DNA from: a bacterium
Lineage (GTDB): Bacteria > Myxococcota_A > UBA9160 > UBA4427
Reading direction: 5' to 3'
Length of the DNA: 64,000 nt
NCBI GenBank assembly: GCA_024742285.1
Contig: JANSYR010000022.1
Location: 1-64,000 of the forward strand
Part shown: positions 1 to 64,000 of the stretch, piece by piece
How the letters are laid out: each line of letters opens with the position of its first letter
How positions within the stretch are numbered: position 1 is the first letter of the stretch
Position numbers and translations under genes: made by a program
The notes under the pieces: generated by a model
What the model was told of the DNA's origin: nothing
Database searches by the model: none
Seen by the model: only the letters and a program-made list of their open reading frames with translations

Positions 1-147
1 CGTGCCCAGCGCACCCGGGACGAGCGTTCATCCTCAAGTTACTTTTGCTGGGGGCTTCATCTTTGATTTCCAGTGTGTTGTGCTTTTAACTTGTGCTTTC
101 CTTCCGGTGCAGCCAAGGTGGTGCCCATGCTGTGCTTGTGCATGCAA
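1..147. other. Foreign-looking lower-GC segment at the window edge
   Basis: The first ~147 bases are visibly poorer in G+C (positions 61-120 are under half G+C) than the sequence that follows, and they break the conserved C-terminus of pilT. Family-like sequence stops after the Gly-Met-Gln-Thr motif, encoded just right of 147. A short GCATGC-containing word is repeated on both sides of the junction. This looks like an assembly chimera or a recombination junction rather than normal coding sequence. I cannot identify the source. Confidence 0.5.
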
Positions 148-1103
148 GTCTGCATGCCGTAGGTCGTGTGGCCCTTGGCGATCGCGTCCGGCAGCTCCTT
201 CGTGCGGTCCTTGTCCGCGATGAGCTCCCGCGTGAAGGCGGTCGAGACGAGCACCTCGAGGGCGGGCACCCGGCCCTTGCCGTCGGCGCGGGGCACGAGG
301 CGCTGAGAGATGACGGCCTTGAGGATCGTCGCGAGCTGGAGCCGCACCTGCTTCTGCTGGTAGGGCGGAAAGACGGAGATGATGCGGTTGATCGTCTCCG
401 TCGCGTCCAGGGTATGGAGCGTCGACATGACGAGGTGACCGGTCTCGGCCGCGGTCAGCGCCGTTTCGATCGTCTCGAAATCTCGCATCTCGCCCACGAG
501 GATCACGTCGGGATCCTGCCGGAGCGCGGCGCGAAGCGCCGACGAGAAGGAGTGGGTATCGACGCCGATCTCGCGCTGGTTCACGATCGAGCGGCGGTCG
601 CGAACGAGGAACTCGATGGGATCCTCGACGGTCATGATGTGGCTCGTCCGCTCGGCGTTGATGTGCTCGATCATCGCGGCGAGGGTCGTCGACTTACCGG
701 AGCCCGTGGTGCCGGTCACGAGGACGAGGCCGCGATGCTCCTGGGAGATCTTCTCGATCACCTTGGGCAGGTAGAGCTGCTCGATCGTCTTCACGCCGAA
801 GGGGATGACGCGGAAGACGATGCCGACGGTGCCCCGCTGCTGGAAGACGTTCACGCGGAAGCGACCGAGGCCGGGGATCCCGTACGCGAGATCGGCTTCG
901 CGATTCTCGTCGAAGCGTGCCTTCTGGATCGGGTTCATGATCGAGAACGCGATCTTCTGGAGCTCGTCGGGCAGGATCCGCTCGCCGTTCTTGAGCGGCA
1001 CCAGCGCACCGTCGACGCGGAACATCGGAGGGAGACCCGACTTCAGGTGAATGTCGGAGGCACCGCCCTTGATGGCGACCTTCAAGATCTCGTTCAGTTC
1101 CAT
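57..1103 (-). CDS. pilT: Type IV pilus retraction ATPase PilT (C-terminus replaced)
   Basis: Hexameric cytoplasmic ATPase that powers pilus retraction in twitching motility. The ATG at 1103 is chosen because the protein then begins MELNEILKVAIKGGASDIHL as PilT proteins do; it is preceded by an AGGGG ribosome site. The upstream 42 in-frame codons are not family-like. The Walker A motif GTTGSGKST lies at about residues 131-139, followed by the Asp-box/Walker B region (DPDVILVGEMRD) and the His box (HLVMSTLHT). The protein is normal up to about residue 319 (YGMQT). The last 29 residues are Lys/His-rich and unlike the usual end, which should continue with a Phe-Asp-Gln-Ser-Leu type helix. No other pilus gene is visible. 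Function is certain for the body of the gene; the end is not authentic PilT. Confidence 0.9.
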   Translation of the reverse strand: MELNEILKVAIKGGASDIHLKSGLPPMFRVDGALVPLKNGERILPDELQKIAFSIMNPIQKARFDENREADLAYGIPGLGRFRVNVFQQRGTVGIVFRVIPFGVKTIEQLYLPKVIEKISQEHRGLVLVTGTTGSGKSTTLAAMIEHINAERTSHIMTVEDPIEFLVRDRRSIVNQREIGVDTHSFSSALRAALRQDPDVILVGEMRDFETIETALTAAETGHLVMSTLHTLDATETINRIISVFPPYQQKQVRLQLATILKAVISQRLVPRADGKGRVPALEVLVSTAFTRELIADKDRTKELPDAIAKGHTTYGMQTCMHKHSMGTTLAAPEGKHKLKAQHTGNQR

Positions 1104-1375
1104 CGGAGCCCCTGGTCCCCTGATTCCGCTCGTGGATCGACCGGGGATCGGACCCGGGAGTCCGACCCATCTCCTTCTTTTTCGACCGCCGAGGAGGCTT
1201 CCTTGAGGCCGAGACGGGGAGATGCCCACAGCTCGGAGGACAGGGCCTGGTGGCGCGAAGAAAGAGACAAATGGGCGAAAAAGTCAAATCATTTCAATGA
1301 CTTGAACGGGCTCAACGCTCGGCGGATCCGGGCGCTCGAGGGCACCTCGCCCCGCGAATCCTCCTCCGAACGAGC

Positions 1376-1409
1376 GACGGCGCGCGTCTCGAGCGAAACG
1401 CGCGCCGTC
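1376..1409 (-). terminator. Perfect 12-bp hairpin downstream of recA
   Basis: Positions 1376-1387 pair perfectly with 1398-1409 around a 10-base loop, 29 bp after the recA stop. There is no clear U-run on either strand, so this may be a Rho-independent-like terminator without a tract or a 3'-end stabilising hairpin. The rest of the 1104-1438 gap, between recA and pilT, shows no gene; an A/T-richer patch near 1270-1300 could hold the pilT promoter. Confidence 0.5.
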
Positions 1410-1438
1410 AGGATGGAGCGGGCTGGGCCGGATCGAGG

Positions 1439-2554
<1,116 letters not shown>

Positions 2555-2670
2555 CTCGGATCTCCTCTCGTCTCGTCTCGTTTCGATGTCCGGTTGCCCG
2601 GTCGTCGTTCGTGTCTCTCTCGACCGCGTCCGCCCCGAATCGGGAGCGCGCGGATCTGCATCTCGTTCGC

Positions 2671-4089
2671 CTAGCGCTTGGCGTCGCCCGCCCCTCTCGC
2701 GGGGGACCCCGAACCTGCACTCCCCCGCTCCGCGCCGCCGGACGCCCCACCGGCCCCGGGTGCCGAGCCGCCGCCCCCCCGACGCAACAAGGAAGGTCCG
2801 ACGAGCTCAGCGCCGATCAGGCTCCGGCGGATCCAGTCGAGGCCGACCTGGGCCGTCAGCCGGCGGTGTCGGCTCCGGTCCACCTGGAAGACGAAGGAGT
2901 CGGCGTGGGTCCCGGCCTCGCTCGCCAGTGCGATCCAGACCAGGCCGACCGGCTTCTCGGGCGTTCCGCCCGTCGGACCGGAGATTCCCGAGGTCGCGAT
3001 TCCGAAGTCGCTCCCGAAGCGTTCGCGGACCCCCTCCGCCATCGCGCGGACCACGGGCTCGGAGACCGCACCATGGGTCTCGAGCACGTCCTCGGGCACG
3101 CCGAGCATCGCCGCCTTCGCTTCGTTCGTGTACGCGACCATGCCGCCGAGGAAGTAGGCGGAAGAGCCGGGGACGTCGGTGAAGCGTTCGGCGATCAGAC
3201 CGCCGGTACAGGACTCGGCCGTCGCGACCGTCTTGCCGGCCTCCGCCAGCAGATACCCGACGACACTCTCCATCGTGTCCTTGCTGTCGGCCGAGCCCAT
3301 CCCCTCTTCCCGGGAGTAGACCACCGCCCCGAGCCGATCCCGGATCGCGGCCACCGCCAGGGCGATCTTCGCGTCGGCCTCTTCCGCGGTCGCCGCCCGG
3401 GCGACCGGGCGCAGGAAGTTGTCCGGGAAGGTCGTTCGGAAGCCGAGCTCGACCTCGCCATCGCGCATCAGGTCGCGCAGCTCCTCTTCGAGGGTCGACT
3501 CCCCGAGACCGAAGGTCGCGAGGAGCTGGGCGCGGACGACCCGGCGGGCCGCTCCCCCCTCTTCCTCGGCGGCGAGCCGCGTCGCGATTCGGGGCAGGAC
3601 CTGCTCGTCCATCATCCGGTCGAGCTCACGCGGCACCCCGGGCATCGCGAAGAACGTCGCGCGCCCCTCGCGGATCGAGAAGCCCGGCGCGGTCCCGATC
3701 GGGTTCTCGAGGACGTCCGCCTCCTCCGGGAAATACGCCTGCTTCTTGTTCGCATCGACCATCGCTCGCCCGACCCGGGAGAAGAAGGCCTCGATCGCCG
3801 CGAGGGACGGCGCGTGGAGCTCGAGCTTGCGACCGAAGGTCTCCGCCAGCACCTCGGTCGTCAGATCGTCCCGCGTCGGCCCGAGGCCTCCGGAAACGAG
3901 GACGAAATCGCTCCGCTCGGCGGCCCGCAGAAAGGCGTCGCGCATGTCGGCCGGATCGTCGAGGACGGAGACCTGATGGCGCGTGTCGAGGTCGTGGAGC
4001 AGCAGCCGCTCCGCGATCCGCGCCTTGTTCGAGTCGACGATCTCGCCGCGCATCAACTCGTCGCCGATGGTGATGATCTCGGCGTTCAC
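2671..4089 (-). CDS. cinA: CinA-family protein, NMN deamidase / competence-damage protein
   Basis: Two-domain CinA of 472 residues. Residues about 1-170 form the MoaB/MogA-like (COG1058) domain with [13 protein letters not shown] and [11 protein letters not shown]. Residues about 272-430 form the CinA C-terminal nicotinamide-nucleotide amidase domain with TAESCTGG and [11 protein letters not shown]. The family hydrolyses NMN to nicotinate mononucleotide and/or ADP-ribose, recycling pyridine nucleotides. The start is a GTG that overlaps the pgpA stop by 4 bases (GTGA), implying translational coupling. A ~40-residue Gly/Ser/Ala-rich tail (from about 430) is extra relative to the family and probably disordered. 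recA follows on the same strand. Confidence 0.93.
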
Positions 4090-4907
4090 GCGACGACTCC
4101 CCGACCCACACCGACGAACCCTGCGGCGGCACCCTCCGCTCCGCTCCCGCGAAGAGAGCCCTCAGCGACTAGAAGAGAGCCCTCAGCGATTGGAAGAGAG
4201 CCCTCAGCGACTAGAAGAGAGCCCTCAGCGATTGGAAGAGAGCCCTCAGCGACTAGAAGAGAGCCCTCAGCGATTGGAAGAGAGCCATCAGCGACCAAGA
4301 GAGAGCCTTCAGCGACCAAAAAAAAGCAGGTTGGCAGCACGCCCACGAGCGCGCCGTACACGCCCGCCACCACGTCGTCCGCCATCACCCCGAGTCCTCC
4401 TTCGAACCGGCGCTCGGCCCAGCGGACCGCTCCCGGCTTCCAGATATCGAACACCCTGAATGCGACGAATGCGGTCACGACCGCCACCGACAGCGAAAAA
4501 GAATCGAGGCGCGGCAGGAAGAGCGTGACGGGCACGAGCGCGATCCACTGGCCCACGACCTCGTCGATCACGATCCGACCGTCGTCGTGCCGTCCGAAGA
4601 TCCGCTCCGCGCGTCCGGAAGCCCAGGTCCCGAGTGCGAAGGTCCCGACGATCGCGACGGCGAGCATCCCGAGCAGCGTCACGGGCTCGGTCTCCGAACC
4701 GAGCGACGCACGCGCGACCGCGAAGAACGCCAGCGCCGCCACGAGCGAGCCCATCGTGCCGGGCGCGACGGGAGCGAGACCTGCGCCGCCGACGACGGCG
4801 ATCCACCGGGCCGCTCCATCGAGAAGGAGATCGAGCAGCGACGCGTCGCTTCGAGGCGCGAGGGCCGGTTCTGTACCGGTTCGAGGGGCGATGGGAAATC
4901 CCACCTC
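4086..4907 (-). CDS. pgpA: Phosphatidylglycerophosphatase A with a C-terminal heptad-like repeat tail
   Basis: Inner-membrane enzyme that dephosphorylates phosphatidylglycerol phosphate to phosphatidylglycerol. The family core is present: Gly-rich GLAPVAPGTMGS start, DDGRIVIDEVVGQW active-site segment, FDIWKPGAVRWAE and GGLGVMADDVVAG, with several hydrophobic helices. The core ends around the LPTCFF segment. It is followed by eight consecutive seven-residue units of the form xxAEGSL (one ADGSL), encoded by the 21-bp DNA repeat at 4151-4318, then a Gly/Ala-rich end. Normal PgpA is about 160-170 residues. The start is uncertain: reading is open to a TTG at 5000, and a GTG at 4907 is used here. 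It overlaps cinA by 4 bases. The repeat tail is unusual and its function is unknown. Confidence 0.85.
   Translation of the reverse strand, partial: EVGFPIAPRTGTEPALAPRSDASLLDLLLDGAARWIAVVGGAGLAPVAPGTMGSLVAALAFFAVARASLGSETEPVTLLGMLAVAIVGTFALGTWASGRAERIFGRHDDGRIVIDEVVGQWIALVPVTLFLPRLDSFSLSVAVVTAFVAFRVFDIWKPGAVRWAERRFEGGLGVMADDVVAGVYGALVGVLPTCFFLVAEGSLLVADGSLPIAEGSLLVAEGSLPIAEGSLLVAEGSLPIAEGSLLVAEGSLRGSGAEGAAAGFVGVGRGVVA
4151..4318. repeat. 21-bp tandem repeat, 8 units, in frame in pgpA
   Basis: Eight head-to-tail 21-bp units. Odd and even units alternate between two versions (ending GACTA or GATTG), giving a 42-bp higher-order period. The two units nearest 4318 are diverged. Only the minus-strand frame used by pgpA stays open across the array; the other two minus frames hit a stop in each unit. 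Length is a multiple of three, so copy-number changes would not shift the pgpA frame. Confidence 0.95.
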
Positions 4908-5106
4908 ATGGGGACCGCAGATCGGGGGAATCGGCGGCGTCTTCGTCGCGGGGGGGCGTCGAACGGTCGAAAAGTAGCCGTCAGCGTCGAGCGCCGTCAA
5001 TCGAAAAGGCGAAAAATCGACGAAAACCGGAGATCGATCGGAGATGCCGGCAGGGGTTCAGGCCCTCGCCGGAGAGGCCGATGAACCCCACCAGGACCGG
5101 CAACCG

Positions 5107-6762
5107 ATGCGCACCTCCACCGACGACAGTCCTGCCGGCGCGCCCACCTCGGAGTGGGCGCTCCGCACGCCGAACGACTACGCGAGTCTGCTCCTCGAGC
5201 TGGCCCGGGTCGAGCGCGGGTATCGCTTCTACGGCGAGACGGACCCGCGAAGGCGCCCCCTCGCGGAGCGCGCCCACCTCGCCGTCCGGAGCGAGCTCGA
5301 CCGCGCCGGCGCGATCGAGCTCCGCCTCGTCGCAGGCGGCCGTGGCTTCGCGATCCCGGGCGCGGACGGGCCGACCGAGAGCCGGGGTCCGATCGACGAT
5401 CTGGAGACGGCGTTCCGGCGTCACGGCGTCCAGTCCCTCCGCCTCGATCCGACCCTGACCCGGACCGCCCTCGCCGGCCTCTTCCACCTCCTCGGGCAGG
5501 GGCACGACCGCCTCGCGAGTCCGGACCATCTTGCCCGGACCCTCGCTGCACGGGATTCGAGCGGCATCCGCATCAACGACATCGACCCGGACGTCGCGCC
5601 CGGCACGCCGAGCCTCGGCTCGACCTCCCCCCGCGCCAGCGCCTCCCTGGCCTCGAGCCTGCTGCCTTCGCGAGGAAGCAAACAGCCGGCGCACGAGCTG
5701 GAGAAACCCGCCCTCGACGACGCACCGCTCGAGGCCCCCGCCAACGACGATCGAGGCGAGAAGCTTCGAGCCCGACTGATCGAGCTCGACGCGACCCTCG
5801 AGGACGACGACTACCGACGGCGCGTCGACGACGTCGTGATCTGGGCGGAGGACCTCTGGCAGCAGTCGGCCGAGGAGGAGTGTCTCCGCGCGATGCTCGT
5901 CCTGGCGGACCACGCCGTCGGAATCGGCGGTCGATCGGTGGGGCAGGCCCGCGCGGCCGCCGCGAGCTTCGCGGCGCTGGCCCGGGGTGAACGCCTGGAC
6001 TTCCTGATCGAGCGGGCCATGCAGGCCGGAACGGCCGGCGTCCGCGCGGCCACGCTGCTCCTGCAGCTCGGCGAGACGGCGGTCGGCCCGATCCTCGACC
6101 GATTGGCCAGCGAGACCGACCCGAACCGGGCGGCCCCGCTCCGCGGCCTGATCCTCACCCAGGGCGAGGCGTCCATTCCAGCCCTGGTCGCCGCCATCGA
6201 GGGCCACGACGTCGAACGGGCGAGGATGGGGACCCGGCTCGCCGGAGAGCTCCAGAACCCCGAGATCCTGCCGGTCCTGATCCGGGCCCTGCGCGTTCCC
6301 GACCTCTCGCGGCGGCTCGAGACGATCCGGGCGCTGAGCTTCCTGCCCGGTGAGGAATCGAAGCGTGCGCTCCAGGATGCGCTGTCGAGCGATCTCGAGG
6401 AAATCGCCGCGGAGGCCAGCCGAGCCCTCGCCACCAGCGACGGCAGCGAAGCCGTCCCGATCCTCCTCGACGTCCTCGAGGCGAGCATGCACGACACGCG
6501 CACGAAGCTCGGCTGTACGCTGATCGAGGTCCTCGGGCGCCTCGGCGACGAACGCGCGGTCCCGCGGCTCTGCGCGATCCTCGAGCGCCGCCCGGTCCTC
6601 CGCCGCGCCCACTGGCACGCGCTCCAGCTCGTCACGATCGATGCCCTCGCGATCCTCCCGACCAGGGAGGCGCGGCGCTGTCTCGGTCGGGCTTCGCTGC
6701 GCAGCACGCAATCGATCCGCGCCCGGGCGTGCGCCGCCCTCGACCGGACCGAGGAAGGCTGA
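5107..6762 (+). CDS. HEAT-repeat protein
   Basis: A cytoplasmic-looking protein of about 551 residues with no signal peptide. The C-terminal half (about residues 300-540) is a run of HEAT/PBS-lyase-type helical pairs with recurring Leu/Ile-Pro-x-Leu-(I/L) and Ala-x-x-Ala-Leu patterns, for example EILPVLIRALRVPD and EAVPILLDVLEAS. Such solenoids usually bind proteins. The N-terminal ~200 residues have no recognisable fold. A central region rich in Ser/Pro/Ala (about 180-215) looks like a linker. The ATG at 5107 was preferred over one at 5044 because the earlier stretch is charged and not conserved-looking. It precedes ruvX by 39 bp on the same strand. Function unknown; assembly or regulatory roles are possible. 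Confidence 0.75.
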   Translation: MRTSTDDSPAGAPTSEWALRTPNDYASLLLELARVERGYRFYGETDPRRRPLAERAHLAVRSELDRAGAIELRLVAGGRGFAIPGADGPTESRGPIDDLETAFRRHGVQSLRLDPTLTRTALAGLFHLLGQGHDRLASPDHLARTLAARDSSGIRINDIDPDVAPGTPSLGSTSPRASASLASSLLPSRGSKQPAHELEKPALDDAPLEAPANDDRGEKLRARLIELDATLEDDDYRRRVDDVVIWAEDLWQQSAEEECLRAMLVLADHAVGIGGRSVGQARAAAASFAALARGERLDFLIERAMQAGTAGVRAATLLLQLGETAVGPILDRLASETDPNRAAPLRGLILTQGEASIPALVAAIEGHDVERARMGTRLAGELQNPEILPVLIRALRVPDLSRRLETIRALSFLPGEESKRALQDALSSDLEEIAAEASRALATSDGSEAVPILLDVLEASMHDTRTKLGCTLIEVLGRLGDERAVPRLCAILERRPVLRRAHWHALQLVTIDALAILPTREARRCLGRASLRSTQSIRARACAALDRTEEG

Positions 6763-6801
6763 CGCGTCCGCGTCGCGGGCGTCGCCGCTACACTGCGCGC
6801 C

Positions 6802-7257
6802 GTGCGCATCCTCGGAGTCGACCTCGGCCATAAACGCATCGGTCTCGCCGTCACGGACGAAGACGGGACCATCGCGTTCCCCGCCGGCACCCTCGACAGC
6901 CGCGGGCGCAAGAAGGACCTGGCCCGGCTGCGCGCCCTGATCGACGAACGCGGCATCGGGCGCGCCGTCGTCGGCCTGCCGCTCCACCTCGACGGACGCC
7001 GCGGACCGGCAGCGGAAAAGGCCGTCGCCTTCGCGGAAGCGCTCTCGGAGCTCGCGGGGATCCCGGTCGAGACCCTCGACGAGCGCTGGACCTCGAAGGA
7101 GGCCGAGCGGCTGCTGGCGCCGACGACCGCGAAGAAGCGCGACAAGCGCCGGGCGAAGGGCACCGTCGACGAGATGGCGGCCTCCATCCTCCTGCAGACC
7201 TGGCTGGCCCAGCATCCGTCCGGCAGCGCCGGCCGGGAAGGAGGCCTCGAATCGTGA
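6802..7257 (+). CDS. ruvX: RuvX/YqgF family RNase H-fold protein (putative pre-16S rRNA nuclease)
   Basis: A 151-residue YqgF-family protein proposed to process pre-16S rRNA 5' ends and/or act as a Holliday-junction resolvase. It opens with the RNase H-fold motif ILGVDLGHKRIGLAVTD, has VVGLPLHLDG in the middle, and ends with DERWTSKEAERLL and the GTVDEMAASILLQTWL metal-binding Asp helix. It starts with GTG. Its stop overlaps the GTG start of mltG by 4 bases, and ruvX-mltG coupling is a frequent bacterial arrangement. Confidence 0.93.
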   Translation: MRILGVDLGHKRIGLAVTDEDGTIAFPAGTLDSRGRKKDLARLRALIDERGIGRAVVGLPLHLDGRRGPAAEKAVAFAEALSELAGIPVETLDERWTSKEAERLLAPTTAKKRDKRRAKGTVDEMAASILLQTWLAQHPSGSAGREGGLES

Positions 7258-8273
7258 AGCGCCTCGCCCTCGCCCTCCTCGTTCTCGTCGGGCTCGCCGT
7301 GGCCGGCGCCGGTGCGGGCTGGATCTGGCTCCAGCGCGAGCTCTCGCCGATCGCCGAGAACGACGCGGCGGCGCGCGAGGTCGCCTACCTCGTCGAGTCC
7401 GGAGACTCGTTCTGGCGCGTCGCCGCGGAGCTCGAGCGCGACGGCGTGATTCGCAATGCGCGGGTCGCGCGCTGGTTCGCGCAGTCCGAGAACATGGCCT
7501 CGAAGCTGAAGATCGGCGAGTACCGCCTCTCGACGGCCTGGTCGACGCCGAAGATCTTCGAGGCCCTCACGCAAGGCCGGGTCGAGACCCACGCCGTCGT
7601 GATTCCGGAGGGCTTCCGCGCGACGGAGATCGCCGCGCGGCTGGAAGCGGAGGGTCTCGCCGAGGCCGACCGCTTCCTCACGATCGTCTTCGATCCCGAG
7701 AGCCCCGAGCGTTACGGCGTCGAGGGCCCGACCCTCGAGGGCTACCTCTTTCCCGACACCTACCGCTTCGCCCGCGGTCTCCCGGAAGAGCGGATCGTCC
7801 GTGCGATGGTCGACCAGTTCCTCGCCGTCCAGCGCGAGATCGTGGCCGTCGACGAGGATTTCCCCCTCTCGATGCGCGAGCACGCGACCCTCGCTTCGAT
7901 CGTCGAGAAGGAGACGGGGGCGGCCCACGAACGGCCGCTGATCGCCGCCGTCTTCCTCAACCGACTGAAGAAGCACATGAAGCTCCAGACGGACCCCACC
8001 GTCATCTACGGGATCGAGAACTTCGACGGGAACCTCAGGCGGATCCACCTCGAGGACGCGAGCAACCCGTACAACACGTACTCGATCCGAGGCCTGCCGC
8101 CGGGGCCGATCGCAAGCGCGGGACGCGACGCGCTCCGCGCCGTCGTCGAGCCCGCGGACACGCCCTATCTCTTCTTCGTGTCGAAGAACGACGGGACGCA
8201 CATCTTCGCCCGCACCAACGCCGAGCACGAACGCAACGTCGACGAGTACCAGCGGCGGAGGCGACGGCGTTGA
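7254..8273 (+). CDS. mltG: Endolytic murein transglycosylase MltG
   Basis: Inner-membrane lytic transglycosylase that cuts nascent glycan strands and releases them from the synthesis machinery. The 339-residue protein has one N-terminal membrane anchor (about residues 3-25) and then a YceG-like domain. Diagnostic motifs are IPEGFRATEIAARL, LEGYLFPDTYRF, the catalytic-Glu segment ASIVEKETG, LQTDPTVIYG, and NPYNTYSIRGLPPGPIASAG. The GTG start overlaps the ruvX stop; the stop overlaps the TTG start of the next gene. The last residues are an Arg run. Confidence 0.95.
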   Translation: MKRLALALLVLVGLAVAGAGAGWIWLQRELSPIAENDAAAREVAYLVESGDSFWRVAAELERDGVIRNARVARWFAQSENMASKLKIGEYRLSTAWSTPKIFEALTQGRVETHAVVIPEGFRATEIAARLEAEGLAEADRFLTIVFDPESPERYGVEGPTLEGYLFPDTYRFARGLPEERIVRAMVDQFLAVQREIVAVDEDFPLSMREHATLASIVEKETGAAHERPLIAAVFLNRLKKHMKLQTDPTVIYGIENFDGNLRRIHLEDASNPYNTYSIRGLPPGPIASAGRDALRAVVEPADTPYLFFVSKNDGTHIFARTNAEHERNVDEYQRRRRRR

Positions 8274-8929
8274 GCCGGGACGCCGCCGACGCGATCGAAC
8301 TCTTCTACCTCGAGCGCGTTCCTGAACACTACAACGCGACGCTGACCGACCAACGACAGGCGGCCCGCGACAGTGAGCAGGGCGCGCGGATCCTCGCCGA
8401 GATGGAGGCGGTCCGTGCGTCGATCGTGGTCATCGTCGCCGAAGCGACGAAGAAGCGCTGGTTCGCGTTCGACATCGAACGCGGCGAGATGGTGTCGGTC
8501 GCGACGCCCGCACACACGCCCTTCCTGGTACTCGCGCACACGGCCGCCGATTTCCCGGCGCTTCACGAGGCGTGCGGAGACTCCTTGCTGGGCTTCCTCG
8601 GCGCGCTCGCTGGCCTGGGCGACGACATGCGAATCACCGCGCAGCGCGTCCGAAGCCTGCGCGAGCTCGCAGGCGGCATCTCGCTCGAACGCACCGGCGC
8701 CGGCGGCTTTGGACTCACGGCCTGGTTCGGCGTCGCCGAGGACGAGTCGCTACCGCCGTCGATCCCCACGACGTCCGACGCGACGATCCGACTCGACGCC
8801 GAGACGTATGCGCAGCTGCGGAGCGGACGCCTGGACGCGCAGGACGCCTTCCTTGCCGGCTCGGTCCCGATCGAAGGAGACGAGGGCCTGGCGATCGGGC
8901 TTGCGCTGGCGGCGATGTCGCCGGACTAG
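8270..8929 (+). CDS. SCP2-sterol-transfer-like domain protein
   Basis: A 219-residue cytosolic protein without signal peptide. The C-terminal third resembles the sterol carrier protein 2 fold: TIRLDAETYAQLRSGRLD followed by AFLAGSVPIEGDEGLAIGLA matches the usual pattern of a substrate-binding sheet, an 'A..G.v...Gd' turn and a terminal helix. The N-terminal two thirds are not recognised. SCP2 folds bind fatty acyl-CoAs and other lipids, which fits a lipid-degrading cell. The TTG start overlaps the mltG stop (TTGA), so it is probably co-translated with mltG. Domain assignment is moderate. Confidence 0.6.
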   Translation: MSRDAADAIELFYLERVPEHYNATLTDQRQAARDSEQGARILAEMEAVRASIVVIVAEATKKRWFAFDIERGEMVSVATPAHTPFLVLAHTAADFPALHEACGDSLLGFLGALAGLGDDMRITAQRVRSLRELAGGISLERTGAGGFGLTAWFGVAEDESLPPSIPTTSDATIRLDAETYAQLRSGRLDAQDAFLAGSVPIEGDEGLAIGLALAAMSPD

Positions 8930-9972
8930 GCTCCCGCGGCGACCTTTCGCGATCGCCGGCGCGCGAATGCGGCAAGGGAGATCAGCGCGGCACCGGTTCC
9001 CATGCTCGGCTCCGGCGCGTAGATCACGCGGTCGAGACGGCGGCCGTCTCCCAGGGAGAGGATCTCGATCTCCTTGATTCCCCCTGCCCCGAGCGCGGTC
9101 ACGACGTCGACGGTCTGCGCCACGGGCCCCCCGAAGAGCGAATGTCGCTGGAGCGACATCGACCCGAGGCTCTGGCCCAGATCGTCGTACGCGAAGAGCA
9201 CGGCTTCGCCGTAGAAGAAGTCTGCGTCCAGCCCGAAGAGCAGCGACTCGAGCACGAGCTCGTCGACCGGATACGGAAACTCGAGGCGCATCCACTCGCT
9301 GCCGTCCAGCATCAGTGCATCTTCTCCGCCCACGACCCCCATCCCCGCGTTGCCCCCGGACTGGCCATCGACGAAGTAGATCTGACTCGATCCGACGAAG
9401 CGCACACCGCAGATCGTCGGCGCCGGGTAGGCCAGGTCCACGTAGCCTCCACCGACGAGATCGATCTCGACGGCCCCCGTCTCGTCGTATCCGAGGCGTG
9501 TGATGCGGCTCGCGTCTCCCAGCGCGGTCATGACGAAGCGGGACATCGACGCTCCACCGTAGATCGCTGCGAGATCCTTGGTGCCGGCTTCCTGGATCAA
9601 CTGGAAGCCCATCGAGGCGCCGGTCGCGTCGAAGGCTTCGACGAGCATGCGCCCGCTGATGCCGTCTCCATCGATGTCGAGTGCATCGATGACGTCGATC
9701 TGAACGCCGAGCTGTGGGGCGTCGAACTCGAACTCGATCCACTCCGTGCCGTCGACCATCGACGTCCCGAACCCGCCGGCGATGCCGAGCCCGGCGTCGG
9801 TCAAGACGTCGTCCGATCCGCTGACGACCACCCCGCAGACATGCAGGTCGATCGTCTGTCCGGCGATTTCATCGAAGGTGATCTCGACGGCCAGGACCGG
9901 CGAGGCGAACGTGAGTGAAAGGAAGAGGATCAGACTCCAGAAGCGTCGTCGGTCGGTGAATCGCGAATCCAT
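8926..9972 (-). CDS. Secreted protein with PEP-CTERM-like sorting signal
   Basis: The 348-residue product starts with a Sec signal peptide (hydrophobic FWSLILFLSLTF then ASPVLA, cleavage near residue 28). The mature part is Gly/Asp-rich and beta-strand-like, with two similar halves that each contain a DGTEW/DGSEW-plus-acidic segment, suggesting a duplicated domain. The C-terminus is tripartite: PEP, a short hydrophobic run (GTGAALISLAAFA), then RRRSRK. This matches PEP-CTERM proteins processed by an exosortase and exported to the surface. No exosortase is in this window. The enzyme or ligand role is unknown. It converges on and overlaps the previous gene by 4 bases. Confidence 0.75.
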   Translation of the reverse strand: MDSRFTDRRRFWSLILFLSLTFASPVLAVEITFDEIAGQTIDLHVCGVVVSGSDDVLTDAGLGIAGGFGTSMVDGTEWIEFEFDAPQLGVQIDVIDALDIDGDGISGRMLVEAFDATGASMGFQLIQEAGTKDLAAIYGGASMSRFVMTALGDASRITRLGYDETGAVEIDLVGGGYVDLAYPAPTICGVRFVGSSQIYFVDGQSGGNAGMGVVGGEDALMLDGSEWMRLEFPYPVDELVLESLLFGLDADFFYGEAVLFAYDDLGQSLGSMSLQRHSLFGGPVAQTVDVVTALGAGGIKEIEILSLGDGRRLDRVIYAPEPSMGTGAALISLAAFARRRSRKVAAGA

Positions 9973-10118
9973 GCTCAGGGCCCTCCGTTCGGGTCCCTCT
10001 CAGGATCTCGCAGCGCGCCACGGCGTTCCGTGAAGCGGTTCATACAGATGACCCATTGCTCTGCGACCCGATCGCTGGGCGAGCCCGAACGTCGCAGACC
10101 GCGATCCGTGATCGTGCC

Positions 10119-10706
10119 CTAGGGACGTCGCCCTCGCGCGAGCCGCGCTCCCAGGAGCCCGAGCCCGAGCGCCGCCGCGATCGGCACGGCGGGGCCCAAC
10201 GGCACCGACGGCGCAGCGGTTCCGATCGTCACGTCGGTCCCGATCGGGAACCCCTGTGAGACGGCGAGCTCTCCGGGGATCTCGATGAGCATGAGTCCGC
10301 CGCCCGTCAACCGGAAGCGCGGATTCCCGACGAAACAGCTCCCGTCACAGAAGGAGAATTCGCCGGCCGAGTTGCCCCCGCGCGGCCAGATCAGCTCGTC
10401 GGCCGTGGCCGCGAGAGACACGCTCACGCCGCCGATCACGCCGGTTCCCGGAAACTGCGCGACGACCGTGCTGCCGTTGGTCGAGAGCGCGAGCTCGAAG
10501 GCGACGATGTTCGAGGGAAGAATTCCGGTTCCGATCGTGCCGTCGGTCTCGATCGTGCCGACGACGGTGCCGGAGTTGCCGGCACCGGTGACGACGAGGT
10601 CGACGTCGTAGACGACCGCACCGGCCGGGGCCGCGAGGAAGAGTACGAGGGAGAAGACGAGTCGCGCGAGCGAGCGAGCGGACGAAGAGCGGGAAGCGTG
10701 GAGCAT
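10119..10706 (-). CDS. Secreted protein with C-terminal membrane/Arg sorting-type tail
   Basis: About 195 residues. The ATG at 10706 is preferred over an upstream GTG (10742) because GAGG lies about 8 bases before it. A signal peptide runs to the AAPAGA cleavage region. The mature part is rich in Gly/Thr/Val and has two Cys close together (FCDGSCF), which could form a disulphide. The end reads VPLGPAVPIAAALGLGLLGA then RLARGRRP: a Pro motif, one hydrophobic segment and Arg residues. This resembles VPLPA/PEP-CTERM-type signals but is not a textbook match. Function unknown. Confidence 0.65.
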   Translation of the reverse strand: MLHASRSSSARSLARLVFSLVLFLAAPAGAVVYDVDLVVTGAGNSGTVVGTIETDGTIGTGILPSNIVAFELALSTNGSTVVAQFPGTGVIGGVSVSLAATADELIWPRGGNSAGEFSFCDGSCFVGNPRFRLTGGGLMLIEIPGELAVSQGFPIGTDVTIGTAAPSVPLGPAVPIAAALGLGLLGARLARGRRP

Positions 10707-11010
10707 GGGAAAACCTCGACGAGTTCCCCTCGACCGTTTCACACCGCCCGCGGGCCGGCAATCGCGAACGACACCGGGGATCGCAATCCTTCGTAACCGA
10801 ACCGCGAGATTTCCGATCGCGGACGATTCTCCATCCCGGGGGAAAGAGGCTCCCGAAGTGTCGTCGCCGGCGGTTCGGTGAACGCCTTCCGGATCGCGTC
10901 GTCACGAGCCTGTTAGGCTGCTTCCGGTCGGCGGGAAACCGGAAGCCTGCCGCAGCGAAGGCGTGCGAACCAACGCGCGAGGGAGGACCGGGGCGATCCG
11001 AAAGCCGTTG

Positions 11011-11150
11011 CAGCGGAGCGATCAGGTCAGAGCGACTTCTCGCAGCAACGGAGCGATCAGGTCAGAGCGACTTCTCGCAGCAGCGGAGCGATCAGGTCAG
11101 AGCGACTTCTCGCAGCAGCGGAGCGATCAGGTCAGCGCGACTTCTCGAAG
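11011..11150. repeat. 35-bp tandem repeat spanning the mreB stop codon
   Basis: Four near-identical copies with starts of the shared word GAGCGATCAG at 11016, 11051, 11086 and 11121, exactly 35 bp apart. The copy nearest mreB contains its last codons and TGA stop; the other three repeat that stop region downstream. Because 35 is not a multiple of three, these copies are effectively 3' untranslated sequence. The rest of the 10707-11010 gap shows no gene. Confidence 0.95.
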
Positions 11151-12164
11151 AAGCGAGATGTTGTCGAGGGCCTTGCCGGCGCCGTGGACGACCGCCGTGT
11201 AGGGGTCTTCGCTGCGCAGGATGGGAAGCCGCGTCTCCTGGCGGAGCAGGTGGTCGAGATCGCGCAGGAGCGAGCCCCCGCCCACGAGCATGATGCCGCG
11301 GTCGACGATGTCGGCGGCGAGCTCCGGCGGCGTCTTCTCGAGCGTCAGGTGGACCGTCTCGACGATCGCGTGGATCGGCTCGACCAGCGCTTCGCGCATC
11401 TCGTCGCTCGTGGTGGTCACGACCTTCGGGATGCCGGCGACGAGGTCGCGGCCCTTGATCTCCATCTCTTCGATCGAGCTCTCGGGAGACGCCGACCCGA
11501 TCGTCATCTTGACCTCTTCCGCGGTCCGCTCGCCGATCAGCATGTTGTACTTGCGCTTGACGTAGTTGATGATCGCCTCGTCCATCTTGTCGCCGCCGGT
11601 CCGGATGGAGCGGCTGGTGACGATGCCCGAGAGCGAGATCACGGCGACGTCGGTCGTGCCGCCGCCGATGTCGACGACCATGTTGCCCGTCGGCGCGGTC
11701 ACGTCGAGGCCGGCGCCGATCGCCGCCGCCATCGGCTCCTCGATCAGGAAGACCTCGCGGGCGCCGGCGGAGAGCGCCGACTCGCGGACGGCGCGCTTCT
11801 CGACGCTGGTGATGCAGGGGGGGACGCAGATCACGATCCGCGGTCGCGCGAGCGTGCGCCGGTTGTGCGCGCGCTGGATGAAGTAGCGGAGCATCGCTTC
11901 GGTGATCTCGAAGTCGGCGATCACGCCGTCCTTGATCGGGCGGACCGCGTCGATGTTGCCCGGCGTGCGCCCGAGCATCTCCTTCGCTTCGTGGCCGACG
12001 GCGCGAACGCGGGCGGCCTTGCCGCCGGTGTCCCGCGTGACCGCGACGACCGAAGGCTCCGAGCAGACGACGCCCTTCCCCTTGCTGTAGACGAGCGTGT
12101 TGGCCGTTCCCAGGTCGATCGCGAGATCGTGCGAGAACATTCCGGCGATGGCGTCGAGCAGCAT
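11127..12164 (-). CDS. mreB: Rod-shape-determining protein MreB
   Basis: Bacterial actin homologue that organises cell-wall elongation along the inner membrane. The 345-residue product has the actin-fold phosphate-1 motif (LAIDLGTANTLVY), DVIG-type segment GNMVVDIGGGTTDVAV, and adenosine motif GIMLVGGGSLLRDLD. The N-terminus has a short hydrophobic extension usable as a membrane-binding helix. mreC, mreD, pbp2 and rodA, which usually follow mreB, are not adjacent. The 3' end is embedded in a tandem repeat. Confidence 0.96.
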   Translation of the reverse strand: MLLDAIAGMFSHDLAIDLGTANTLVYSKGKGVVCSEPSVVAVTRDTGGKAARVRAVGHEAKEMLGRTPGNIDAVRPIKDGVIADFEITEAMLRYFIQRAHNRRTLARPRIVICVPPCITSVEKRAVRESALSAGAREVFLIEEPMAAAIGAGLDVTAPTGNMVVDIGGGTTDVAVISLSGIVTSRSIRTGGDKMDEAIINYVKRKYNMLIGERTAEEVKMTIGSASPESSIEEMEIKGRDLVAGIPKVVTTTSDEMREALVEPIHAIVETVHLTLEKTPPELAADIVDRGIMLVGGGSLLRDLDHLLRQETRLPILRSEDPYTAVVHGAGKALDNISLLREVALT

Positions 12165-12583
12165 ACGCTTCTCCCGATTGGATTCACGGACCCGCAGAGC
12201 GGGGGCAAGCGGGTCTCGTATTCCTGAATCGGCAAGAAGGCGCAGAGATTGAGCCCAAAGGGGCCCTGGGCAAAGGGTTTTTCGCCCCGGTCACTCGTGA
12301 GCGGGCTCACAACGTCCACTGCGCGTCTCCGGGGAACGCCCTAGAGCGTCCGTCCCGAGCGGAATCGAGCGCATGGGGCGAGAGATCGCGCCTCCTGTGA
12401 GGCGGCCGACGGGGCCCGTGTCCTCGCCGGCGCAGCGTGCCCTCTCGATCCCGGTCGATCAGCCGACGGTGGGGTCGATCCACACGCCCGACGGCTGGAC
12501 GACGGACTTCCTGGGCATGGCGCTCCGACGGGTCGACCCGGGCAACGTGCTCGCCACACCCTGTGCAGCGCCGGACCGTCCGA
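12165..12583. other. Intergenic region upstream of mreB
   Basis: No convincing gene on either strand. It must hold the mreB promoter. A 7-bp inverted repeat (GACCCGC/GCGGGTC) lies close to the mreB start near 12190-12215, in what would be its leader. An open frame on the plus strand around 12373-12600 continues as antisense of the next gene and has no family resemblance. Confidence 0.5.
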
Positions 12584-14167
12584 TCAGTCGTTGCCGCCCG
12601 GCGTCGGTCTCCGACCGCGCACCGCGAAGGCACCGAGGGTCACGGCCCCACCGAGCAGAAGGGCCGGGCCGACGCCGCCGAGCACCGGTACGAAGAACGA
12701 GGGCCCGGGGTGGCCCGGCGCCGCCGAGATCCTCCGCACGACCCCGTCCTGCTTGTTCAGCACGTAGATCTCCCCATCGTCCCCCTCCGCGAACCGCGTG
12801 TCCGTTCTCGAGAGGAAGGGATTGCCGGTCGCGTCGCGAAGAAAATCGCGGAACGTCTTGTCCACGCCGCCGTCCCGGATCCGCACTTCTTGGTAGGGTG
12901 CGAGGCGTCCGTCCTCCAGCGCCCCGATCGCGCCGAACGCGTTCCGTTCGAGCAGCTGGTTCACGTGGACGGCGAAGATCGGACCCGGACTCGTCGCGAA
13001 GTCGGCGAAGAACATCGTGCCCGTGAGCGCGGGAATCGAGGCCCCTCGATAGACGGGACCGGCGACGATCGCGGCGTTCCCGGTGAGCCCGTTCTGCACG
13101 TGATCGTATTGGGCGACCGGATAGGCGAAGTCGTCGTTCGGATGTTCCGGCGGGAGCGGGGAGACGCTGCTGCCGTTCACGTAGGTGTACGCGCCTTCCC
13201 GGCCGTCCCACCCGTGATTCTGACCGCGCCGAACGAGATCGATCTCTTCGACCACCCCCTGGCCGATGTCCGACACCAGGAGCCGACCGGAGACGCGATC
13301 CCAGAAGAACTTGTGCGGATTGCGAAAGCCGTAGGCCCAGATCTCCTCGATCCGATCCGGCTGACCGAAGAAGGGGTTGGACGCCGGCACCGAATACGGT
13401 GCCGTGCCCGCCTGCAGGGGATCGATCCGCAGGATCTTGCCGTGGGGATAGGCGGTCGGCGTCGTGTCGATGTCCTGCGCAAGGCCGAATGGATCGCCGA
13501 AGGATCCGCCGTCACCGAGGGCGAGATAGAGCAGGCCGTAATCGGCGTCCCCGGGCGAGCGGCGCGGGTCGAAGCCCAGGTCGCCCCCGTCGTGGTTGAC
13601 GAAGGGCTGAGCGATCCGCATCAGCTCCCGGTAGGAGGCCGGGTCGACCTCGCCGCTCGGCAGGAGCGTCCACTCGGCCAGCACGGTCCGATGGTCGACG
13701 CCCGAGGGCGAGGCGAAGTCGACCGGCCCGCCCACGGGCAGGGCCTGCGCGGTCCGGCTGAACGTCACGTAGAGCTTCCGGAAGCCCGGCGCGGTCGGGT
13801 CTCCGAAGTCCGGATGGAAGGCCATCGCCCGAACCCCGGCCTCGTTCGCGATGAAGAGATCGCCGACCGCGGCATCGAGATCCAGGAAGACCGATGCGAC
13901 GGGGGACGCCGAGGGAAGCGGGAACGAATGGATCGTGCCGCGCTGGTCGATGACGTAGGCGAGCCCGGTCGTCTCGTTCCAGACGAGATCCTCGAGACGC
14001 GGAGGCAGACCTGCGCTGTCGGGAATCGTCACGACGTCCGCGAGTTCGATCGTCCAGCTCGCGATCGGCGCCGAAGTCGGGATCGGATTCCCCGTGGTCT
14101 GCGCGGAAGCCACGCTGATCCACGCACCACACAGAAGCGCCGCCAGCCCGAGCGGGATCCGGCTCAT
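12584..14167 (-). CDS. Secreted PQQ-dependent sugar dehydrogenase-type beta-propeller (GSDH family)
   Basis: A 527-residue exported protein with signal peptide (cleavage near AQTTG, residue 22). The mature part follows the glucose/sorbosone dehydrogenase propeller: GVRAMAFHPDF, HDGGDLGFDP, YLALGDGG, GKILRIDP, IWAYGFRNPHKFFWD, DIGQGVVEEID and GQNHGWDGREG. These match the PQQ and calcium pocket region of the family (the His in NHDGG, the Arg in GFRNP). It would oxidise sugars or aldoses in the periplasm or at the surface. A hydrophobic C-terminal segment (FVPVLGGVGPALLLGGAVTL) followed by RGRR suggests anchoring or sorting. AGGAGG precedes the ATG. Real substrate unknown. Confidence 0.85.
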   Translation of the reverse strand: MSRIPLGLAALLCGAWISVASAQTTGNPIPTSAPIASWTIELADVVTIPDSAGLPPRLEDLVWNETTGLAYVIDQRGTIHSFPLPSASPVASVFLDLDAAVGDLFIANEAGVRAMAFHPDFGDPTAPGFRKLYVTFSRTAQALPVGGPVDFASPSGVDHRTVLAEWTLLPSGEVDPASYRELMRIAQPFVNHDGGDLGFDPRRSPGDADYGLLYLALGDGGSFGDPFGLAQDIDTTPTAYPHGKILRIDPLQAGTAPYSVPASNPFFGQPDRIEEIWAYGFRNPHKFFWDRVSGRLLVSDIGQGVVEEIDLVRRGQNHGWDGREGAYTYVNGSSVSPLPPEHPNDDFAYPVAQYDHVQNGLTGNAAIVAGPVYRGASIPALTGTMFFADFATSPGPIFAVHVNQLLERNAFGAIGALEDGRLAPYQEVRIRDGGVDKTFRDFLRDATGNPFLSRTDTRFAEGDDGEIYVLNKQDGVVRRISAAPGHPGPSFFVPVLGGVGPALLLGGAVTLGAFAVRGRRPTPGGND

Positions 14168-14330
14168 CGTCCGCCCTCCTCGTCATCGATTGCCTTCGAA
14201 GATTCGCACAGCGCAGCGAGAGGCCGGTGACGCAGCGCACGTCGAGGGGCGTGCGCGCGGGATCCGCTAGGTTGTCCATCGAACCGAACGTTCGTCGTCG
14301 CCGCACCGGCGCGACGCGAAAGGAACCGCC

Positions 14331-14726
14331 TTGGGCGCCGTCACCTCGCGATTCGACCTGGCCGGACACGTGCTGATCCTGGGCACGATCGCTTTCACGG
14401 TCTACGGCCAGCTGATCCTGAAGCAACAGATGGCCGGGCTCCCGCCCCTGCCCTCCGGCTTGGCGGCCTTTCCCGAGCTCGTCCGTCTGATCCTGACGCG
14501 ACCGCTCATCTTCTCCGGCCTGGCCGCCGCGTTCGTCGCCTCGCTCTTCTGGATGGCCGCGATCCAGCGCTTTCCGCTCAGCTACGCCTACCCGTTCATG
14601 AGCCTGACCTACGTGCTCGTCTTCGGGCTCGCCTATCTCTTCTTCGGCGACGCCATGAGCGCCTCGAAGATCGGCGGCCTGCTCCTGATCTGCGCCGGCG
14701 TCGCGCTGATCGCCCGGGGCGGCTGA
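14331..14726 (+). CDS. Small four-helix EamA/ArnE-like membrane protein
   Basis: A 131-residue integral membrane protein with four predicted helices, the size of SMR or ArnE/ArnF half-transporters. It has the GQLILKQQM first-helix segment with the Gln/Lys pair, an FPLSYAYPFMSLTYVLV third helix and a GGLLLICAGVALIA last helix, typical of ArnE/F and EamA halves. ArnE/F flip undecaprenyl-phosphate-aminoarabinose across the membrane, so a lipid-linked sugar flippase role is plausible given the neighbouring glycan genes. It starts with TTG preceded by AAAGGAA. Alternative: a small multidrug exporter. Confidence 0.75.
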   Translation: MGAVTSRFDLAGHVLILGTIAFTVYGQLILKQQMAGLPPLPSGLAAFPELVRLILTRPLIFSGLAAAFVASLFWMAAIQRFPLSYAYPFMSLTYVLVFGLAYLFFGDAMSASKIGGLLLICAGVALIARGG

Positions 14727-14769
14727 GGCGCCGACGGGGTCGTCCGCCCGGGCCGCTCGCCGGGGCGCG

Positions 14770-16605
14770 TCACTCGCTGTATCCGAGGGCGCGGAGCCGC
14801 TCCCTCAGCACCTCGTCGATCTCGCCCGCGACCGCCGGCTCTGCCGAATAGCGCGGCGCCTCGCGCGCCGCGTCGAGCAGGCGCGCGCGGATCTCCGGGG
14901 CGTCTTCTGCGAGGTTCCGCTCCCAGGACGGGTCGCCCTCGAGCGACACGACGATCGCGGCTTCTTCGTCCTCGTCCGGCGACCACAGGAGGACGTGGTC
15001 ACCCAGGGTGGTGAGCGTCCAGTGGCCGATCGCAAGCGGCGATTCGAAGCCTGCGCGGCGACCGCGGAGCTGGTCGAGGTACCAACCGAATGGACCATGC
15101 TGCGCGACGAGGGGGGTCTCGCCGCCGCGCCGGACGCGGGCGACGGAGAGCGAGAGCCCCTCGCCCGCCGGCGGCGGGAGTGGCTCGAGCCCGACGATCT
15201 CGAGGATCTCGCCGGCGACGTCGCGGGAGGAGACGCGCTCGGCGACCCGCTCCGGTGGAATGCTCGGCGGGTGACGGATCAGGAGCGGGACGCGCAGCAG
15301 ATGCTGGTCCATCACGAGCAGGTGACCGAGGAGGCCACGCTCGCCGAGACGCTCCCCGTGATCCGAAGTGATCACGATCAGCGTCTCGTCCAGTTCGCCG
15401 CGCTCTTCGAGCCAATCGAAGAAGACACCGAGACGACGATCGAGACCAGCGATCTCCGCGTCGTAGAGCGCCGCGATCGCGTCACGGGTCTCGTCGGTCA
15501 TCCCGGGATCCACGGCGTAGCGCTGGGGATCCTGAGGGACCGCCATGGCCGCCTGACGGTCGACATCGGGCAGGACACGTTCGGTGTCGACTTCGAGCGG
15601 ACGGTACGGGTCGTGGGGATCGACGAAGTTCATGAAGAGAAAGCGCGGCGCATCGTTCGTTCGCGACCACCAGCGCTTCGCCCGTGCGAGGACGCGATCG
15701 CTGGCCCCGTCGTCGAGCCAGGCCGGCTTGCCGCCCATGAGCCCGCGGTTGAGCAGCGCGGTCAGGCTGTGCGGCCCCGCGAACCAGGGCGGCGCGTAGA
15801 CGTCGAAGCCCCGCTCCCAGCCCGGCCCGAGGAGGTTCGGATTCGCGACCCATCCCGCGGTCCGGTAGCCCGCCGCCTGGAGTCGGTCCGGAAGCGAGGG
15901 CAGCTCCGCCGGAAACGCCGGGACGTGGACCCCGTCGACGCCGTGCTCGGCGGGCAGGAGCCCGGTGAAGAGGGTCGCGTGGCTCGGCGGTGTCCACGGG
16001 GCCGCGGACCAGGCGTCGTCGTAGACCCGGGCGCGCGAGGCGAGCCGATCGATGGCCGGGGTCGTCGCGCGATCGTGACCGTAGAGCGAGAGTCGGTCCC
16101 GGCGCGTCGTGTCCATCACGATGAACACGACGTCGGGATGCGCGCCGGGCGGAGCGAGCGGCGGCCGCTCCGCGCGCGTGGCCAGGGTCGCCAGCGCGAT
16201 CCCCGCGGCGAGCCCTGCTCCGCCGACGAGCGCGACGCGAACGGGGCGAAACGCGAGCAGCGCGGCGACGCAGGCACCGATCCCGATCGCAGCGACGGAC
16301 GTCGCGAGCCCGTCGGCGAAGGGCGCCAGATCGAGACGCCGGACGAGGTTCCCGACCTGCGGCGCGACCGCCGACGCGAAGCCGATCACGATCGCGAGTC
16401 GAGGCGCCCACGGGACGCGCGCCAGCGGCATCCCGAGCGCGCCCACGATCGCCCCCGCGACGCCGAGGGCGAGTCCCAGAGCGAGGACGCCCCAGACGGG
16501 GACGACCCGGCCGTCCGCGATCCAGAGCAGGGCCTCCGCCGCGGCGGCCGCGAGACCGAGCGCGACCGCGTGCCAGGGCCGGGCGCCGGTATTCGACTCA
16601 GCCAT
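14770..16605 (-). CDS. Membrane-anchored alkaline-phosphatase-superfamily (sulfatase-like) hydrolase/transferase
   Basis: A 611-residue protein with about five N-terminal membrane helices (residues 10-140) and a large extracytoplasmic sulfatase-like domain. Metal-binding and core motifs are DVVFIVMDTTRRDRLSLYGH, FVDPHDPY and TSDHGERLGERG. The nucleophile region reads PWTPPSHATLFTG: the Cys/Ser of formylglycine sulfatases (C/S-x-P-S-R) is Thr. A sulfatase reaction is therefore unlikely; Thr is the nucleophile in phosphoethanolamine and phosphoglycerol transferases of this superfamily. It ends LRALGYSE. It overlaps the upstream membrane glycosyltransferase-like gene by 8 bases, so both probably act on the same envelope polymer. 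Confidence 0.8.
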   Translation of the reverse strand: MAESNTGARPWHAVALGLAAAAAEALLWIADGRVVPVWGVLALGLALGVAGAIVGALGMPLARVPWAPRLAIVIGFASAVAPQVGNLVRRLDLAPFADGLATSVAAIGIGACVAALLAFRPVRVALVGGAGLAAGIALATLATRAERPPLAPPGAHPDVVFIVMDTTRRDRLSLYGHDRATTPAIDRLASRARVYDDAWSAAPWTPPSHATLFTGLLPAEHGVDGVHVPAFPAELPSLPDRLQAAGYRTAGWVANPNLLGPGWERGFDVYAPPWFAGPHSLTALLNRGLMGGKPAWLDDGASDRVLARAKRWWSRTNDAPRFLFMNFVDPHDPYRPLEVDTERVLPDVDRQAAMAVPQDPQRYAVDPGMTDETRDAIAALYDAEIAGLDRRLGVFFDWLEERGELDETLIVITSDHGERLGERGLLGHLLVMDQHLLRVPLLIRHPPSIPPERVAERVSSRDVAGEILEIVGLEPLPPPAGEGLSLSVARVRRGGETPLVAQHGPFGWYLDQLRGRRAGFESPLAIGHWTLTTLGDHVLLWSPDEDEEAAIVVSLEGDPSWERNLAEDAPEIRARLLDAAREAPRYSAEPAVAGEIDEVLRERLRALGYSE

Positions 16606-18214
16606 CCGATCCCTCCGGACGTCGCACGTACACGCGCCCCGCCCCGACCGCGCGCCCCGCGACGTAGTGGGCGTCGAGCCAACGCGTCAGGAAACGGCTC
16701 GCGGGCGTCTCGCCGAAATCCGTCACGTTGCGCACCCAGGCCGCCGCCGGCGGATCCGCCTCGAGGTCGGCGATGAACTCCGCCTGCCACGGTTCGAAGA
16801 GTCTGGCCGGCAGGTAGGTCCGCTGGAAGTGGGGCGGGTGATAGAAGCCGGACGGTTGTCTGCGCTCGAGCAGGAGGTGGAGCACGTTCGCGCGTCCCCA
16901 GACGAGGAGCGGGCCATCGGCGGGGAGCGCCGCGGCGAGCTCCCGGGCGATGTCGCGGGCGTCGTCGAGAGCGACGCCGTCGCCGGCCTCGAAGCGCGCT
17001 TCCCAGGTCGCGCGATCGCGCTCGCCGGTCAGAACGGGGAAGAGGTCCCCGAAGGCCGTGCGGATCTTCGCGGCCGACCCGATCAGCGCGAGGCCGATCA
17101 GCGCGATCGCCGCCCAACGCCAGCCCCCCGTCCGGGCGACGGCGCCCGTGGCCTGACCGAGCGCTCCGGCCGTCAGGGCAGAGAGTCCGACCAGGATCGG
17201 CCCCGCGTAGTAGACGAGGTCGTGCCCCTGGGCGAGATAGGAGAGCACGCCCACGATCACGGTCGCCCACCCGAGTCCGGCGGCGGTCCGCGGCGCGCGG
17301 TCCGAGGACCGGAACGCGACGACGGTCGCGACGATCGCCGCGACGATCACCCAGTGGTAGCCGCCGACGCAGTAGCGGACGATCGTGGCGAAACGCTCCG
17401 CGAGCGGCGCCGAGTCGGCGGGCACCCGCGTGACGATCGCGACGATGGCGTGGTCCCAGAAAGCCGAGAGCGTGGCGCCCTGGAGCGCGAGGACGAGCAC
17501 CGCGACGAGCAGCGCGGCGAGGCTCCAGCCGGCGACGACCGCGACCCCCCGCACCGCCTCACGCGGCGCGAGCTCGCCGCGCCTGGCGAGGACGCCGGCC
17601 AGGACGGGCACGACGAGGGCGAAGAGCGCGAAGGTCGGTTTGACGAGGACCGCGGCGGTCAGGGCCGCGCCGGCGAGCGCGACCCGAGCGACGCCGCCCG
17701 CCACCAGGAACCGCCATGCCAGCGCGAGGGCGGCGAGCCCGAAATGACCCGCGATGATGTCCCGCTGGCCCGCGAACCAGTGGCCGGAGGTCATGTAGAG
17801 GATCGGGTGGAGGAACCAGAACCACCGGACCGCGGCACGCCCCCCCAGCTGGGCGACCAGGGGCGTGCCGCCCGCCACACCAAGTAGGAGAATGACCACA
17901 TCCGTCCGCCGCCAGCCGAACTCGTCCAGCCCCCAGAAGGCCACGGAGACGGCGTGGAGCCAATGCGACAGCGGCCAGTTCCCGTCGCGGATGTCGACGT
18001 AGGGGGCCTGGCCGAGGCGGACGAGCCAGCCCGTGTAGTCGAGCTGCCACTGGTCGATCGAGGGCGGCAGCTGCAGATAGAGCAGCGCGACCAGCGGCGA
18101 CACGACGAGCGTCGCCAGCACCAGCCCACGCTCGATCCAACGCTCCGTCGTCACCTCGTCCCCGATCGCGGGCGCCCCGAATCGGTCGCACCGTCCCTGC
18201 CCGTCTCGATCCAC
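16598..18214 (-). CDS. GT39/ArnT-like integral membrane glycosyltransferase
   Basis: A 538-residue polytopic protein, with about ten hydrophobic helices between residues 25 and 390 and a soluble C-terminal part (about 400-538). Features typical of GT-C enzymes are a first periplasmic loop with acidic residues (QLDYTGWLVRLGQAPYVDIRDGNWPL), HPILYMTSGHWFAGQRD and the repeated Ala/Val-rich helices. GT-C enzymes transfer sugars from polyprenyl phosphate to lipid or protein acceptors outside the cytoplasm. The exact family is uncertain. Start is a GTG; a GTG about 20 codons later is an alternative. It is divergent from the GT2 operon and overlaps the downstream sulfatase-like gene. Confidence 0.7.
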   Translation of the reverse strand: MDRDGQGRCDRFGAPAIGDEVTTERWIERGLVLATLVVSPLVALLYLQLPPSIDQWQLDYTGWLVRLGQAPYVDIRDGNWPLSHWLHAVSVAFWGLDEFGWRRTDVVILLLGVAGGTPLVAQLGGRAAVRWFWFLHPILYMTSGHWFAGQRDIIAGHFGLAALALAWRFLVAGGVARVALAGAALTAAVLVKPTFALFALVVPVLAGVLARRGELAPREAVRGVAVVAGWSLAALLVAVLVLALQGATLSAFWDHAIVAIVTRVPADSAPLAERFATIVRYCVGGYHWVIVAAIVATVVAFRSSDRAPRTAAGLGWATVIVGVLSYLAQGHDLVYYAGPILVGLSALTAGALGQATGAVARTGGWRWAAIALIGLALIGSAAKIRTAFGDLFPVLTGERDRATWEARFEAGDGVALDDARDIARELAAALPADGPLLVWGRANVLHLLLERRQPSGFYHPPHFQRTYLPARLFEPWQAEFIADLEADPPAAAWVRNVTDFGETPASRFLTRWLDAHYVAGRAVGAGRVYVRRPEGSDG

Positions 18215-18490
18215 CTACTGTGAGCAGGTTCGCACAACGTCCCCGACACCTGCCCTACGATGGGGATCCCGGCAGCGACCTTCCCGCTCTCGCGCAGTCC
18301 GGCTGCATGACGGCGGCACCTTCGTACGCGAACAGGAATGGGCGGGCGGACGGGCATCAGATCAGACGCCTTTCATGCGCAGCGCAAGCGCCCCGAAGAA
18401 GCAAGTCACGCGTTTCCCCTCGAAACACACGATCCGGCCGACGCGAAGCGCCTCGATCGTGCCACTCCTCTAGCGACGGAGCGAGCCCCG

Positions 18491-19543
18491 ATGCCTGGAG
18501 AGATCCCCGAGAAAGCGGCGAGACGAAGGATCGCAGTCGACCTCGATCGACGCCCGCAGTGGTCGGTCGTGATCCCCTGCTATCGGAGCGGCGCCTGGCT
18601 GGCCGACCTCGTCAAGGAGATCGCCGCGCACGCGGGGGATCGCCTCGACTCGCTCGAGCTCGTTCTCGTCGACGATGCCTCGCCCGACACCGAGACGTGG
18701 GCGGCGATCGAGCGGATCGCCCGGGAATGCGACTTCGTTCGCGGCCTCGGGCTCCAGTGGAACGTCGGCCAGTACCGGGCGCTGATGGCCGGGCTCGAGG
18801 CGAGTCGCGGCGACTGGGTCGTCACGATGGACGACGACTTCCAGACCGCCCCGAGCGAGCTCCCCCGCTTCTTCGATGCCGCCCTCGCCCACCCCGAGAT
18901 GGACGCGATCATCGGGCGCTACCCGAAGAAGCAGCACAGTCCGTTCCGCAACGCCGGATCGCGGCTCTTCGCGTGGATCCAGGAGCGCGTGTACGACCGC
19001 CCCGCCGATCTGGAGACGACCAGCTACCGCATCCTGAGCCGCCCCCTCGTCGATACGCTCGTTCGCAGCCGTGCGATCGACCCCGTCTTCCCGTCGATCA
19101 TCCTGATGCACACGCGGCGCCTCATGAACATCGACATCGAGCACCACGCGCGGGCGCACGGCCGCAGCGGCTACCGACTCTCCCAGCTCGTCGGGATCGT
19201 GCTCAGCGAGATCTTCGACGGCTCCGCCATCCCCCTGCGCGCCGTCAGTCTGCTCGGCCTCACCGTCTCCGCGGGCTCCCTCGCGTTCGGTGTCTACTCG
19301 TTCCTCTCCTGGCTGCGCGGATCGATCCAGGAGCCCGGATTCACGACCCTCGTCCTCCTCCTCACCTTCCTCTCGGGCACGATCCTGCTCTCCCTCGGAG
19401 TCATGGGCGAGTACGTCATGCGGCTCGTCGTCCAGCTCTCCGGGACACCGCGCTACGTCGTGCGCGCTTCGACCGACGAGCGCGGTCCCGTCGAGCTCGA
19501 GCTGGGTGCGGCCGGTGCGCCGACACGCGAGGTCGAGCGATGA
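18491..19543 (+). CDS. GT2 polyprenyl-phosphate glycosyltransferase (ArnC/DPM-like)
   Basis: About 350 residues. Residues 25-240 form a GT-A fold: WSVVIPCYRSG, ELVLVDDASPD, and the DxD-type motif VVTMDDDFQ. Two membrane helices follow (about 245-310), as in ArnC, GtrB and other enzymes that load a sugar onto undecaprenyl phosphate at the cytoplasmic face. The ATG at 18491 gives an ArnC-like N-terminus; the longer reading from 18338 adds a low-complexity stretch. The stop overlaps the ATG of the ATP-grasp gene, making this the first gene of a four-gene coupled operon. Confidence 0.87.
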   Translation: MPGEIPEKAARRRIAVDLDRRPQWSVVIPCYRSGAWLADLVKEIAAHAGDRLDSLELVLVDDASPDTETWAAIERIARECDFVRGLGLQWNVGQYRALMAGLEASRGDWVVTMDDDFQTAPSELPRFFDAALAHPEMDAIIGRYPKKQHSPFRNAGSRLFAWIQERVYDRPADLETTSYRILSRPLVDTLVRSRAIDPVFPSIILMHTRRLMNIDIEHHARAHGRSGYRLSQLVGIVLSEIFDGSAIPLRAVSLLGLTVSAGSLAFGVYSFLSWLRGSIQEPGFTTLVLLLTFLSGTILLSLGVMGEYVMRLVVQLSGTPRYVVRASTDERGPVELELGAAGAPTREVER

Positions 19544-20757
19544 AGACCGTCCTCGTGCTGGGCGCGAGCGCCCTCCAGGCGCCCCTCGTCCGAGCGGCTC
19601 GAGCGGCGGGTCATCGTGTCCTCACGGCGGACAACGTGCCTTCGAACCCGGCCCACGCGGCGGCGCATGCCGCGTTCGACGTGAGCACGCGAGACGTGGC
19701 CGGTGTCGTCGAGCTCGCGCGGCGGGAGCACGTCGACGCGGTCGTCTCCTCCTGCTCGGACGTCGCCCTGCCGGCCCTCGCTGCGACGGTCGAAGCCCTC
19801 GACCTCCCCGGCGTTCGAACGAAGACGCTCGAGCTCTGGCACCCCAAGTCGAACCTCCGAGCGCTTCAGGCGGACGGCGGCCTCGGGTGCCCGGACTTCG
19901 TGACCGGCGCGCCCTCGCCCACGCTCCTCGAGCGAGCACGGGAGCTGGGCGGCGACCTGGTGGTGAAGCCGACCGACCGCTCGGGCTCACGCGGGGTCGT
20001 GCGCGTCCGCGCCGAAGACACCGCGACCCTCGCCCGCGCCATCGAGGAAGCGGCCGCGATCGGCTTCGAGGGCGAAGTGATCGTCGAGCGCTTCGTGGAC
20101 GGTCTCGAACACGGCGGGGACGCCTGGATCGAGGACGGCCGCGTCACGGCGCTCTTCGTGACGGACAAGGTCATGGCCGGCGCGATCGTGCGAGGACACG
20201 TCATGCCGACACGGCTCCGAACGGAACGGGTCGAGGCGCTCGGGTCGCTGGTCGAACGCCACTGCCAGCACGCTGGCTACACCGACGGCCCGGTCAACTT
20301 CGACGTCCGCATCGACGGCGCGGGCACGGCGGTCCTGCTCGAGATCGCACCCCGCCTCGGCGGGAACTGGATCCCGCAGCTCGCGGCCTGGACCCATGGC
20401 GTCGATCTCTTCCGCGCGACGATCGCCTCCGCCCTGGGCGAGCGTCCCCGCGTCGAAGCCTCGGCCACGCGCCGCGGAGCGAGCTTCGTCCTCGCGGCCG
20501 GTCGCCATGGCGTCCTGGAGCGCGATTTCGACCTGGACGCGATTCGTCGCTCCGTCCCGGGTCTCGCGCAGCTGGAGCTCGACCTGCGGCGAGGCGATCC
20601 CGTCCAGGCCCTGCGCGACAGCGGCCATCAGATCGGACGCGCCCTCTTCGACCTGGAAGAGACCTCCTTCGACGTCGCGGCGCAGGCCCTCGAGACCGCG
20701 CTCGCCCCGTGGATCGAACCGACCGGGATCGCCGCCGCGCCCGAGGTCCGACCGTGA
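19540..20757 (+). CDS. ATP-grasp ligase
   Basis: About 405 residues. The N-terminal Rossmann-like part (TVLVLGASALQAPLVRAARA) precedes an ATP-grasp domain: DLVVKPTDRSGSRGVVRV (ATP-binding Lys and Gly/Ser loop), VIVERFVDG, and the Mg2+-binding LLEIAPRLGGNWIPQ with Glu and Asn. The C-terminal ~100 residues resemble the D-type subdomain of biotin-carboxylase-like ligases. Such enzymes join a carboxylate to an amine or thiol using ATP; substrate unknown. Between a GT2, an oxidase and a 4-amino-sugar transaminase, a plausible job is amide formation on an amino sugar. Both ends overlap neighbours by 4 bases. Confidence 0.85.
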   Translation: MKTVLVLGASALQAPLVRAARAAGHRVLTADNVPSNPAHAAAHAAFDVSTRDVAGVVELARREHVDAVVSSCSDVALPALAATVEALDLPGVRTKTLELWHPKSNLRALQADGGLGCPDFVTGAPSPTLLERARELGGDLVVKPTDRSGSRGVVRVRAEDTATLARAIEEAAAIGFEGEVIVERFVDGLEHGGDAWIEDGRVTALFVTDKVMAGAIVRGHVMPTRLRTERVEALGSLVERHCQHAGYTDGPVNFDVRIDGAGTAVLLEIAPRLGGNWIPQLAAWTHGVDLFRATIASALGERPRVEASATRRGASFVLAAGRHGVLERDFDLDAIRRSVPGLAQLELDLRRGDPVQALRDSGHQIGRALFDLEETSFDVAAQALETALAPWIEPTGIAAAPEVRP

Positions 20758-21833
20758 TCGACGTCGTGATCCTCGGTGCCGGTCCTGCGGGACTGAACCT
20801 GGCGCAGGCGCTCACCTCTTCGGGCATTCGCTTCCGGCTGCTCGAACGCGGCGAGGGGCCGGGGGACAGCTGGCGTCGCATGCCCCGCGACATGCGGCTC
20901 AACTCGCCCGTCGGCGCGAGCGTGCTCGGCGACACGAAGGTCGGATTCGTCGAGTGGGACCGGATCTGGACCCGCGCTCGTTTCTACGATCACGTCGTCG
21001 AGTTCGCGACCCGGAACGATCTCGAGATCGAGTCGGGCGTCGACGTCTCTCGCGTCGTCGCGCAGCCAGGCGGAGGGTTCCGGATCGAGACGAATGCCGG
21101 AGAGCTCGAATCCCGGAGCGTCGTCAACGCGACCGGCTACTTCTGCCGACCCTTCGTCCCGTTCCGACCCGGTGCGGACACCGCAAAGCTCCTCCAGATG
21201 ACGGTCCCCGAGTACGACAGCCCCGACGCGGTCCGCGATCGTCTCGCCGGCGAGACGGGTCGAATCCTGATCGTCGGCGCGCGCATCACCGCCGGACAGA
21301 TCGGCGTCGAGCTCCACGACGCCGGCTTCGACGTCACGATCTCACATCGCGACCCGATCGAGTTCGGCTTCTCGCCCAGGGTCCAGCGACTCGGCTTCCG
21401 GGCCTACTATCCCTACGAATCGTGGCGGCTCCGCGATCCCGAGTTCGCGGCGCGAGACTCCGGCCACCCCATGCAGGGCGGTCGCGCGAAGGAGTTGATC
21501 GAGTCCGGCCGGATCGCGACCCGTCCCGACGTCGCCTCCTTCGAAGACGACACCGTATTCTTCGTGGGCGGTGAGCACGACGTCTTCGACGCCGTACTGT
21601 GGGCGACCGGGTACCGACCCGCCCTCGATCATCTCGACGGACTCGTCCGGCGCGACGCCGAGAGCGGCCTGCCGCAGATGCACGAGATGGAGTCGGTCGA
21701 TGCGCCGGGGCTCTTCTTCCTCGGACTCGACCAGCAGAAGGATTTCACGAGTCGCATGCTCCGCGGGATCCGCCGGGACGCGCGCGCCCTCGCGGCGCGT
21801 CTGGCCGCGCGAAGCTCATCGGAGGCGTCATGA
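20754..21833 (+). CDS. FAD-dependent oxidoreductase (flavin monooxygenase-like)
   Basis: 359 residues with an N-terminal FAD-binding dinucleotide fold (VVILGAGPAGLNLA, residues 4-17), an FMO/CzcO-like GDSWRRMP segment, an internal NAD(P)-binding region (RILIVGARITAGQIGVELHD), and the late ATG motif AVLWATGYRP. Class B flavin monooxygenases hydroxylate amines or insert oxygen using NADPH. The GARITAG loop is altered from the canonical GxGxxG. The GTG start overlaps the ATP-grasp stop; the stop overlaps the wecE-like start, with GGAGG ahead of it. Substrate unknown; an amino sugar or its conjugate is an inference from context. Confidence 0.8.
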   Translation: MIDVVILGAGPAGLNLAQALTSSGIRFRLLERGEGPGDSWRRMPRDMRLNSPVGASVLGDTKVGFVEWDRIWTRARFYDHVVEFATRNDLEIESGVDVSRVVAQPGGGFRIETNAGELESRSVVNATGYFCRPFVPFRPGADTAKLLQMTVPEYDSPDAVRDRLAGETGRILIVGARITAGQIGVELHDAGFDVTISHRDPIEFGFSPRVQRLGFRAYYPYESWRLRDPEFAARDSGHPMQGGRAKELIESGRIATRPDVASFEDDTVFFVGGEHDVFDAVLWATGYRPALDHLDGLVRRDAESGLPQMHEMESVDAPGLFFLGLDQQKDFTSRMLRGIRRDARALAARLAARSSSEAS

Positions 21834-22999
21834 CGGTCGCTCGCATCCCGTTCAACCGCCCTCATCTGACGGGCGCCGAGTTCGACAACATCCGGAAGGC
21901 GATCGATCTCGGTCATCTCGCCGGGGGTGGCCATTTCACGCGCGCCTGCGAAGAGCTCCTCCAGGATCGCCTGGGGATCGACAACGTCCTGATGACCTGC
22001 TCCGGCACCGCGGCCCTCGAGCTCGCGATGATGCTCTGCGACATCGGGCCCGGCGACGAAGTGATCCTCCCTTCGTTCACCTTCGTCTCGACCGCCACGG
22101 CCATCGCCCGAACCGGCGCGACCCCTCGGTTCGTCGACATCCGTCCGGACACCTTCAACATCGACCCGAAGAAGGTGGAGCAGGCGATCGGCCCGCGGAC
22201 CCGCGCGATCATCCCGGTCCACTACGCAGGTGTCGGGTGCGACCTCGAGACGCTCCATCGAATGGCCGCACCGGGCGGCATCACGATCGTCGAGGACGCC
22301 GCCCACGCCGTGAACGCCTTCCTCGGCGACCGCCCCCTCGGCGGAATCGGGCAGCTCGGCTGCTTCAGCTTCCACGAAACCAAGAACTACATCGCCGGCG
22401 AAGGCGGCGCGCTCTGCGTCAACGACCCCACCCTCCTCGACCGCGCGCGGATCATCCGCGACAAGGGCACCGACCGCTACCGCTTCGACGAGGGACTCGT
22501 CGACAAGTACACGTGGGTCGACACGGGCTCCTCGTTCGCCGCGAGTGACCTGGTCTGCGCCTTCCTCAAGGCGCAGCTCGACCAGATGGACTCGCTCCTC
22601 GAGAAGCGCCTCGCGATCCACGCGCGATACCAGGAGGTGATGGACGATCTCGAGCGCGAAGAGCTCGCACGTCTGCCGCGCATCCCGGCCGACGCGCGCC
22701 ACAACGCCCACGGCTTCTTCCTCCTGCTGCCGGACCGCGAGACCCGCGACGGCCTGATCGCACATCTCGAAGAGGCGAACATCGGGTCCGCCTTCCACTA
22801 CGTGCCGCTTCACTCGTCGCCGATGGGGCGACGACTCGGCTGTGACGACACGCCGCTCCCGGTCACCGATGCAGTCAGCGACCGGCTCCTGCGAATGCCG
22901 ATGCACTACGAGCTCGGCCCCACCGACATCGACCGGGTCGCCGACGAAGTCGGGCGCTACCTGCGCGCCCGCGGCACGAGCTGGGTGCCGCTGCCCTAG
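21830..22999 (+). CDS. wecE: dTDP-4-amino-4,6-dideoxygalactose transaminase (WecE/RffA)
   Basis: 389-residue PLP-dependent DegT/DnrJ/EryC1 aminotransferase that converts dTDP-4-keto-6-deoxyglucose to dTDP-4-amino-4,6-dideoxygalactose with glutamate. It tracks E. coli WecE closely along its length: IPFNRPHLTGAE, PGDEVILPSFTFVSTATA, RPDTFNID, PVHYAGVGCDLETL, the PLP-Lys segment GCFSFHETKNYIAGEGGA, and IREKGT-like IIRDKGTDRY followed by DKYTWVDTGSS. It is the last gene of the overlapping GT2 operon. The enzyme supplies an amino sugar for an envelope glycan; no dTDP-glucose synthesis genes (rmlA/rmlB) are in the window. Confidence 0.93.
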   Translation: MTVARIPFNRPHLTGAEFDNIRKAIDLGHLAGGGHFTRACEELLQDRLGIDNVLMTCSGTAALELAMMLCDIGPGDEVILPSFTFVSTATAIARTGATPRFVDIRPDTFNIDPKKVEQAIGPRTRAIIPVHYAGVGCDLETLHRMAAPGGITIVEDAAHAVNAFLGDRPLGGIGQLGCFSFHETKNYIAGEGGALCVNDPTLLDRARIIRDKGTDRYRFDEGLVDKYTWVDTGSSFAASDLVCAFLKAQLDQMDSLLEKRLAIHARYQEVMDDLEREELARLPRIPADARHNAHGFFLLLPDRETRDGLIAHLEEANIGSAFHYVPLHSSPMGRRLGCDDTPLPVTDAVSDRLLRMPMHYELGPTDIDRVADEVGRYLRARGTSWVPLP

Positions 23000-23052
23000 C
23001 CGTCTACACCGCGGCGTCGGTGACGTGCCCGGGCCACCGAGGCTCGGCCCTC

Positions 23053-23733
23053 CTAGAGCGTCCCCGCGTTGATGGCCCGCCCGCGAGCCCCCAACCGGCC
23101 CTCGCAGCCCGCGATCCGGAGATCGGTCGCCAGGCCAGCGGGCCGCAAGACCGTCGTCACGTCCATGTCGACGACGATTCGCGCGAGCCCGCGACGGAGT
23201 TGCTCGTCGTCCGTCGCGCCCATCGCGGGGTGTTCGATTCGAGCGCCCCGCGCGTATCGAAGGAGGGCGTCGCCGCTGAGGCTGTCCCGAAAGACCATCT
23301 CGACGACCATCTCGGCGAGTTCCGGAGAGTATTCGGCGGTCTCGAGGTCGAGGTCCACCACGCGGAACCCGACCTCCATCGCGCAGCGTCCGGGCTCGGC
23401 CGCGAGCGGGATCCCGCTCGCCTCGACGGCCTCGACGAGCGAGGCCTGCAGGAGCTCGAGAAACACACGTTCGGCCTCCTGCGTCAGCTCGATCGACCCC
23501 GGGCGGTACAGCAGGCGGGAGTCTTCGACGAGGATCTCGTCGTACCCCGAGATCCGGTGATCCGATCGCAGGTCGAGCACGCCGGGGATCGGTACGTCGA
23601 CCCGCGAGAGGCCGGGAAGGGGCCGGAGCTGGATCCGATCGGGCGCCCGCTCCGGGGGAGGCGGCGCGCAGCCCGCCAGCGAGGCGAGCAGGACGAGGAC
23701 GGGGATCCACGAGACGCGTGAGGAATCCGGCAT
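23053..23733 (-). CDS. Putative lipoprotein (DUF3313-like)
   Basis: 226 residues. The N-terminus is a lipoprotein signal with lipobox LASLAGC (Cys near residue 22), followed by a Pro-rich linker (APPPPERAP). The rest resembles DUF3313-type outer-membrane lipoproteins: YDEILVEDSRLLYRPG, a helix of about 25 residues, then beta strands with VVDLDLETAEY. Family assignment is by pattern only. It is encoded opposite the sugar operon and ends just after it. No neighbour suggests a function. Confidence 0.65.
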   Translation of the reverse strand: MPDSSRVSWIPVLVLLASLAGCAPPPPERAPDRIQLRPLPGLSRVDVPIPGVLDLRSDHRISGYDEILVEDSRLLYRPGSIELTQEAERVFLELLQASLVEAVEASGIPLAAEPGRCAMEVGFRVVDLDLETAEYSPELAEMVVEMVFRDSLSGDALLRYARGARIEHPAMGATDDEQLRRGLARIVVDMDVTTVLRPAGLATDLRIAGCEGRLGARGRAINAGTL

Positions 23734-23924
23734 GACCGACCTCCTTCACGACGAAGGATACGACCACACTGCACGAATGTCAGCACAACCCCGAGGCGGC
23801 GCCCTGAACACGCGTCCCGCCGGGCCGGTTCTCGGCGAGTCGAGGCCGGGTCGCGCTCCGCGCGACGCGGCGAGCCTGGTTCACGCGGTCGCCGGGCCAC
23901 AGGCCCGCCGACCTCGTGAACTGA

Positions 23925-25331
23925 TCAGCTCTGGATGACGAGCTTCGAGAGCGAGGTCTTGCGCAGATTCGTCTTCTGAATCGTGCGCACGAGCTCCGCG
24001 ACCTTCTCCGTATCCGTCTCGAATGGATTGTTACAGATGACGCGGACGTTCAGGAGGTTGCCGAGGCGGATGTTCGACCAGTCGAGGTCGTACTGGATCG
24101 AGTTCTCGCGGGCGAGCTTGATGAACTCACCGCGCATCCGGGCCCGCGTGTCCGGCGGCGGCGCGGTCTTCGCGGCATCGACCTCTTCGTCGGTGAAGAG
24201 ACGTTCGACCGCCCCCTTGCGCTCGAGCAGGTAGTAGAGGCTGCGCTCGCGACGCAGGTCGTGGTACTGGAGGTCGAGCATCAGCACGCGCGGATCGGTC
24301 CACGTCGTGTCGTGCTTGTCCACCCAGCTCTGGATCAGCTTCCGCTTGATCACCCAGTCGATCTGGCGATCGAGCTTCTCCGGGTCCGTGTCGAGGCAGT
24401 CGAGCACGTGCTGCCACATGTGCACGGCCTTCTTGTGGTCCTCGGTCACCGGGTACTGCTCGATGTACTTCTGGGCCATCTCGCAGTATTCGCGCTGGAT
24501 CTCGATCGGCGAGTACTCGCGGCCATTGTCGAGGCGCAGACGCCGCTTGCAGGTCGAGTCGTAGGTGATGTCCTTGATCGCCTTGACCGGATTGCGAAGC
24601 GTGAAGTCCTTGTTGATGTAGTTGTCTTCGATCATCTGCAGGACGACCGAAGCCGTACCGACCTTCACGAAGTTGGTGTACTCGCTCATGTTCGAGTCAC
24701 CGACGATCACATGCAGGCGGCGATACTTCTCGCGGTCCGCGTGCGGCTCGTCCCTGGTATTGATGATCGACCTGTCATTGGTAGTCGTGCCCGAGATCTT
24801 CTGGTAGATGTGCTGCGCGCGCTGGGACACGCAGTAGTGGATCCCGTCCTGGGTCTGGAAGACCTTGCCCGCACCGGTGTAGATCTGGCGCGTGACGAGG
24901 AACGGAATCAGCTGCTCGGCCAGGTAGTAGAAGTCCACGTCGCGGTCGACGAGGTAGTTCTCGTGGCAGCCGTAGCTGTTCCCGACGAAGTCGGTGTTGT
25001 TCTTGAAGATCGAGAGCTTCCCGGCGATCCGTTCCTCGCGGATCTTCTCCTCGGCGTAGATCTGGAGATCTTCGAGGATCCGCTCACCGGCCTTGTCGTA
25101 GATGATGAGCTGGCTCGGCGAGATGCACTCGGGCGTCGCGTACTCGGGGTGACAGCCGGTGTCCTGGTAGAACCGAGCGCCGTTCTCGAGGAACACGTTC
25201 AGGAAGTGTTCCGTCGTGATGAGCTTCTCGAAGAGGAAGCGGATCGCCTTCTCGACCGGCAGGGTCTTCCGCCCCTCCGGCGTGAAGATGATCCCGTACT
25301 CGGTCTCGATCCCGTAAATGCGCTTCTGCAC
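23925..25331 (-). CDS. pafA: Pup-protein ligase PafA
   Basis: Carboxylate-amine ligase of the glutamine-synthetase fold that activates the Pup C-terminal Glu with ATP and attaches it to substrate lysines. The 468-residue product begins MQKRIYGIETEYGI with the nucleotide/Mg2+-binding Glu pair, has HPEYATPECISP, NNTDFVGNSYGCHENY, TRDEPHADREKYRRLHVI and GDSNMSEYTNF, all shared across the PafA/Dop family. PafA rather than Dop is assigned from the N-terminus and from its position after prcA, the mycobacterial location. It is the last gene of the proteasome cluster, 59 bp after prcA. Confidence 0.95.
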   Translation of the reverse strand: MQKRIYGIETEYGIIFTPEGRKTLPVEKAIRFLFEKLITTEHFLNVFLENGARFYQDTGCHPEYATPECISPSQLIIYDKAGERILEDLQIYAEEKIREERIAGKLSIFKNNTDFVGNSYGCHENYLVDRDVDFYYLAEQLIPFLVTRQIYTGAGKVFQTQDGIHYCVSQRAQHIYQKISGTTTNDRSIINTRDEPHADREKYRRLHVIVGDSNMSEYTNFVKVGTASVVLQMIEDNYINKDFTLRNPVKAIKDITYDSTCKRRLRLDNGREYSPIEIQREYCEMAQKYIEQYPVTEDHKKAVHMWQHVLDCLDTDPEKLDRQIDWVIKRKLIQSWVDKHDTTWTDPRVLMLDLQYHDLRRERSLYYLLERKGAVERLFTDEEVDAAKTAPPPDTRARMRGEFIKLARENSIQYDLDWSNIRLGNLLNVRVICNNPFETDTEKVAELVRTIQKTNLRKTSLSKLVIQS

Positions 25332-25390
25332 GAATTACCGCCTGACAGCCGTCTGGCCGCTACGACCGTGCCGGGGGCGAGAGCACGCCG

Positions 25391-26092
25391 CTAGCTACCG
25401 TCGAGCATACCTTGAACTTCATCGGCAGAAAGGCGGCAGAACTTGCGGCCGGTCCTTTCCCGATCCAGGAGGCAGACTTCCAGGCTGCCTGCATCCAATT
25501 CAGAACTTCGTTCTGCTCCCGCACTCAGGGCTCGCCGCCCCAGCTGGGTCGCCTCCCCCGCGGGCATTCCGTCGCGATAGTCGTTCTTGAGAACCGATTC
25601 GACCTCTTCCACGTTCCCGCCGATTGCGACGAAGCCGGGATGATCACTGATGAACCCGTCGTACTTGATCCGGTAGAGCGAGTTCGACTTGTGGTCCTCG
25701 TACCGATCGTCGCCGACCTCGGCCACGATGATCTCGAGCTCGAGCGGCTTGATCTCCCGGGTGAAGACCTCACCGATGACCTGGGAGAACGCATTGGCGA
25801 GTCCCCGGCCGCGCACGTCTTCTCGACTGTAGGCATAGCCGGTGGTGTCCGCGTAGCGAACGCCGACCTTCCGCAGCTGGTCGAACTCGGAGAACTTCCC
25901 GACACCGCAGAAGGCGATCCGGTCGTAGATCTCTCCGATCTTGTTGAGCGAAGTCGCGTTCTCGGCCATCAGCAGCACACCGCCCTGATGCTCGAGGGCC
26001 ACGATCGACTTGCCGCGAGCGATCCCCTTGCGGGCGAACTCGGCCTTGTCGGCCATGACCTGTTCAGGCGAGACGTAGAAGGGCATCGACAT
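25391..26092 (-). CDS. prcA: Proteasome alpha subunit PrcA
   Basis: Non-catalytic ring subunit of the 20S core. 233 residues starting MSMPFYVSPEQVMADK, with the gate-forming N-terminal segment and FARKGIARGKSIVALEHQGG, YDRIAFCGVGKFSEFD and TTGYAYSREDVRGRGLAN that match actinobacterial PrcA. The ATG at 26092 shares its A with the prcB stop (TGATG) and follows AGGAGG, so prcB and prcA are translationally coupled and probably made in equal amounts. A longer reading frame upstream is antisense-free overlap with prcB and is not the start. Confidence 0.95.
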   Translation of the reverse strand: MSMPFYVSPEQVMADKAEFARKGIARGKSIVALEHQGGVLLMAENATSLNKIGEIYDRIAFCGVGKFSEFDQLRKVGVRYADTTGYAYSREDVRGRGLANAFSQVIGEVFTREIKPLELEIIVAEVGDDRYEDHKSNSLYRIKYDGFISDHPGFVAIGGNVEEVESVLKNDYRDGMPAGEATQLGRRALSAGAERSSELDAGSLEVCLLDRERTGRKFCRLSADEVQGMLDGS

Positions 26093-26895
26093 CAGAGGTT
26101 CCCTCCTGCAGCGCGCGCATCGAGAATCGCGCGGTAGCACGCGGCGATTTCCTGCTCGCTCGCGTCGCTGTGTCCGTTCCGGTCGCAGACCTTGATGATC
26201 GGGTAGATCCCGCGTTCGAGATCGACCCCGCCGGTCGCCCGGTCCTCGTCCGCAGCGGCCGTCAGGGCCGCGACGGCGACCTTGACCGCGTCGTCGCGCG
26301 ACAGGTCGGCGGCCCAACCGTGCTTCAGCGATTCCCGAGCGAAGAGGCCACCCGAGCCCGTCGCATCGAACTCGCCTTCCTCGTAGCGACCGCCCGTGAT
26401 GTCGAACTTCCAGAGGCGCCCGGTCTTCCGGCGCGTGTCGTAGCCGGCGAAGAGCGGCACGACCGCGAGGCCCTGCATCGCGGCCGGCAGGTTGGCGCGG
26501 ATCATCTGGGAGAGCTTGTTGGCCTTGCCCTCGAGCTCGAGGGACTCGCCCTCGAGCTTCTCGTAGTGCTCGAGCTCGACCGACAGGATGCGGGCCATCT
26601 CGATGCACGGCCCGGCCGCGCCGGAGATCGCCATCACCGAGTAGGGATCCGTCTCGAAGACCTTCACGACATCGCGCGAAGCCACGGAGTGGCCCGCCGT
26701 CGCGAGGCGATCGCCCGCGACCAGGACGCCGTCGCCGAACTTCATGGTCAGCACGGTCGTCCCGTGCGGAACCTCTCCCGCGCCGAAGTTCACGGCGCTC
26801 TCGCCCCACGCCGACAGATCCGGCGCGAGATGCGGATGGTCGACCCGTAGGAGCTCGAAGAAGCTCGAACCCTGGTAGTTGCCCTGAACCGGCAC
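26092..26895 (-). CDS. prcB: Proteasome beta subunit PrcB
   Basis: Catalytic ring subunit of the 20S proteasome. 267 residues with a 45-residue propeptide; autocleavage is predicted at HG|TTVLTMKFGDGVLVAGDR, exposing Thr46 as nucleophile. The other catalytic residues fall exactly where expected: Asp at mature position 17 (residue 62, in AGDR) and Lys at mature position 33 (residue 78, in DVVKVF). It begins with GTG behind a GAGGGGGG stretch. It precedes prcA with a one-base overlap and lies 89 bp after pup. Confidence 0.95.
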   Translation of the reverse strand: MPVQGNYQGSSFFELLRVDHPHLAPDLSAWGESAVNFGAGEVPHGTTVLTMKFGDGVLVAGDRLATAGHSVASRDVVKVFETDPYSVMAISGAAGPCIEMARILSVELEHYEKLEGESLELEGKANKLSQMIRANLPAAMQGLAVVPLFAGYDTRRKTGRLWKFDITGGRYEEGEFDATGSGGLFARESLKHGWAADLSRDDAVKVAVAALTAAADEDRATGGVDLERGIYPIIKVCDRNGHSDASEQEIAACYRAILDARAAGGNL

Positions 26896-26984
26896 TTTAC
26901 CCCCCTCAGTAACCGTTCTAAGTGACGTCCGTCGCTCGCACGACGCGTCGATCTGTCATCGAGGCGCAGCCGCGATGGTCTGTC

Positions 26985-27266
26985 CTATTCGCCGCCGCGC
27001 TGGACGTAGTTCTTCACGAACTCTTCGGCGTTCTCTTCGAGGACCGAGTCGATCTCGTCGAGGAGGTTGTCCATGTCCTCCTTGAGATCCTCGCCCTTCT
27101 CCTTGAGCTTCTGACCGCCGTCGCCGGACGCCTCGTCGCCGTCGTCGCTGCCGCCGCCCTTGTTCTTCTGGGTCTGCCCGCCCTTCTCCGCCATCGCGGA
27201 GAAGATCGGCAGATCCTCCTCGTGGGAGCGCTCTCGCAGCCGTTCGATCGTGGTGAAGTTCGCCAT
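26985..27266 (-). CDS. pup: Prokaryotic ubiquitin-like protein Pup (GGE form)
   Basis: 93-residue, mostly disordered, very acidic and Lys-rich protein that is conjugated to targets by PafA and captured by the ARC coiled coil. The C-terminal helix-forming part (DMDNLLDEIDSVLEENAEEF) and end VKNYVQRGGE match Pup, which runs longer than the ~64-residue mycobacterial form because of a Gly/Asp/Lys-rich N-terminal half. The final residue is Glu, encoded directly, so no deamidation by Dop is needed before ligation. GGAGG precedes the ATG. It sits between dop and prcB. Confidence 0.95.
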   Translation of the reverse strand: MANFTTIERLRERSHEEDLPIFSAMAEKGGQTQKNKGGGSDDGDEASGDGGQKLKEKGEDLKEDMDNLLDEIDSVLEENAEEFVKNYVQRGGE

Positions 27267-27353
27267 TCTTTCTACCTCCGGGCCGGCACTGAATCGTAGC
27301 TGATCAGCTCTCCGGCCCTTCCTGTCCGCGCGCCGCAGGCGCGCAAGCTGAAG

Positions 27354-28838
27354 TCAGGACCCCATGTTCTCGAGCAGCTGCGCCGCCGTCTCGGACTTGT
27401 CGAGCAGCCCGCCCACGATCTCGTTCGTGCCCTTGAGGGGCTCCGCCATCATGACGCGCTTGATCGATTCGTCCTCGAGACCGAACGAGATCGAGTCCCA
27501 GTTCACGCCGAAGACCTCGCCGGGATAGCGCTTGAGGCATTCGCCGCGGAAGAACGCCCGGGTGTCCTGGGGCGCGTTGTAGACCGCGTGCTGGATCTCC
27601 TCGTCGGTCACGATCCGCTCCACCTTGCCCTGTCGTTCGAGCAGGTAGTAGAGCCCCTTGTCCGGGCGCGAATCGTGGTACTGGAGGTCGAGCATCTGGA
27701 CCTGGGAGTCGTCCCAGCCGAGGCCCTTGCGGTCCATGTAGCCCTCGATGAGTCGCTTCTTGATCACCCAGTCGATCCGGGTGTCGAGCTTCATCGGGTC
27801 GTCGCCGAGCGCCTCGAGGACCTCGCCCCACTTCTGGATCACGTCCTTCTGGATGGGATCCAATGAGCGCGAGGAGGTATAGGCGAGCATCATCTCGTAG
27901 AACTCGCTCTGGATCTGGAGCGCCGTCTTCGACGTTCCGTCGTCCATCGTGAGCTCCTGCTTCAGACCCACGTCGTGGGAGACCTCGCGGATCGCCTTGA
28001 CCGGATCGCGCAGCGAAAGGTCCTTCGTGATCGCACCGTCCTCGATCATCGACAGGATCAGCGCCGTCACCCCGTTGCGCAGATAGATCGTGTACTCGCT
28101 CATGTTCGAGTCCCCCACGATCACGTGGAGTCGGCGGTACTTCTCGCGATCCGCGTGGGGCTCGTCACGGGTATTCACGATCGGTCGCTTGACCATCGTG
28201 TCGAGCGCGACCTCGGTCTCGAAGAAGTCGGCGCGCTGGGAGAGCTGGTAGTCGCACGGGTGGCTTCGGTTCTCGCTGCCGACCTTGCCGGCACCGCACC
28301 AGATCTGGCGCGTCGAGAAGAAGGGGAGCAGCGGCTCGACGACCTGCTTGAAGGACGTGCGGCGATCCATGAGGTAGTTCTCATGGCAGCCGTAGCTGTT
28401 GCCCTTGCGGTCGCTGTTGTTCTTGTAGATCAGCATCTGCGCGCCCTCCGGCAGCAGCTGGTTCGCCTCTCGGCGGCTGATCTCGATCACGCGCTCTCCC
28501 GCCTTCTCGTGGATCACGAGGTCGCGGGCGTTGGTCACCTCCGGGCTCGAATACTCCGGATGGGCGTGGTCGACGTAGTAGCGCGCGCCGTTGATCAGCG
28601 TCTTGTTGCGGGCGATGTTCTCCTGCTGGTTGGGCGTGTACTTCTCGCCCTCGACCTGGAACCCGCGCGCATCCGCGAGCGGGTTCTCCTGGTCGTAGTC
28701 CCACAGGATCCTGCCGTCCGGGTCCTCGCGATAGGCGTTCACGATCAGGACGCAGGACGAGATGGGGTCGAAGTCGGGGTCGTTCTTGACCATGATCCCG
28801 AACTCGATCTCGGTACCCATGACAGTGGGAATCGCCAT
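27354..28838 (-). CDS. dop: Depupylase/deamidase Dop
   Basis: PafA paralogue of 494 residues. In systems whose Pup ends in Gln it deamidates Pup; it also removes Pup from substrates. It starts MAIPTVMGTEIEFGI, has HPEYSSPEVTNARDLVIHEK, NNSDRKGNSYGCHENY, RDEPHADREKYRRLHVIVGD and SNMSEYT. Dop identity rests on the TEIEFG start, the extended ~50-residue segment after it, and its place between arc and pup, as in Mycobacterium. With Pup ending in Glu, only depupylation should be needed here. Confidence 0.93.
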   Translation of the reverse strand: MAIPTVMGTEIEFGIMVKNDPDFDPISSCVLIVNAYREDPDGRILWDYDQENPLADARGFQVEGEKYTPNQQENIARNKTLINGARYYVDHAHPEYSSPEVTNARDLVIHEKAGERVIEISRREANQLLPEGAQMLIYKNNSDRKGNSYGCHENYLMDRRTSFKQVVEPLLPFFSTRQIWCGAGKVGSENRSHPCDYQLSQRADFFETEVALDTMVKRPIVNTRDEPHADREKYRRLHVIVGDSNMSEYTIYLRNGVTALILSMIEDGAITKDLSLRDPVKAIREVSHDVGLKQELTMDDGTSKTALQIQSEFYEMMLAYTSSRSLDPIQKDVIQKWGEVLEALGDDPMKLDTRIDWVIKKRLIEGYMDRKGLGWDDSQVQMLDLQYHDSRPDKGLYYLLERQGKVERIVTDEEIQHAVYNAPQDTRAFFRGECLKRYPGEVFGVNWDSISFGLEDESIKRVMMAEPLKGTNEIVGGLLDKSETAAQLLENMGS

Positions 28839-28894
28839 CTCGAATCGAAGCTCCTGAGCGCGCCACCCGCGCTCGGTCTGAAGGGCCGGAACCG

Positions 28895-28916
28895 GCGGGC
28901 CCGGTGACGGGCCCGC
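28895..28916. other. Perfect 9-bp hairpin between arc and dop
   Basis: GCGGGCCCG pairs with CGGGCCCGC around a GTGA loop. No U-run follows in the direction of transcription, so it is more likely an RNA processing or stabilising element, or a weak attenuator, than a classical terminator. It lies 57 bp before the dop start. Confidence 0.55.
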
Positions 28917-28976
28917 TCGGCGATCCGGCGGTGGAATGGGTCGGGTGACCGTGCTCTGGTTCCCGCTCGGCTGTCC

Positions 28977-28995
28977 ACCGACCCGAAGGGTCGGT
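28977..28995. other. Perfect 8-bp hairpin 18 bp after the arc stop
   Basis: ACCGACCC pairs with GGGTCGGT around a GAA loop. It is immediately downstream of arc in the operon direction and could damp read-through from arc into dop-pup-prcBA. Confidence 0.5.
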
Positions 28996-29012
28996 CTCCG
29001 CTCAGCCGGAGG

Positions 29013-31001
29013 TCAGAGGTACTGCCCCTGGCCGGCGGAGACGTTCTCGATGCTCTCTTCCTTGCGCTCCATGCCGGTGATGAGCGTTCGGACGTTGATG
29101 ATCCGTTCGCCCTTCCGGCCGGAGATCCGGGCCCAGTCGTCCGGATTCGTGGTGTTCGGAAGATCCTCGTTCTCCTTGAACTCCTCGCGCACCGACTCGA
29201 TCAGGTCGTCGGCCGTGATGCCGTGGTCGCCCCCTTCGAGGAAGCGCTTGACGGCCTTGCGCTTGGCGCGGGCGACGATGTTCTCGAGCATCGCGCCGGA
29301 GGAGAAGTCCTTGAAGTAGAAGATCTCGCGCTCGCCCTTGGCGTAGGTCACCTCGAGGAACTTGTTCTCGTCCCCCTCGGAGTACATGTTGTCGACGACC
29401 TCCATGATCATGCCCTTGCACGCCTTCTCGCGGTCGCCGTCGAAGCGACTCACGAGGGTCTCGTGCAGCGGGAGATCGTCGGTCATGTACTTCTCGAGGA
29501 TCGAGATGGCCGAATCGCGATCGGGTCGCGACACCTTGACCTTCAGATCCAGACGACCCGGGCGGAGCACCGCGGGGTCGATCAGGTCCTGACGGTTCGA
29601 GGCGCCGATCACGATCACGTTCTGGAGCGATTCGACGCCGTCGATCTCCGAGAGGAACTGGGCCACGACCGTGGCCTCCATGTCCGAGGAGACGCCCGAT
29701 CCGCGCATGCGGAAGAGCGAGTCCATCTCGTCGAAGAAGACGACGACCGGCACGTCCTGGCTGGCCTTGTCGCGGGCCTTCTTGAAGACCTCGCGCAGCT
29801 TGCTCTCGGTCTCGCCGACGTACTTGTTGAGCAGCTCCGGGCCCTTGACGTTCAGGAAGTACGCCGTGGTGGCCTTCCCCGTCCGGGACTCGATCCGCTT
29901 GGCCAGACTGTTCGCCACCGCTTTCGCGATCAGCGTCTTGCCGCAGCCGGGCGGGCCGTAGAGCAGGATGCCCTTCGGCGGGCTGAGCTTGTGCTCCAGG
30001 AAGACCTCCGGGTGGAGATAGGGCAGCTCGACCGAATCCCGCAGGATCTCGATCTGGTCGCCCAGGCCCCCGATGTCTTCGTAGGTGACGTCCGGGATCT
30101 CCTCGAGCATCACCTCTTCGACCGACGACTTCGGCAGCTTCTCGAAGGCGTACATGGTTCGCATGTCCACGAGAAGCGGGTCGCCGACTTTGATCGTCTC
30201 CCGGCGCAGCGGCTCGGAGAGGGTGACCACCCGTTCGTCGTCGGTGTGTCCACTGACGATCACGCGGCTGTCGGAGATCGAGTCGACGACCGTGCAGACC
30301 TCACCGCGCTGGGTGTACTCGGCGCCTTCGATGATGTTGAACGCCTCGTTGAGGACGACGTACTGACCTTCGTCGAGCTGGAACGGATCCAGGTTCGGAT
30401 GCACGTTCACGCGCATCGGACGGCCGTCCATCAGGATCTCGCTGGTCCCGTCCTTGTTGGCCCGGAGGAAGATCCCGTAGGTGTTGGGCGGAGCGCAGAG
30501 CTTGTCGACCTCTTCCTTCAAGAGCTCGATCTGCTGCTTCGCCTCCTGGAGCATCGCCACCAGCTTCTCGTTCTGCCGTTCGGCGTCCCGGTGCTGGGTG
30601 CGCGCCTGGTCATAGCGTCGTCGCAGCGTCTCGAAGTCCGCCAGCATCCGGTCGAGCCGGTGCCGGAACTCGTTCGAGTCGCTGCCGAAGAAGCGCATCG
30701 CGTCCTGCAGGCGTTCGGCTTCGCTGTCAGAGCGACCGGAAACGTCAGAACGACCGGAAACGTCGGAACGACCGCTGCCGGGGTGCGGGGCGTCGCCACC
30801 GCCGTACTCCGGCGAGCCACCCTGGGCGAACTCTCCCTCTTCCGGGCGTCCGCTCGCCGAGCCGGTTCCACCGGAGGGATTGATCCGACGCATCACGTCG
30901 CGCACGAATCCCTTCCGGCCAGAGCCTCCGCCCTGCGATTCGGCGCCGCTGCCCCCGGAAGCGCCGCCGCCTCGGGAAGAGTCCGAATCATGTTCGCTCA
31001 T
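29013..31001 (-). CDS. arc: Proteasome-activating ATPase ARC/Mpa
   Basis: Hexameric AAA+ unfoldase that binds Pup and feeds tagged proteins into the 20S core. About 662 residues. An N-terminal ~110-residue Gly/Ser-rich, low-complexity part is unusual. Then comes the coiled coil (about 115-180, with [18 protein letters not shown]), OB domains ([20 protein letters not shown]), and the AAA module: Walker A GPPGCGKT, Walker [13 protein letters not shown], sensor [12 protein letters not shown] and arginine finger RPGRLD. It ends GQGQYL, the C-terminal proteasome-gating motif with penultimate Tyr. The ATG at 31001 follows AGGAG. It is the first gene of the proteasome operon. Confidence 0.96.
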
Positions 31002-32397
31002 TGCGATCTCTCCTTTGCCTTGCCCGGGCCGCCCACTCCGCAGAAACGTGCGGAGTCGAAATGGCCCCATCCCTCACCCGTCCAGTACTGCAAGGGGTGT
31101 GCCGGCTTTCGCCGTGCCCCCTCCAGAATTGCGTGGCGCAACCTGCACTCTATCCGCCGCAGCCGACTCATCGAGCGCCGGGTGGGCGCGACGGTTCGAC
31201 GATCGGGCAGTCTCGAGTGAGTCGCCGGGGGGCGGGGGATGGGAGCCTCGCGAGCGGTCCTCGCGGGCGGAGCGGGCGCGCTCCGTGAAGTGGAATCCGG
31301 CCTCGTGCGGGGTGAGCAGGTGACCGGAAAAAGACTGGCAAAACGGGCGGATGGACGCGCCTCGGGGTGACTCGGACGGACGTAGGGCGATTGGAAGCAA
31401 CGGGGCAGCCGGGCCGCACGCAGGCCTCCGGTCGGCGACCGAAGCACACCGTCGGCGAGGGTCTCGTGTCCCTCGCTCCCCGTCGTCCCGGGCAGGCCTA
31501 GCATTCCTCCCGCTTTCCCTTCCTCCGCTGTCGGCACCTCTGCTCGGGGTGGCCGTTTGCGCCGGTCGAGCCCGTACTCGGTCTCGCGAGTTCGCTCATT
31601 TCCGTACCGGTCGGAACCGCCTCCCTGCGCTGCAGGGGTCCTCCGTGGGTGATCGGGGGGATCAGAGGGACGTGTCGGGTCGCGTCGTCCTGCGTCTCGT
31701 CCTGCCAGGCGGGCGAGAGCCCGCTCTCGGCGCGCTTCTCGCTCGTGCTGGGTGCGATCTCCCTCTTCGCGTTGCCGCGTTGTCGCGTTCACGGTCGATC
31801 GCGCTGTCTCGCGGATCAACGAACACGGCCCATGCGTCCGTATTCGCTCTCTCCGCCCCGGGTTTTCGCCCGGCTCGTCCGCCTCGATCCCTCGACGACG
31901 ACGATGTTATGCGCGAAGCAGACGCAGCGCGAAGGTGGAAACCTCTTGAACTCCTCGAATTTGAAGCCGTTTTCGCTTTTTTCGAGTGTATCGACGAAGC
32001 CACCCCTGTCAACCGGACCGAATCTGCAGAAATCCTCATAAACTCCTGTTTTATCTTGAGTAAAGCGTTCCGATGCGAACACCTCGGCCCCGATCGGTGC
32101 ACTCGTCCTCGCGCGGGTCGGGCCGTCGAGAGCGGTCCGCATGAAGTGAGTCACCTGCGCCCCCGAGCCGGTTTCGGCGATTCGGACTGCCAACCGAGGT
32201 GGCAGCGGGGTCACTCGGATGCCGGAAATCGGACGAAATCGTCGAAATCGCGCCGGCGCCGATCTACGCACGGATTACGAGCAGGATGCGCACCGTTCGC
32301 TTCGCACTGTCGTGCGCGCGCGCCGATGCGCGGAACCAAAGTGCCCAACCGCGTCGCTCCGGTGGCCTCCGGCGGGGGATCACCTTCGCGAGCGCCT
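31002..32397. other. 1.4-kb gap upstream of the proteasome operon, no clear gene
   Basis: Longest gene-poor stretch in the window. Long open frames here overlap each other on both strands and have no family signature. The most protein-like is a minus frame of ~108 codons from an ATG at 32142 (preceded by AGGTGA) to 31816; I would not call it a gene with confidence. Positions about 31940-32070 are clearly A/T-richer than the surroundings and contain the promoter noted below. A 6-bp GC hairpin with GAGA loop lies at 31709-31724. No tRNA, tmRNA, SRP or RNase P signature was recognised, though a divergent structured RNA cannot be excluded. Confidence 0.5.
31985..32012 (-). promoter_or_regulatory. 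Sigma70-type promoter reading toward the proteasome operon
   Basis: On the minus strand, TTGACA (32012-32007) is followed after 16 bp by TACACT (31990-31985), in an A/T-rich setting. Transcription would start near 31978 and head to arc, giving a leader near 1 kb, or would serve an unrecognised RNA or small gene in between. Confidence 0.5.
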
Positions 32398-33189
32398 TCA
32401 GCGCGTGCTCGCGTCCCCGCCTTCCGGACTGGGCCAGCCGGCATCGGCGTCCAGCGCCCCTTCGGCGCCGGCTGCTCCCGCCGCGTAGTCGATCAGCTCG
32501 ACGCCTTCGGGCGGATCGAAGGCGAAGGTCGAATCCGGCGGCGCCTGGTTCACGAGAACGTCCCGGAAGCGGATGATCGTCTCGTTGCCGAAGAGGTCGA
32601 CGACCGACGTCGCGACGATGTCTCCGGTCTTCCGATCCGCAACCAGCCCGAGGCGCTCGTAGGTTGCGTCCTCGCGCGGAAGCAAGGTGAGGTCCACCCG
32701 CTCGGCGGTGCAGCGCGTCGCTTCGACGTCGAAGGCGTCCACGATCTTCCCGTCCCCGAGCAGGAACTGGAGCGCGGCGCCGCTCAGGTAGCCGGCGGTG
32801 ACTTCGAGGCGGGTGGCGGTCCCGCCCTCGATGTCGTGGATCCAGAGCGTCTCGCCGTCGCTGACGACGAGGCTCGGCTCCGGGTCGGCGTAACGCCATC
32901 GCATCCGCCCGGGCTTGGCGAAGACGACCTCGCCCCGCTTCACGTCCGAATCCATCAACGCTCGCCCACCGAAGGTCGCCGACTGGCTCTCCTGCTCGAA
33001 CGCGGCGGCGAGATCGCGAATGCCGTCGTAGCGGCTCTGGACGAGCGCCGCGGCCTCCGCCCCGGCCCGCGGCGCGCAGGCAGCCTCGACGGCCTCTTCC
33101 CCGGCGAACGCACCCGCCGTGCTCAGCCCGACGAGCCCCGTCGCCATCATCGCGCGCAACGCACGCACGCCTCCTCCTACGATCGCCAT
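32398..33189 (-). CDS. lolA: Outer-membrane lipoprotein carrier protein LolA
   Basis: Periplasmic chaperone that takes lipoproteins from LolCDE to the outer membrane. About 263 residues, signal peptide ending in AGAFA, then the LolA fold: YDGIRDLAAAFEQESQSATFG, the characteristic GEVVFAKPGRMRWRYADPEP, LVVSDGETLWIHD, and LLPREDATYERLGLVADR. A C-terminal Ala/Gly-rich tail (about 30 residues) is extra. The ATG at 33189 is used rather than the upstream frame start. It follows ftsK on the same strand, a common pairing in Proteobacteria. Confidence 0.9.
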   Translation of the reverse strand: MAIVGGGVRALRAMMATGLVGLSTAGAFAGEEAVEAACAPRAGAEAAALVQSRYDGIRDLAAAFEQESQSATFGGRALMDSDVKRGEVVFAKPGRMRWRYADPEPSLVVSDGETLWIHDIEGGTATRLEVTAGYLSGAALQFLLGDGKIVDAFDVEATRCTAERVDLTLLPREDATYERLGLVADRKTGDIVATSVVDLFGNETIIRFRDVLVNQAPPDSTFAFDPPEGVELIDYAAGAAGAEGALDADAGWPSPEGGDASTR

Positions 33190-33334
33190 GGTCTCGCTCT
33201 CCAGTCGCAAGGGGCGCACTCAGCCGCCGCACGCCCGCACGCGGAGCTCCCGTGCGGAGCGCCGCCAGGCGGCCGATCTCGCCCTCGAATGCCCGAATGC
33301 GATCCAGGCTCGCCGAGCGCCCGCAGGCGAAGGT

Positions 33335-35830
33335 CTAGTCGATCTCTTCTTCCACCGCGGGCGTCGGCAGCAGGACCTCGCGGCCCTTCGATCCGATCTG
33401 CGGACCGATCATGCCCTCGAGCTCCATCTGCTCGATGATCCGCGCGGCCCGGTTGTACCCGATCTTGAGGCGGCGCTGGACGTAGGAGATCGATGCGTTC
33501 CGCGTCGTCGCGACGATCTCGACCGCCTGGTCGAACATCTCGTCGACGTCCTCGCCCCGGCTCTCGATCGTCGCGGCCTCCTCGCTCGCCCGCATCAGGT
33601 CGTCGTCGAAGACCGGTCGTCCCTGGTCCTTCAGGAAGGCTACGAGGTCGTGGACCTCCGTTTCGTTCACGAAGGGCCCGTGGATCCGCTGGAGCACCGC
33701 CGTTCCCGGCGGGAGGAAGAGCATGTCGCCCATGCCCAGCAGGTCGTCCGCGCCCTTCTGGTCGAGAATCGTCCGCGAGTCGGTGCCGCTCGAGACCTGG
33801 AAGGATACGCGGGCCGGGAAGTTCGCCTTGATCACGCCGGTGAGGACGTCGACGCTCGGTCGCTGGGTCGCCAGCACGAGGTGGATGCCGGCGGCGCGCG
33901 CCATCTGCGCGAGGCGCTGGAGCGACTCCTCGACCTCCTTGGCGGAGGACATCATCAGATCGGCGAGCTCGTCGATCACGACGACGATGTAGGGCAGCTC
34001 CTGCCACTCGATCTCTTCCGGCGTGGTCTGGCCCGGCTTCAGCTTCAACTCGAAGGACTCCTCGCCCTCCTCGATCATCTTCCGCGCCTTCTCGTTGAAC
34101 TGATCGATGTTGCGCACGCCGGTCGCGCTCATCATCTGGTAGCGCTCTTCCATCTTGCGAACGACGCCCTGGAGCGCCGCCGCCGCGCGCTTCGGGCTCG
34201 TCACGACGTCCGCGATCAGATGCGGGATCCCGTCGTAGATCGACAGCTCGAGCATCTTGGGATCGACCATGAGGAGCTTGAGCTCGTTCGGCGTGGCGCG
34301 CATGAGCAGCGAGCAGAGGAACGAGTTCAGGAAGACCGACTTGCCCGTGCCCGTCGACCCGGCCACCAGCAGATGCGGCATCTTCGCGAGATCCGAGGTC
34401 ACCGAGTTGCCGAAGATGTCCTTGCCCATCGCGACCGCGAGCTTGCCCTTGCTCTTGCGGAAGCTGTCGGACTCGAGGCATTCGCGCAGGTAGACCGTGT
34501 CTCGCTGGGGATTCGGGACCTCGATCCCGACGACCGATTTGCCGGGCAGGGGCGCGATGATCCGGATCGAGATCGCGCGGAGGGCCATCGTCAGGTCGTC
34601 GGTCAGGCCGACGATCTTGTTGACCTTGATGCCCGCCGCCGGCTCGTACTCGTACATCGTGATGACGGGGCCGGGATGGACGCGCACCACGCGCCCGGTC
34701 ACGCCGAAGTCCTGGAGCTTCTTCTCCAGGATCTTCGAGTTCATGAGCAGCGAATCGCGGTCGTAGGTCCGCTCGCCGTCCGGCGGCGCTTCGAAGATCG
34801 CGACGTCCGGGAGCTGGAACGGGCCGCGCGGCCCGTTCTCGTTGAACTGGAAGGCCTCCTGCTCGGGCTTCCGCTTGCGCTTGCGCTCCTCGTCGTGGTC
34901 GACGATGTCGGGCTCTTCACCTGGCCGCATCCGTCGCGCGGCCGGCGCCGGCTTCTCCTCGGGCTCCGCGAGCACATCGACCGGCGAAGCGGGCTCCTCC
35001 TGCTCGCGCACTTCTTCCTCGAAGCTGAGCTCGGGCTCGCGCCGCTCCTGTACGCGCTCGCGACGCGCCCGCTGCTCGCGACGCACGGAGATCTGCGTGA
35101 TCGCCTCGCGGGTCTGGCGGACGGCACGCCCGGCTCCGGCGATCGTCGCGCGGGTGAGATGGACGGCGAAGTCCATCGCGCGCCGCAGGCTCCGCATCAC
35201 CCATTCTCCGAAGGCCATCGCGCGCTCGATCGACCAGACGGCCGCGCGCCCGAGGGCGCCCAGCACGGCGCCGCTCGAGACGCCGGTCAACGAGAGCACC
35301 CCGACGGCGAGACCGAGACCGGTCAGGACGAGCGCACCCGCCGTTCCGAAGAGGAGCGTGAGGAAATCCGCACCGTTCCCACCCAGCCAGCCGGGCTCCA
35401 CCCACGGCACGGATTCGGGGGCCAGGCGATAGAGCAACGGCGGAAGCAGGGCGACGGTCGGGATCAACACGACCGCACCGATCCAGAAGCGCGAAAGGAG
35501 CCCCGGCATCCCGAGGCTCATCACGAGACGGCCCCCGAGAAAGGCGCAGGCCGCGACGAAGACGATCGCGCCGGCGCCGAAACCGCGCAGGAGCCCGCCG
35601 GCGAGGGTGGCGCCGACCGGTCCCGCCCGATTCGAGACTTCGACCAGCTGTCCGATCGGGTCCGACGGCGCGTAGGTCGCCAGGGCCAGGGTCGCCAGGA
35701 GCGAGAGCCCGATCAGCACCAGGCCCGCGATCTCGGAGCCCGCTGCGACGAGGACCGGACCGTCCTCGCTGCGCTCCTCGGCTTTGCGCCCGCCCCGCTT
35801 CGCGCGCGACTTCGCCGCCGCCTTGGCCAT
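33335..35830 (-). CDS. ftsK: DNA translocase FtsK
   Basis: Septum-associated, ATP-driven double-strand DNA pump that resolves chromosome termini at division. About 831 residues: a Lys/Arg-rich start, four to five membrane helices (about 20-190), a charged linker (about 200-330), the alpha/beta motor with Walker A GSTGTGKSVF and Walker B YIVVVIDELADLMM, and a C-terminal gamma winged helix (SISYVQRRLKIGYNRAARII) that reads KOPS sequences. The linker is short, as in SpoIIIE-type proteins. The ATG at 35830 follows AGGGGGG. lolA is directly downstream. Confidence 0.96.
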   Translation of the reverse strand: MAKAAAKSRAKRGGRKAEERSEDGPVLVAAGSEIAGLVLIGLSLLATLALATYAPSDPIGQLVEVSNRAGPVGATLAGGLLRGFGAGAIVFVAACAFLGGRLVMSLGMPGLLSRFWIGAVVLIPTVALLPPLLYRLAPESVPWVEPGWLGGNGADFLTLLFGTAGALVLTGLGLAVGVLSLTGVSSGAVLGALGRAAVWSIERAMAFGEWVMRSLRRAMDFAVHLTRATIAGAGRAVRQTREAITQISVRREQRARRERVQERREPELSFEEEVREQEEPASPVDVLAEPEEKPAPAARRMRPGEEPDIVDHDEERKRKRKPEQEAFQFNENGPRGPFQLPDVAIFEAPPDGERTYDRDSLLMNSKILEKKLQDFGVTGRVVRVHPGPVITMYEYEPAAGIKVNKIVGLTDDLTMALRAISIRIIAPLPGKSVVGIEVPNPQRDTVYLRECLESDSFRKSKGKLAVAMGKDIFGNSVTSDLAKMPHLLVAGSTGTGKSVFLNSFLCSLLMRATPNELKLLMVDPKMLELSIYDGIPHLIADVVTSPKRAAAALQGVVRKMEERYQMMSATGVRNIDQFNEKARKMIEEGEESFELKLKPGQTTPEEIEWQELPYIVVVIDELADLMMSSAKEVEESLQRLAQMARAAGIHLVLATQRPSVDVLTGVIKANFPARVSFQVSSGTDSRTILDQKGADDLLGMGDMLFLPPGTAVLQRIHGPFVNETEVHDLVAFLKDQGRPVFDDDLMRASEEAATIESRGEDVDEMFDQAVEIVATTRNASISYVQRRLKIGYNRAARIIEQMELEGMIGPQIGSKGREVLLPTPAVEEEID

Positions 35831-36250
35831 CGTCGCCCCCCTGAACACCTGCGGTCGATCACCGTGTTCGGCGTCGACGATCGGGGGGCGAAGGTCCTCG
35901 GTTCTCATCGTCGATCACGGACGGAACACGAGACCGGATGCGCGGCGCAGACCCTCTTCGAGCGAGGGCGCCCCTGCCTCTGGTGTCTCACGTTCCACGC
36001 CGTCCTCGGCCGGCCGAAAACCCAGGCAAGGCTTTCCGGTGCCGCATCCGACGCGCTCGAATCGAGATCTCACCCCCCGGTGAGAACAATCGTTTCAGGA
36101 TACCGTGGCCCCCCGTTGGCGAAAAGGGTCGGGCCGTTCCTCCCTTGACGCCTTTCGGCCACGACGGGACACTTGGCCCGGACCCCGAGCCCCCCTTCCC
36201 CCTCGAATCCGTTCCCGGATTCCCAATCAGGTCCCGATGGAGCCCCCACC
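35831..36250. other. Divergent ftsK/ssb promoter region
   Basis: 420 bp without a supported gene; it must carry the promoters of ftsK (leftward) and ssb (rightward). An imperfect inverted word TGAGAAC-n4-GTTTCA lies at 36081-36097. It slightly resembles SOS-box layouts but is not a clear LexA site. Confidence 0.4.
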
Positions 36251-36706
36251 ATGGCAGGTGTCAACAAAGCCATTCTCGTCGGCAATCTCGGACGCGATCC
36301 CGAGCTCCGACACACCCCCAACGGTCAGGCCGTCGTGAACTTCACGCTCGCCACCAGCGAGAGCTGGACCGACAAGAGCGGCGAGCGCCAGGAACGCACC
36401 GAGTGGCATCGGATCGTCGTCTGGGGTCGGCAGGCGGAGATGTGCAACCAGTACCTCTCCAAGGGCCGGACCGTCTACGTCGAGGGTCGGATCCAGACCC
36501 GCGAGTGGGAAGACAAGGACGGCAACAAGCGGTACACGACCGAGATCAACGCCAGCAACGTCAACTTCATCGGCCCGCGCACCGACGGCGGCGGCGGGGG
36601 TGGAGGCGGCGGCAGCTACTCGGGCGGCGGCGGTGGAGGCGGCGGGACGCGCAACGACGCGCCCATGGACGCCGGACCGCCGGTGGACGACGACATCCCC
36701 TTCTGA
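36251..36706 (+). CDS. ssb: Single-stranded DNA-binding protein SSB
   Basis: 151 residues. The OB fold is standard: [61 protein letters not shown] Gly-rich linker (about residues 115-135, nearly pure Gly/Ser/Tyr) follows, and the acidic tip DDDIPF recruits partner proteins. The ATG at 36251 is the family start; the reading frame is open further upstream. The protein protects single strands during replication and repair, in line with recA and radC nearby. Confidence 0.97.
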
Positions 36707-36826
36707 GTTGCGGCGTTGGGCGCCCTGCTGGTTGCGTGGCAGGGTGCTCGTCAGTCGACGCCGTCGAAGCGGAACCGCTGCGTCGGCATGCGGGCAGACG
36801 GGGCGTCACGCGGGCATGAGGGTGCG

Positions 36827-37222
36827 TCAGGCGGCGCCGTTGGCGCGGAGGGCGCGGACGATCTGGTCGATCCGGGTGCGATCGTCCGGAGTGAGCTCGT
36901 CGAACTCGATGCCCATGCCGCCGGGCCGGCCGGATGCGGAGGGCGTGACGCGCACGACGCGACCGACGGTCTTGAGCGCGAAATCGCTGCCGGGCAGGTT
37001 GAACTGCATCGACACTTCGGTCCCCGGTTCGTGAGGCTTGTCGGTCTCGATGAAGAGGCCGCCTTCGTTGATGTCTCGCGTGAACTCGGAGAACATCTCG
37101 TCGACGGTCGCGTAGTCGATCCGCACGGTGACCGGCGCACGACCGGCACGGCGGCGGTCGACGGCGTCTTCGATCGCCGTGCCGTCTCGGGCCTCATGGG
37201 CCTCCATGCTGACTCGGGCCAT
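36827..37222 (-). CDS. PilZ-domain protein (c-di-GMP effector candidate)
   Basis: 131 residues, essentially one PilZ domain. The key motif pieces are RRRAGRAPVTVRIDY (the RxxxR-type c-di-GMP loop) and DINEGGLFIETD (the (D/N)xSxxG counterpart, here DINEGG). It resembles the PilZ subfamily common in myxobacteria. It probably binds c-di-GMP and acts by contacting a partner; candidates include the pilus machinery, since pilT is present. It starts at ATG 37222 with GGGAG upstream; an internal ATG six codons later is possible. It is convergent with ssb. Confidence 0.85.
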   Translation of the reverse strand: MARVSMEAHEARDGTAIEDAVDRRRAGRAPVTVRIDYATVDEMFSEFTRDINEGGLFIETDKPHEPGTEVSMQFNLPGSDFALKTVGRVVRVTPSASGRPGGMGIEFDELTPDDRTRIDQIVRALRANGAA

Positions 37223-37470
37223 GCCGCTGGTTCTCCCGTGGATCACGCGTCCGGCCGCTGGGCAGGGCGCGCTCGCACCGTGCTCCGCGTGCGAAGACGC
37301 TGGTCCGGCCCCCTTCATCGACCGCCCTGCCCCTCCTCCTTTAGACCGTGGGATCACAGACCCCCTCGGGGCGCTCTCACGGCACTCTCGAGGCGCTCGC
37401 GGGGCACTCTCGGGGAGCTGGCCAGATAATGGCGACGCATGCGGCGCGGGTCTCGAGAGGCCACGCCCCA

Positions 37471-38241
37471 TCACGGAACCGGCGCCCCCAGCTCGCCGGC
37501 CGCACGGAAGCTGAAGTGGCCGCCGCGGGCGACCACGACGTGGTCGAGGACTTCGATCCCCAGGAGACGCCCCGATTCCGCCAGGCGCTGGGTCACCGAG
37601 CGATCCTCGGCGCTCGGGCTGGGGTCGCCGCTCGGGTGGTTGTGGACGAGCACGATCGCCGCCGCCGCGGCCCGCACCGCCCCGCGGAAGACCTCGCGCG
37701 GGTGGACCAGACTCGCCGTCAACGTTCCGACCGAGACCTCGTCCTCGGCAATCAGCCGGTGACGGCCGTCCAGCAGAAGTACGTGAAAGGACTCCCGATC
37801 GCGGCGACCGAGCCGCGGCAGGAAGTGGCGCTCCACGTCGTCCGGCCCGCCGATCGGCTGACCGACCACCAACGGCACCTCCGCGAGACGCCGCGCGATC
37901 TCGAAGGCCGCCGCGAGGCTGGCCGCCTTCGCGGGCCCGATCCCCGGGCCGTTCGCGAGCTCCACCCAGGTCGAGGTCGCGAGCCCGTCGAGCCCACCCC
38001 GTTCTCCGAGGAGCATCCGCGCGATCGCTTCGGCGTCCTGGTCCCGGCGCCCGGTCCGCAACAGGAGCGCGACCAACTCGGCCTCCGCGAGCGCCGATGC
38101 ACCGACGGACGCGAGTCGTTCCCTCGGCCCGCCGGGCGTCTCGCGTCGCGAGACGCCGGCACGGACGGGTACCGGCGCGGCTCCGCTCCGCTGGCGCCCC
38201 CTCTCGGCCTCGCCCCCTTCGATCGCTCCTCTGGACCGCAT
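37471..38241 (-). CDS. radC: RadC/JAB-domain protein
   Basis: 256 residues: an N-terminal helix-hairpin-helix-like part (ELANGPGIGPAKAASLAAAFE) then a JAMM/MPN+ domain with VLVHNHPSGDPSPS and a later Asp (AEDRSVT), the metal-binding signature of RadC. RadC function is unsettled; a role in DNA repair was proposed and then questioned. The ~250 bp downstream of the stop contain short imperfect repeats of GGCACTCTCG around 37377-37420 and no gene. Confidence 0.92.
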   Translation of the reverse strand: MRSRGAIEGGEAERGRQRSGAAPVPVRAGVSRRETPGGPRERLASVGASALAEAELVALLLRTGRRDQDAEAIARMLLGERGGLDGLATSTWVELANGPGIGPAKAASLAAAFEIARRLAEVPLVVGQPIGGPDDVERHFLPRLGRRDRESFHVLLLDGRHRLIAEDEVSVGTLTASLVHPREVFRGAVRAAAAAIVLVHNHPSGDPSPSAEDRSVTQRLAESGRLLGIEVLDHVVVARGGHFSFRAAGELGAPVP

Positions 38242-38395
38242 CGCGCCCCCCCTCGTTGGGGACGCAAGCTAGGCGGCGATCCAGAGGGCAGAAAGCGAGA
38301 GAACCGGAGATCACGATCGGGGCGTGACGGCCCGACGACGGAGTCCGATCGGACCGCGCGGGGGCGACCCGGGCCGAAGACCGGCCGCGCTCGGC

Positions 38396-39394
38396 CTAAC
38401 GTGCTTCGGCGCGGAGCTGACCAGCCTCGGCCACGAAGTCCGCGGCCAGCAGCGCGGCGACCTCGGTCGGCGCGGCCTCGAGCGCCTGGACCAGCTCGTC
38501 GAGCAGTCCACGGGACTCCGCACGATCGGCGAGCCGCTCGACCCAGAGCTCCTGCTCCGCCAGGGTCTTGCCCGCGAGGAAGCGCGCGAAATCAGCGGGG
38601 CGGTCGAGGCCGAGGGCGATCCAAGCGTCCCGCGGATCCTCACCGACGGCGGTTGCGCCGGTGTGGACCGCATCGAAGGCGCGATCCGTGCCCGCGTCAC
38701 CGCGCAGCGGCATCATGCCCGGCGGAATCGGCGCCGCGACGGGCACCGCCTGATTGCGGACGTCGATCGTGCCGCGCGTCACGGTTCGGGGCGTCGCGTC
38801 GAGGACGAAGGCCGGCGGCGGCGCGGCCCCGGCGAAGAGGTGCCCGCTTCGCTCGGCGGGCGCGGCCCCCCGAAAGAGCTGCACCTGATCGCGCGTCCGC
38901 GCGCGGGCCGCAGCGGTCGCTGAATCGGCGGTCCCCCGCGCAGTCGACATCACCGTCATCGGAATCGGCGTGCGGGCCTCGAGCGCCACGACCGGCTCGC
39001 CGACGCCTTCGGCGGCGGGCGTCCGAAGATCATCGAGGCCGAAGCGCCCGGGGTCCTGGATCGCCACGACGACCAACGCCGCCGCAGCGACCGCGGAGGC
39101 CGGAAGCATGAAGCTCGGCTCGAGGACGCTCGTCACGCCGCGCCGAATCCGCTCGAAGAAGCCGGGCTCCGTCTCACCCGCGCGGATCCGTCGCATCACG
39201 TTCGCGGCGATCATGGGCGGCGTCTCGGGCTCTGGCATCGACCGCAGGATCAGGATCGTCTGCTCGAGCTCGGCGACCTCGACGGCGCATTCCTCGCAAC
39301 CGTCCAGGTGGGCATCGACGAGGGCGCGATCTTCGAGGGAGAGGTCCCCTTCCAGGTAGTCGGCCAGGCTCTTCTTCACGTCCGCGTGATTCAC
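38396..39394 (-). CDS. Anti-sigma factor with zinc-finger (zf-HC2) domain
   Basis: 332 residues. The N-terminal ~70 residues carry the anti-sigma zinc-binding pattern (HLDGCEEC, i.e. H-x3-C-x2-C), a membrane helix follows (about 95-112, MLPASAVAAAALVVVAIQ), and the remaining part is an exported or cytoplasmic sensor-like region with no recognised fold. It begins 1 bp after the sigma-factor stop on the same strand, the classical pairing. It should hold the sigma factor at the membrane until a stimulus releases it. Confidence 0.85.
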   Translation of the reverse strand: MNHADVKKSLADYLEGDLSLEDRALVDAHLDGCEECAVEVAELEQTILILRSMPEPETPPMIAANVMRRIRAGETEPGFFERIRRGVTSVLEPSFMLPASAVAAAALVVVAIQDPGRFGLDDLRTPAAEGVGEPVVALEARTPIPMTVMSTARGTADSATAAARARTRDQVQLFRGAAPAERSGHLFAGAAPPPAFVLDATPRTVTRGTIDVRNQAVPVAAPIPPGMMPLRGDAGTDRAFDAVHTGATAVGEDPRDAWIALGLDRPADFARFLAGKTLAEQELWVERLADRAESRGLLDELVQALEAAPTEVAALLAADFVAEAGQLRAEAR

Positions 39395-39395
39395 T

Positions 39396-40037
39396 CTAGA
39401 GACCCTCGGCCTGCGGATCGTTGCCCAGCAAGCCCTTCAGTTCTTCGCGCAGCGCCTGGCGTGCGCGGTGGATTCGGGATTTGACGGTGCCCTCGGCGAT
39501 GCCGAGCACCTTGGCGATCTCGCCGTAGGCGAGGCCCTCGATGTCGTAGAGGATCACGGGCATCCGCAGGGAAGGCGAGAGGTTCTCGAGCGCGTCCCGC
39601 ACGTGACCGGAGAGCTCGGTCCCGAGCGTGGCGTCCTCGGGATTGCGCGGCGCGCTCGGCAGGTCGTCGCCGGCGTCATGCCGCGTCTTCAGCTTGTCGA
39701 TCCGGGCGCGCCCGCGGCCGTAGGAACGGCGACGGTTGAGCGCGGCGTTCGCGGCGACGCGGTAGACGAAGGTCGAAAAACGCGCCTCCGCTCGGAAGCG
39801 GTGGCCGTGGCGGTGGAGACTCAGGAAGGTCTCCTGGGTCAGGTCCTCGGCGTCTTCCTTGTTCCCCATCATGCGGTAGAGAAGGCGATAGACGCGCGAT
39901 TCGTGACGCCGGATCAGCTCCTCGAACGCGGACTCGTCGCCCGCCTGCCATGCGACGATGAGCTCCCGATCGGGATCCTCGACGACCACGCGGGGCGCGT
40001 TCTTCTCACGCGCCAGCGGGTTCGTACCACTCACCAT
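39396..40037 (-). CDS. ECF-type RNA polymerase sigma factor (RpoE-like)
   Basis: About 213 residues with sigma region 2 (AFEELIRRHESRVYRLLYRM, DAEDLTQETFLSLHRH) and region 4 (LSPSLRMPVILYDIEGLAYG, then EIAKVLGIAEGTVKSRIHRA). The ATG at 40037 is chosen because GAGAGAGG precedes it at good spacing; an ATG at 40175 with AGGAG is a real alternative and would add a low-complexity 46-residue N-terminus. It is followed by its anti-sigma partner and lies downstream of moaC. It directs transcription of an envelope or stress regulon of unknown scope. Confidence 0.92.
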   Translation of the reverse strand: MVSGTNPLAREKNAPRVVVEDPDRELIVAWQAGDESAFEELIRRHESRVYRLLYRMMGNKEDAEDLTQETFLSLHRHGHRFRAEARFSTFVYRVAANAALNRRRSYGRGRARIDKLKTRHDAGDDLPSAPRNPEDATLGTELSGHVRDALENLSPSLRMPVILYDIEGLAYGEIAKVLGIAEGTVKSRIHRARQALREELKGLLGNDPQAEGL

Positions 40038-40248
40038 CGGACCTCTCTCGACGATTTCGTATGCCATGGTCGGTGTCTGCCTCTGCGCGGACAGACCCCG
40101 GCCTTCGGATCCGGGTTCCTGCGAAAGCGGTCCTTTTTCGCGTTCTTCCGGGTCCGTGGAGCGTTTCTCGCCCATTTCACGCTCCTCGGACCCGACCGAG
40201 GCCCCGCGGGGCCCGCCCTCGCGCCCGACGGGACCCGTTCCCGGGCGC

Positions 40249-40752
40249 CTATCCGTCCAGATCGACCTCTTCGCCATCCCGCACGAAGACCCCGCTCTTG
40301 CCGCCCTGCTTGGCGACGAGCCGGACCCGGTCGACCACCATCTCCCGGTCGACCGCCTTGCACATATCGTAGACCGTGAGCCCGGCCGCCGACGCTGCGA
40401 CCAGCGCCTCCATCTCCACCCCCGTCTTCCAGTGGGCCTCGACTCGGGCTTCGATCCGGAGCGCGTCGCCCTCCGGCGAGGGCTCGAGCACGACCTCGAC
40501 CGAGTCGATCGGCATCGGATGCGCCAGCGGGATCCACTCCCCGGTCCGCTTGGCCGCCTGGATCCCCGCGATTCGCGCCGTCGCCAGGACGTCGCCCTTC
40601 GCGACGCGGCCCTCGACGATCCGCGAGAGGGTCTCGGGTTGCATCCGGACCTCGCCCCGGGCGATGCAGACGCGGTGGGTCACCGCCTTCTCGCCGACGT
40701 TCACCATCCGCGCCCGGCCCTGTTCATCGAGGTGGGTCAGCTCGTCGCCCAT
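40249..40752 (-). CDS. moaC: Cyclic pyranopterin monophosphate synthase MoaC
   Basis: Second step of molybdenum cofactor synthesis, converting the MoaA product to cPMP. 167 residues from the ATG at 40752, with [57 protein letters not shown] and [22 protein letters not shown], all diagnostic. Starting at 40800 (3 bp past the lipase stop) would add 16 residues. No other mo- gene is in the window. Confidence 0.95.
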
Positions 40753-40803
40753 CGTCGTCTCGTTCCTCGTCGTGTCGGGCGCGCTTCGGCCCCGGCTCAT
40801 GGC

Positions 40804-41655
40804 TCAGCGATCGAGCCAGTCGAGCATGTCCTGCCAGACCGCCTCGCGCTCGGGCTCGTTGAAGATCTCGTGGCGCAGCTCGGGATAGACCTTGAGCTCG
40901 CTCTCGCTCGCCACCTGCGGCGAGAGACCGGCATGGAAGGCCTGACTGCCGGACGGCGCGGCCAGCGGGTCGAGCCCGCCATGGAGGATCAGCATCGGTC
41001 GCTCGACGCGACTCGCCCCGGCCCGGGTGCGGTCGATCGTGGCGTTCATCCCGGCGGCGAAGCGCGCCGTCATGCGGTCCTTCACGTAGGGATCCTCGAC
41101 GTAGCGCCGGATGACTTCCGGATCGCGAGAGAGTCCCTGGAGATCGAGACCGGCGGCCAGACCGATCTTCGGGGCCACCACCGAGAGGACCCGCGCGGCC
41201 ATCAGGCTGAGCGTCTGCCGGAGCCCGCCCGCCCCCAGCGCCAGGAGCGCGCCCGAGAGGATGACGCGATCGACCGCGGGATGGTGCTCGGCGCAGGCCG
41301 TCGCGACGACGAGCCCGCCCATGCTGTGGCCGACGAGGGTGATGGGCAGCCCCGGATGATCGACGGCGACCAGCTCGACGAAGCGCGCCGCCTCCTCCGG
41401 CAGGCGGTCGAAGCGATCGACGTGTCCCCGGGGCCCGGCGGTCCGCCCATGGCCCGCCTGGTCGTAGGCGTGGACGGCGAAGCCGCGCTCGGCGAAGTGC
41501 ATCGCCATCTCGTCGTAGCGCCCGGCGTGCTCCGCATAGCCATGGACGAGGATCATCACGCGGGAGGGCTCCGGCGGGAGCCAGCTCCGGCGATACCGCT
41601 CGCCCTGATCGGAGAGGACGACCTGGGTCTCTTTTCGAAGGATCTGGTCGCGCAC
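40804..41655 (-). CDS. Monoacylglycerol-lipase-like alpha/beta hydrolase
   Basis: 283 residues of the Hydrolase_4/PldB family. It shows VHGYAEHAGRYDEMA (oxyanion HG), the nucleophile elbow VGHSMGGLV, a lid region, the acid in LHGGLDPLAAP, and the catalytic His near the end (LRHEIFNEPE). It has no signal peptide. It would cleave acyl glycerols or lysolipids. The GTG start abuts the stop of the transglycosylase gene (TGAGTG). Confidence 0.88.
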   Translation of the reverse strand: MRDQILRKETQVVLSDQGERYRRSWLPPEPSRVMILVHGYAEHAGRYDEMAMHFAERGFAVHAYDQAGHGRTAGPRGHVDRFDRLPEEAARFVELVAVDHPGLPITLVGHSMGGLVVATACAEHHPAVDRVILSGALLALGAGGLRQTLSLMAARVLSVVAPKIGLAAGLDLQGLSRDPEVIRRYVEDPYVKDRMTARFAAGMNATIDRTRAGASRVERPMLILHGGLDPLAAPSGSQAFHAGLSPQVASESELKVYPELRHEIFNEPEREAVWQDMLDWLDR

Positions 41656-42420
41656 TCAGCCGGCACTCGCCGCGCGGACGCGCGCACGGGCGCGCTGCAC
41701 TTTCTGGAGATAGGCGACGCCGCGGATCCGGCGCCCCCAGAAATAGCTCGAGATCCCCCGCGCTTCGCCGAGCCGACGGATGTTGTCGGCGAGAATGAAG
41801 CAGCCCGCCTCGACGTTGCTCTCGATCGTCGCGAGGTTGCCCGACAGCGGCAGCTTCTCGGCCATGTAGGGCATCACCTGCATCAGACCGATCGCCCCCT
41901 TCCCGCTCTCGGCCCAGGGCCGCGCATCGCTCTCCACGATCAGCACCGCCGTCACGAGATAGGGGTCGAGCTCGTAGCGGCGACTGCTTCGCAGGACGGC
42001 CTCGATCACGCGCTCGGTCTCCTCCTCGGAGAGGGCCGAACGGCGGTCGCGAAGATGGGCGCGAAGGGCCGCTCCGACGGCGCCGCGGGTCGCGGCGAGC
42101 TCCTCGTCGGCGGTGATCACGCCCTGCGCGCGCTCGAATCGGACGGGCGGCGCGTCGATCACCAGCAGCGCGCCCAGCGCCACCAGCACCCAGGTCGAGA
42201 CCCGTCGGCCCCGCGGCGAGAGCGTACTGCCGAGGGCGTGCCAGGCGGCCTCGGGCGGCGGAGCACCGGACGGCGGCTCCGCTCGGTCCGCTTTCGGCTG
42301 CGACGAATCCACTCGGCCCCTCCAGCTGCCGCGACCGCGGTCGATCGCAGCGCCCCTCGCGGTCGCTGCCCGACGGCCGGGCGAAGAGGCAGAGTACCCA
42401 TGCCCCTGCCCGGCGGCCAT
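41656..42420 (-). CDS. Lytic transglycosylase (SLT domain), membrane-anchored
   Basis: 254 residues: a charged ~70-residue N-terminus, one membrane helix (about 75-88, STWVLVALGALLVID), then an SLT domain with the catalytic Glu in LIVESDARPWAESGKGAIGLM, VMPYMAEKLPLSG and NVEAGCFILADNIRRLG. It cleaves peptidoglycan at the periplasmic face. The SLT domain ends a little earlier than in Slt70 and is followed by a basic tail. It is first in a three-gene run with the hydrolase and moaC. Confidence 0.83.
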   Translation of the reverse strand: MAAGQGHGYSASSPGRRAATARGAAIDRGRGSWRGRVDSSQPKADRAEPPSGAPPPEAAWHALGSTLSPRGRRVSTWVLVALGALLVIDAPPVRFERAQGVITADEELAATRGAVGAALRAHLRDRRSALSEEETERVIEAVLRSSRRYELDPYLVTAVLIVESDARPWAESGKGAIGLMQVMPYMAEKLPLSGNLATIESNVEAGCFILADNIRRLGEARGISSYFWGRRIRGVAYLQKVQRARARVRAASAG

Positions 42421-42577
42421 GTGACACCGAAATGCTTCACCTGGCCCCCATCTCTGCCCGAGCGCTTCTATTCCGCCGGGCGATCCGGTATTTTCGCGTC
42501 ATCCGATCCGGAGTGCGTGACGCGGCGTGGATCGGTCAGTCGCCCCCAACTGTCCGCGTCTCTTCGGAATCGTCCCC

Positions 42578-43645
42578 ATGTCGACCGCCGCCGCTCCATT
42601 CCCTGCGAGCCCGCAGCTCGACCCGGCCTCGCGCGCGCTCCTCGAGGGCCTCGGCGCGCTGCACGCCGTGGTCGTGGCCGTCGATGCGATGGGCCGAACC
42701 GTCTTCACTCACGATCCGGAAGGCCGACTCGGCGAGCCGCCGCCGGTGACGTTCGCAGACGCCGACGACGCGCCTGCCCTCGTTCGCGCGATCGCCGACT
42801 GCCTGGCCGACGAGACCGCGGCGGCCGACACCCCGGGACTCCGGTCTTTCGACGTCGCGAGCGATCCGCCGCTGCGCGTCGTGCTCGTCGACGCCGCGGA
42901 CCCGGAAGCCCCGCTCGAGACCCTGGCGCGCAAGAACGAGGAGCTCGAGACCTGCCTGCGCAGCGTGTCCCACGACCTGCGCTCGCCGCTCGTCTCGGTG
43001 CTCGGCTTCACGCGTCTGCTGCGCGACGAGTTCGGCGAACCGATCGGGCGGACGGGGCAGCACTTCGTCGACCGGATCGAGCAGGCGGGCCGACACATGG
43101 AGCGCCTCCTCCACGACCTCCTCGCACTCACGCGGATGGAGGACACGCCCAACATGTCGGTGCACGTGAACCCGGCCGCCGTGCTCGAGCAGCTCGCCGC
43201 CGAGCGAAAGCTCGAGCTCGACGCCGCGCGCATCGCGCTCGTCGTTCCGGCCGAGGCCCCGGTCGTCGTCTGCGATCGGACGCGCCTCTATCAGCTCTTC
43301 TCGAATCTCGTGGGCAACGCGATCCGCTTCGTCCCGCGCGACGGCACCGGCCGGATCGAGGTCCGCGTGGAGGCCATGGACGACGGCTGGCAGCTCGACG
43401 TCGAGGACAACGGCCCCGGAATCGCCCCGGAAGACCGCGCGCGGATCTTCGAGCCCTTCCGGACCGCGCGCCATCCTCGTCAATCGATCGAGGGCCGGAA
43501 GTCGAGCGGTCTCGGCCTCGCGATCGTGCGCAAGATCGTCGACGCCCACGGCGGCCGGATCCACGTCGAGGACGCTCCGAGCGGTGGGGCCCGGTTCCGG
43601 GTCTGGCTCCCGCGCCCCGACGGCGGTCGGGACGAAACCACGTAG
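42578..43645 (+). CDS. Orphan soluble sensor histidine kinase
   Basis: About 355 residues and no membrane helix. The first ~110 residues are an unrecognised sensory part, possibly PAS-like. The HisKA dimerisation box is SVSHDLRSPLVSVLGF with the phospho-accepting His. The ATPase has the N box LFSNLVGNAIRF, G1 DNGPGIAPED and G2 SSGLGLAIVRKIV. No response regulator is adjacent on either strand. The upstream ATG at 42527 is possible. It is divergent from the transglycosylase, sharing about 160 bp of promoter region. Confidence 0.85.
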   Translation: MSTAAAPFPASPQLDPASRALLEGLGALHAVVVAVDAMGRTVFTHDPEGRLGEPPPVTFADADDAPALVRAIADCLADETAAADTPGLRSFDVASDPPLRVVLVDAADPEAPLETLARKNEELETCLRSVSHDLRSPLVSVLGFTRLLRDEFGEPIGRTGQHFVDRIEQAGRHMERLLHDLLALTRMEDTPNMSVHVNPAAVLEQLAAERKLELDAARIALVVPAEAPVVVCDRTRLYQLFSNLVGNAIRFVPRDGTGRIEVRVEAMDDGWQLDVEDNGPGIAPEDRARIFEPFRTARHPRQSIEGRKSSGLGLAIVRKIVDAHGGRIHVEDAPSGGARFRVWLPRPDGGRDETT

Positions 43646-43759
43646 ACGCCATTCGCGTAGTTCCGTCGTCGCCGCCCGCGCCGATTGCCCGGCCGAGGGC
43701 CTTCACGTACCGTGCGCCCGCCTCGATCCGAGCCAGAACGCGCGCCAGAGGGGAATTCC

Positions 43760-44521
43760 ATGTATCCGGTGCTCTTCACGATCCCGGGCCTCGATTGGCC
43801 CATCTCGAGCTTCGGCGCGATGATGGCCCTCGGGTTCCTCGTCGGATACTGGATCTCGCTTCCGCGCATGAAGGAAGAGGGACTCGACCCCGAGGACGCG
43901 GCCAACCTGCTGATGGTGATCATGCTGGGCGGCGTGTTCGGCGCGAAGCTCTACTACGCGATCAGCTTCTACCTGATCTACGGCGATCCGTTCTGGGCCT
44001 CGATGTTCAGCCGCGGCGGCCTGGTCTTCTACGGCGGCTTCATCGGCGGCGGCCTCGCGGGCTACCTGGGCTGCAAGTACTGGCAGGTCCCTCCGATCCC
44101 CCTCGCGAACGCGGCCTGCATCTCCCTGGCCGTCGGCCAGGCGATCGGCCGCGTCGGCTGTTTCCTGGTCGGCGACGACTACGGGACGGCCTCGGACCTG
44201 CCCTGGGCCGTGGCGTTCCCGAACGGCCTGCCGCCGGTGCACTACCCGGTCCATCCGACGATGCTCTACGAGACGGCGTGGCTCCTGCTCGGAGCCGGCT
44301 TCCTCTGGAGCCGGCGCATGAAGAGCGCGTCGCTGATGGGCGAGTTCCTGATCATCAACGGCATCGGCCGCTTCGCCATCGAGTTCTGGCGCCTGAACGC
44401 CCGCGTCGCCCTCGGCCTCTCCGAGGCCCAGTTCATCGGCCTCGGCCTGATCGTCTTCGGCGTCGTGCTGATCCTGCGCGCCCGGTCGCAGGACGCCGAC
44501 CCGGTCGCCGCCTCCGCCTGA
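43760..44521 (+). CDS. lgt: Prolipoprotein diacylglyceryl transferase family protein
   Basis: 253-residue polytopic inner-membrane protein with about seven helices. Lgt landmarks are GLDWPISSFGAMMALGFLVG, YYGG-like FYGGFIGGGLAG, GQAIGRVGCFLVGDDYG, HPTMLYE and the final GRFAIEFWR. Relative to E. coli Lgt, the His of HGG is Tyr, and the GRxGNFxNGE signature reads GRVGCFLVGDDYG (the Asn is Cys). The Arg of GR and the C-terminal R/E pair are kept. This is a divergent subfamily form or a paralogue. The ATG at 43760 follows AGAGGGG. Confidence 0.85.
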   Translation: MYPVLFTIPGLDWPISSFGAMMALGFLVGYWISLPRMKEEGLDPEDAANLLMVIMLGGVFGAKLYYAISFYLIYGDPFWASMFSRGGLVFYGGFIGGGLAGYLGCKYWQVPPIPLANAACISLAVGQAIGRVGCFLVGDDYGTASDLPWAVAFPNGLPPVHYPVHPTMLYETAWLLLGAGFLWSRRMKSASLMGEFLIINGIGRFAIEFWRLNARVALGLSEAQFIGLGLIVFGVVLILRARSQDADPVAASA

Positions 44522-44533
44522 TCAGCCGGCGAT

Positions 44534-44640
44534 CCGCGTTCCGCGCGGCGTCGACCTGAACGGACGGTGCTCCGCGTTCCGCCCGGCACCGACCTGAACC
44601 GCCGGCGCCCCGCCCTCAGCCCGGCGTCGACTCGAGGCGC
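44534..44640. repeat. 38-bp degenerate tandem repeat overlapping a gene 3' end
   Basis: Period 38 bp, about 2.6 copies: the word CCGCGTTCCG starts at 44534 and 44572, and a diverged copy at 44610 covers the last codons and stop of the minus-strand gene. It lies between lgt and that gene. Confidence 0.75.
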
Positions 44641-45572
44641 CCCTGGAGCTGCTTCGCCGCGTCGACGATCGTGGCGCCCTCGGCGTCGTTGTCGACGAGT
44701 CGGCCCACCCGCGAGAGCGCCGACGCGGCCCGGCGCGCGAAGCGCCGGACCTCGAGGGGACCGCCGAGGTCGACCCAGGCTTCGAGGGCGGCGATGCTCG
44801 AGGCGTAGTCGCCGTCGAGGAATGCCTGCATGCCTTCCGCATAGCGCTCGAGCTGGTCGATCTCCGCGCTCGGTGCCCGGGCTTCGCGGGACGCCTCGCG
44901 CAGCACCTTCGACGCCTCGACGAAGTAGGCGCTGTGGAGCAGCGCGCGGGCCGCTTCGACCAGCCCCGTCGACACGTCCCCGAACATCTCTGCGAGCAGG
45001 GTCGCGAAGCCCCCGCGGAAGGTCCGGTCGACGAGGTCGCGGCGCTGGAGGAGGCAGCGCACGACGCCGCGCTCGTCGGCGCGCTCGACGAGCATCCGGC
45101 GGAACTGCTCACGGGTCTGCGCGAGGAGGATGCGGACCTCCGAGAGACCTTCGTCGACGCGACCGGCGCTCCGTTCGAGGAGCCCCTCGAACTCGCCGAA
45201 GAGCGCGTCGGGATCTCCGTCGGTCGCAGCGCGCAGCGACGCCAGGCGCGGTGCGTACACGTCCCGCTGGTACAGGCTCTCGCGGAGCATCATCGCCGCG
45301 TGGAAGAGCGCGCCGACGGTCAGGTCGAAGAGCACTTCCCGGCGCACGGCTTCCGAAGAGAGACCTTCGCTCCGGAAGAGCGCGTGGCTGCGTTCCTTCA
45401 GTCTGAAGAGCGCAGAGGCCGGGTCGTCGCCCACCGCCCCCGCCAGGGTCGCGAAGTCGAGGTCGTCCTCGCGCTCGATCGCCTCGGCGAGCTCCGCGGA
45501 CGCGGTCAGGAACTCGCGCAGGAGCTGCACGAAGTCGGACGACTGCTGGGCTGCGTCACGTCGGGACGACAT
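44616..45572 (-). CDS. Helical protein of unknown function
   Basis: 318 residues from the ATG at 45572; the frame is open further upstream but that part is low-complexity. It is almost entirely alpha-helical, rich in Ala/Leu/Glu/Arg, with regular helix-turn-helix spacing like a TPR or other solenoid but without a clear consensus. It contains SHALFRSEGLSSEAVRREVL and LEAWVDLGGPLEVRRFARRA. It has no signal peptide or membrane helix. Its 3' end is in a tandem repeat. I do not recognise a family. Confidence 0.6.
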   Translation of the reverse strand: MSSRRDAAQQSSDFVQLLREFLTASAELAEAIEREDDLDFATLAGAVGDDPASALFRLKERSHALFRSEGLSSEAVRREVLFDLTVGALFHAAMMLRESLYQRDVYAPRLASLRAATDGDPDALFGEFEGLLERSAGRVDEGLSEVRILLAQTREQFRRMLVERADERGVVRCLLQRRDLVDRTFRGGFATLLAEMFGDVSTGLVEAARALLHSAYFVEASKVLREASREARAPSAEIDQLERYAEGMQAFLDGDYASSIAALEAWVDLGGPLEVRRFARRAASALSRVGRLVDNDAEGATIVDAAKQLQGRLESTPG

Positions 45573-45879
45573 CGCGAGGGGGGTTCCTTGCTCCCGGGGT
45601 GGGGAGTGGGCGCGCCGTTCCGGGGGCGTGCCGCGCACATTCTGACGGATCGACAGACAGCGCCGACCCGACCCCGGATTCATCGGCCATCCGCGCCCCG
45701 GGCTGGTGCGCGCGGCAGCATAGGAGAGCCCCCGGCGGGCGCCAAACCGCCTTCCGAGGGAACCGAATGCGGATTCGCCTCCCCTCTGCCACGAATCGGT
45801 GCAGGGCGGCGAAGGCCCCGCTGAGCACCGCGAGACGCAACTGAGTGGGGTTTCAGGACCTGACCTGACCGGGATCCCG

Positions 45880-45908
45880 TTGTTTCGAGACGCCCCGTCT
45901 TTTATTGT
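45880..45908 (+). promoter_or_regulatory. Candidate promoter for the ETF-QO gene
   Basis: TTGTTT (45880-45885), 17-bp spacer, TATTGT (45903-45908), about 120 bp before the ETF-QO start. Weak -35, fair -10. The rest of the 45573-46036 gap shows no gene. Confidence 0.35.
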
Positions 45909-46036
45909 CCGGCCATCCCGAGATCCATCCGGAGGGCGCCACGCCGCGCTCCGGGAGCCCCGGCATCCTCCGGGGCGGACAGCGGGCGCCTCGTCGGCCC
46001 CGCCACCCCAGCCAAGCCCAGAAAGGAAGACAAGCG

Positions 46037-47737
46037 ATGTCCGAACCCGAACGCGAAAGCATGGAGGTCGACGTCCTCTTCGTCGGCGCCGGTCCGGCCA
46101 CCCTCGCCTCCGCCTACCACCTGATGAACCAGGTCGAGGAGCACAATGCATCTTGCGAGGCACGCGGGGAAGAACCGATCGAGCCTCCCGTGGTCCTCGT
46201 GATCGAGAAGGCCGCCGAGATCGGCGACCACCAGCTCTCGGGCGCGGTGATGAACCCGAAGGGCATCGCCGAGCTCATGCCCGACTACAAGGAGCAGGGC
46301 TTCCCGATCGAGCAGACCTGCGACAAGGCGTACTTCTGGCAGTTCTTCCGGAAGTTCACCGTCAAGCTGCCCGCGCTCGTCACCCCGCCCTTCTTCCAGA
46401 AGAAGGGCTACCACATCGTCTCCCTCTCGGACGTCGTGAAGTTCCTCGCCGAGAAGTGCGAGGAGAAGGGCATCGAGATCTACCCGGGCTTCGCCGCCTC
46501 GGAGGTCCTCTTCGAGGGCGACCGGGTCGTCGGCGTGCGCACGGGCGACATGGGCATCGACAAGGACGGCAAGCCGAAGTCGACCTACCAGCCCGGCATG
46601 GACATCGTCGCCGGCGTGACCGTCTTCGGCGAAGGCGTTCGCGGATCCTGCACGAAGACGGTCCTCGATCGCTTCGACATGCACGGCGAGTGCGAGCAGA
46701 CCTACGAGACGGGCATCAAGGAGATCTGGCGGGTCAAGCCGGAGAAGCACAAGCCCGGCCGCGTGATCCACGGCTCGATGTTCCCCGACTTCCTGGGCGA
46801 GATCCACGGCATGTGGCTGTACGACATGGGCGACAACCTCGTGTCCTACGGCTTCGTGACGCCGCTCGCGAGTGAGGATCCGAACAACGATCCCCACCGC
46901 GCCGCCCAGGAGTTCAAGCGCGACTCCCCGTTCATGCGCGACCTCCTCGAGGGGGCAGAGCTCGTCAAGTACGGCGCGAAGTGCGTGCCGGCGGGTGGCC
47001 TGCGCGCGATCCCGAAGCTCTACTGCAACGGTGCCATGCTCGTCGGGGACTCGGCGGGCATGCTCAACATCATGAAGCTCGCCGGCATCCACACGGCGAT
47101 CAAGTCGGGCATGATGGCGGCGGAAACGATCATCGACAGCATCAAGGCCGCCGACACCTCGGCGAAGACCCTCGGCAACTACGCCGAGCGCTTCCGCAAC
47201 AGCTGGGCGTACCAGGAGCACTACGAGGCGCGGAACTTCTCGGGCAGCAACGAGATCTCGCCGCTCTTCGGCATGCTCAACATTCCGCTGATGGTCCCGA
47301 CCAAGGGCCGCGGCATGATCGACGGGCTCGAGACCCACGCACCGCACCGCGCCATGAAGAAGCTCTGGGAGCTCCCGAAGTCCCGCCGCGAGCGCGAGCC
47401 CTTCAAGCCCGACGGCGTACTCACCTTCTCGAAGGAGAACTCGGTCGGCTACTCGGGCACCGCCCACGAAGCCGACCAGCAGCCGCACCTGAAGGTCGCC
47501 GACAAGAACGTCTGCGCGACGGACTGCGCCCGTGACTACGGGAACCCGTGCGAGAAGTTCTGCCCGGCCGCGGTCTACGAGATGGTGGATTCCCAGGACA
47601 ACCCGGGAACGAAGGAGCTCTTCATCCACCACGAGAACTGCGTCCACTGCAAGACGTGCGACATCGCGGATCCGTACCAGATCATCACCTGGACGACGCC
47701 GCAGGGCGGCGAGGGGCCCGACTACACCAAGATGTAG
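46037..47737 (+). CDS. Electron-transfer flavoprotein-ubiquinone oxidoreductase
   Basis: Membrane-bound ETF-QO that passes electrons from ETF, reduced by acyl-CoA dehydrogenases, to quinone. Full length at 566 residues. FAD motif VDVLFVGAGPATLASAYHL at residues 10-28, IGDHQLSGAVMNP, GYHIVSLSDVVKFLAE, a second FAD segment MLVGDSAGMLNIMKLAGIHT, and C-terminal 4Fe-4S domain with CATDCARDYGNPCEKFCPAA and NCVHCKTCDIADP. The ATG at 46037 follows AAAGGAAG. A perfect terminator follows the stop. No etfAB in the window. Confidence 0.97.
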   Translation: MSEPERESMEVDVLFVGAGPATLASAYHLMNQVEEHNASCEARGEEPIEPPVVLVIEKAAEIGDHQLSGAVMNPKGIAELMPDYKEQGFPIEQTCDKAYFWQFFRKFTVKLPALVTPPFFQKKGYHIVSLSDVVKFLAEKCEEKGIEIYPGFAASEVLFEGDRVVGVRTGDMGIDKDGKPKSTYQPGMDIVAGVTVFGEGVRGSCTKTVLDRFDMHGECEQTYETGIKEIWRVKPEKHKPGRVIHGSMFPDFLGEIHGMWLYDMGDNLVSYGFVTPLASEDPNNDPHRAAQEFKRDSPFMRDLLEGAELVKYGAKCVPAGGLRAIPKLYCNGAMLVGDSAGMLNIMKLAGIHTAIKSGMMAAETIIDSIKAADTSAKTLGNYAERFRNSWAYQEHYEARNFSGSNEISPLFGMLNIPLMVPTKGRGMIDGLETHAPHRAMKKLWELPKSRREREPFKPDGVLTFSKENSVGYSGTAHEADQQPHLKVADKNVCATDCARDYGNPCEKFCPAAVYEMVDSQDNPGTKELFIHHENCVHCKTCDIADPYQIITWTTPQGGEGPDYTKM

Positions 47738-47765
47738 TCGCGTCGACTCGCAGTACGCGAAGACG

Positions 47766-47800
47766 AAGGGCCGGAGCCTCGCGCTCCGGCCCTTTTCTCT
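47766..47800 (+). terminator. Intrinsic terminator after ETF-QO
   Basis: 12-bp perfect stem (47766-47777 with 47783-47794), five-base loop CTCGC, followed by a U-rich TTTTCTCT tail overlapping the stem end. It lies about 30 bp downstream of the ETF-QO stop, so ETF-QO is a single-gene transcript or the end of one. Confidence 0.92.
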
Positions 47801-47862
47801 GCGCTGAGACCCCTTCTTTCTTTGCGCGCCGAGGCGCCTTCGTCCACCCTTCGCGGTCCGAC

Positions 47863-48945
47863 ATGAGCGAACGCAATCTCGTCATCCGCGCCGGCGCCCG
47901 CGCAGCACAGCGACTCCGCGAAGAAGGCTTCCACCCGGACCTCTTCGGAACCCTGGTCGGCGCGTCGGGCGGTCCCAAGTGGCTCGTCCTCCGCCACCTC
48001 GACAGCGTCTTGATCGACCGCGTCGTGCTCCCGCGCACGACGCCCCTCGAGGCCCTCGGCTCCTCGATCGGGAGCTTCCGCCACGCGTGTTATGCGCAGG
48101 TCGACCCCCAGGTCGCCCTCACCTGCTTCGAGCCCGCCTACGTCGAGCAGTCCTATGCGGAGGACGAGCTCGACCGGAAGGGCATGCCCTCGAAGGAGGC
48201 CATCACGCGCGAGAGCATCAACGTGCTCGATCTCGTGCTGGGGGACTCCGGTGCCAAGGAGATCTGCGAGCATCCGCATCTGCGAACGAGCATCGTCGCG
48301 GCGCGCCTGCGTCGCGATCGCGGCCGGGACCGCGGCCTCGCCTTCAATTTCCAGGTCGGCGCCGGCGCCTTCGCGAACGCGTTCTCGCGCCGCGCCCTCG
48401 GCCGCCACTTCGAGCGCGTCGTCTTCCAGACACTTCACGCCCGCCTCGACTGGGACGACCTCCCGACGGAATCCGTCGACCTGACGCCGGAGCGGGTGCC
48501 GCGAGCGCTGCTCTCGAGTGGTTCGATCCCCCTCCTGATGGAGGGCGTCCGCGACGTCCCGGGCGTCTCCGGAACCCACTTCGACGGCGGGATCATCGAC
48601 TACCACTTCGACTTCGAGTTCGCGCGCGACGATCGCCTCGTTCTCTTCCCCCACTTCTTCGACAGGATCACGCCGGGCTGGTTCGACAAGCCCTGGAAGA
48701 AGCGCAGGCCCTCGGCACGGGCGCTGGAGGACGTGGTGATGATCGCGCCGAGCGACGCCTTCGTGGCGACGCTGCCGGGCGGGAAGGTGCCGGACCGCGA
48801 CGACTTCCTGGACTTCGGAGAAGCCGAGCGGGTGGCGCGCTGGTACGACGTGGTCGAGCGGTGTCGCGCGTTGGCGGAAGAACTCGCGGAGGCCATCGAC
48901 ACGGGGACGGTCGCAGAGCGAGTCGAGCTCTTTCCGAACGCCTAA
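47863..48945 (+). CDS. Patatin-like phospholipase
   Basis: 360 residues. The patatin fold is shown by the Gly-rich oxyanion GASGGPKWLVL, the serine elbow GSSIGSFRHA (GxSxG), and the dyad Asp in DGGIIDYHFDF (DGG). There is no signal peptide, so it is probably an intracellular acyl hydrolase on phospholipids or other esters. Its stop overlaps that of the convergent P450 by 3 bases. Confidence 0.85.
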   Translation: MSERNLVIRAGARAAQRLREEGFHPDLFGTLVGASGGPKWLVLRHLDSVLIDRVVLPRTTPLEALGSSIGSFRHACYAQVDPQVALTCFEPAYVEQSYAEDELDRKGMPSKEAITRESINVLDLVLGDSGAKEICEHPHLRTSIVAARLRRDRGRDRGLAFNFQVGAGAFANAFSRRALGRHFERVVFQTLHARLDWDDLPTESVDLTPERVPRALLSSGSIPLLMEGVRDVPGVSGTHFDGGIIDYHFDFEFARDDRLVLFPHFFDRITPGWFDKPWKKRRPSARALEDVVMIAPSDAFVATLPGGKVPDRDDFLDFGEAERVARWYDVVERCRALAEELAEAIDTGTVAERVELFPNA

Positions 48946-50195
48946 CGCACCTTCACCCGAACCGGCATCCGCTTCACCCCACCGAGAAAGCTCGACCGCA
49001 TTCGCTCCATCTCCCCGGCGAGCTCGATTCGCTCGAGCCTCGGGACCAGCTTCTCGAGCGCGATCCGGATCTCGAGCCGGGCCAGATTGGCGCCGAGACA
49101 GAAGTGCTCGCCGATCCCGAAGCCGATGTGCGGGTTGGGCGAACGATCGACCTTGAACGTGTCCGGGTCGTCGAAGACGTCTTCGTCCCGGTTCGCCGAG
49201 GGGTAGAGCAGGCAGAGGTTCTCGCCGGCCGGGATCTTCTGGCCGTGCAGCTCGAGATCCTCCACCGGCGTCCGGCAGAACTGGATCACCGGCGACGTCC
49301 AGCGGACGATCTCCTCCGTCGCCTTCGGGACGAGCGAGAGGTCGCCTCGTAGCCTGGCGAGCTCGCCCGGGTTCTCGATCAACGCGAGCATCCCGCCGCT
49401 CGCGGCGTTCCGGGTCGTCTCGTTTCCGGCCACCACGAGGAGCGCGAAGTAGGAGAGCAGCTCGAGGGTCGGGACCTCGCCGCCCCGGAAGACGGCGTTC
49501 GCGAGCACGCTCGTGATGTCGTCGGGGGCGTCGCCCGGCGCCCCGCGTCGCTCGGCGACCCTCTCGGCGAAGTAGGCGTTCATCTCCTGGAGCGTCTGGC
49601 GCATCTGCTCGCCGGAGTCGCCCCCGCCGACCTGGTACTCGGGGTCGCTCGCGCCGGCGATCTGATTCGTCCACTCGAACATCCGGCGCCAGTCGGTCCG
49701 CGGGACGCCGAGCATGTCGGCGAGGACCGAGAGGGTCAGCGGCGCGGTGAAGTCCTCGACGAAGTCGATCTCTTCCTTCTCGGCGATCTCGTCCACGAGG
49801 TCGTCGGCGATCCGTTCGATCTCCGGGCGGCGGCGAGCGATCGCGCGCGGGGTGAACCAGGCGCTCGCCAGGTTCCGGTACTCGGCGTGGTCCGGCGGAT
49901 CCATGTTCAGGAGATGACGCAGGATCGCGCGATTCGGCTTCTCGGGATCCGGCGGCGGGCTGTCGGCGAAGACGGCGACGCGGGGAGCGTTCAGGAACTT
50001 CGCCGGCTGCTTCGAGAGCCAGACGATGTCCGCGCGGCGGGTCACGGCCCAGAAGCCCGGGCGCGGGCCCATGTCGAAATACTTGACCGGCGCCTCCCGA
50101 CGGAGCGTCTTCCACGCTTCGTGCGGGTAGCCGTGGGCTTTGAACTCGTCGGGACCGAGGACCTGCTCGGTGGTCAAGGCGTCGGCGGCGGACAT
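48942..50195 (-). CDS. Cytochrome P450 (CYP125/124-like)
   Basis: 417 residues. The I-helix oxygen-activation motif reads LLVVAGNETTRNA, the K-helix is TEEIVRWTSPV (ExxR), and the heme loop FGIGEHFCLGANLAR supplies the Cys ligand. NMDPPDHAEYRNLASAWFTP is characteristic of actinobacterial P450s that oxidise steroid side chains or branched lipids (CYP124, 125, 142). It needs ferredoxin and reductase partners, which are not in the window. It is divergent from nothing; PadR lies 80 bp upstream on the same strand. Confidence 0.92.
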   Translation of the reverse strand: MSAADALTTEQVLGPDEFKAHGYPHEAWKTLRREAPVKYFDMGPRPGFWAVTRRADIVWLSKQPAKFLNAPRVAVFADSPPPDPEKPNRAILRHLLNMDPPDHAEYRNLASAWFTPRAIARRRPEIERIADDLVDEIAEKEEIDFVEDFTAPLTLSVLADMLGVPRTDWRRMFEWTNQIAGASDPEYQVGGGDSGEQMRQTLQEMNAYFAERVAERRGAPGDAPDDITSVLANAVFRGGEVPTLELLSYFALLVVAGNETTRNAASGGMLALIENPGELARLRGDLSLVPKATEEIVRWTSPVIQFCRTPVEDLELHGQKIPAGENLCLLYPSANRDEDVFDDPDTFKVDRSPNPHIGFGIGEHFCLGANLARLEIRIALEKLVPRLERIELAGEMERMRSSFLGGVKRMPVRVKVR

Positions 50196-50274
50196 GGGCG
50201 CTCCTCTCGACCGCGAACGTAGCGCCGCGCGGGTGCGCGCCCGATGGACGCGGCGTCACGCAAAGCCGCACGAT

Positions 50275-50823
50275 TCAGAGCGCGCCGAGCTCCTTCAGGA
50301 CCTCGTCCGCCCACTTCACGTGCGCCTCCGCTTCGAGTTCGCCGTAGCGGAGCGTCATCATCCAGTACTTCATGTCCGGCGGCGGCGTCTCGGACGCTTC
50401 GAGCTCCTCGCGGGTCTCGGCATAGCGCTCGAGATCGGCGAGCTTCTCCGCGCGGAAACTCTCGATCATGTTCGAAGGGTCGATTCCCTCGCCGCGGGCG
50501 GTGAAGAACATCTTGAGCAGCAGCTCGTTGCGCCGCGCCGGAGGCGCGGGCTCGTCGTGGAGCCAGGCGTCGAGCTCCGCGCGGCCGCGCTCCGTGATCG
50601 AGTAGGTCTTCGTGGGGCGCCCGCCAGGAGTCTGCCGCTCGACCGACGTGGCGAGGCCGTCCTCTTCGAGCTCCTTCAACATGGGATAGATCCGGCCGTA
50701 GCTCTCGGTCCAGAAGTTCGAGACCGAGCCGTCGATCACCTTCCGGAGGCCATAGCCGGTCTGGGGCCCCCAGCTCAGGAAGCCGAGCAGCGCCTGTCGC
50801 GTTCGATTCGGGGTCCGGGCCAC
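50275..50823 (-). CDS. PadR-family transcriptional regulator
   Basis: 182 residues: winged helix at about 5-90 (LLGFLSWGPQTGYGLRKVID, YGRIYPMLKELEEDGL, GRPTKTYSITERGRAELDAW) and a C-terminal dimerisation region with coiled-coil character (MIESFRAEKLADLERYAETR). Such proteins repress genes for catabolism or efflux and dissociate on binding small aromatics or lipids. The P450 directly downstream is the likely target. Confidence 0.9.
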   Translation of the reverse strand: MARTPNRTRQALLGFLSWGPQTGYGLRKVIDGSVSNFWTESYGRIYPMLKELEEDGLATSVERQTPGGRPTKTYSITERGRAELDAWLHDEPAPPARRNELLLKMFFTARGEGIDPSNMIESFRAEKLADLERYAETREELEASETPPPDMKYWMMTLRYGELEAEAHVKWADEVLKELGAL

Positions 50824-50984
50824 GCTTCGCTTCGCTCCTTCCGCTGCCCGTCGGCGCGGATCCTCGCGCGCGGCAGATGCCCGGAGGATAGTGCCGGCAG
50901 CGCGTCATGGGAGCCGCTTCGAAGAGGCGTCTCGCTTCTCCAGGGCCGTTGACGCCCGTGCGACCCGCATGGAAGAATCCGCGG

Positions 50985-51515
50985 ATGCCCGAACCCCGCC
51001 GATCCCCGCTCGCCGAGCGGAGCGCCGAGGTCGTCGACCCGGACGACCTCCAGGCCTTCCTCGACACCTTCCTCTATCGGGAGCCCGCCGTCCTCGTCGA
51101 CGAGATCACCGCGCTCGACCCCGAGGCCTGCCGGATCGAGGCCATGCTCGAGACCGGGAGCCGCACCTTCCCCTTCGCCGAGACCCAGCGCACCAGCGCG
51201 AACCACCCCGGCCACGTCTCCGGCGCGGAGCTCGTGATGGTGACCGGCGCCCTCGGCTGCCTGCACGCATGGCTCCTCCACGGTGTCCGCTGGGACGAGG
51301 GCTGGGCGGGCTTCGGCAACCGGATCCACCGCGCCGACTTCAAGCGCCTCGCCCGACTCGGCCCGCCGATCGAGCTGGTCTCGACGGAGACGCGCAAGCG
51401 CGTGGGCCCCTCCCGCATCGTCCTCCGCTACGCCTTCGAGTTCCGCCAGGAGGGCGAGCTCGTCTACGTGGGCGATCAGTCGGCGATGTTCGTGAAGGGC
51501 ATGGCGCTCGGCTGA
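50985..51515 (+). CDS. Hotdog-fold FabA/FabZ-like dehydratase-type protein
   Basis: About 176 residues from the ATG at 50985. The hotdog fold is indicated by TFLYREPAVLVDEITALD, the helix region ANHPGHVSGAELVMVTGALG with His, and the strand-rich end LRYAFEFRQEGELVYVGDQS. Whether it retains dehydratase activity or is a non-catalytic thioester-binding relative is not clear. It acts on acyl-ACP or acyl-CoA. It is divergent from PadR and convergent with the epoxide hydrolase. Confidence 0.65.
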   Translation: MPEPRRSPLAERSAEVVDPDDLQAFLDTFLYREPAVLVDEITALDPEACRIEAMLETGSRTFPFAETQRTSANHPGHVSGAELVMVTGALGCLHAWLLHGVRWDEGWAGFGNRIHRADFKRLARLGPPIELVSTETRKRVGPSRIVLRYAFEFRQEGELVYVGDQSAMFVKGMALG

Positions 51516-51524
51516 CGCACGCCG

Positions 51525-52673
51525 TCACCCTCCGCGAAGCGGCCGATAGAACGCGCGGACCTCTTCGACGAGGGCCTCCGGGACCTCCATCGCCGGGAAG
51601 TGCCCGCCGCGCTCCATGACCGTGAAGCGGTGGAGATCGAAGAAGGGCTCGCAGAGCGCGCGAGGCGGACGATTCACCTCGTTGAACGCGGCGACGCCGA
51701 CCGGGACGTCCTGCACCTCGTAGCGCCCGGGCCCGGACGTTCGACCGAAGGTCTCGCGGTAGAGCCGCATCGACGAGCCGATGGTCTCGGTCACCCAGTA
51801 GATCATCACCGTCGTGAGGAGCTCGTCCTTCGTGTAGATCGACTCCGGATCGCCGTCACAGTCGCTCCAACGCCGCCACTTCTCGACGATCCATGCGGCG
51901 AGCCCCGCCGGCGAGTCGTTCAATGCGAACGAAGGCGTCTGGGGCTTGGTTCGCTGGAGATGGACGTAGCCCCACTCCTCGTCGCGATAGGCCTGGACCT
52001 CAGTCCACCATTGCCGTTGCTCCGGCGTGAGCGACTCGGGATCGACCGGCGGCGTGAGCATGTTGAAGTGGAGGCCGACCAGGTGCTCGGCATGTCGATT
52101 GCCGAGATCCGTCTGGATCGCCGCCCCCCAGTCGCCGCCTTGAGCGCCGAAACGCGTGTAGCCCAGCCGGTCGACCATCAACGTCTTCCAGAGATCGGCG
52201 ATCCGCGCCGTGTCGACGCCCCTCGTTCTCGGCCGATCGGAGAACCCGTAGCCGGGGAGCGACGGCACGACGACGTGGAACGCGTCGGCCGGGTCGCCCC
52301 CATGCGCGGCCGGATCGGACAAGGGACCGATCACCTTGTGCATCTCGTAGAAGCAGCTCGGCCAGCCGTGGTTCAGGACGAGCGGGAGGGGATCCGGCCC
52401 GCGACCGCGCACGTGGACGAAATGGATGCCGAAGCCGTCGATCTCGGCTCTGAACTGCGGCAGCCGATTGAGCTGCGCTTCGATCGCGCGCCAGTCGTAG
52501 ACCTCCCGCCAGTGCGTGACGAGCTCGCGCACGAAGTCGAGATCGCTTCCGTACTCCCAGCCGGCGTCTTCGACCGCATCCGGCCAGCGCACGCTCGAAA
52601 GCCTTCGCTGGAGATCTTCGAGGACCGACTCGTCGACCGCGATCTTGAACGGTTCGATTCCCGATTCCGACAT
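51525..52673 (-). CDS. Epoxide hydrolase (EHN-domain family)
   Basis: 382 residues: N-terminal EHN domain (PFKIAVDESVLEDLQRRLSS, RWPDAVEDAGWEYG) and an alpha/beta-hydrolase core with oxyanion motif NHGWPSCFYE, nucleophile Asp in FGAQGGDWGAAIQ, lid Tyr region, and catalytic His in ERGGHFPAME. It opens epoxides to diols, a natural partner for the neighbouring P450s. Divergent from the second P450 across ~120 bp. Confidence 0.92.
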   Translation of the reverse strand: MSESGIEPFKIAVDESVLEDLQRRLSSVRWPDAVEDAGWEYGSDLDFVRELVTHWREVYDWRAIEAQLNRLPQFRAEIDGFGIHFVHVRGRGPDPLPLVLNHGWPSCFYEMHKVIGPLSDPAAHGGDPADAFHVVVPSLPGYGFSDRPRTRGVDTARIADLWKTLMVDRLGYTRFGAQGGDWGAAIQTDLGNRHAEHLVGLHFNMLTPPVDPESLTPEQRQWWTEVQAYRDEEWGYVHLQRTKPQTPSFALNDSPAGLAAWIVEKWRRWSDCDGDPESIYTKDELLTTVMIYWVTETIGSSMRLYRETFGRTSGPGRYEVQDVPVGVAAFNEVNRPPRALCEPFFDLHRFTVMERGGHFPAMEVPEALVEEVRAFYRPLRGG

Positions 52674-52792
52674 CCGCCCGACCTCCGTACGCTCTGCCCG
52701 GATCCCCGGACCCGCTTCACGCCGCTTGCACTCTACATCGCTTTTTTCCGTACCCTCAACGGAGAAGCGGGTCGCGACGGAGGGCCGGGGAG

Positions 52793-53995
52793 ATGGCAGG
52801 ATTGAAATACGATGCGCGTGACCCGAAGCATGCGGCCGAAGGCGTGCCCTTCGACCTGTTGGCGCGCATCCGAAGCGAGGAGCCCGTCTGTCATTCGTCC
52901 CAGGGGTGGTACCTGTCGCGACGGGAAGAGATCGAACGCTGCCTGAAGGACGTCGAGACCTTCGTCGCGGACCTCGCGCCCCTGTCCGGGCTCGCCGGCC
53001 GCGAGGAGGTCCCGCCCGAGCAGCTCTTCCTGTCGGAGATCGAAGAGCCCCGCCACGGTCAGATCCGTCGGCTCTACAACGCCTGTTTCGCGCGCCACCG
53101 CGTGAACGCGCTCGGCGACTACGCCGAGCAGACCTGCCACGGCCTGCTCGATCGACTCCTCGAAGCGGGGGACGAGCCCGTCGATCTCCACCTCGGCTAC
53201 GCGATGCCGATCCCGAGCCTGGTCCTCGGGCGGATGATGGGGCTGCCGGACCCGGCGGACGCGGCGGCCAGGTTCATGCAATGGTCCCTCGACGGCAGTC
53301 TCATGAAGCGGCGCTGCTCCCCGGACGTGGGACCCGAAGGCCCCCCGATCCAACGCTACTTCGCGGCGGAGCTCGCGCGGCGTCGCGCCGACGATGCGCC
53401 GCGCGAGCGCGACGTCTTCACCGTCCTGATGGACGCCGAGATCGAGGGCGAGCCGCTCACGGACGTCGAGATCGTGACCCAGCTGCACTTCATGGTGAAC
53501 GCCGGCGTCCACACGACCCGGACCTTCCTCGGCCACCTGGTCCACCGACTCCTGATCGACCCCGACCTCTTCCGGCAGCTCGACACGGATCGCTCGCTCG
53601 TCGCGAACTATCTCGAGGAATCCCTGCGCCATGACGCGCCGGTCCAGGGCACCGCGCGACGCGCGATGCGGGACACGAAGCTCGGGGACGTCGAGATCCG
53701 CCAGGGAGACTGGATCGAGGTCGGCCTCGGCTCGGGCAACCGGGACGAAACAAGCTGGACCGACGCGGACGTGTTCCGCCTCGACCGCGAGAACCCCCGC
53801 GATCACGTCGCGTTCGGCGCGGCCAGCCACGTGTGCCCGGGCGCCACCCTCGCCCGCCACGAGGGCGAGGCCACGGTCCGCGCCCTGCTCGACCGCGTGG
53901 CCGGGATGGAGCCTGTAGCGGGCGCGGACTACCCGCACCTCCCGAGCAGTCTTTCCGATCGGCCGATCCTGGCACGCCTCACGCCGCGCACCTGA
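52793..53995 (+). CDS. Cytochrome P450
   Basis: 400 residues. I-helix MVNAGVHTTRTFL (the usual Gly-x-Glu/Asp-Thr acid is His here), K-helix EESLRHDAPV, heme loop FGAASHVCPGATLAR. The replacement of the conserved acid before Thr in the I-helix is seen in atypical P450s and may change proton delivery. Divergent from the epoxide hydrolase, with a promoter region of about 120 bp between them. Substrate unknown. Confidence 0.9.
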   Translation: MAGLKYDARDPKHAAEGVPFDLLARIRSEEPVCHSSQGWYLSRREEIERCLKDVETFVADLAPLSGLAGREEVPPEQLFLSEIEEPRHGQIRRLYNACFARHRVNALGDYAEQTCHGLLDRLLEAGDEPVDLHLGYAMPIPSLVLGRMMGLPDPADAAARFMQWSLDGSLMKRRCSPDVGPEGPPIQRYFAAELARRRADDAPRERDVFTVLMDAEIEGEPLTDVEIVTQLHFMVNAGVHTTRTFLGHLVHRLLIDPDLFRQLDTDRSLVANYLEESLRHDAPVQGTARRAMRDTKLGDVEIRQGDWIEVGLGSGNRDETSWTDADVFRLDRENPRDHVAFGAASHVCPGATLARHEGEATVRALLDRVAGMEPVAGADYPHLPSSLSDRPILARLTPRT

Positions 53996-54010
53996 GGGCG
54001 CCCCATCTCA

Positions 54011-54106
54011 GGCCGCCGAGCCGCGGACAGCGAAGCCGGCTAACGAAGTCCGCCGATCCCCGGCCAGCGAAGCCGGCTAACGAAGTCCGCCGAGCCCCGG
54101 CCACCA
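54011..54106. repeat. 37-bp tandem repeat spanning the sppA stop codon
   Basis: About 2.6 copies; the shared word GCGAAGCCGGCTAACG begins at 54030 and 54067 (37 bp apart), with a partial copy before. The copy nearest sppA includes its last codons and TAG; the others repeat that stop region downstream. Confidence 0.9.
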
Positions 54107-55186
54107 CAGGTAATGGAATCCCGGCCGGGCGAGGAGCGGCGCGAGCGTCTGCCCCATCGTCGCGGCGTCGAGCGGCTGCACCCCCGAGAAGGGGGGCGCT
54201 CCGGAGAAGGACGGACCACCCGAAAGCCCGGGTGCCTGCATGTAGTAGTTCGAGCGCGCGCGGTTGGGGCGGTGGTAGGCGACGACGCGGACCCGTGGCG
54301 CCCCCATCCGGTCCGAGAGCAGGCCGACCGCATCCTCCATCGCGCCGACCCGGTCGACGAGGCCATTCTCGAGGGCCTGGGGCGCGGAGTAGATCCGGCC
54401 GTTCGCGAGGACGGCGACCTGCTCTGCGTCGAGCGCCGGCCGGCCACGATCGACGACCTCGCGGAAGCGCGCGTGGAGATCGTCGACGATGGACTGGAGC
54501 TGCGCGCGCTCCACCGCGGTCAGCGGGCGGAACGGCGAGCCGATGTCCTTGAACTCGCCGCCGGTGATCGTCTGGTCCTCGATCCCGAGCTTCTCCATCA
54601 GCCCCGCGAAGTTCATGCTCGTGAAGATCACGCCGATCGAGCCCACGACCGTCGTCGGATGGGCCTGGACCTCGTCGGCGGCCATCGCGATGTAGTAGCC
54701 GCCGGAGGCCGCGGTCGTGAGGAGCTGGGCGACGACGGGGACGCCCTTCTCCTTCTTGAAGCGCAGGATCTCGGTATAGACCTGCTCACTCGCCGTCGCG
54801 GTCCCGCCCGGGCTGTCGATCCGGAGCAGGACGCCCTTGATCTCCGGGTCCTGACGCGCGAGGTCGAGGACGGTCCGCACGCGGGCGATCGTGCTCGGCG
54901 TGGAGCCCAGGAACGACGGCGTATCCGCCCCGTTGATCACGCCGTCGATCTCGAGCAGCAGGATCTTCGGGCCGGCGGTCCCGGCCACGACGGACTGCTC
55001 CGGAGGGCCATCCGGGCCGAGGCTCAGGATGTCGAGGCTCACACAGCCCGTGCTCGCGAGGGAGAGGACGGCGGCCAGGCAGAGGGCGGTCAGGGTCCGA
55101 AACGAACGGGACCCCGGACGTCGCCGTCCGGGGTCCTTCGATTCGTGGGTTGCGGCAGGGCTTCGGCGGAGAATCCGGTTCGTCAT
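54077..55186 (-). CDS. sppA: Signal peptide peptidase SppA-type serine protease (36K form)
   Basis: 369 residues. An N-terminal hydrophobic segment (about 33-47) ends in LSLASTGC, a lipobox-like motif, so the protein may be a lipoprotein instead of a transmembrane one. The S49 peptidase core follows: GVLLRIDSPGGTATASEQVY, the nucleophile Ser in LTTAASGGYYIAMAADEV, Lys-bearing GEFKDIGSP, and GRIYSAPQALENGLVD. It clips leftover signal peptides and membrane fragments. A Ser/Pro/Gly repeat (SFSGAPPFSGV) and the embedded repeat lie near its end. Confidence 0.9.
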   Translation of the reverse strand: MTNRILRRSPAATHESKDPGRRRPGSRSFRTLTALCLAAVLSLASTGCVSLDILSLGPDGPPEQSVVAGTAGPKILLLEIDGVINGADTPSFLGSTPSTIARVRTVLDLARQDPEIKGVLLRIDSPGGTATASEQVYTEILRFKKEKGVPVVAQLLTTAASGGYYIAMAADEVQAHPTTVVGSIGVIFTSMNFAGLMEKLGIEDQTITGGEFKDIGSPFRPLTAVERAQLQSIVDDLHARFREVVDRGRPALDAEQVAVLANGRIYSAPQALENGLVDRVGAMEDAVGLLSDRMGAPRVRVVAYHRPNRARSNYYMQAPGLSGGPSFSGAPPFSGVQPLDAATMGQTLAPLLARPGFHYLWWPGLGGLR

Positions 55187-55286
55187 GACCCGGATCCTAC
55201 CTCAGCGCCGCGGCCAGGCTTCCCCCGGTTCGCACGAAGCGCGAACGGATCCGCCGCGCCAAGCGCGAACGGATGAGTCGTTCCGC

Positions 55287-58172
<2,886 letters not shown>

Positions 58173-58636
58173 GCCTACCCCCAAGCTTTCGTCAGCGTGC
58201 CGAAGCTTGACCTGGTCCGTCACGCCGCTGTCGGTTCTCGAACCCAGCCTCCCCTCCGGAGTACGAGCTCGGCGGGCGGTCCTGAAGATGCGCTCCCGGC
58301 AACTGTTTGCCGGATGGCCGCATTCGCCCGAAACCTATGTTTTTCGAGGACTTAGATGAACGCCGCGGCGCCAGATGAGTGGGGCGCCGAGAAGAATCCC
58401 GGCGCCCCCCGAACCTTGTATGGCGTTCCGCTCGTCACCGGGCCTTCGAGTCGCGCGCGCAGCGCAATCTCGACCCCGGGTCGTTTCGAGTGCCCGATAA
58501 CACGGAATTATCCGGCACCCGTCGCTTCCCGGTCAGTCCCGGCTTGGCTTCCCCCCACTCGAAGTTCGTGTTCCTCCCCGCAACCACCAAGTTGCGACCC
58601 CCCCAGGCTACAGGAGGAACCTCACATCCCCGTTGG
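58173..58636 (-). ncRNA. Long structured leader RNA candidate of nrdJ
   Basis: Between the candidate promoter and the nrdJ start lie about 460 nt rich in stems: an 8-bp stem 58570-58577/58613-58620 enclosing 58579-58584/58591-58596; 58485-58492 with 58556-58563 (8 bp); 58490-58500 with 58508-58518 (11 bp, one mismatch), which competes with the former for 58490-58492; a perfect 9-bp stem 58381-58389/58400-58408; and a 7-bp stem 58296-58302/58307-58313. Competing stems are a feature of riboswitches and attenuators. I do not see the conserved cobalamin-riboswitch boxes. No gene is supported here. Confidence 0.45.
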
Positions 58637-58642
58637 AGAGCG

Positions 58643-58693
58643 ATTCTGCCCGATCGCTGACGGACGTCAACCGGAAACACACAAAATATTGTG
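58643..58693 (-). promoter_or_regulatory. Candidate nrdJ promoter with NrdR box
   Basis: Minus strand: TTGACG (58670-58665), 16-bp spacer, CAGAAT (58648-58643). Just upstream is ACACAAAATATTGTG (58679-58693), close to the NrdR-box consensus ACACWATATATTGTG. A weaker half-site ending TATTGTG is at 58736-58742, but its spacing (about 49 bp centre to centre) is longer than the usual pair. NrdR represses ribonucleotide reductase genes according to ATP/dATP. Confidence 0.5.
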
Positions 58694-58943
58694 CCCGACG
58701 GGCCGGGGGACCACAACGGCTAGTAGGCAACGCCGTATTGTGACTGCCGCGCCGCTTCAATCGGGCGGCGCAAGGGCCCGGATCTGAAGGAGTTTCAGGG
58801 TAGTGCCAAACGATGTTTGCAAGCTACTGATTCCGCACGGGTTTTCTGGCCCCAGGCGAAAAAAAAGCCGGGATCGGGGATTCCTGGGAAGCGCCCATCG
58901 AGAATCGGCCCCCAGAGGGGAATCGCGCCGGCCCGGCGCCCCC

Positions 58944-59765
58944 CTACTCGCTCGTCGGCCCCGTGAAGACCGGATCCCGCTTCTCGCGCAGAGAGGCGAG
59001 GCCCTCCGCCGCATCGGGCCCCGTGAACCCGAGGAACTCGTAGCCGAGGGATGCATCGAAGGTCGGCGACATGATCCGGTACCAGTGGTTCAGCGTGTGC
59101 TTCGTCCACCGGATGGCGCTCTGGGCTCCGGTTGCCAGGGTCTTCGCGACCTCGAGTGCGCGGTCGTGGAGCTCGTCCCGCTCGCAGCACAGCGAGACGA
59201 GCCCGATCCGTTCCGCCTCTTCGCCGGAGAGCGTCTCGCAGGTCAGGAGGTAGTACTTCGCCTTCGCCATTCCGCATAACAAGGGCCAGCAGATCGCGGC
59301 ATGGTCACCGGCGGCGACACCGAGTCGTGTATGTCCGTCGATGATCCGCGCGTCCTTCGCGGCGATCGAGACGTCGGCGAGCATCGCCGCCACGAGACCG
59401 GCGCCGACCGCTGGGCCGTGAATCGCGGAGACGATCGGCTTGCTGCAGCTCAGCACGTTCATCACGAGATCCCGCGCCTCGCGCAGGATCACGGCGCGTC
59501 GCTCGAAGTCGTCGAGCATCGCCTCGATCAGCTCGAAGCTCCCGCCCGCGGAGAAGGCCTTGCCCTCGCCCTGGATGATCGCCACGCGCACGGACGGATC
59601 GCGGTCGACCGCGAGCCACACGTCGGCGAGCTCCCGGTGCATTTCGGAACTGACCGAGTTGAGTCCCGGCGCGTCGAGCACGATCCTCAGCACACCCTCT
59701 TCGGGGCGCTCGAATCGAAGCGAGGGAAAGTCTGCGTAGCGGTCGCGATCGTCGGCAGCGCTCAT
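58944..59765 (-). CDS. Enoyl-CoA hydratase/isomerase (crotonase family)
   Basis: 273 residues. Crotonase landmarks: [15 protein letters not shown] (first oxyanion loop), [15 protein letters not shown] (second), and [16 protein letters not shown]. The position of the usual first catalytic Glu reads AAGDHAA, so activity could be isomerase or hydrolase type. It acts on acyl-CoA intermediates of lipid breakdown. The 178-bp gap upstream of it (58766-58943) shows a 7-bp GC stem at 58749-58771 and no gene. Next gene upstream on the same strand is the F420 reductase-like protein. Confidence 0.88.
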
Positions 59766-59870
59766 CGGATCCTCCTGCGCACTGGATTGCGCGGAGGACC
59801 AATGTACGGGATCGCGCGGAGACCGATCCGGACGCGGAGAACAGGCCGAGCAGGCGTCGCCGGCGGGCGG

Positions 59871-60545
59871 CTACTCCGGCAGGCCGGTGAAGCGGATGCC
59901 GAGGCCGTCGGGGGCCTTGTGCCGGATGTTCAGCCCGATGATCAGCGCGGTGATGTCCTCCACGACCCGCGCGTTCGAGAGCGGACCGCCGTCGAGGGCA
60001 CGCAGGCCGTCGACGAGGGGACAGAGGTCCATGATCTTCTGACGCGGCGCCTTCGCCCCCGACACGACGACGTCGCACTCGACGGGCTCGCCGAGCGCCT
60101 GGAGGCGATGGGCCGAGACGTTCTGGAAGGCGGACACGACCTCGACGCCCTTGGGCACGAGCGACTGCACCATCTCCGCCGCCGAGCCCTGCCAGATTCC
60201 GACCGTCCGTACGGCGCCGTCTCCGATCGCGGTCGCGAGCGGCACCGCCATCGACACGACGATCTGTCCTTCGGAGAGGGACTCCTTGATGCCCTTGACC
60301 GTGCCGGCGGTGTGCTCGAAGGGCACGGAGAGGATCACGATCCCGGCCTTCGCCGTGGCCTCTTCGTTGCCGTAGCCCTCGACGTCCGCCCCCTCGACCT
60401 GGGAGCGCACGTTCTCCGCGGCTTCGACGGCTCGGTCCGCCTTGCGGGAGCCGATGATGACCTTGCGGCCGGCCTGACAGAAGCGGAGAGCGAGGCCGAG
60501 GCCCTGGTCTCCGGTACCACCCAGAATCGCGATCGTTTCACTCAT
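59871..60545 (-). CDS. npdG: NADPH:F420 oxidoreductase-like protein (NpdG)
   Basis: 224 residues of a Rossmann fold: IAILGGTGDQGLGLALRF at residues 5-22 (GGTGxxG NADPH-binding), VIIGSRKADRA, and VILSVPFEHTAGTVKGI, closely resembling NpdG/FNO that passes hydride between NADPH and coenzyme F420. F420 chemistry is known in Actinobacteria, archaea and some uncultured bacteria. No F420 biosynthesis gene (cofC-H) is in the window, so F420 use is inferred. ATG at 60545 fits the family start; the upstream frame is Arg/Gly-rich filler. Confidence 0.85.
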   Translation of the reverse strand: MSETIAILGGTGDQGLGLALRFCQAGRKVIIGSRKADRAVEAAENVRSQVEGADVEGYGNEEATAKAGIVILSVPFEHTAGTVKGIKESLSEGQIVVSMAVPLATAIGDGAVRTVGIWQGSAAEMVQSLVPKGVEVVSAFQNVSAHRLQALGEPVECDVVVSGAKAPRQKIMDLCPLVDGLRALDGGPLSNARVVEDITALIIGLNIRHKAPDGLGIRFTGLPE

Positions 60546-60645
60546 GGCGGCGGACTCTAACAGCTGCGAGCGGGCTCGGCCCCGACTTCCGGGTCCCGCA
60601 CGCCCCGGCGCGGCGGCGCCCGGCAAGCCCCTCTAGACTGCCGGC

Positions 60646-60975
60646 ATGCCTCCCGAAGACGCCCACGTCCCGAGCCGGATCGAGCAGCACGATGCGCGGA
60701 CCCTCGCGATCGGCTGGGCCGACGGCGGTGAGAGCCTGATCGACGTCCGAGCGCTCCGCCTGGCCTGCGCCTGCGCCAACTGTGTGGACGAGTGGAGCGG
60801 CAACCCGCTCCTCGATCCGCAGGAGGTCCCCGCGGACGTGGCACCGCGCGGGATCCAGCCCGTCGGCCGCTACGCGATCCAGATCGCGTGGAGCGACGGC
60901 CACGACACCGGGATCTATCCCTTCGAGCGCCTCCGCGGGCTCGCCGACGACGGCCTCCTCGAGCCCCTCGGCTAA
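60646..60975 (+). CDS. DUF971 domain protein
   Basis: 109 residues, essentially one DUF971/GBBH-like N-terminal domain: LAIGWADGGESLIDVRALRLAC, a CACANC cluster that may bind metal (the family uses a similar Cys/His pattern), PRGIQPVGRYAIQIAWSDGHDTGIY and PFERLRGL. The domain also forms the N-terminus of gamma-butyrobetaine hydroxylase and is found fused to or next to Fe-S factors. Its 3' end is in a 26-bp repeat. Confidence 0.85.
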   Translation: MPPEDAHVPSRIEQHDARTLAIGWADGGESLIDVRALRLACACANCVDEWSGNPLLDPQEVPADVAPRGIQPVGRYAIQIAWSDGHDTGIYPFERLRGLADDGLLEPLG

Positions 60976-61051
60976 TCCTTCGACTGCGGGCGCTCGGCTA
61001 ATCCTTCGCCTGCGGGCGCTCGGCTAATCCTTCGCCTGCGGGCGCTCGGCG
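60967..61051. repeat. 26-bp tandem repeat spanning a DUF971 stop codon
   Basis: Three complete copies plus a partial one; the word CTCGGCTAATCCTTCG begins at 60967, 60993 and 61019, 26 bp apart. Each full copy holds the gene's TAA in context, but only the first is the true stop. The period is not a multiple of three. Confidence 0.95.
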
Positions 61052-61208
61052 AGTGGACCTTCGCGGTCCGCGGAGCGATGGCTCGAGTGGCTATGATCGG
61101 GCGGCCTCGCCGAGGGACCGGCGAGTGCGCTTCCCGTTCGACCGGTCCTGCGCCGGGTCGAGGCCGCCGAGGCCGGACGTCCCCGGCGACGAGGATCAGA
61201 AAGTCTGC

Positions 61209-62054
61209 ATGGACACAAGCACGAACCTGCCGGCGGGCTTCGTCCTCGCGACCTCTGGCGCCGCGACGGTCAGCGACGCCGATCTCGACCTCGCCCTCGA
61301 GGTCGCCGGCCGCGCCTGCGACCGCGCCCGCGAGGAGATCCTCCCGCGCTTCCGGAACGTCGCCGTCGAGACGAAGGGCGACGGCTCCCCGGTCACCGAG
61401 GCCGACCGCGAGGCCGAGCGTGCGATCCGCGCCGTGATCGCCGAAGCGTTCCCCGACGACGCCATCCTGGGCGAAGAGTTCGGCGCCAGCGAAGGCAGGG
61501 GCGAGGGGCCGCGCCGGGAATGGATCATCGACCCGATCGACGGGACGATCGCCTTCTCCCGCGGCATCCCGCTCTTCACGACGCTCGTGGCACTCGTGGT
61601 CGACGGCGAGCCGGTGGTCGGCGTGATCGACCTGCCGGCGACGGGGGACCGGATCGCCGGCGCCCGCGGCCGCGGGATCACCCGGCGGAGCGCCGAGGGC
61701 CAGACTGCGATCCGTGTCTCCGATGGGCCCGCGCTCGAGGAGGCCCTCGTCTGCCATGGTGACCTCTTCTGCTTCGATCTCTCCGGATTGCGACCGGTCT
61801 TCGACGCGCTGGCGAGCGCGGTCCCGAAGCTGCGCGGATACACGGACGCCTTCGGGCACATGCTCGTCCTTTCCGGCGCGGCGGACGCCATGATCGACTG
61901 CGACCTGAACCCCTGGGACGCGGCGGTGACCCGCGTGCTCGCCGCGGAAGCCGGCGGGGTGTGCTGGGTCCGGGAACGCGAGGAAGGTCGGAAGCTCGAT
62001 CTGCTCTTCGGTGCCGCGCCGACGGTCGCCGCGATCGGCCGGCTCATGCGCTAG
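61209..62054 (+). CDS. Inositol-monophosphatase family phosphatase (HisN-like)
   Basis: 281 residues. Metal-binding motifs of the family are in order: KGDGSPVTEADREAE, ILGEEFG, WIIDPIDGTIAFSRGIP, and the C-terminal DLNPWDAAVTRVLAAEAGG. The sequence fits Li+-sensitive phosphatases, with histidinol-phosphate or inositol phosphate as likely substrates. The ATG at 61209 was used because the longer frame lacks homology. The 233-bp gap before it holds the 26-bp repeats. Confidence 0.88.
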   Translation: MDTSTNLPAGFVLATSGAATVSDADLDLALEVAGRACDRAREEILPRFRNVAVETKGDGSPVTEADREAERAIRAVIAEAFPDDAILGEEFGASEGRGEGPRREWIIDPIDGTIAFSRGIPLFTTLVALVVDGEPVVGVIDLPATGDRIAGARGRGITRRSAEGQTAIRVSDGPALEEALVCHGDLFCFDLSGLRPVFDALASAVPKLRGYTDAFGHMLVLSGAADAMIDCDLNPWDAAVTRVLAAEAGGVCWVREREEGRKLDLLFGAAPTVAAIGRLMR

Positions 62055-62389
62055 ATCGGGCGCGGGCTGCACACGGCCTGCCGGTGGCGCTCTGACCGCC
62101 AGTCCCCCACCAGACGCGGGCTCCCGCCGCTCCAGGCCCTTCCCCGCACGCTATGCTCAGCGCGCCTCGCGGCCCTCCCGGCCCCGATGCAGGCTGTGCG
62201 GGCCGCGCGACGCGGACCCGCCCGGCCCGCCGCACAGCCCTCGCGGGGCCGCGCGGGACCGCAGCCTGACCGACCCAGCCACGATCGACCCGCCCCGACG
62301 AGCGCTTGCTGCCGGAGCCCGTCCCGATGCCGACCCCCGGTGCGACACCACCCGCGGTCCGGCCCGTGACTCGCAGGAGAAGAACGAAG
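62055..62389. other. Structured 5' region of the acyl-CoA dehydrogenase gene
   Basis: 335 bp without a supported gene. A perfect 10-bp stem pairs 62192-62201 with 62230-62239 around a GC-rich apex that can pair further. This would form a strong hairpin in the leader of the next gene on either strand; no promoter is obvious in the GC-rich sequence. Confidence 0.4.
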
Positions 62390-64000
62390 ATGACCGCCTC
62401 CCTCGACGATGCCCGACTGGTCCTCGACGCCGGCTCGAAGCTGCTGGCCGATGCCGTCGGTGCCGCCAAGGCCCTGACCGAGAACGGCAAGAAGATCGAC
62501 GACCATCAGGTCCTGACCGAGCGCGTCGCCTACGCGGCCACGGAAGCGGTCGCCGCGCACGAGACGATGAAGGAGGTCGACGCCTGGGCCGCCGACGGCC
62601 ACCTCACGCCGATGCGCGAGAAGGTCATGATCGCCGCGGTCGGCGAGCTGATGACGAACCTGCGCGACCGGCTCTCCCTCGCGGTCGACGATCTCGGCAT
62701 CGGCGACGGCGCGGTCGAGTCGACGTTCACCGCCGACGTACGAACCGCCCTCCGCCGGCTGACCGCCGAGTCCCTGCTGCGGGAGATCGGCGCCGAGGCC
62801 GCGGCGACCGCGGGCCGCAACGACTGGGTCCTCGACGAGATGCACGAGCAGGTGCGCGACCAGGTCCGGGAGTTCGGCGCCAACGAGGTCATGCCCCACG
62901 CCGAGCACATCCATCGCCAGGATCTCACGATCCCGGAAGAGTTCATCGAGAAGATGTCCGAGCTCGGCTTCTTCGGTCTCTCGATCCCCGAAGAGTACGG
63001 CGGCGTCGAGATGGGCAACCTCGCGATGATCCTCACGACCGAGGAACTCTCGCGCGCGTCCCTCGCAGCAGCGGGCTCCCTGATCACCCGCCCGGAGATC
63101 CTGACCAAGGCCCTCATGGGCGGCGGAACGGAAGAGCAGAAGCAGCACTGGCTGCCGAAGCTCGCGAGCGGCGAGATCATGGCGGGCATCTCGGTGACCG
63201 AGCCGGACATCGGCTCCGACGTGGCGGGCGTGAAGTGCCGCGCGACCAAGGGCGAGCTCGACGGCGCCGAGGGCTACTTCATCGACGGCCCGAAGGCCTG
63301 GTGCACGTTCGCAGGCCGCGCCAACGTCCTCGCGGTCCTGCTCCGGACCGACTCGGATCCCAAGTCCGGCGCGCGGGGCCTCTCGCTCTTCGTCGTGCCG
63401 AAGGAGTCGACCCGCGATCACGCGTTCGAGTTCAGCCAGCCCCACGGCGGCAAGCTCGCGGGCAAGGCGGACGCGACGCCCGGCTACCGCGGCATGCACT
63501 CCTACACGCTCAACTTCGAGAACTGGTTCGTCCCGAAGGAGAACCTGGTCGGAGAAGCGAGCGGCGAAGGCCGCGGCTTCTACCTGCAGATGGCCGGCTT
63601 CGCGGCGGGCCGTCTCCAGACGGGCGGCCGCGGCTGCGGTCTCTCCCAGGCGGCGATCGAAGAGACGGCCAAGTACGTCGTCGACCGCAAGCAGTTCGAC
63701 GTTCCGATCTCGGAGTTCCAGCTGACCCAGTGGACCCTCGGCCGCATGATCGCCCAGACCGCCGGTGCCCGCGCGATCACCTACGCCGCCGCGCGCGCGT
63801 TCGACGAGGACGAGCGAGCCGCCGGCCCGCTCGCGGCCCAGGCCAAGCTCCTCGCGTGCGACGTGGCCGTGTCCGTGACCCAGGCGGGGCAGGTCATGCA
63901 CGGCGGCTGGGGCTACGCCGAGGAGTACCCGATCAGCCGCTACGTGGTCGACGCGACGGTCCTCCCGATCTTCGAGGGCACGAAGCCGATCCTCGAGCTC
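62390..64000 (+). CDS. Acyl-CoA dehydrogenase (partial, runs off the right edge)
   Basis: 537 codons to the end of the window; the frame stays open from the ATG at 62390 (AGGAG upstream) to 64000. The first ~140 residues are an extra helical N-terminal region; after that the acyl-CoA dehydrogenase fold is clear: FGLSIPEEYGGVEMGNLAMI, GISVTEPDIGSDVAG, DGPKAWCTFAGRANV, and VDRKQFDVPISEFQLTQWTLG, ending in GGWGYAEEYPISRYVVDATV and FEGTKPI. A long form with an N-terminal extension is known in bacterial acyl-CoA dehydrogenase paralogues. It would reduce ETF, the substrate of ETF-QO at 46 kb. Confidence 0.93.
   Translation, partial: MTASLDDARLVLDAGSKLLADAVGAAKALTENGKKIDDHQVLTERVAYAATEAVAAHETMKEVDAWAADGHLTPMREKVMIAAVGELMTNLRDRLSLAVDDLGIGDGAVESTFTADVRTALRRLTAESLLREIGAEAAATAGRNDWVLDEMHEQVRDQVREFGANEVMPHAEHIHRQDLTIPEEFIEKMSELGFFGLSIPEEYGGVEMGNLAMILTTEELSRASLAAAGSLITRPEILTKALMGGGTEEQKQHWLPKLASGEIMAGISVTEPDIGSDVAGVKCRATKGELDGAEGYFIDGPKAWCTFAGRANVLAVLLRTDSDPKSGARGLSLFVVPKESTRDHAFEFSQPHGGKLAGKADATPGYRGMHSYTLNFENWFVPKENLVGEASGEGRGFYLQMAGFAAGRLQTGGRGCGLSQAAIEETAKYVVDRKQFDVPISEFQLTQWTLGRMIAQTAGARAITYAAARAFDEDERAAGPLAAQAKLLACDVAVSVTQAGQVMHGGWGYAEEYPISRYVVDATVLPIFEGTKPILEL

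Follow-up and report, generated by a model that had tools for sequence, protein, structure and literature searches.

The heptad-repeat tail of a bacterial PgpA is probably the translated part of a gene-end tandem repeat array

In the 64,000-nucleotide stretch of DNA analysed here (the window), the gene for PgpA carries, in its 3′ part, a run of repeat units that are translated as heptads, which raises the question of whether the repeat belongs to the protein or to the DNA that encodes it. The locus comprises the following features.

4086..5000, minus strand: pgpA open reading frame of 304 codons, with a TTG start as listed (the true start is unsettled); from the ORF list and its translation.
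4338..4805, minus strand: PgpA catalytic domain PF04608, residues 66-221; from a Pfam profile match.
4318..4325, minus strand: T8 run (A8 on the plus strand) that sets the frame into the array; the window contains one other A/T run of at least 8.
4151..4318, minus strand: eight tandem 21-bp units that are read as heptads; from direct reading, TRF and 18-mer matching.
4086..4089, minus strand: GTGA in which the pgpA stop overlaps the cinA start; the array, inside pgpA, is 61 nt before it.
2671..4089, minus strand: cinA, the next gene of the apparent operon; from the ORF list and a Pfam profile match.

The gene order on the minus strand is pgpA, cinA, recA. The match to PF04608 covered profile positions 1-138 of 141 (E 4.8e-39, 134 bits against a curated cut-off of 28), and after the MADDVVAG motif the protein continues into a C-terminal extension of 91 residues, ending at the stop-start overlap with cinA. 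The first-pass annotation had described eight 21-bp units at 4151-4318, in frame and C-terminal to the PgpA core, and both points were borne out. TRF called the array at 4151-4315 (period 42, 3.9 copies, 95% match, score 295) and at 4151-4316 (period 21, 7.9 copies), in agreement with direct reading, and the unit 18-mer gave 8 matches at no more than 3 mismatches against 0.17 expected in shuffles, with 0 of 100 shuffles reaching 8. The array is read within the 304-codon frame after the domain, and only the actual pgpA frame is open through it, the other two containing stops. The translation is LVAEGSL LVADGSL PIAEGSL LVAEGSL PIAEGSL LVAEGSL PIAEGSL LVAEGSL, so that the proposed run of xxAEGSL heptads holds for seven heptads, the remaining one being ADGSL. 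Likewise, the alternation claimed for odd and even units is strict in units 1-6 (A/B three times, GAAGAGAGCCCTCAGCGACTA / GAAGAGAGCCCTCAGCGATTG) and is lost in the two units closest to the PgpA core, 7 and 8, which have diverged and both end in GACCA. Six units fit the suggested amplification as 42-bp pairs, with the latest copies on the cinA side. A 5-bp repeat (TRF score 28) lies behind the array in the same tail.

An AlphaFold2 model (25 sequences) gave a confident PgpA core, a last helix (201-237) that extends into the first repeats, and pLDDT below 50 for residues 245-304. Since a tail without homologues scores low anyway, the low pLDDT is weak evidence of disorder; the model suggests that the heptad tail is probably unstructured. 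A coiled coil or folded repeat was considered and set aside, the helix reaching only the first repeats and residues 245-304 scoring as above. At the other end of the protein, the pre-domain stretch (window 4820-5000, minus strand; ..DGYFS.VRRPPATK...GFPIAPRTGTEPAL) is alike in the congener G004 and has low confidence in the model; this could reflect a conserved upstream DNA element or a genuine N-terminus.

Comparison of the pgpA-cinA junction covered 36 rows, the source genome included, of which L260 is apparently the same contig as G024. The stop-start overlap was found by motif in 17 of the 36 rows and is visible in the printed DNA of six more (G009, G011, G017, G018, L250, L254); it is absent in nine (G013, G019, G023, G024, G026, G029, L255, L256, L260) and its status was undetermined in four (G002, G010, G022, L251). 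The 91-residue tail is the longest of 35 readable PgpA tails, the 34 others having 15-71 residues. Within the genus, pgpA was detected in 7 of the 8 other genomes, and all six congeners readable through the pgpA tail keep the overlap, while none of the six has an AEGSL-type heptad. A functional heptad was not supported: the relatives' tails are of other sequence, and we found no evidence of selection on the heptad. In other tails of the genus TRF detected weak repeats, of 12 bp in G002, 6 and 12 bp in G003 and 9 bp in G007; all these periods are multiples of three and the sequences are unrelated to the source array, which suggests that small repeats arise repeatedly at the pgpA 3′ end. In the seventh congener, G002 (contig 118, L009), the junction contains a run of N with a 12-bp tandem repeat on both sides; a long array probably broke the assembly there.

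A search of the source genome with the array returned three further places, with periods of 19, 21 and 23 bp and a common core. This core, GCTGARGGCTC in the pgpA sense, is exact in seven of the eight pgpA units (spanning 4156-4313) and has one mismatch in the remaining unit. Using a search pattern of two GAGCCYTCAGC cores 4-20 bases apart, with the reversed pattern as control, we found 18 matches in 8 arrays of the source genome. The pattern occurred in 7 of 9 genomes of the genus (source included), 19 of 30 genomes of the host's taxonomic family, 20 of 79 genomes of the order, 19 of those within the family, and 25 of 377 genomes of the phylum sample, that is, 19 of 30 in the family versus 6 of 347 outside it. 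The reversed control gave 0 matches in the genus, family and order searches and hit 3 of 377 genomes in the phylum sample. Spacer and period varied between loci, units being 15-28 bp long with only the 11-12 bp core shared, and the period was not a multiple of three in 72 of 147 steps of less than 30 bp between cores. The array, first read as a feature of the protein, is better seen as DNA: it belongs to a dispersed family of repeats whose other members lie mostly at or after gene stop codons.

Single cores, with array copies counted, were in clear excess over the reversed control in G000 (90 vs 24) and G003 (42 vs 9), in slight excess in G001 (28 vs 17) and G006 (28 vs 20), and not in excess in G002 (32/30), G004 (14/14), G005 (15/22), G007 (6/12) or G008 (8/6). 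The idea that the arrays are generally seeded by a loose single-copy motif at gene ends was rejected, as the excess appeared in only four of these nine genomes. A second set of arrays, with periods of 26-29 bp and a partly palindromic GCCTGCGGGCGCTCGGC-like stretch in common (by eye), was also seen, and two of its four arrays span or touch a gene stop:

60967-61050 of the window: array of the second set.
G000 C11:1034-1173: array of the second set.
G000 C7:276767-276872: array of the second set.
G000 C7:280578-280676: array of the second set.

Read on the other strand, the searched core is GC-TGA-RGGCTC and holds a TGA. We related the arrays to gene ends in a sample of 63 arrays from 14 genomes, comprising the window and 60 stretches chosen among the matches listed; it leaves out G009, G018, G033, G035, G037 and several arrays of G002, G010, G011 and G031. 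Genes were called with a simple caller of our own, trained on the retrieved sequences, which missed pgpA; pgpA was added by hand for the orientation count and for the 864-kb array count below, and not for the stop count. The stop codon of a co-oriented upstream gene coincides with a core TGA in 31 of the 63 arrays; these stop cores comprise 24 exact and 7 degenerate ones, and the stop core is the first of its chain in 29. In a further 12 arrays a co-oriented stop falls in the range from 134 nt upstream to 32 nt downstream of the first core, and in 20, among them the window's, no co-oriented stop was called nearby. Where an exact core serves as the stop, it was the first exact core in 24 of 25 arrays (binomial p = 6e-11, taking by our own reckoning that a random-frame ORF stops at the first exact core about 1/3 of the time). 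In the separate orientation count, the upstream gene was co-oriented in 44 arrays and opposite in 3, and 16 arrays had no upstream gene within 200 nt. Core arrays are therefore mostly downstream of a co-oriented gene. The next gene was co-directional in 29 of 44 arrays, so the arrays are not plain operon terminators, and array ends lay from -16 to more than 2000 nt from the next called gene. Outside the core only the following pyrimidine was conserved (92%), although the core is itself the search pattern and its sharp edges are partly built in.

Placement relative to gene ends was also examined for arrays of all kinds. An 864-kb portion of the source genome contains 37 arrays outside genes: 19 cover a stop and no start versus 5.9 expected, with 0 of 300 placements giving as many, and 1 covers a start and no stop versus 6.4 expected. 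The stop excess was not seen in 400 kb of G012 (5 of 17 vs 3.1 expected) or in 400 kb of the outgroup G019 (0 of 4), and stop enrichment of all arrays was accordingly dropped as a general trait. Both core arrays in the G012 stretch span stops.

In 22 of 24 arrays (two were dropped because the first gap exceeded 30 bp), we compared the 6-12 nt before the stop with the spacer before the second core and found 102 of 185 positions identical (55%), against 56.5 of 185 (31%) when spacers were permuted (largest 81.9; 0 of 2000 permutations as high). The agreement is uneven, being near perfect in some arrays and poor in several. With a core TGA as the stop in about half of the arrays examined and spacers that resemble the gene's last codons, gene ends appear to have been duplicated in tandem, the stop staying with the first copy. 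For one array-bearing gene of the source genome, no array was present in the ~107 nt past the stop of its eight best congeneric matches (by eye, assuming orthology). The window holds a comparison case with a different repeat unit.

11010..11155, minus strand: 35-bp array that starts in the last 29 nt of a gene that we take to be MreB-like, with the stop repeated; from TRF and gene calls.

The congener G003 (L336) carries a separate two-copy duplication of the end of its own MreB-like gene, in other sequence.

Like the stop-anchored arrays, the pgpA array has tandem GCTGARGGCTC cores within the 3′ end of a gene in the same orientation, and, as in other arrays, the ten bases ahead of its first core, TTTTTTGGTC, resemble the following spacer, TCTCTTGGTC, with 8 of 10 positions identical (by eye). 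It differs in that the gene stops at 4086 and not at the TGA of its first core. With T8, pgpA reads GCT GAA GGC and misses the core TGA, and since 21 bp is a whole number of codons, no stop intervenes before the cinA overlap. A run of T9 or T6 would bring a stop in the first core, and one of T7 or T10 a stop in the first A unit. Two histories would fit: in-frame growth of the array within pgpA, or an earlier pgpA that stopped at its first core until the T run changed and the overlap was regained.

Taken together, these results make it probable that the repeat tail is the translated part of a gene-end tandem repeat array and not a selected protein domain, although pgpA breaks the rule of the family in that its stop is not in the first core. 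Local tandem duplication of the gene terminus, by slippage or unequal recombination, would build such arrays, and terminal duplication would be cheap because the first copy retains the stop. In pgpA the frame would skip the TGAs, and the 21-bp period would let it run on to the stop in the cinA overlap. We presume, in line with PMC12548453, that this overlap means translational coupling here. The pgpA frame is probably under selection through the overlap, which, with such coupling, would likely have kept the frame. The tail, probably unstructured, follows the catalytic domain and would be tolerated for that reason; it is most likely a by-product. What local duplication leaves unaccounted for is the 11-bp core common to unrelated gene ends. 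Tentatively, a sequence-directed process acting on GC-TGA-RGGCTC at stops might build the arrays from the last codons of the host gene in the host's family.

Other explanations attribute a function to the repeat. That the tail is a functional PgpA module, for example a membrane-surface or partner-binding repeat, would account for a near-perfect in-frame array with both alternative frames stopped, for a frame open 91 codons past MADDVVAG to the cinA overlap, and for the small 12-, 6- and 9-bp repeats in the tails of G002, G003 and G007. However, the heptad is missing from the six readable congeners, the same DNA core recurs at gene ends with periods that often do not preserve a reading frame (the 72 of 147 steps), and, less tellingly for a tail without homologues, pLDDT is low over residues 245-304; we regard such a module as quite unlikely. 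Alternatively, the arrays could be RNA or translation elements at gene ends (acting in binding, mRNA stability or stop reinforcement) that are selected genome-wide, with pgpA having one. The shared core with free spacers would suit this explanation, bearing in mind that the core is the search pattern, as would the sense orientation (44 to 3) and the near confinement to one family. Adjacent units can pair, and folding z-scores were negative in 8 of 10 arrays, three of them, including the window's, at or below -2.3. Yet z-scores across the ten ranged from -2.8 to +4.6 with no common structure, so RNA structure was rejected as the basis of the arrays; the co-directional gene that often follows and the one array-bearing gene whose eight best congeneric matches carry none also count against RNA elements, which we consider unlikely.

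Two further possibilities concern the T run. Homopolymers are error-prone in sequencing and the source assembly is a draft of 56 contigs; a true run of T9 (or T6) would have pgpA stop on the first-core TGA, as in the 24 of 25 arrays with an exact-core stop, and would leave the array as an untranslated spacer before cinA. Against such an error, the assembled frame reaches precisely the cinA-overlapping stop that the six readable congeners keep, a coincidence expected about 1/3 of the time by chance, and we think the error improbable. It is very unlikely that T8 acts as a frame switch, in which T8 would give a long-tailed PgpA ending on the cinA start and the gain or loss of one T a stop within the array, uncoupling cinA.

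If the tail is indeed the translated part of a gene-end array, an odd protein tail becomes a testable rule: in one Myxococcota-like family, repeats are anchored on stops by an 11-bp core that contains the stop, and they resemble the last codons of the host gene. Were the core the target of an enzyme or process, this would be a new route of bacterial gene-end evolution. For annotation, the case warns that such repetitive tails are not necessarily domains. Among open-licence papers, those on PgpA included, we recognised no description of stop-anchored core arrays; a 2025 paper deals with phase-variable tandem repeats in M. tuberculosis (PMC12817950).

The nearest described case that we found for the core arrays is the MIRU of mycobacteria, which the available portions of two sources describe as dispersed short tandem repeats at gene junctions that little disturb the neighbouring frames, with units of 40-100 bp, inserting at start codons with a small ORF (PMC12548453, PMC2734929). 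By these partial accounts, the core arrays resemble MIRU in being dispersed and placed at gene junctions, with stop-start overlaps and coupling involved. They depart from MIRU in unit, with 15-28 bp of which 11-12 bp are shared in place of 40-100 bp (PMC2734929), and in site, since they anchor on stops and their spacer resembles the end of the host gene, whereas MIRU insert at start codons. PgpA itself belongs to PF04608 by its catalytic domain and differs in the 91 residues after MADDVVAG. With bacterial VNTRs and minisatellites, the pgpA array shares a head-to-tail arrangement, recent copies that are nearly identical and edge copies that have degenerated; unlike them, it has a core that is common to unrelated loci and genera and is anchored on stop codons.
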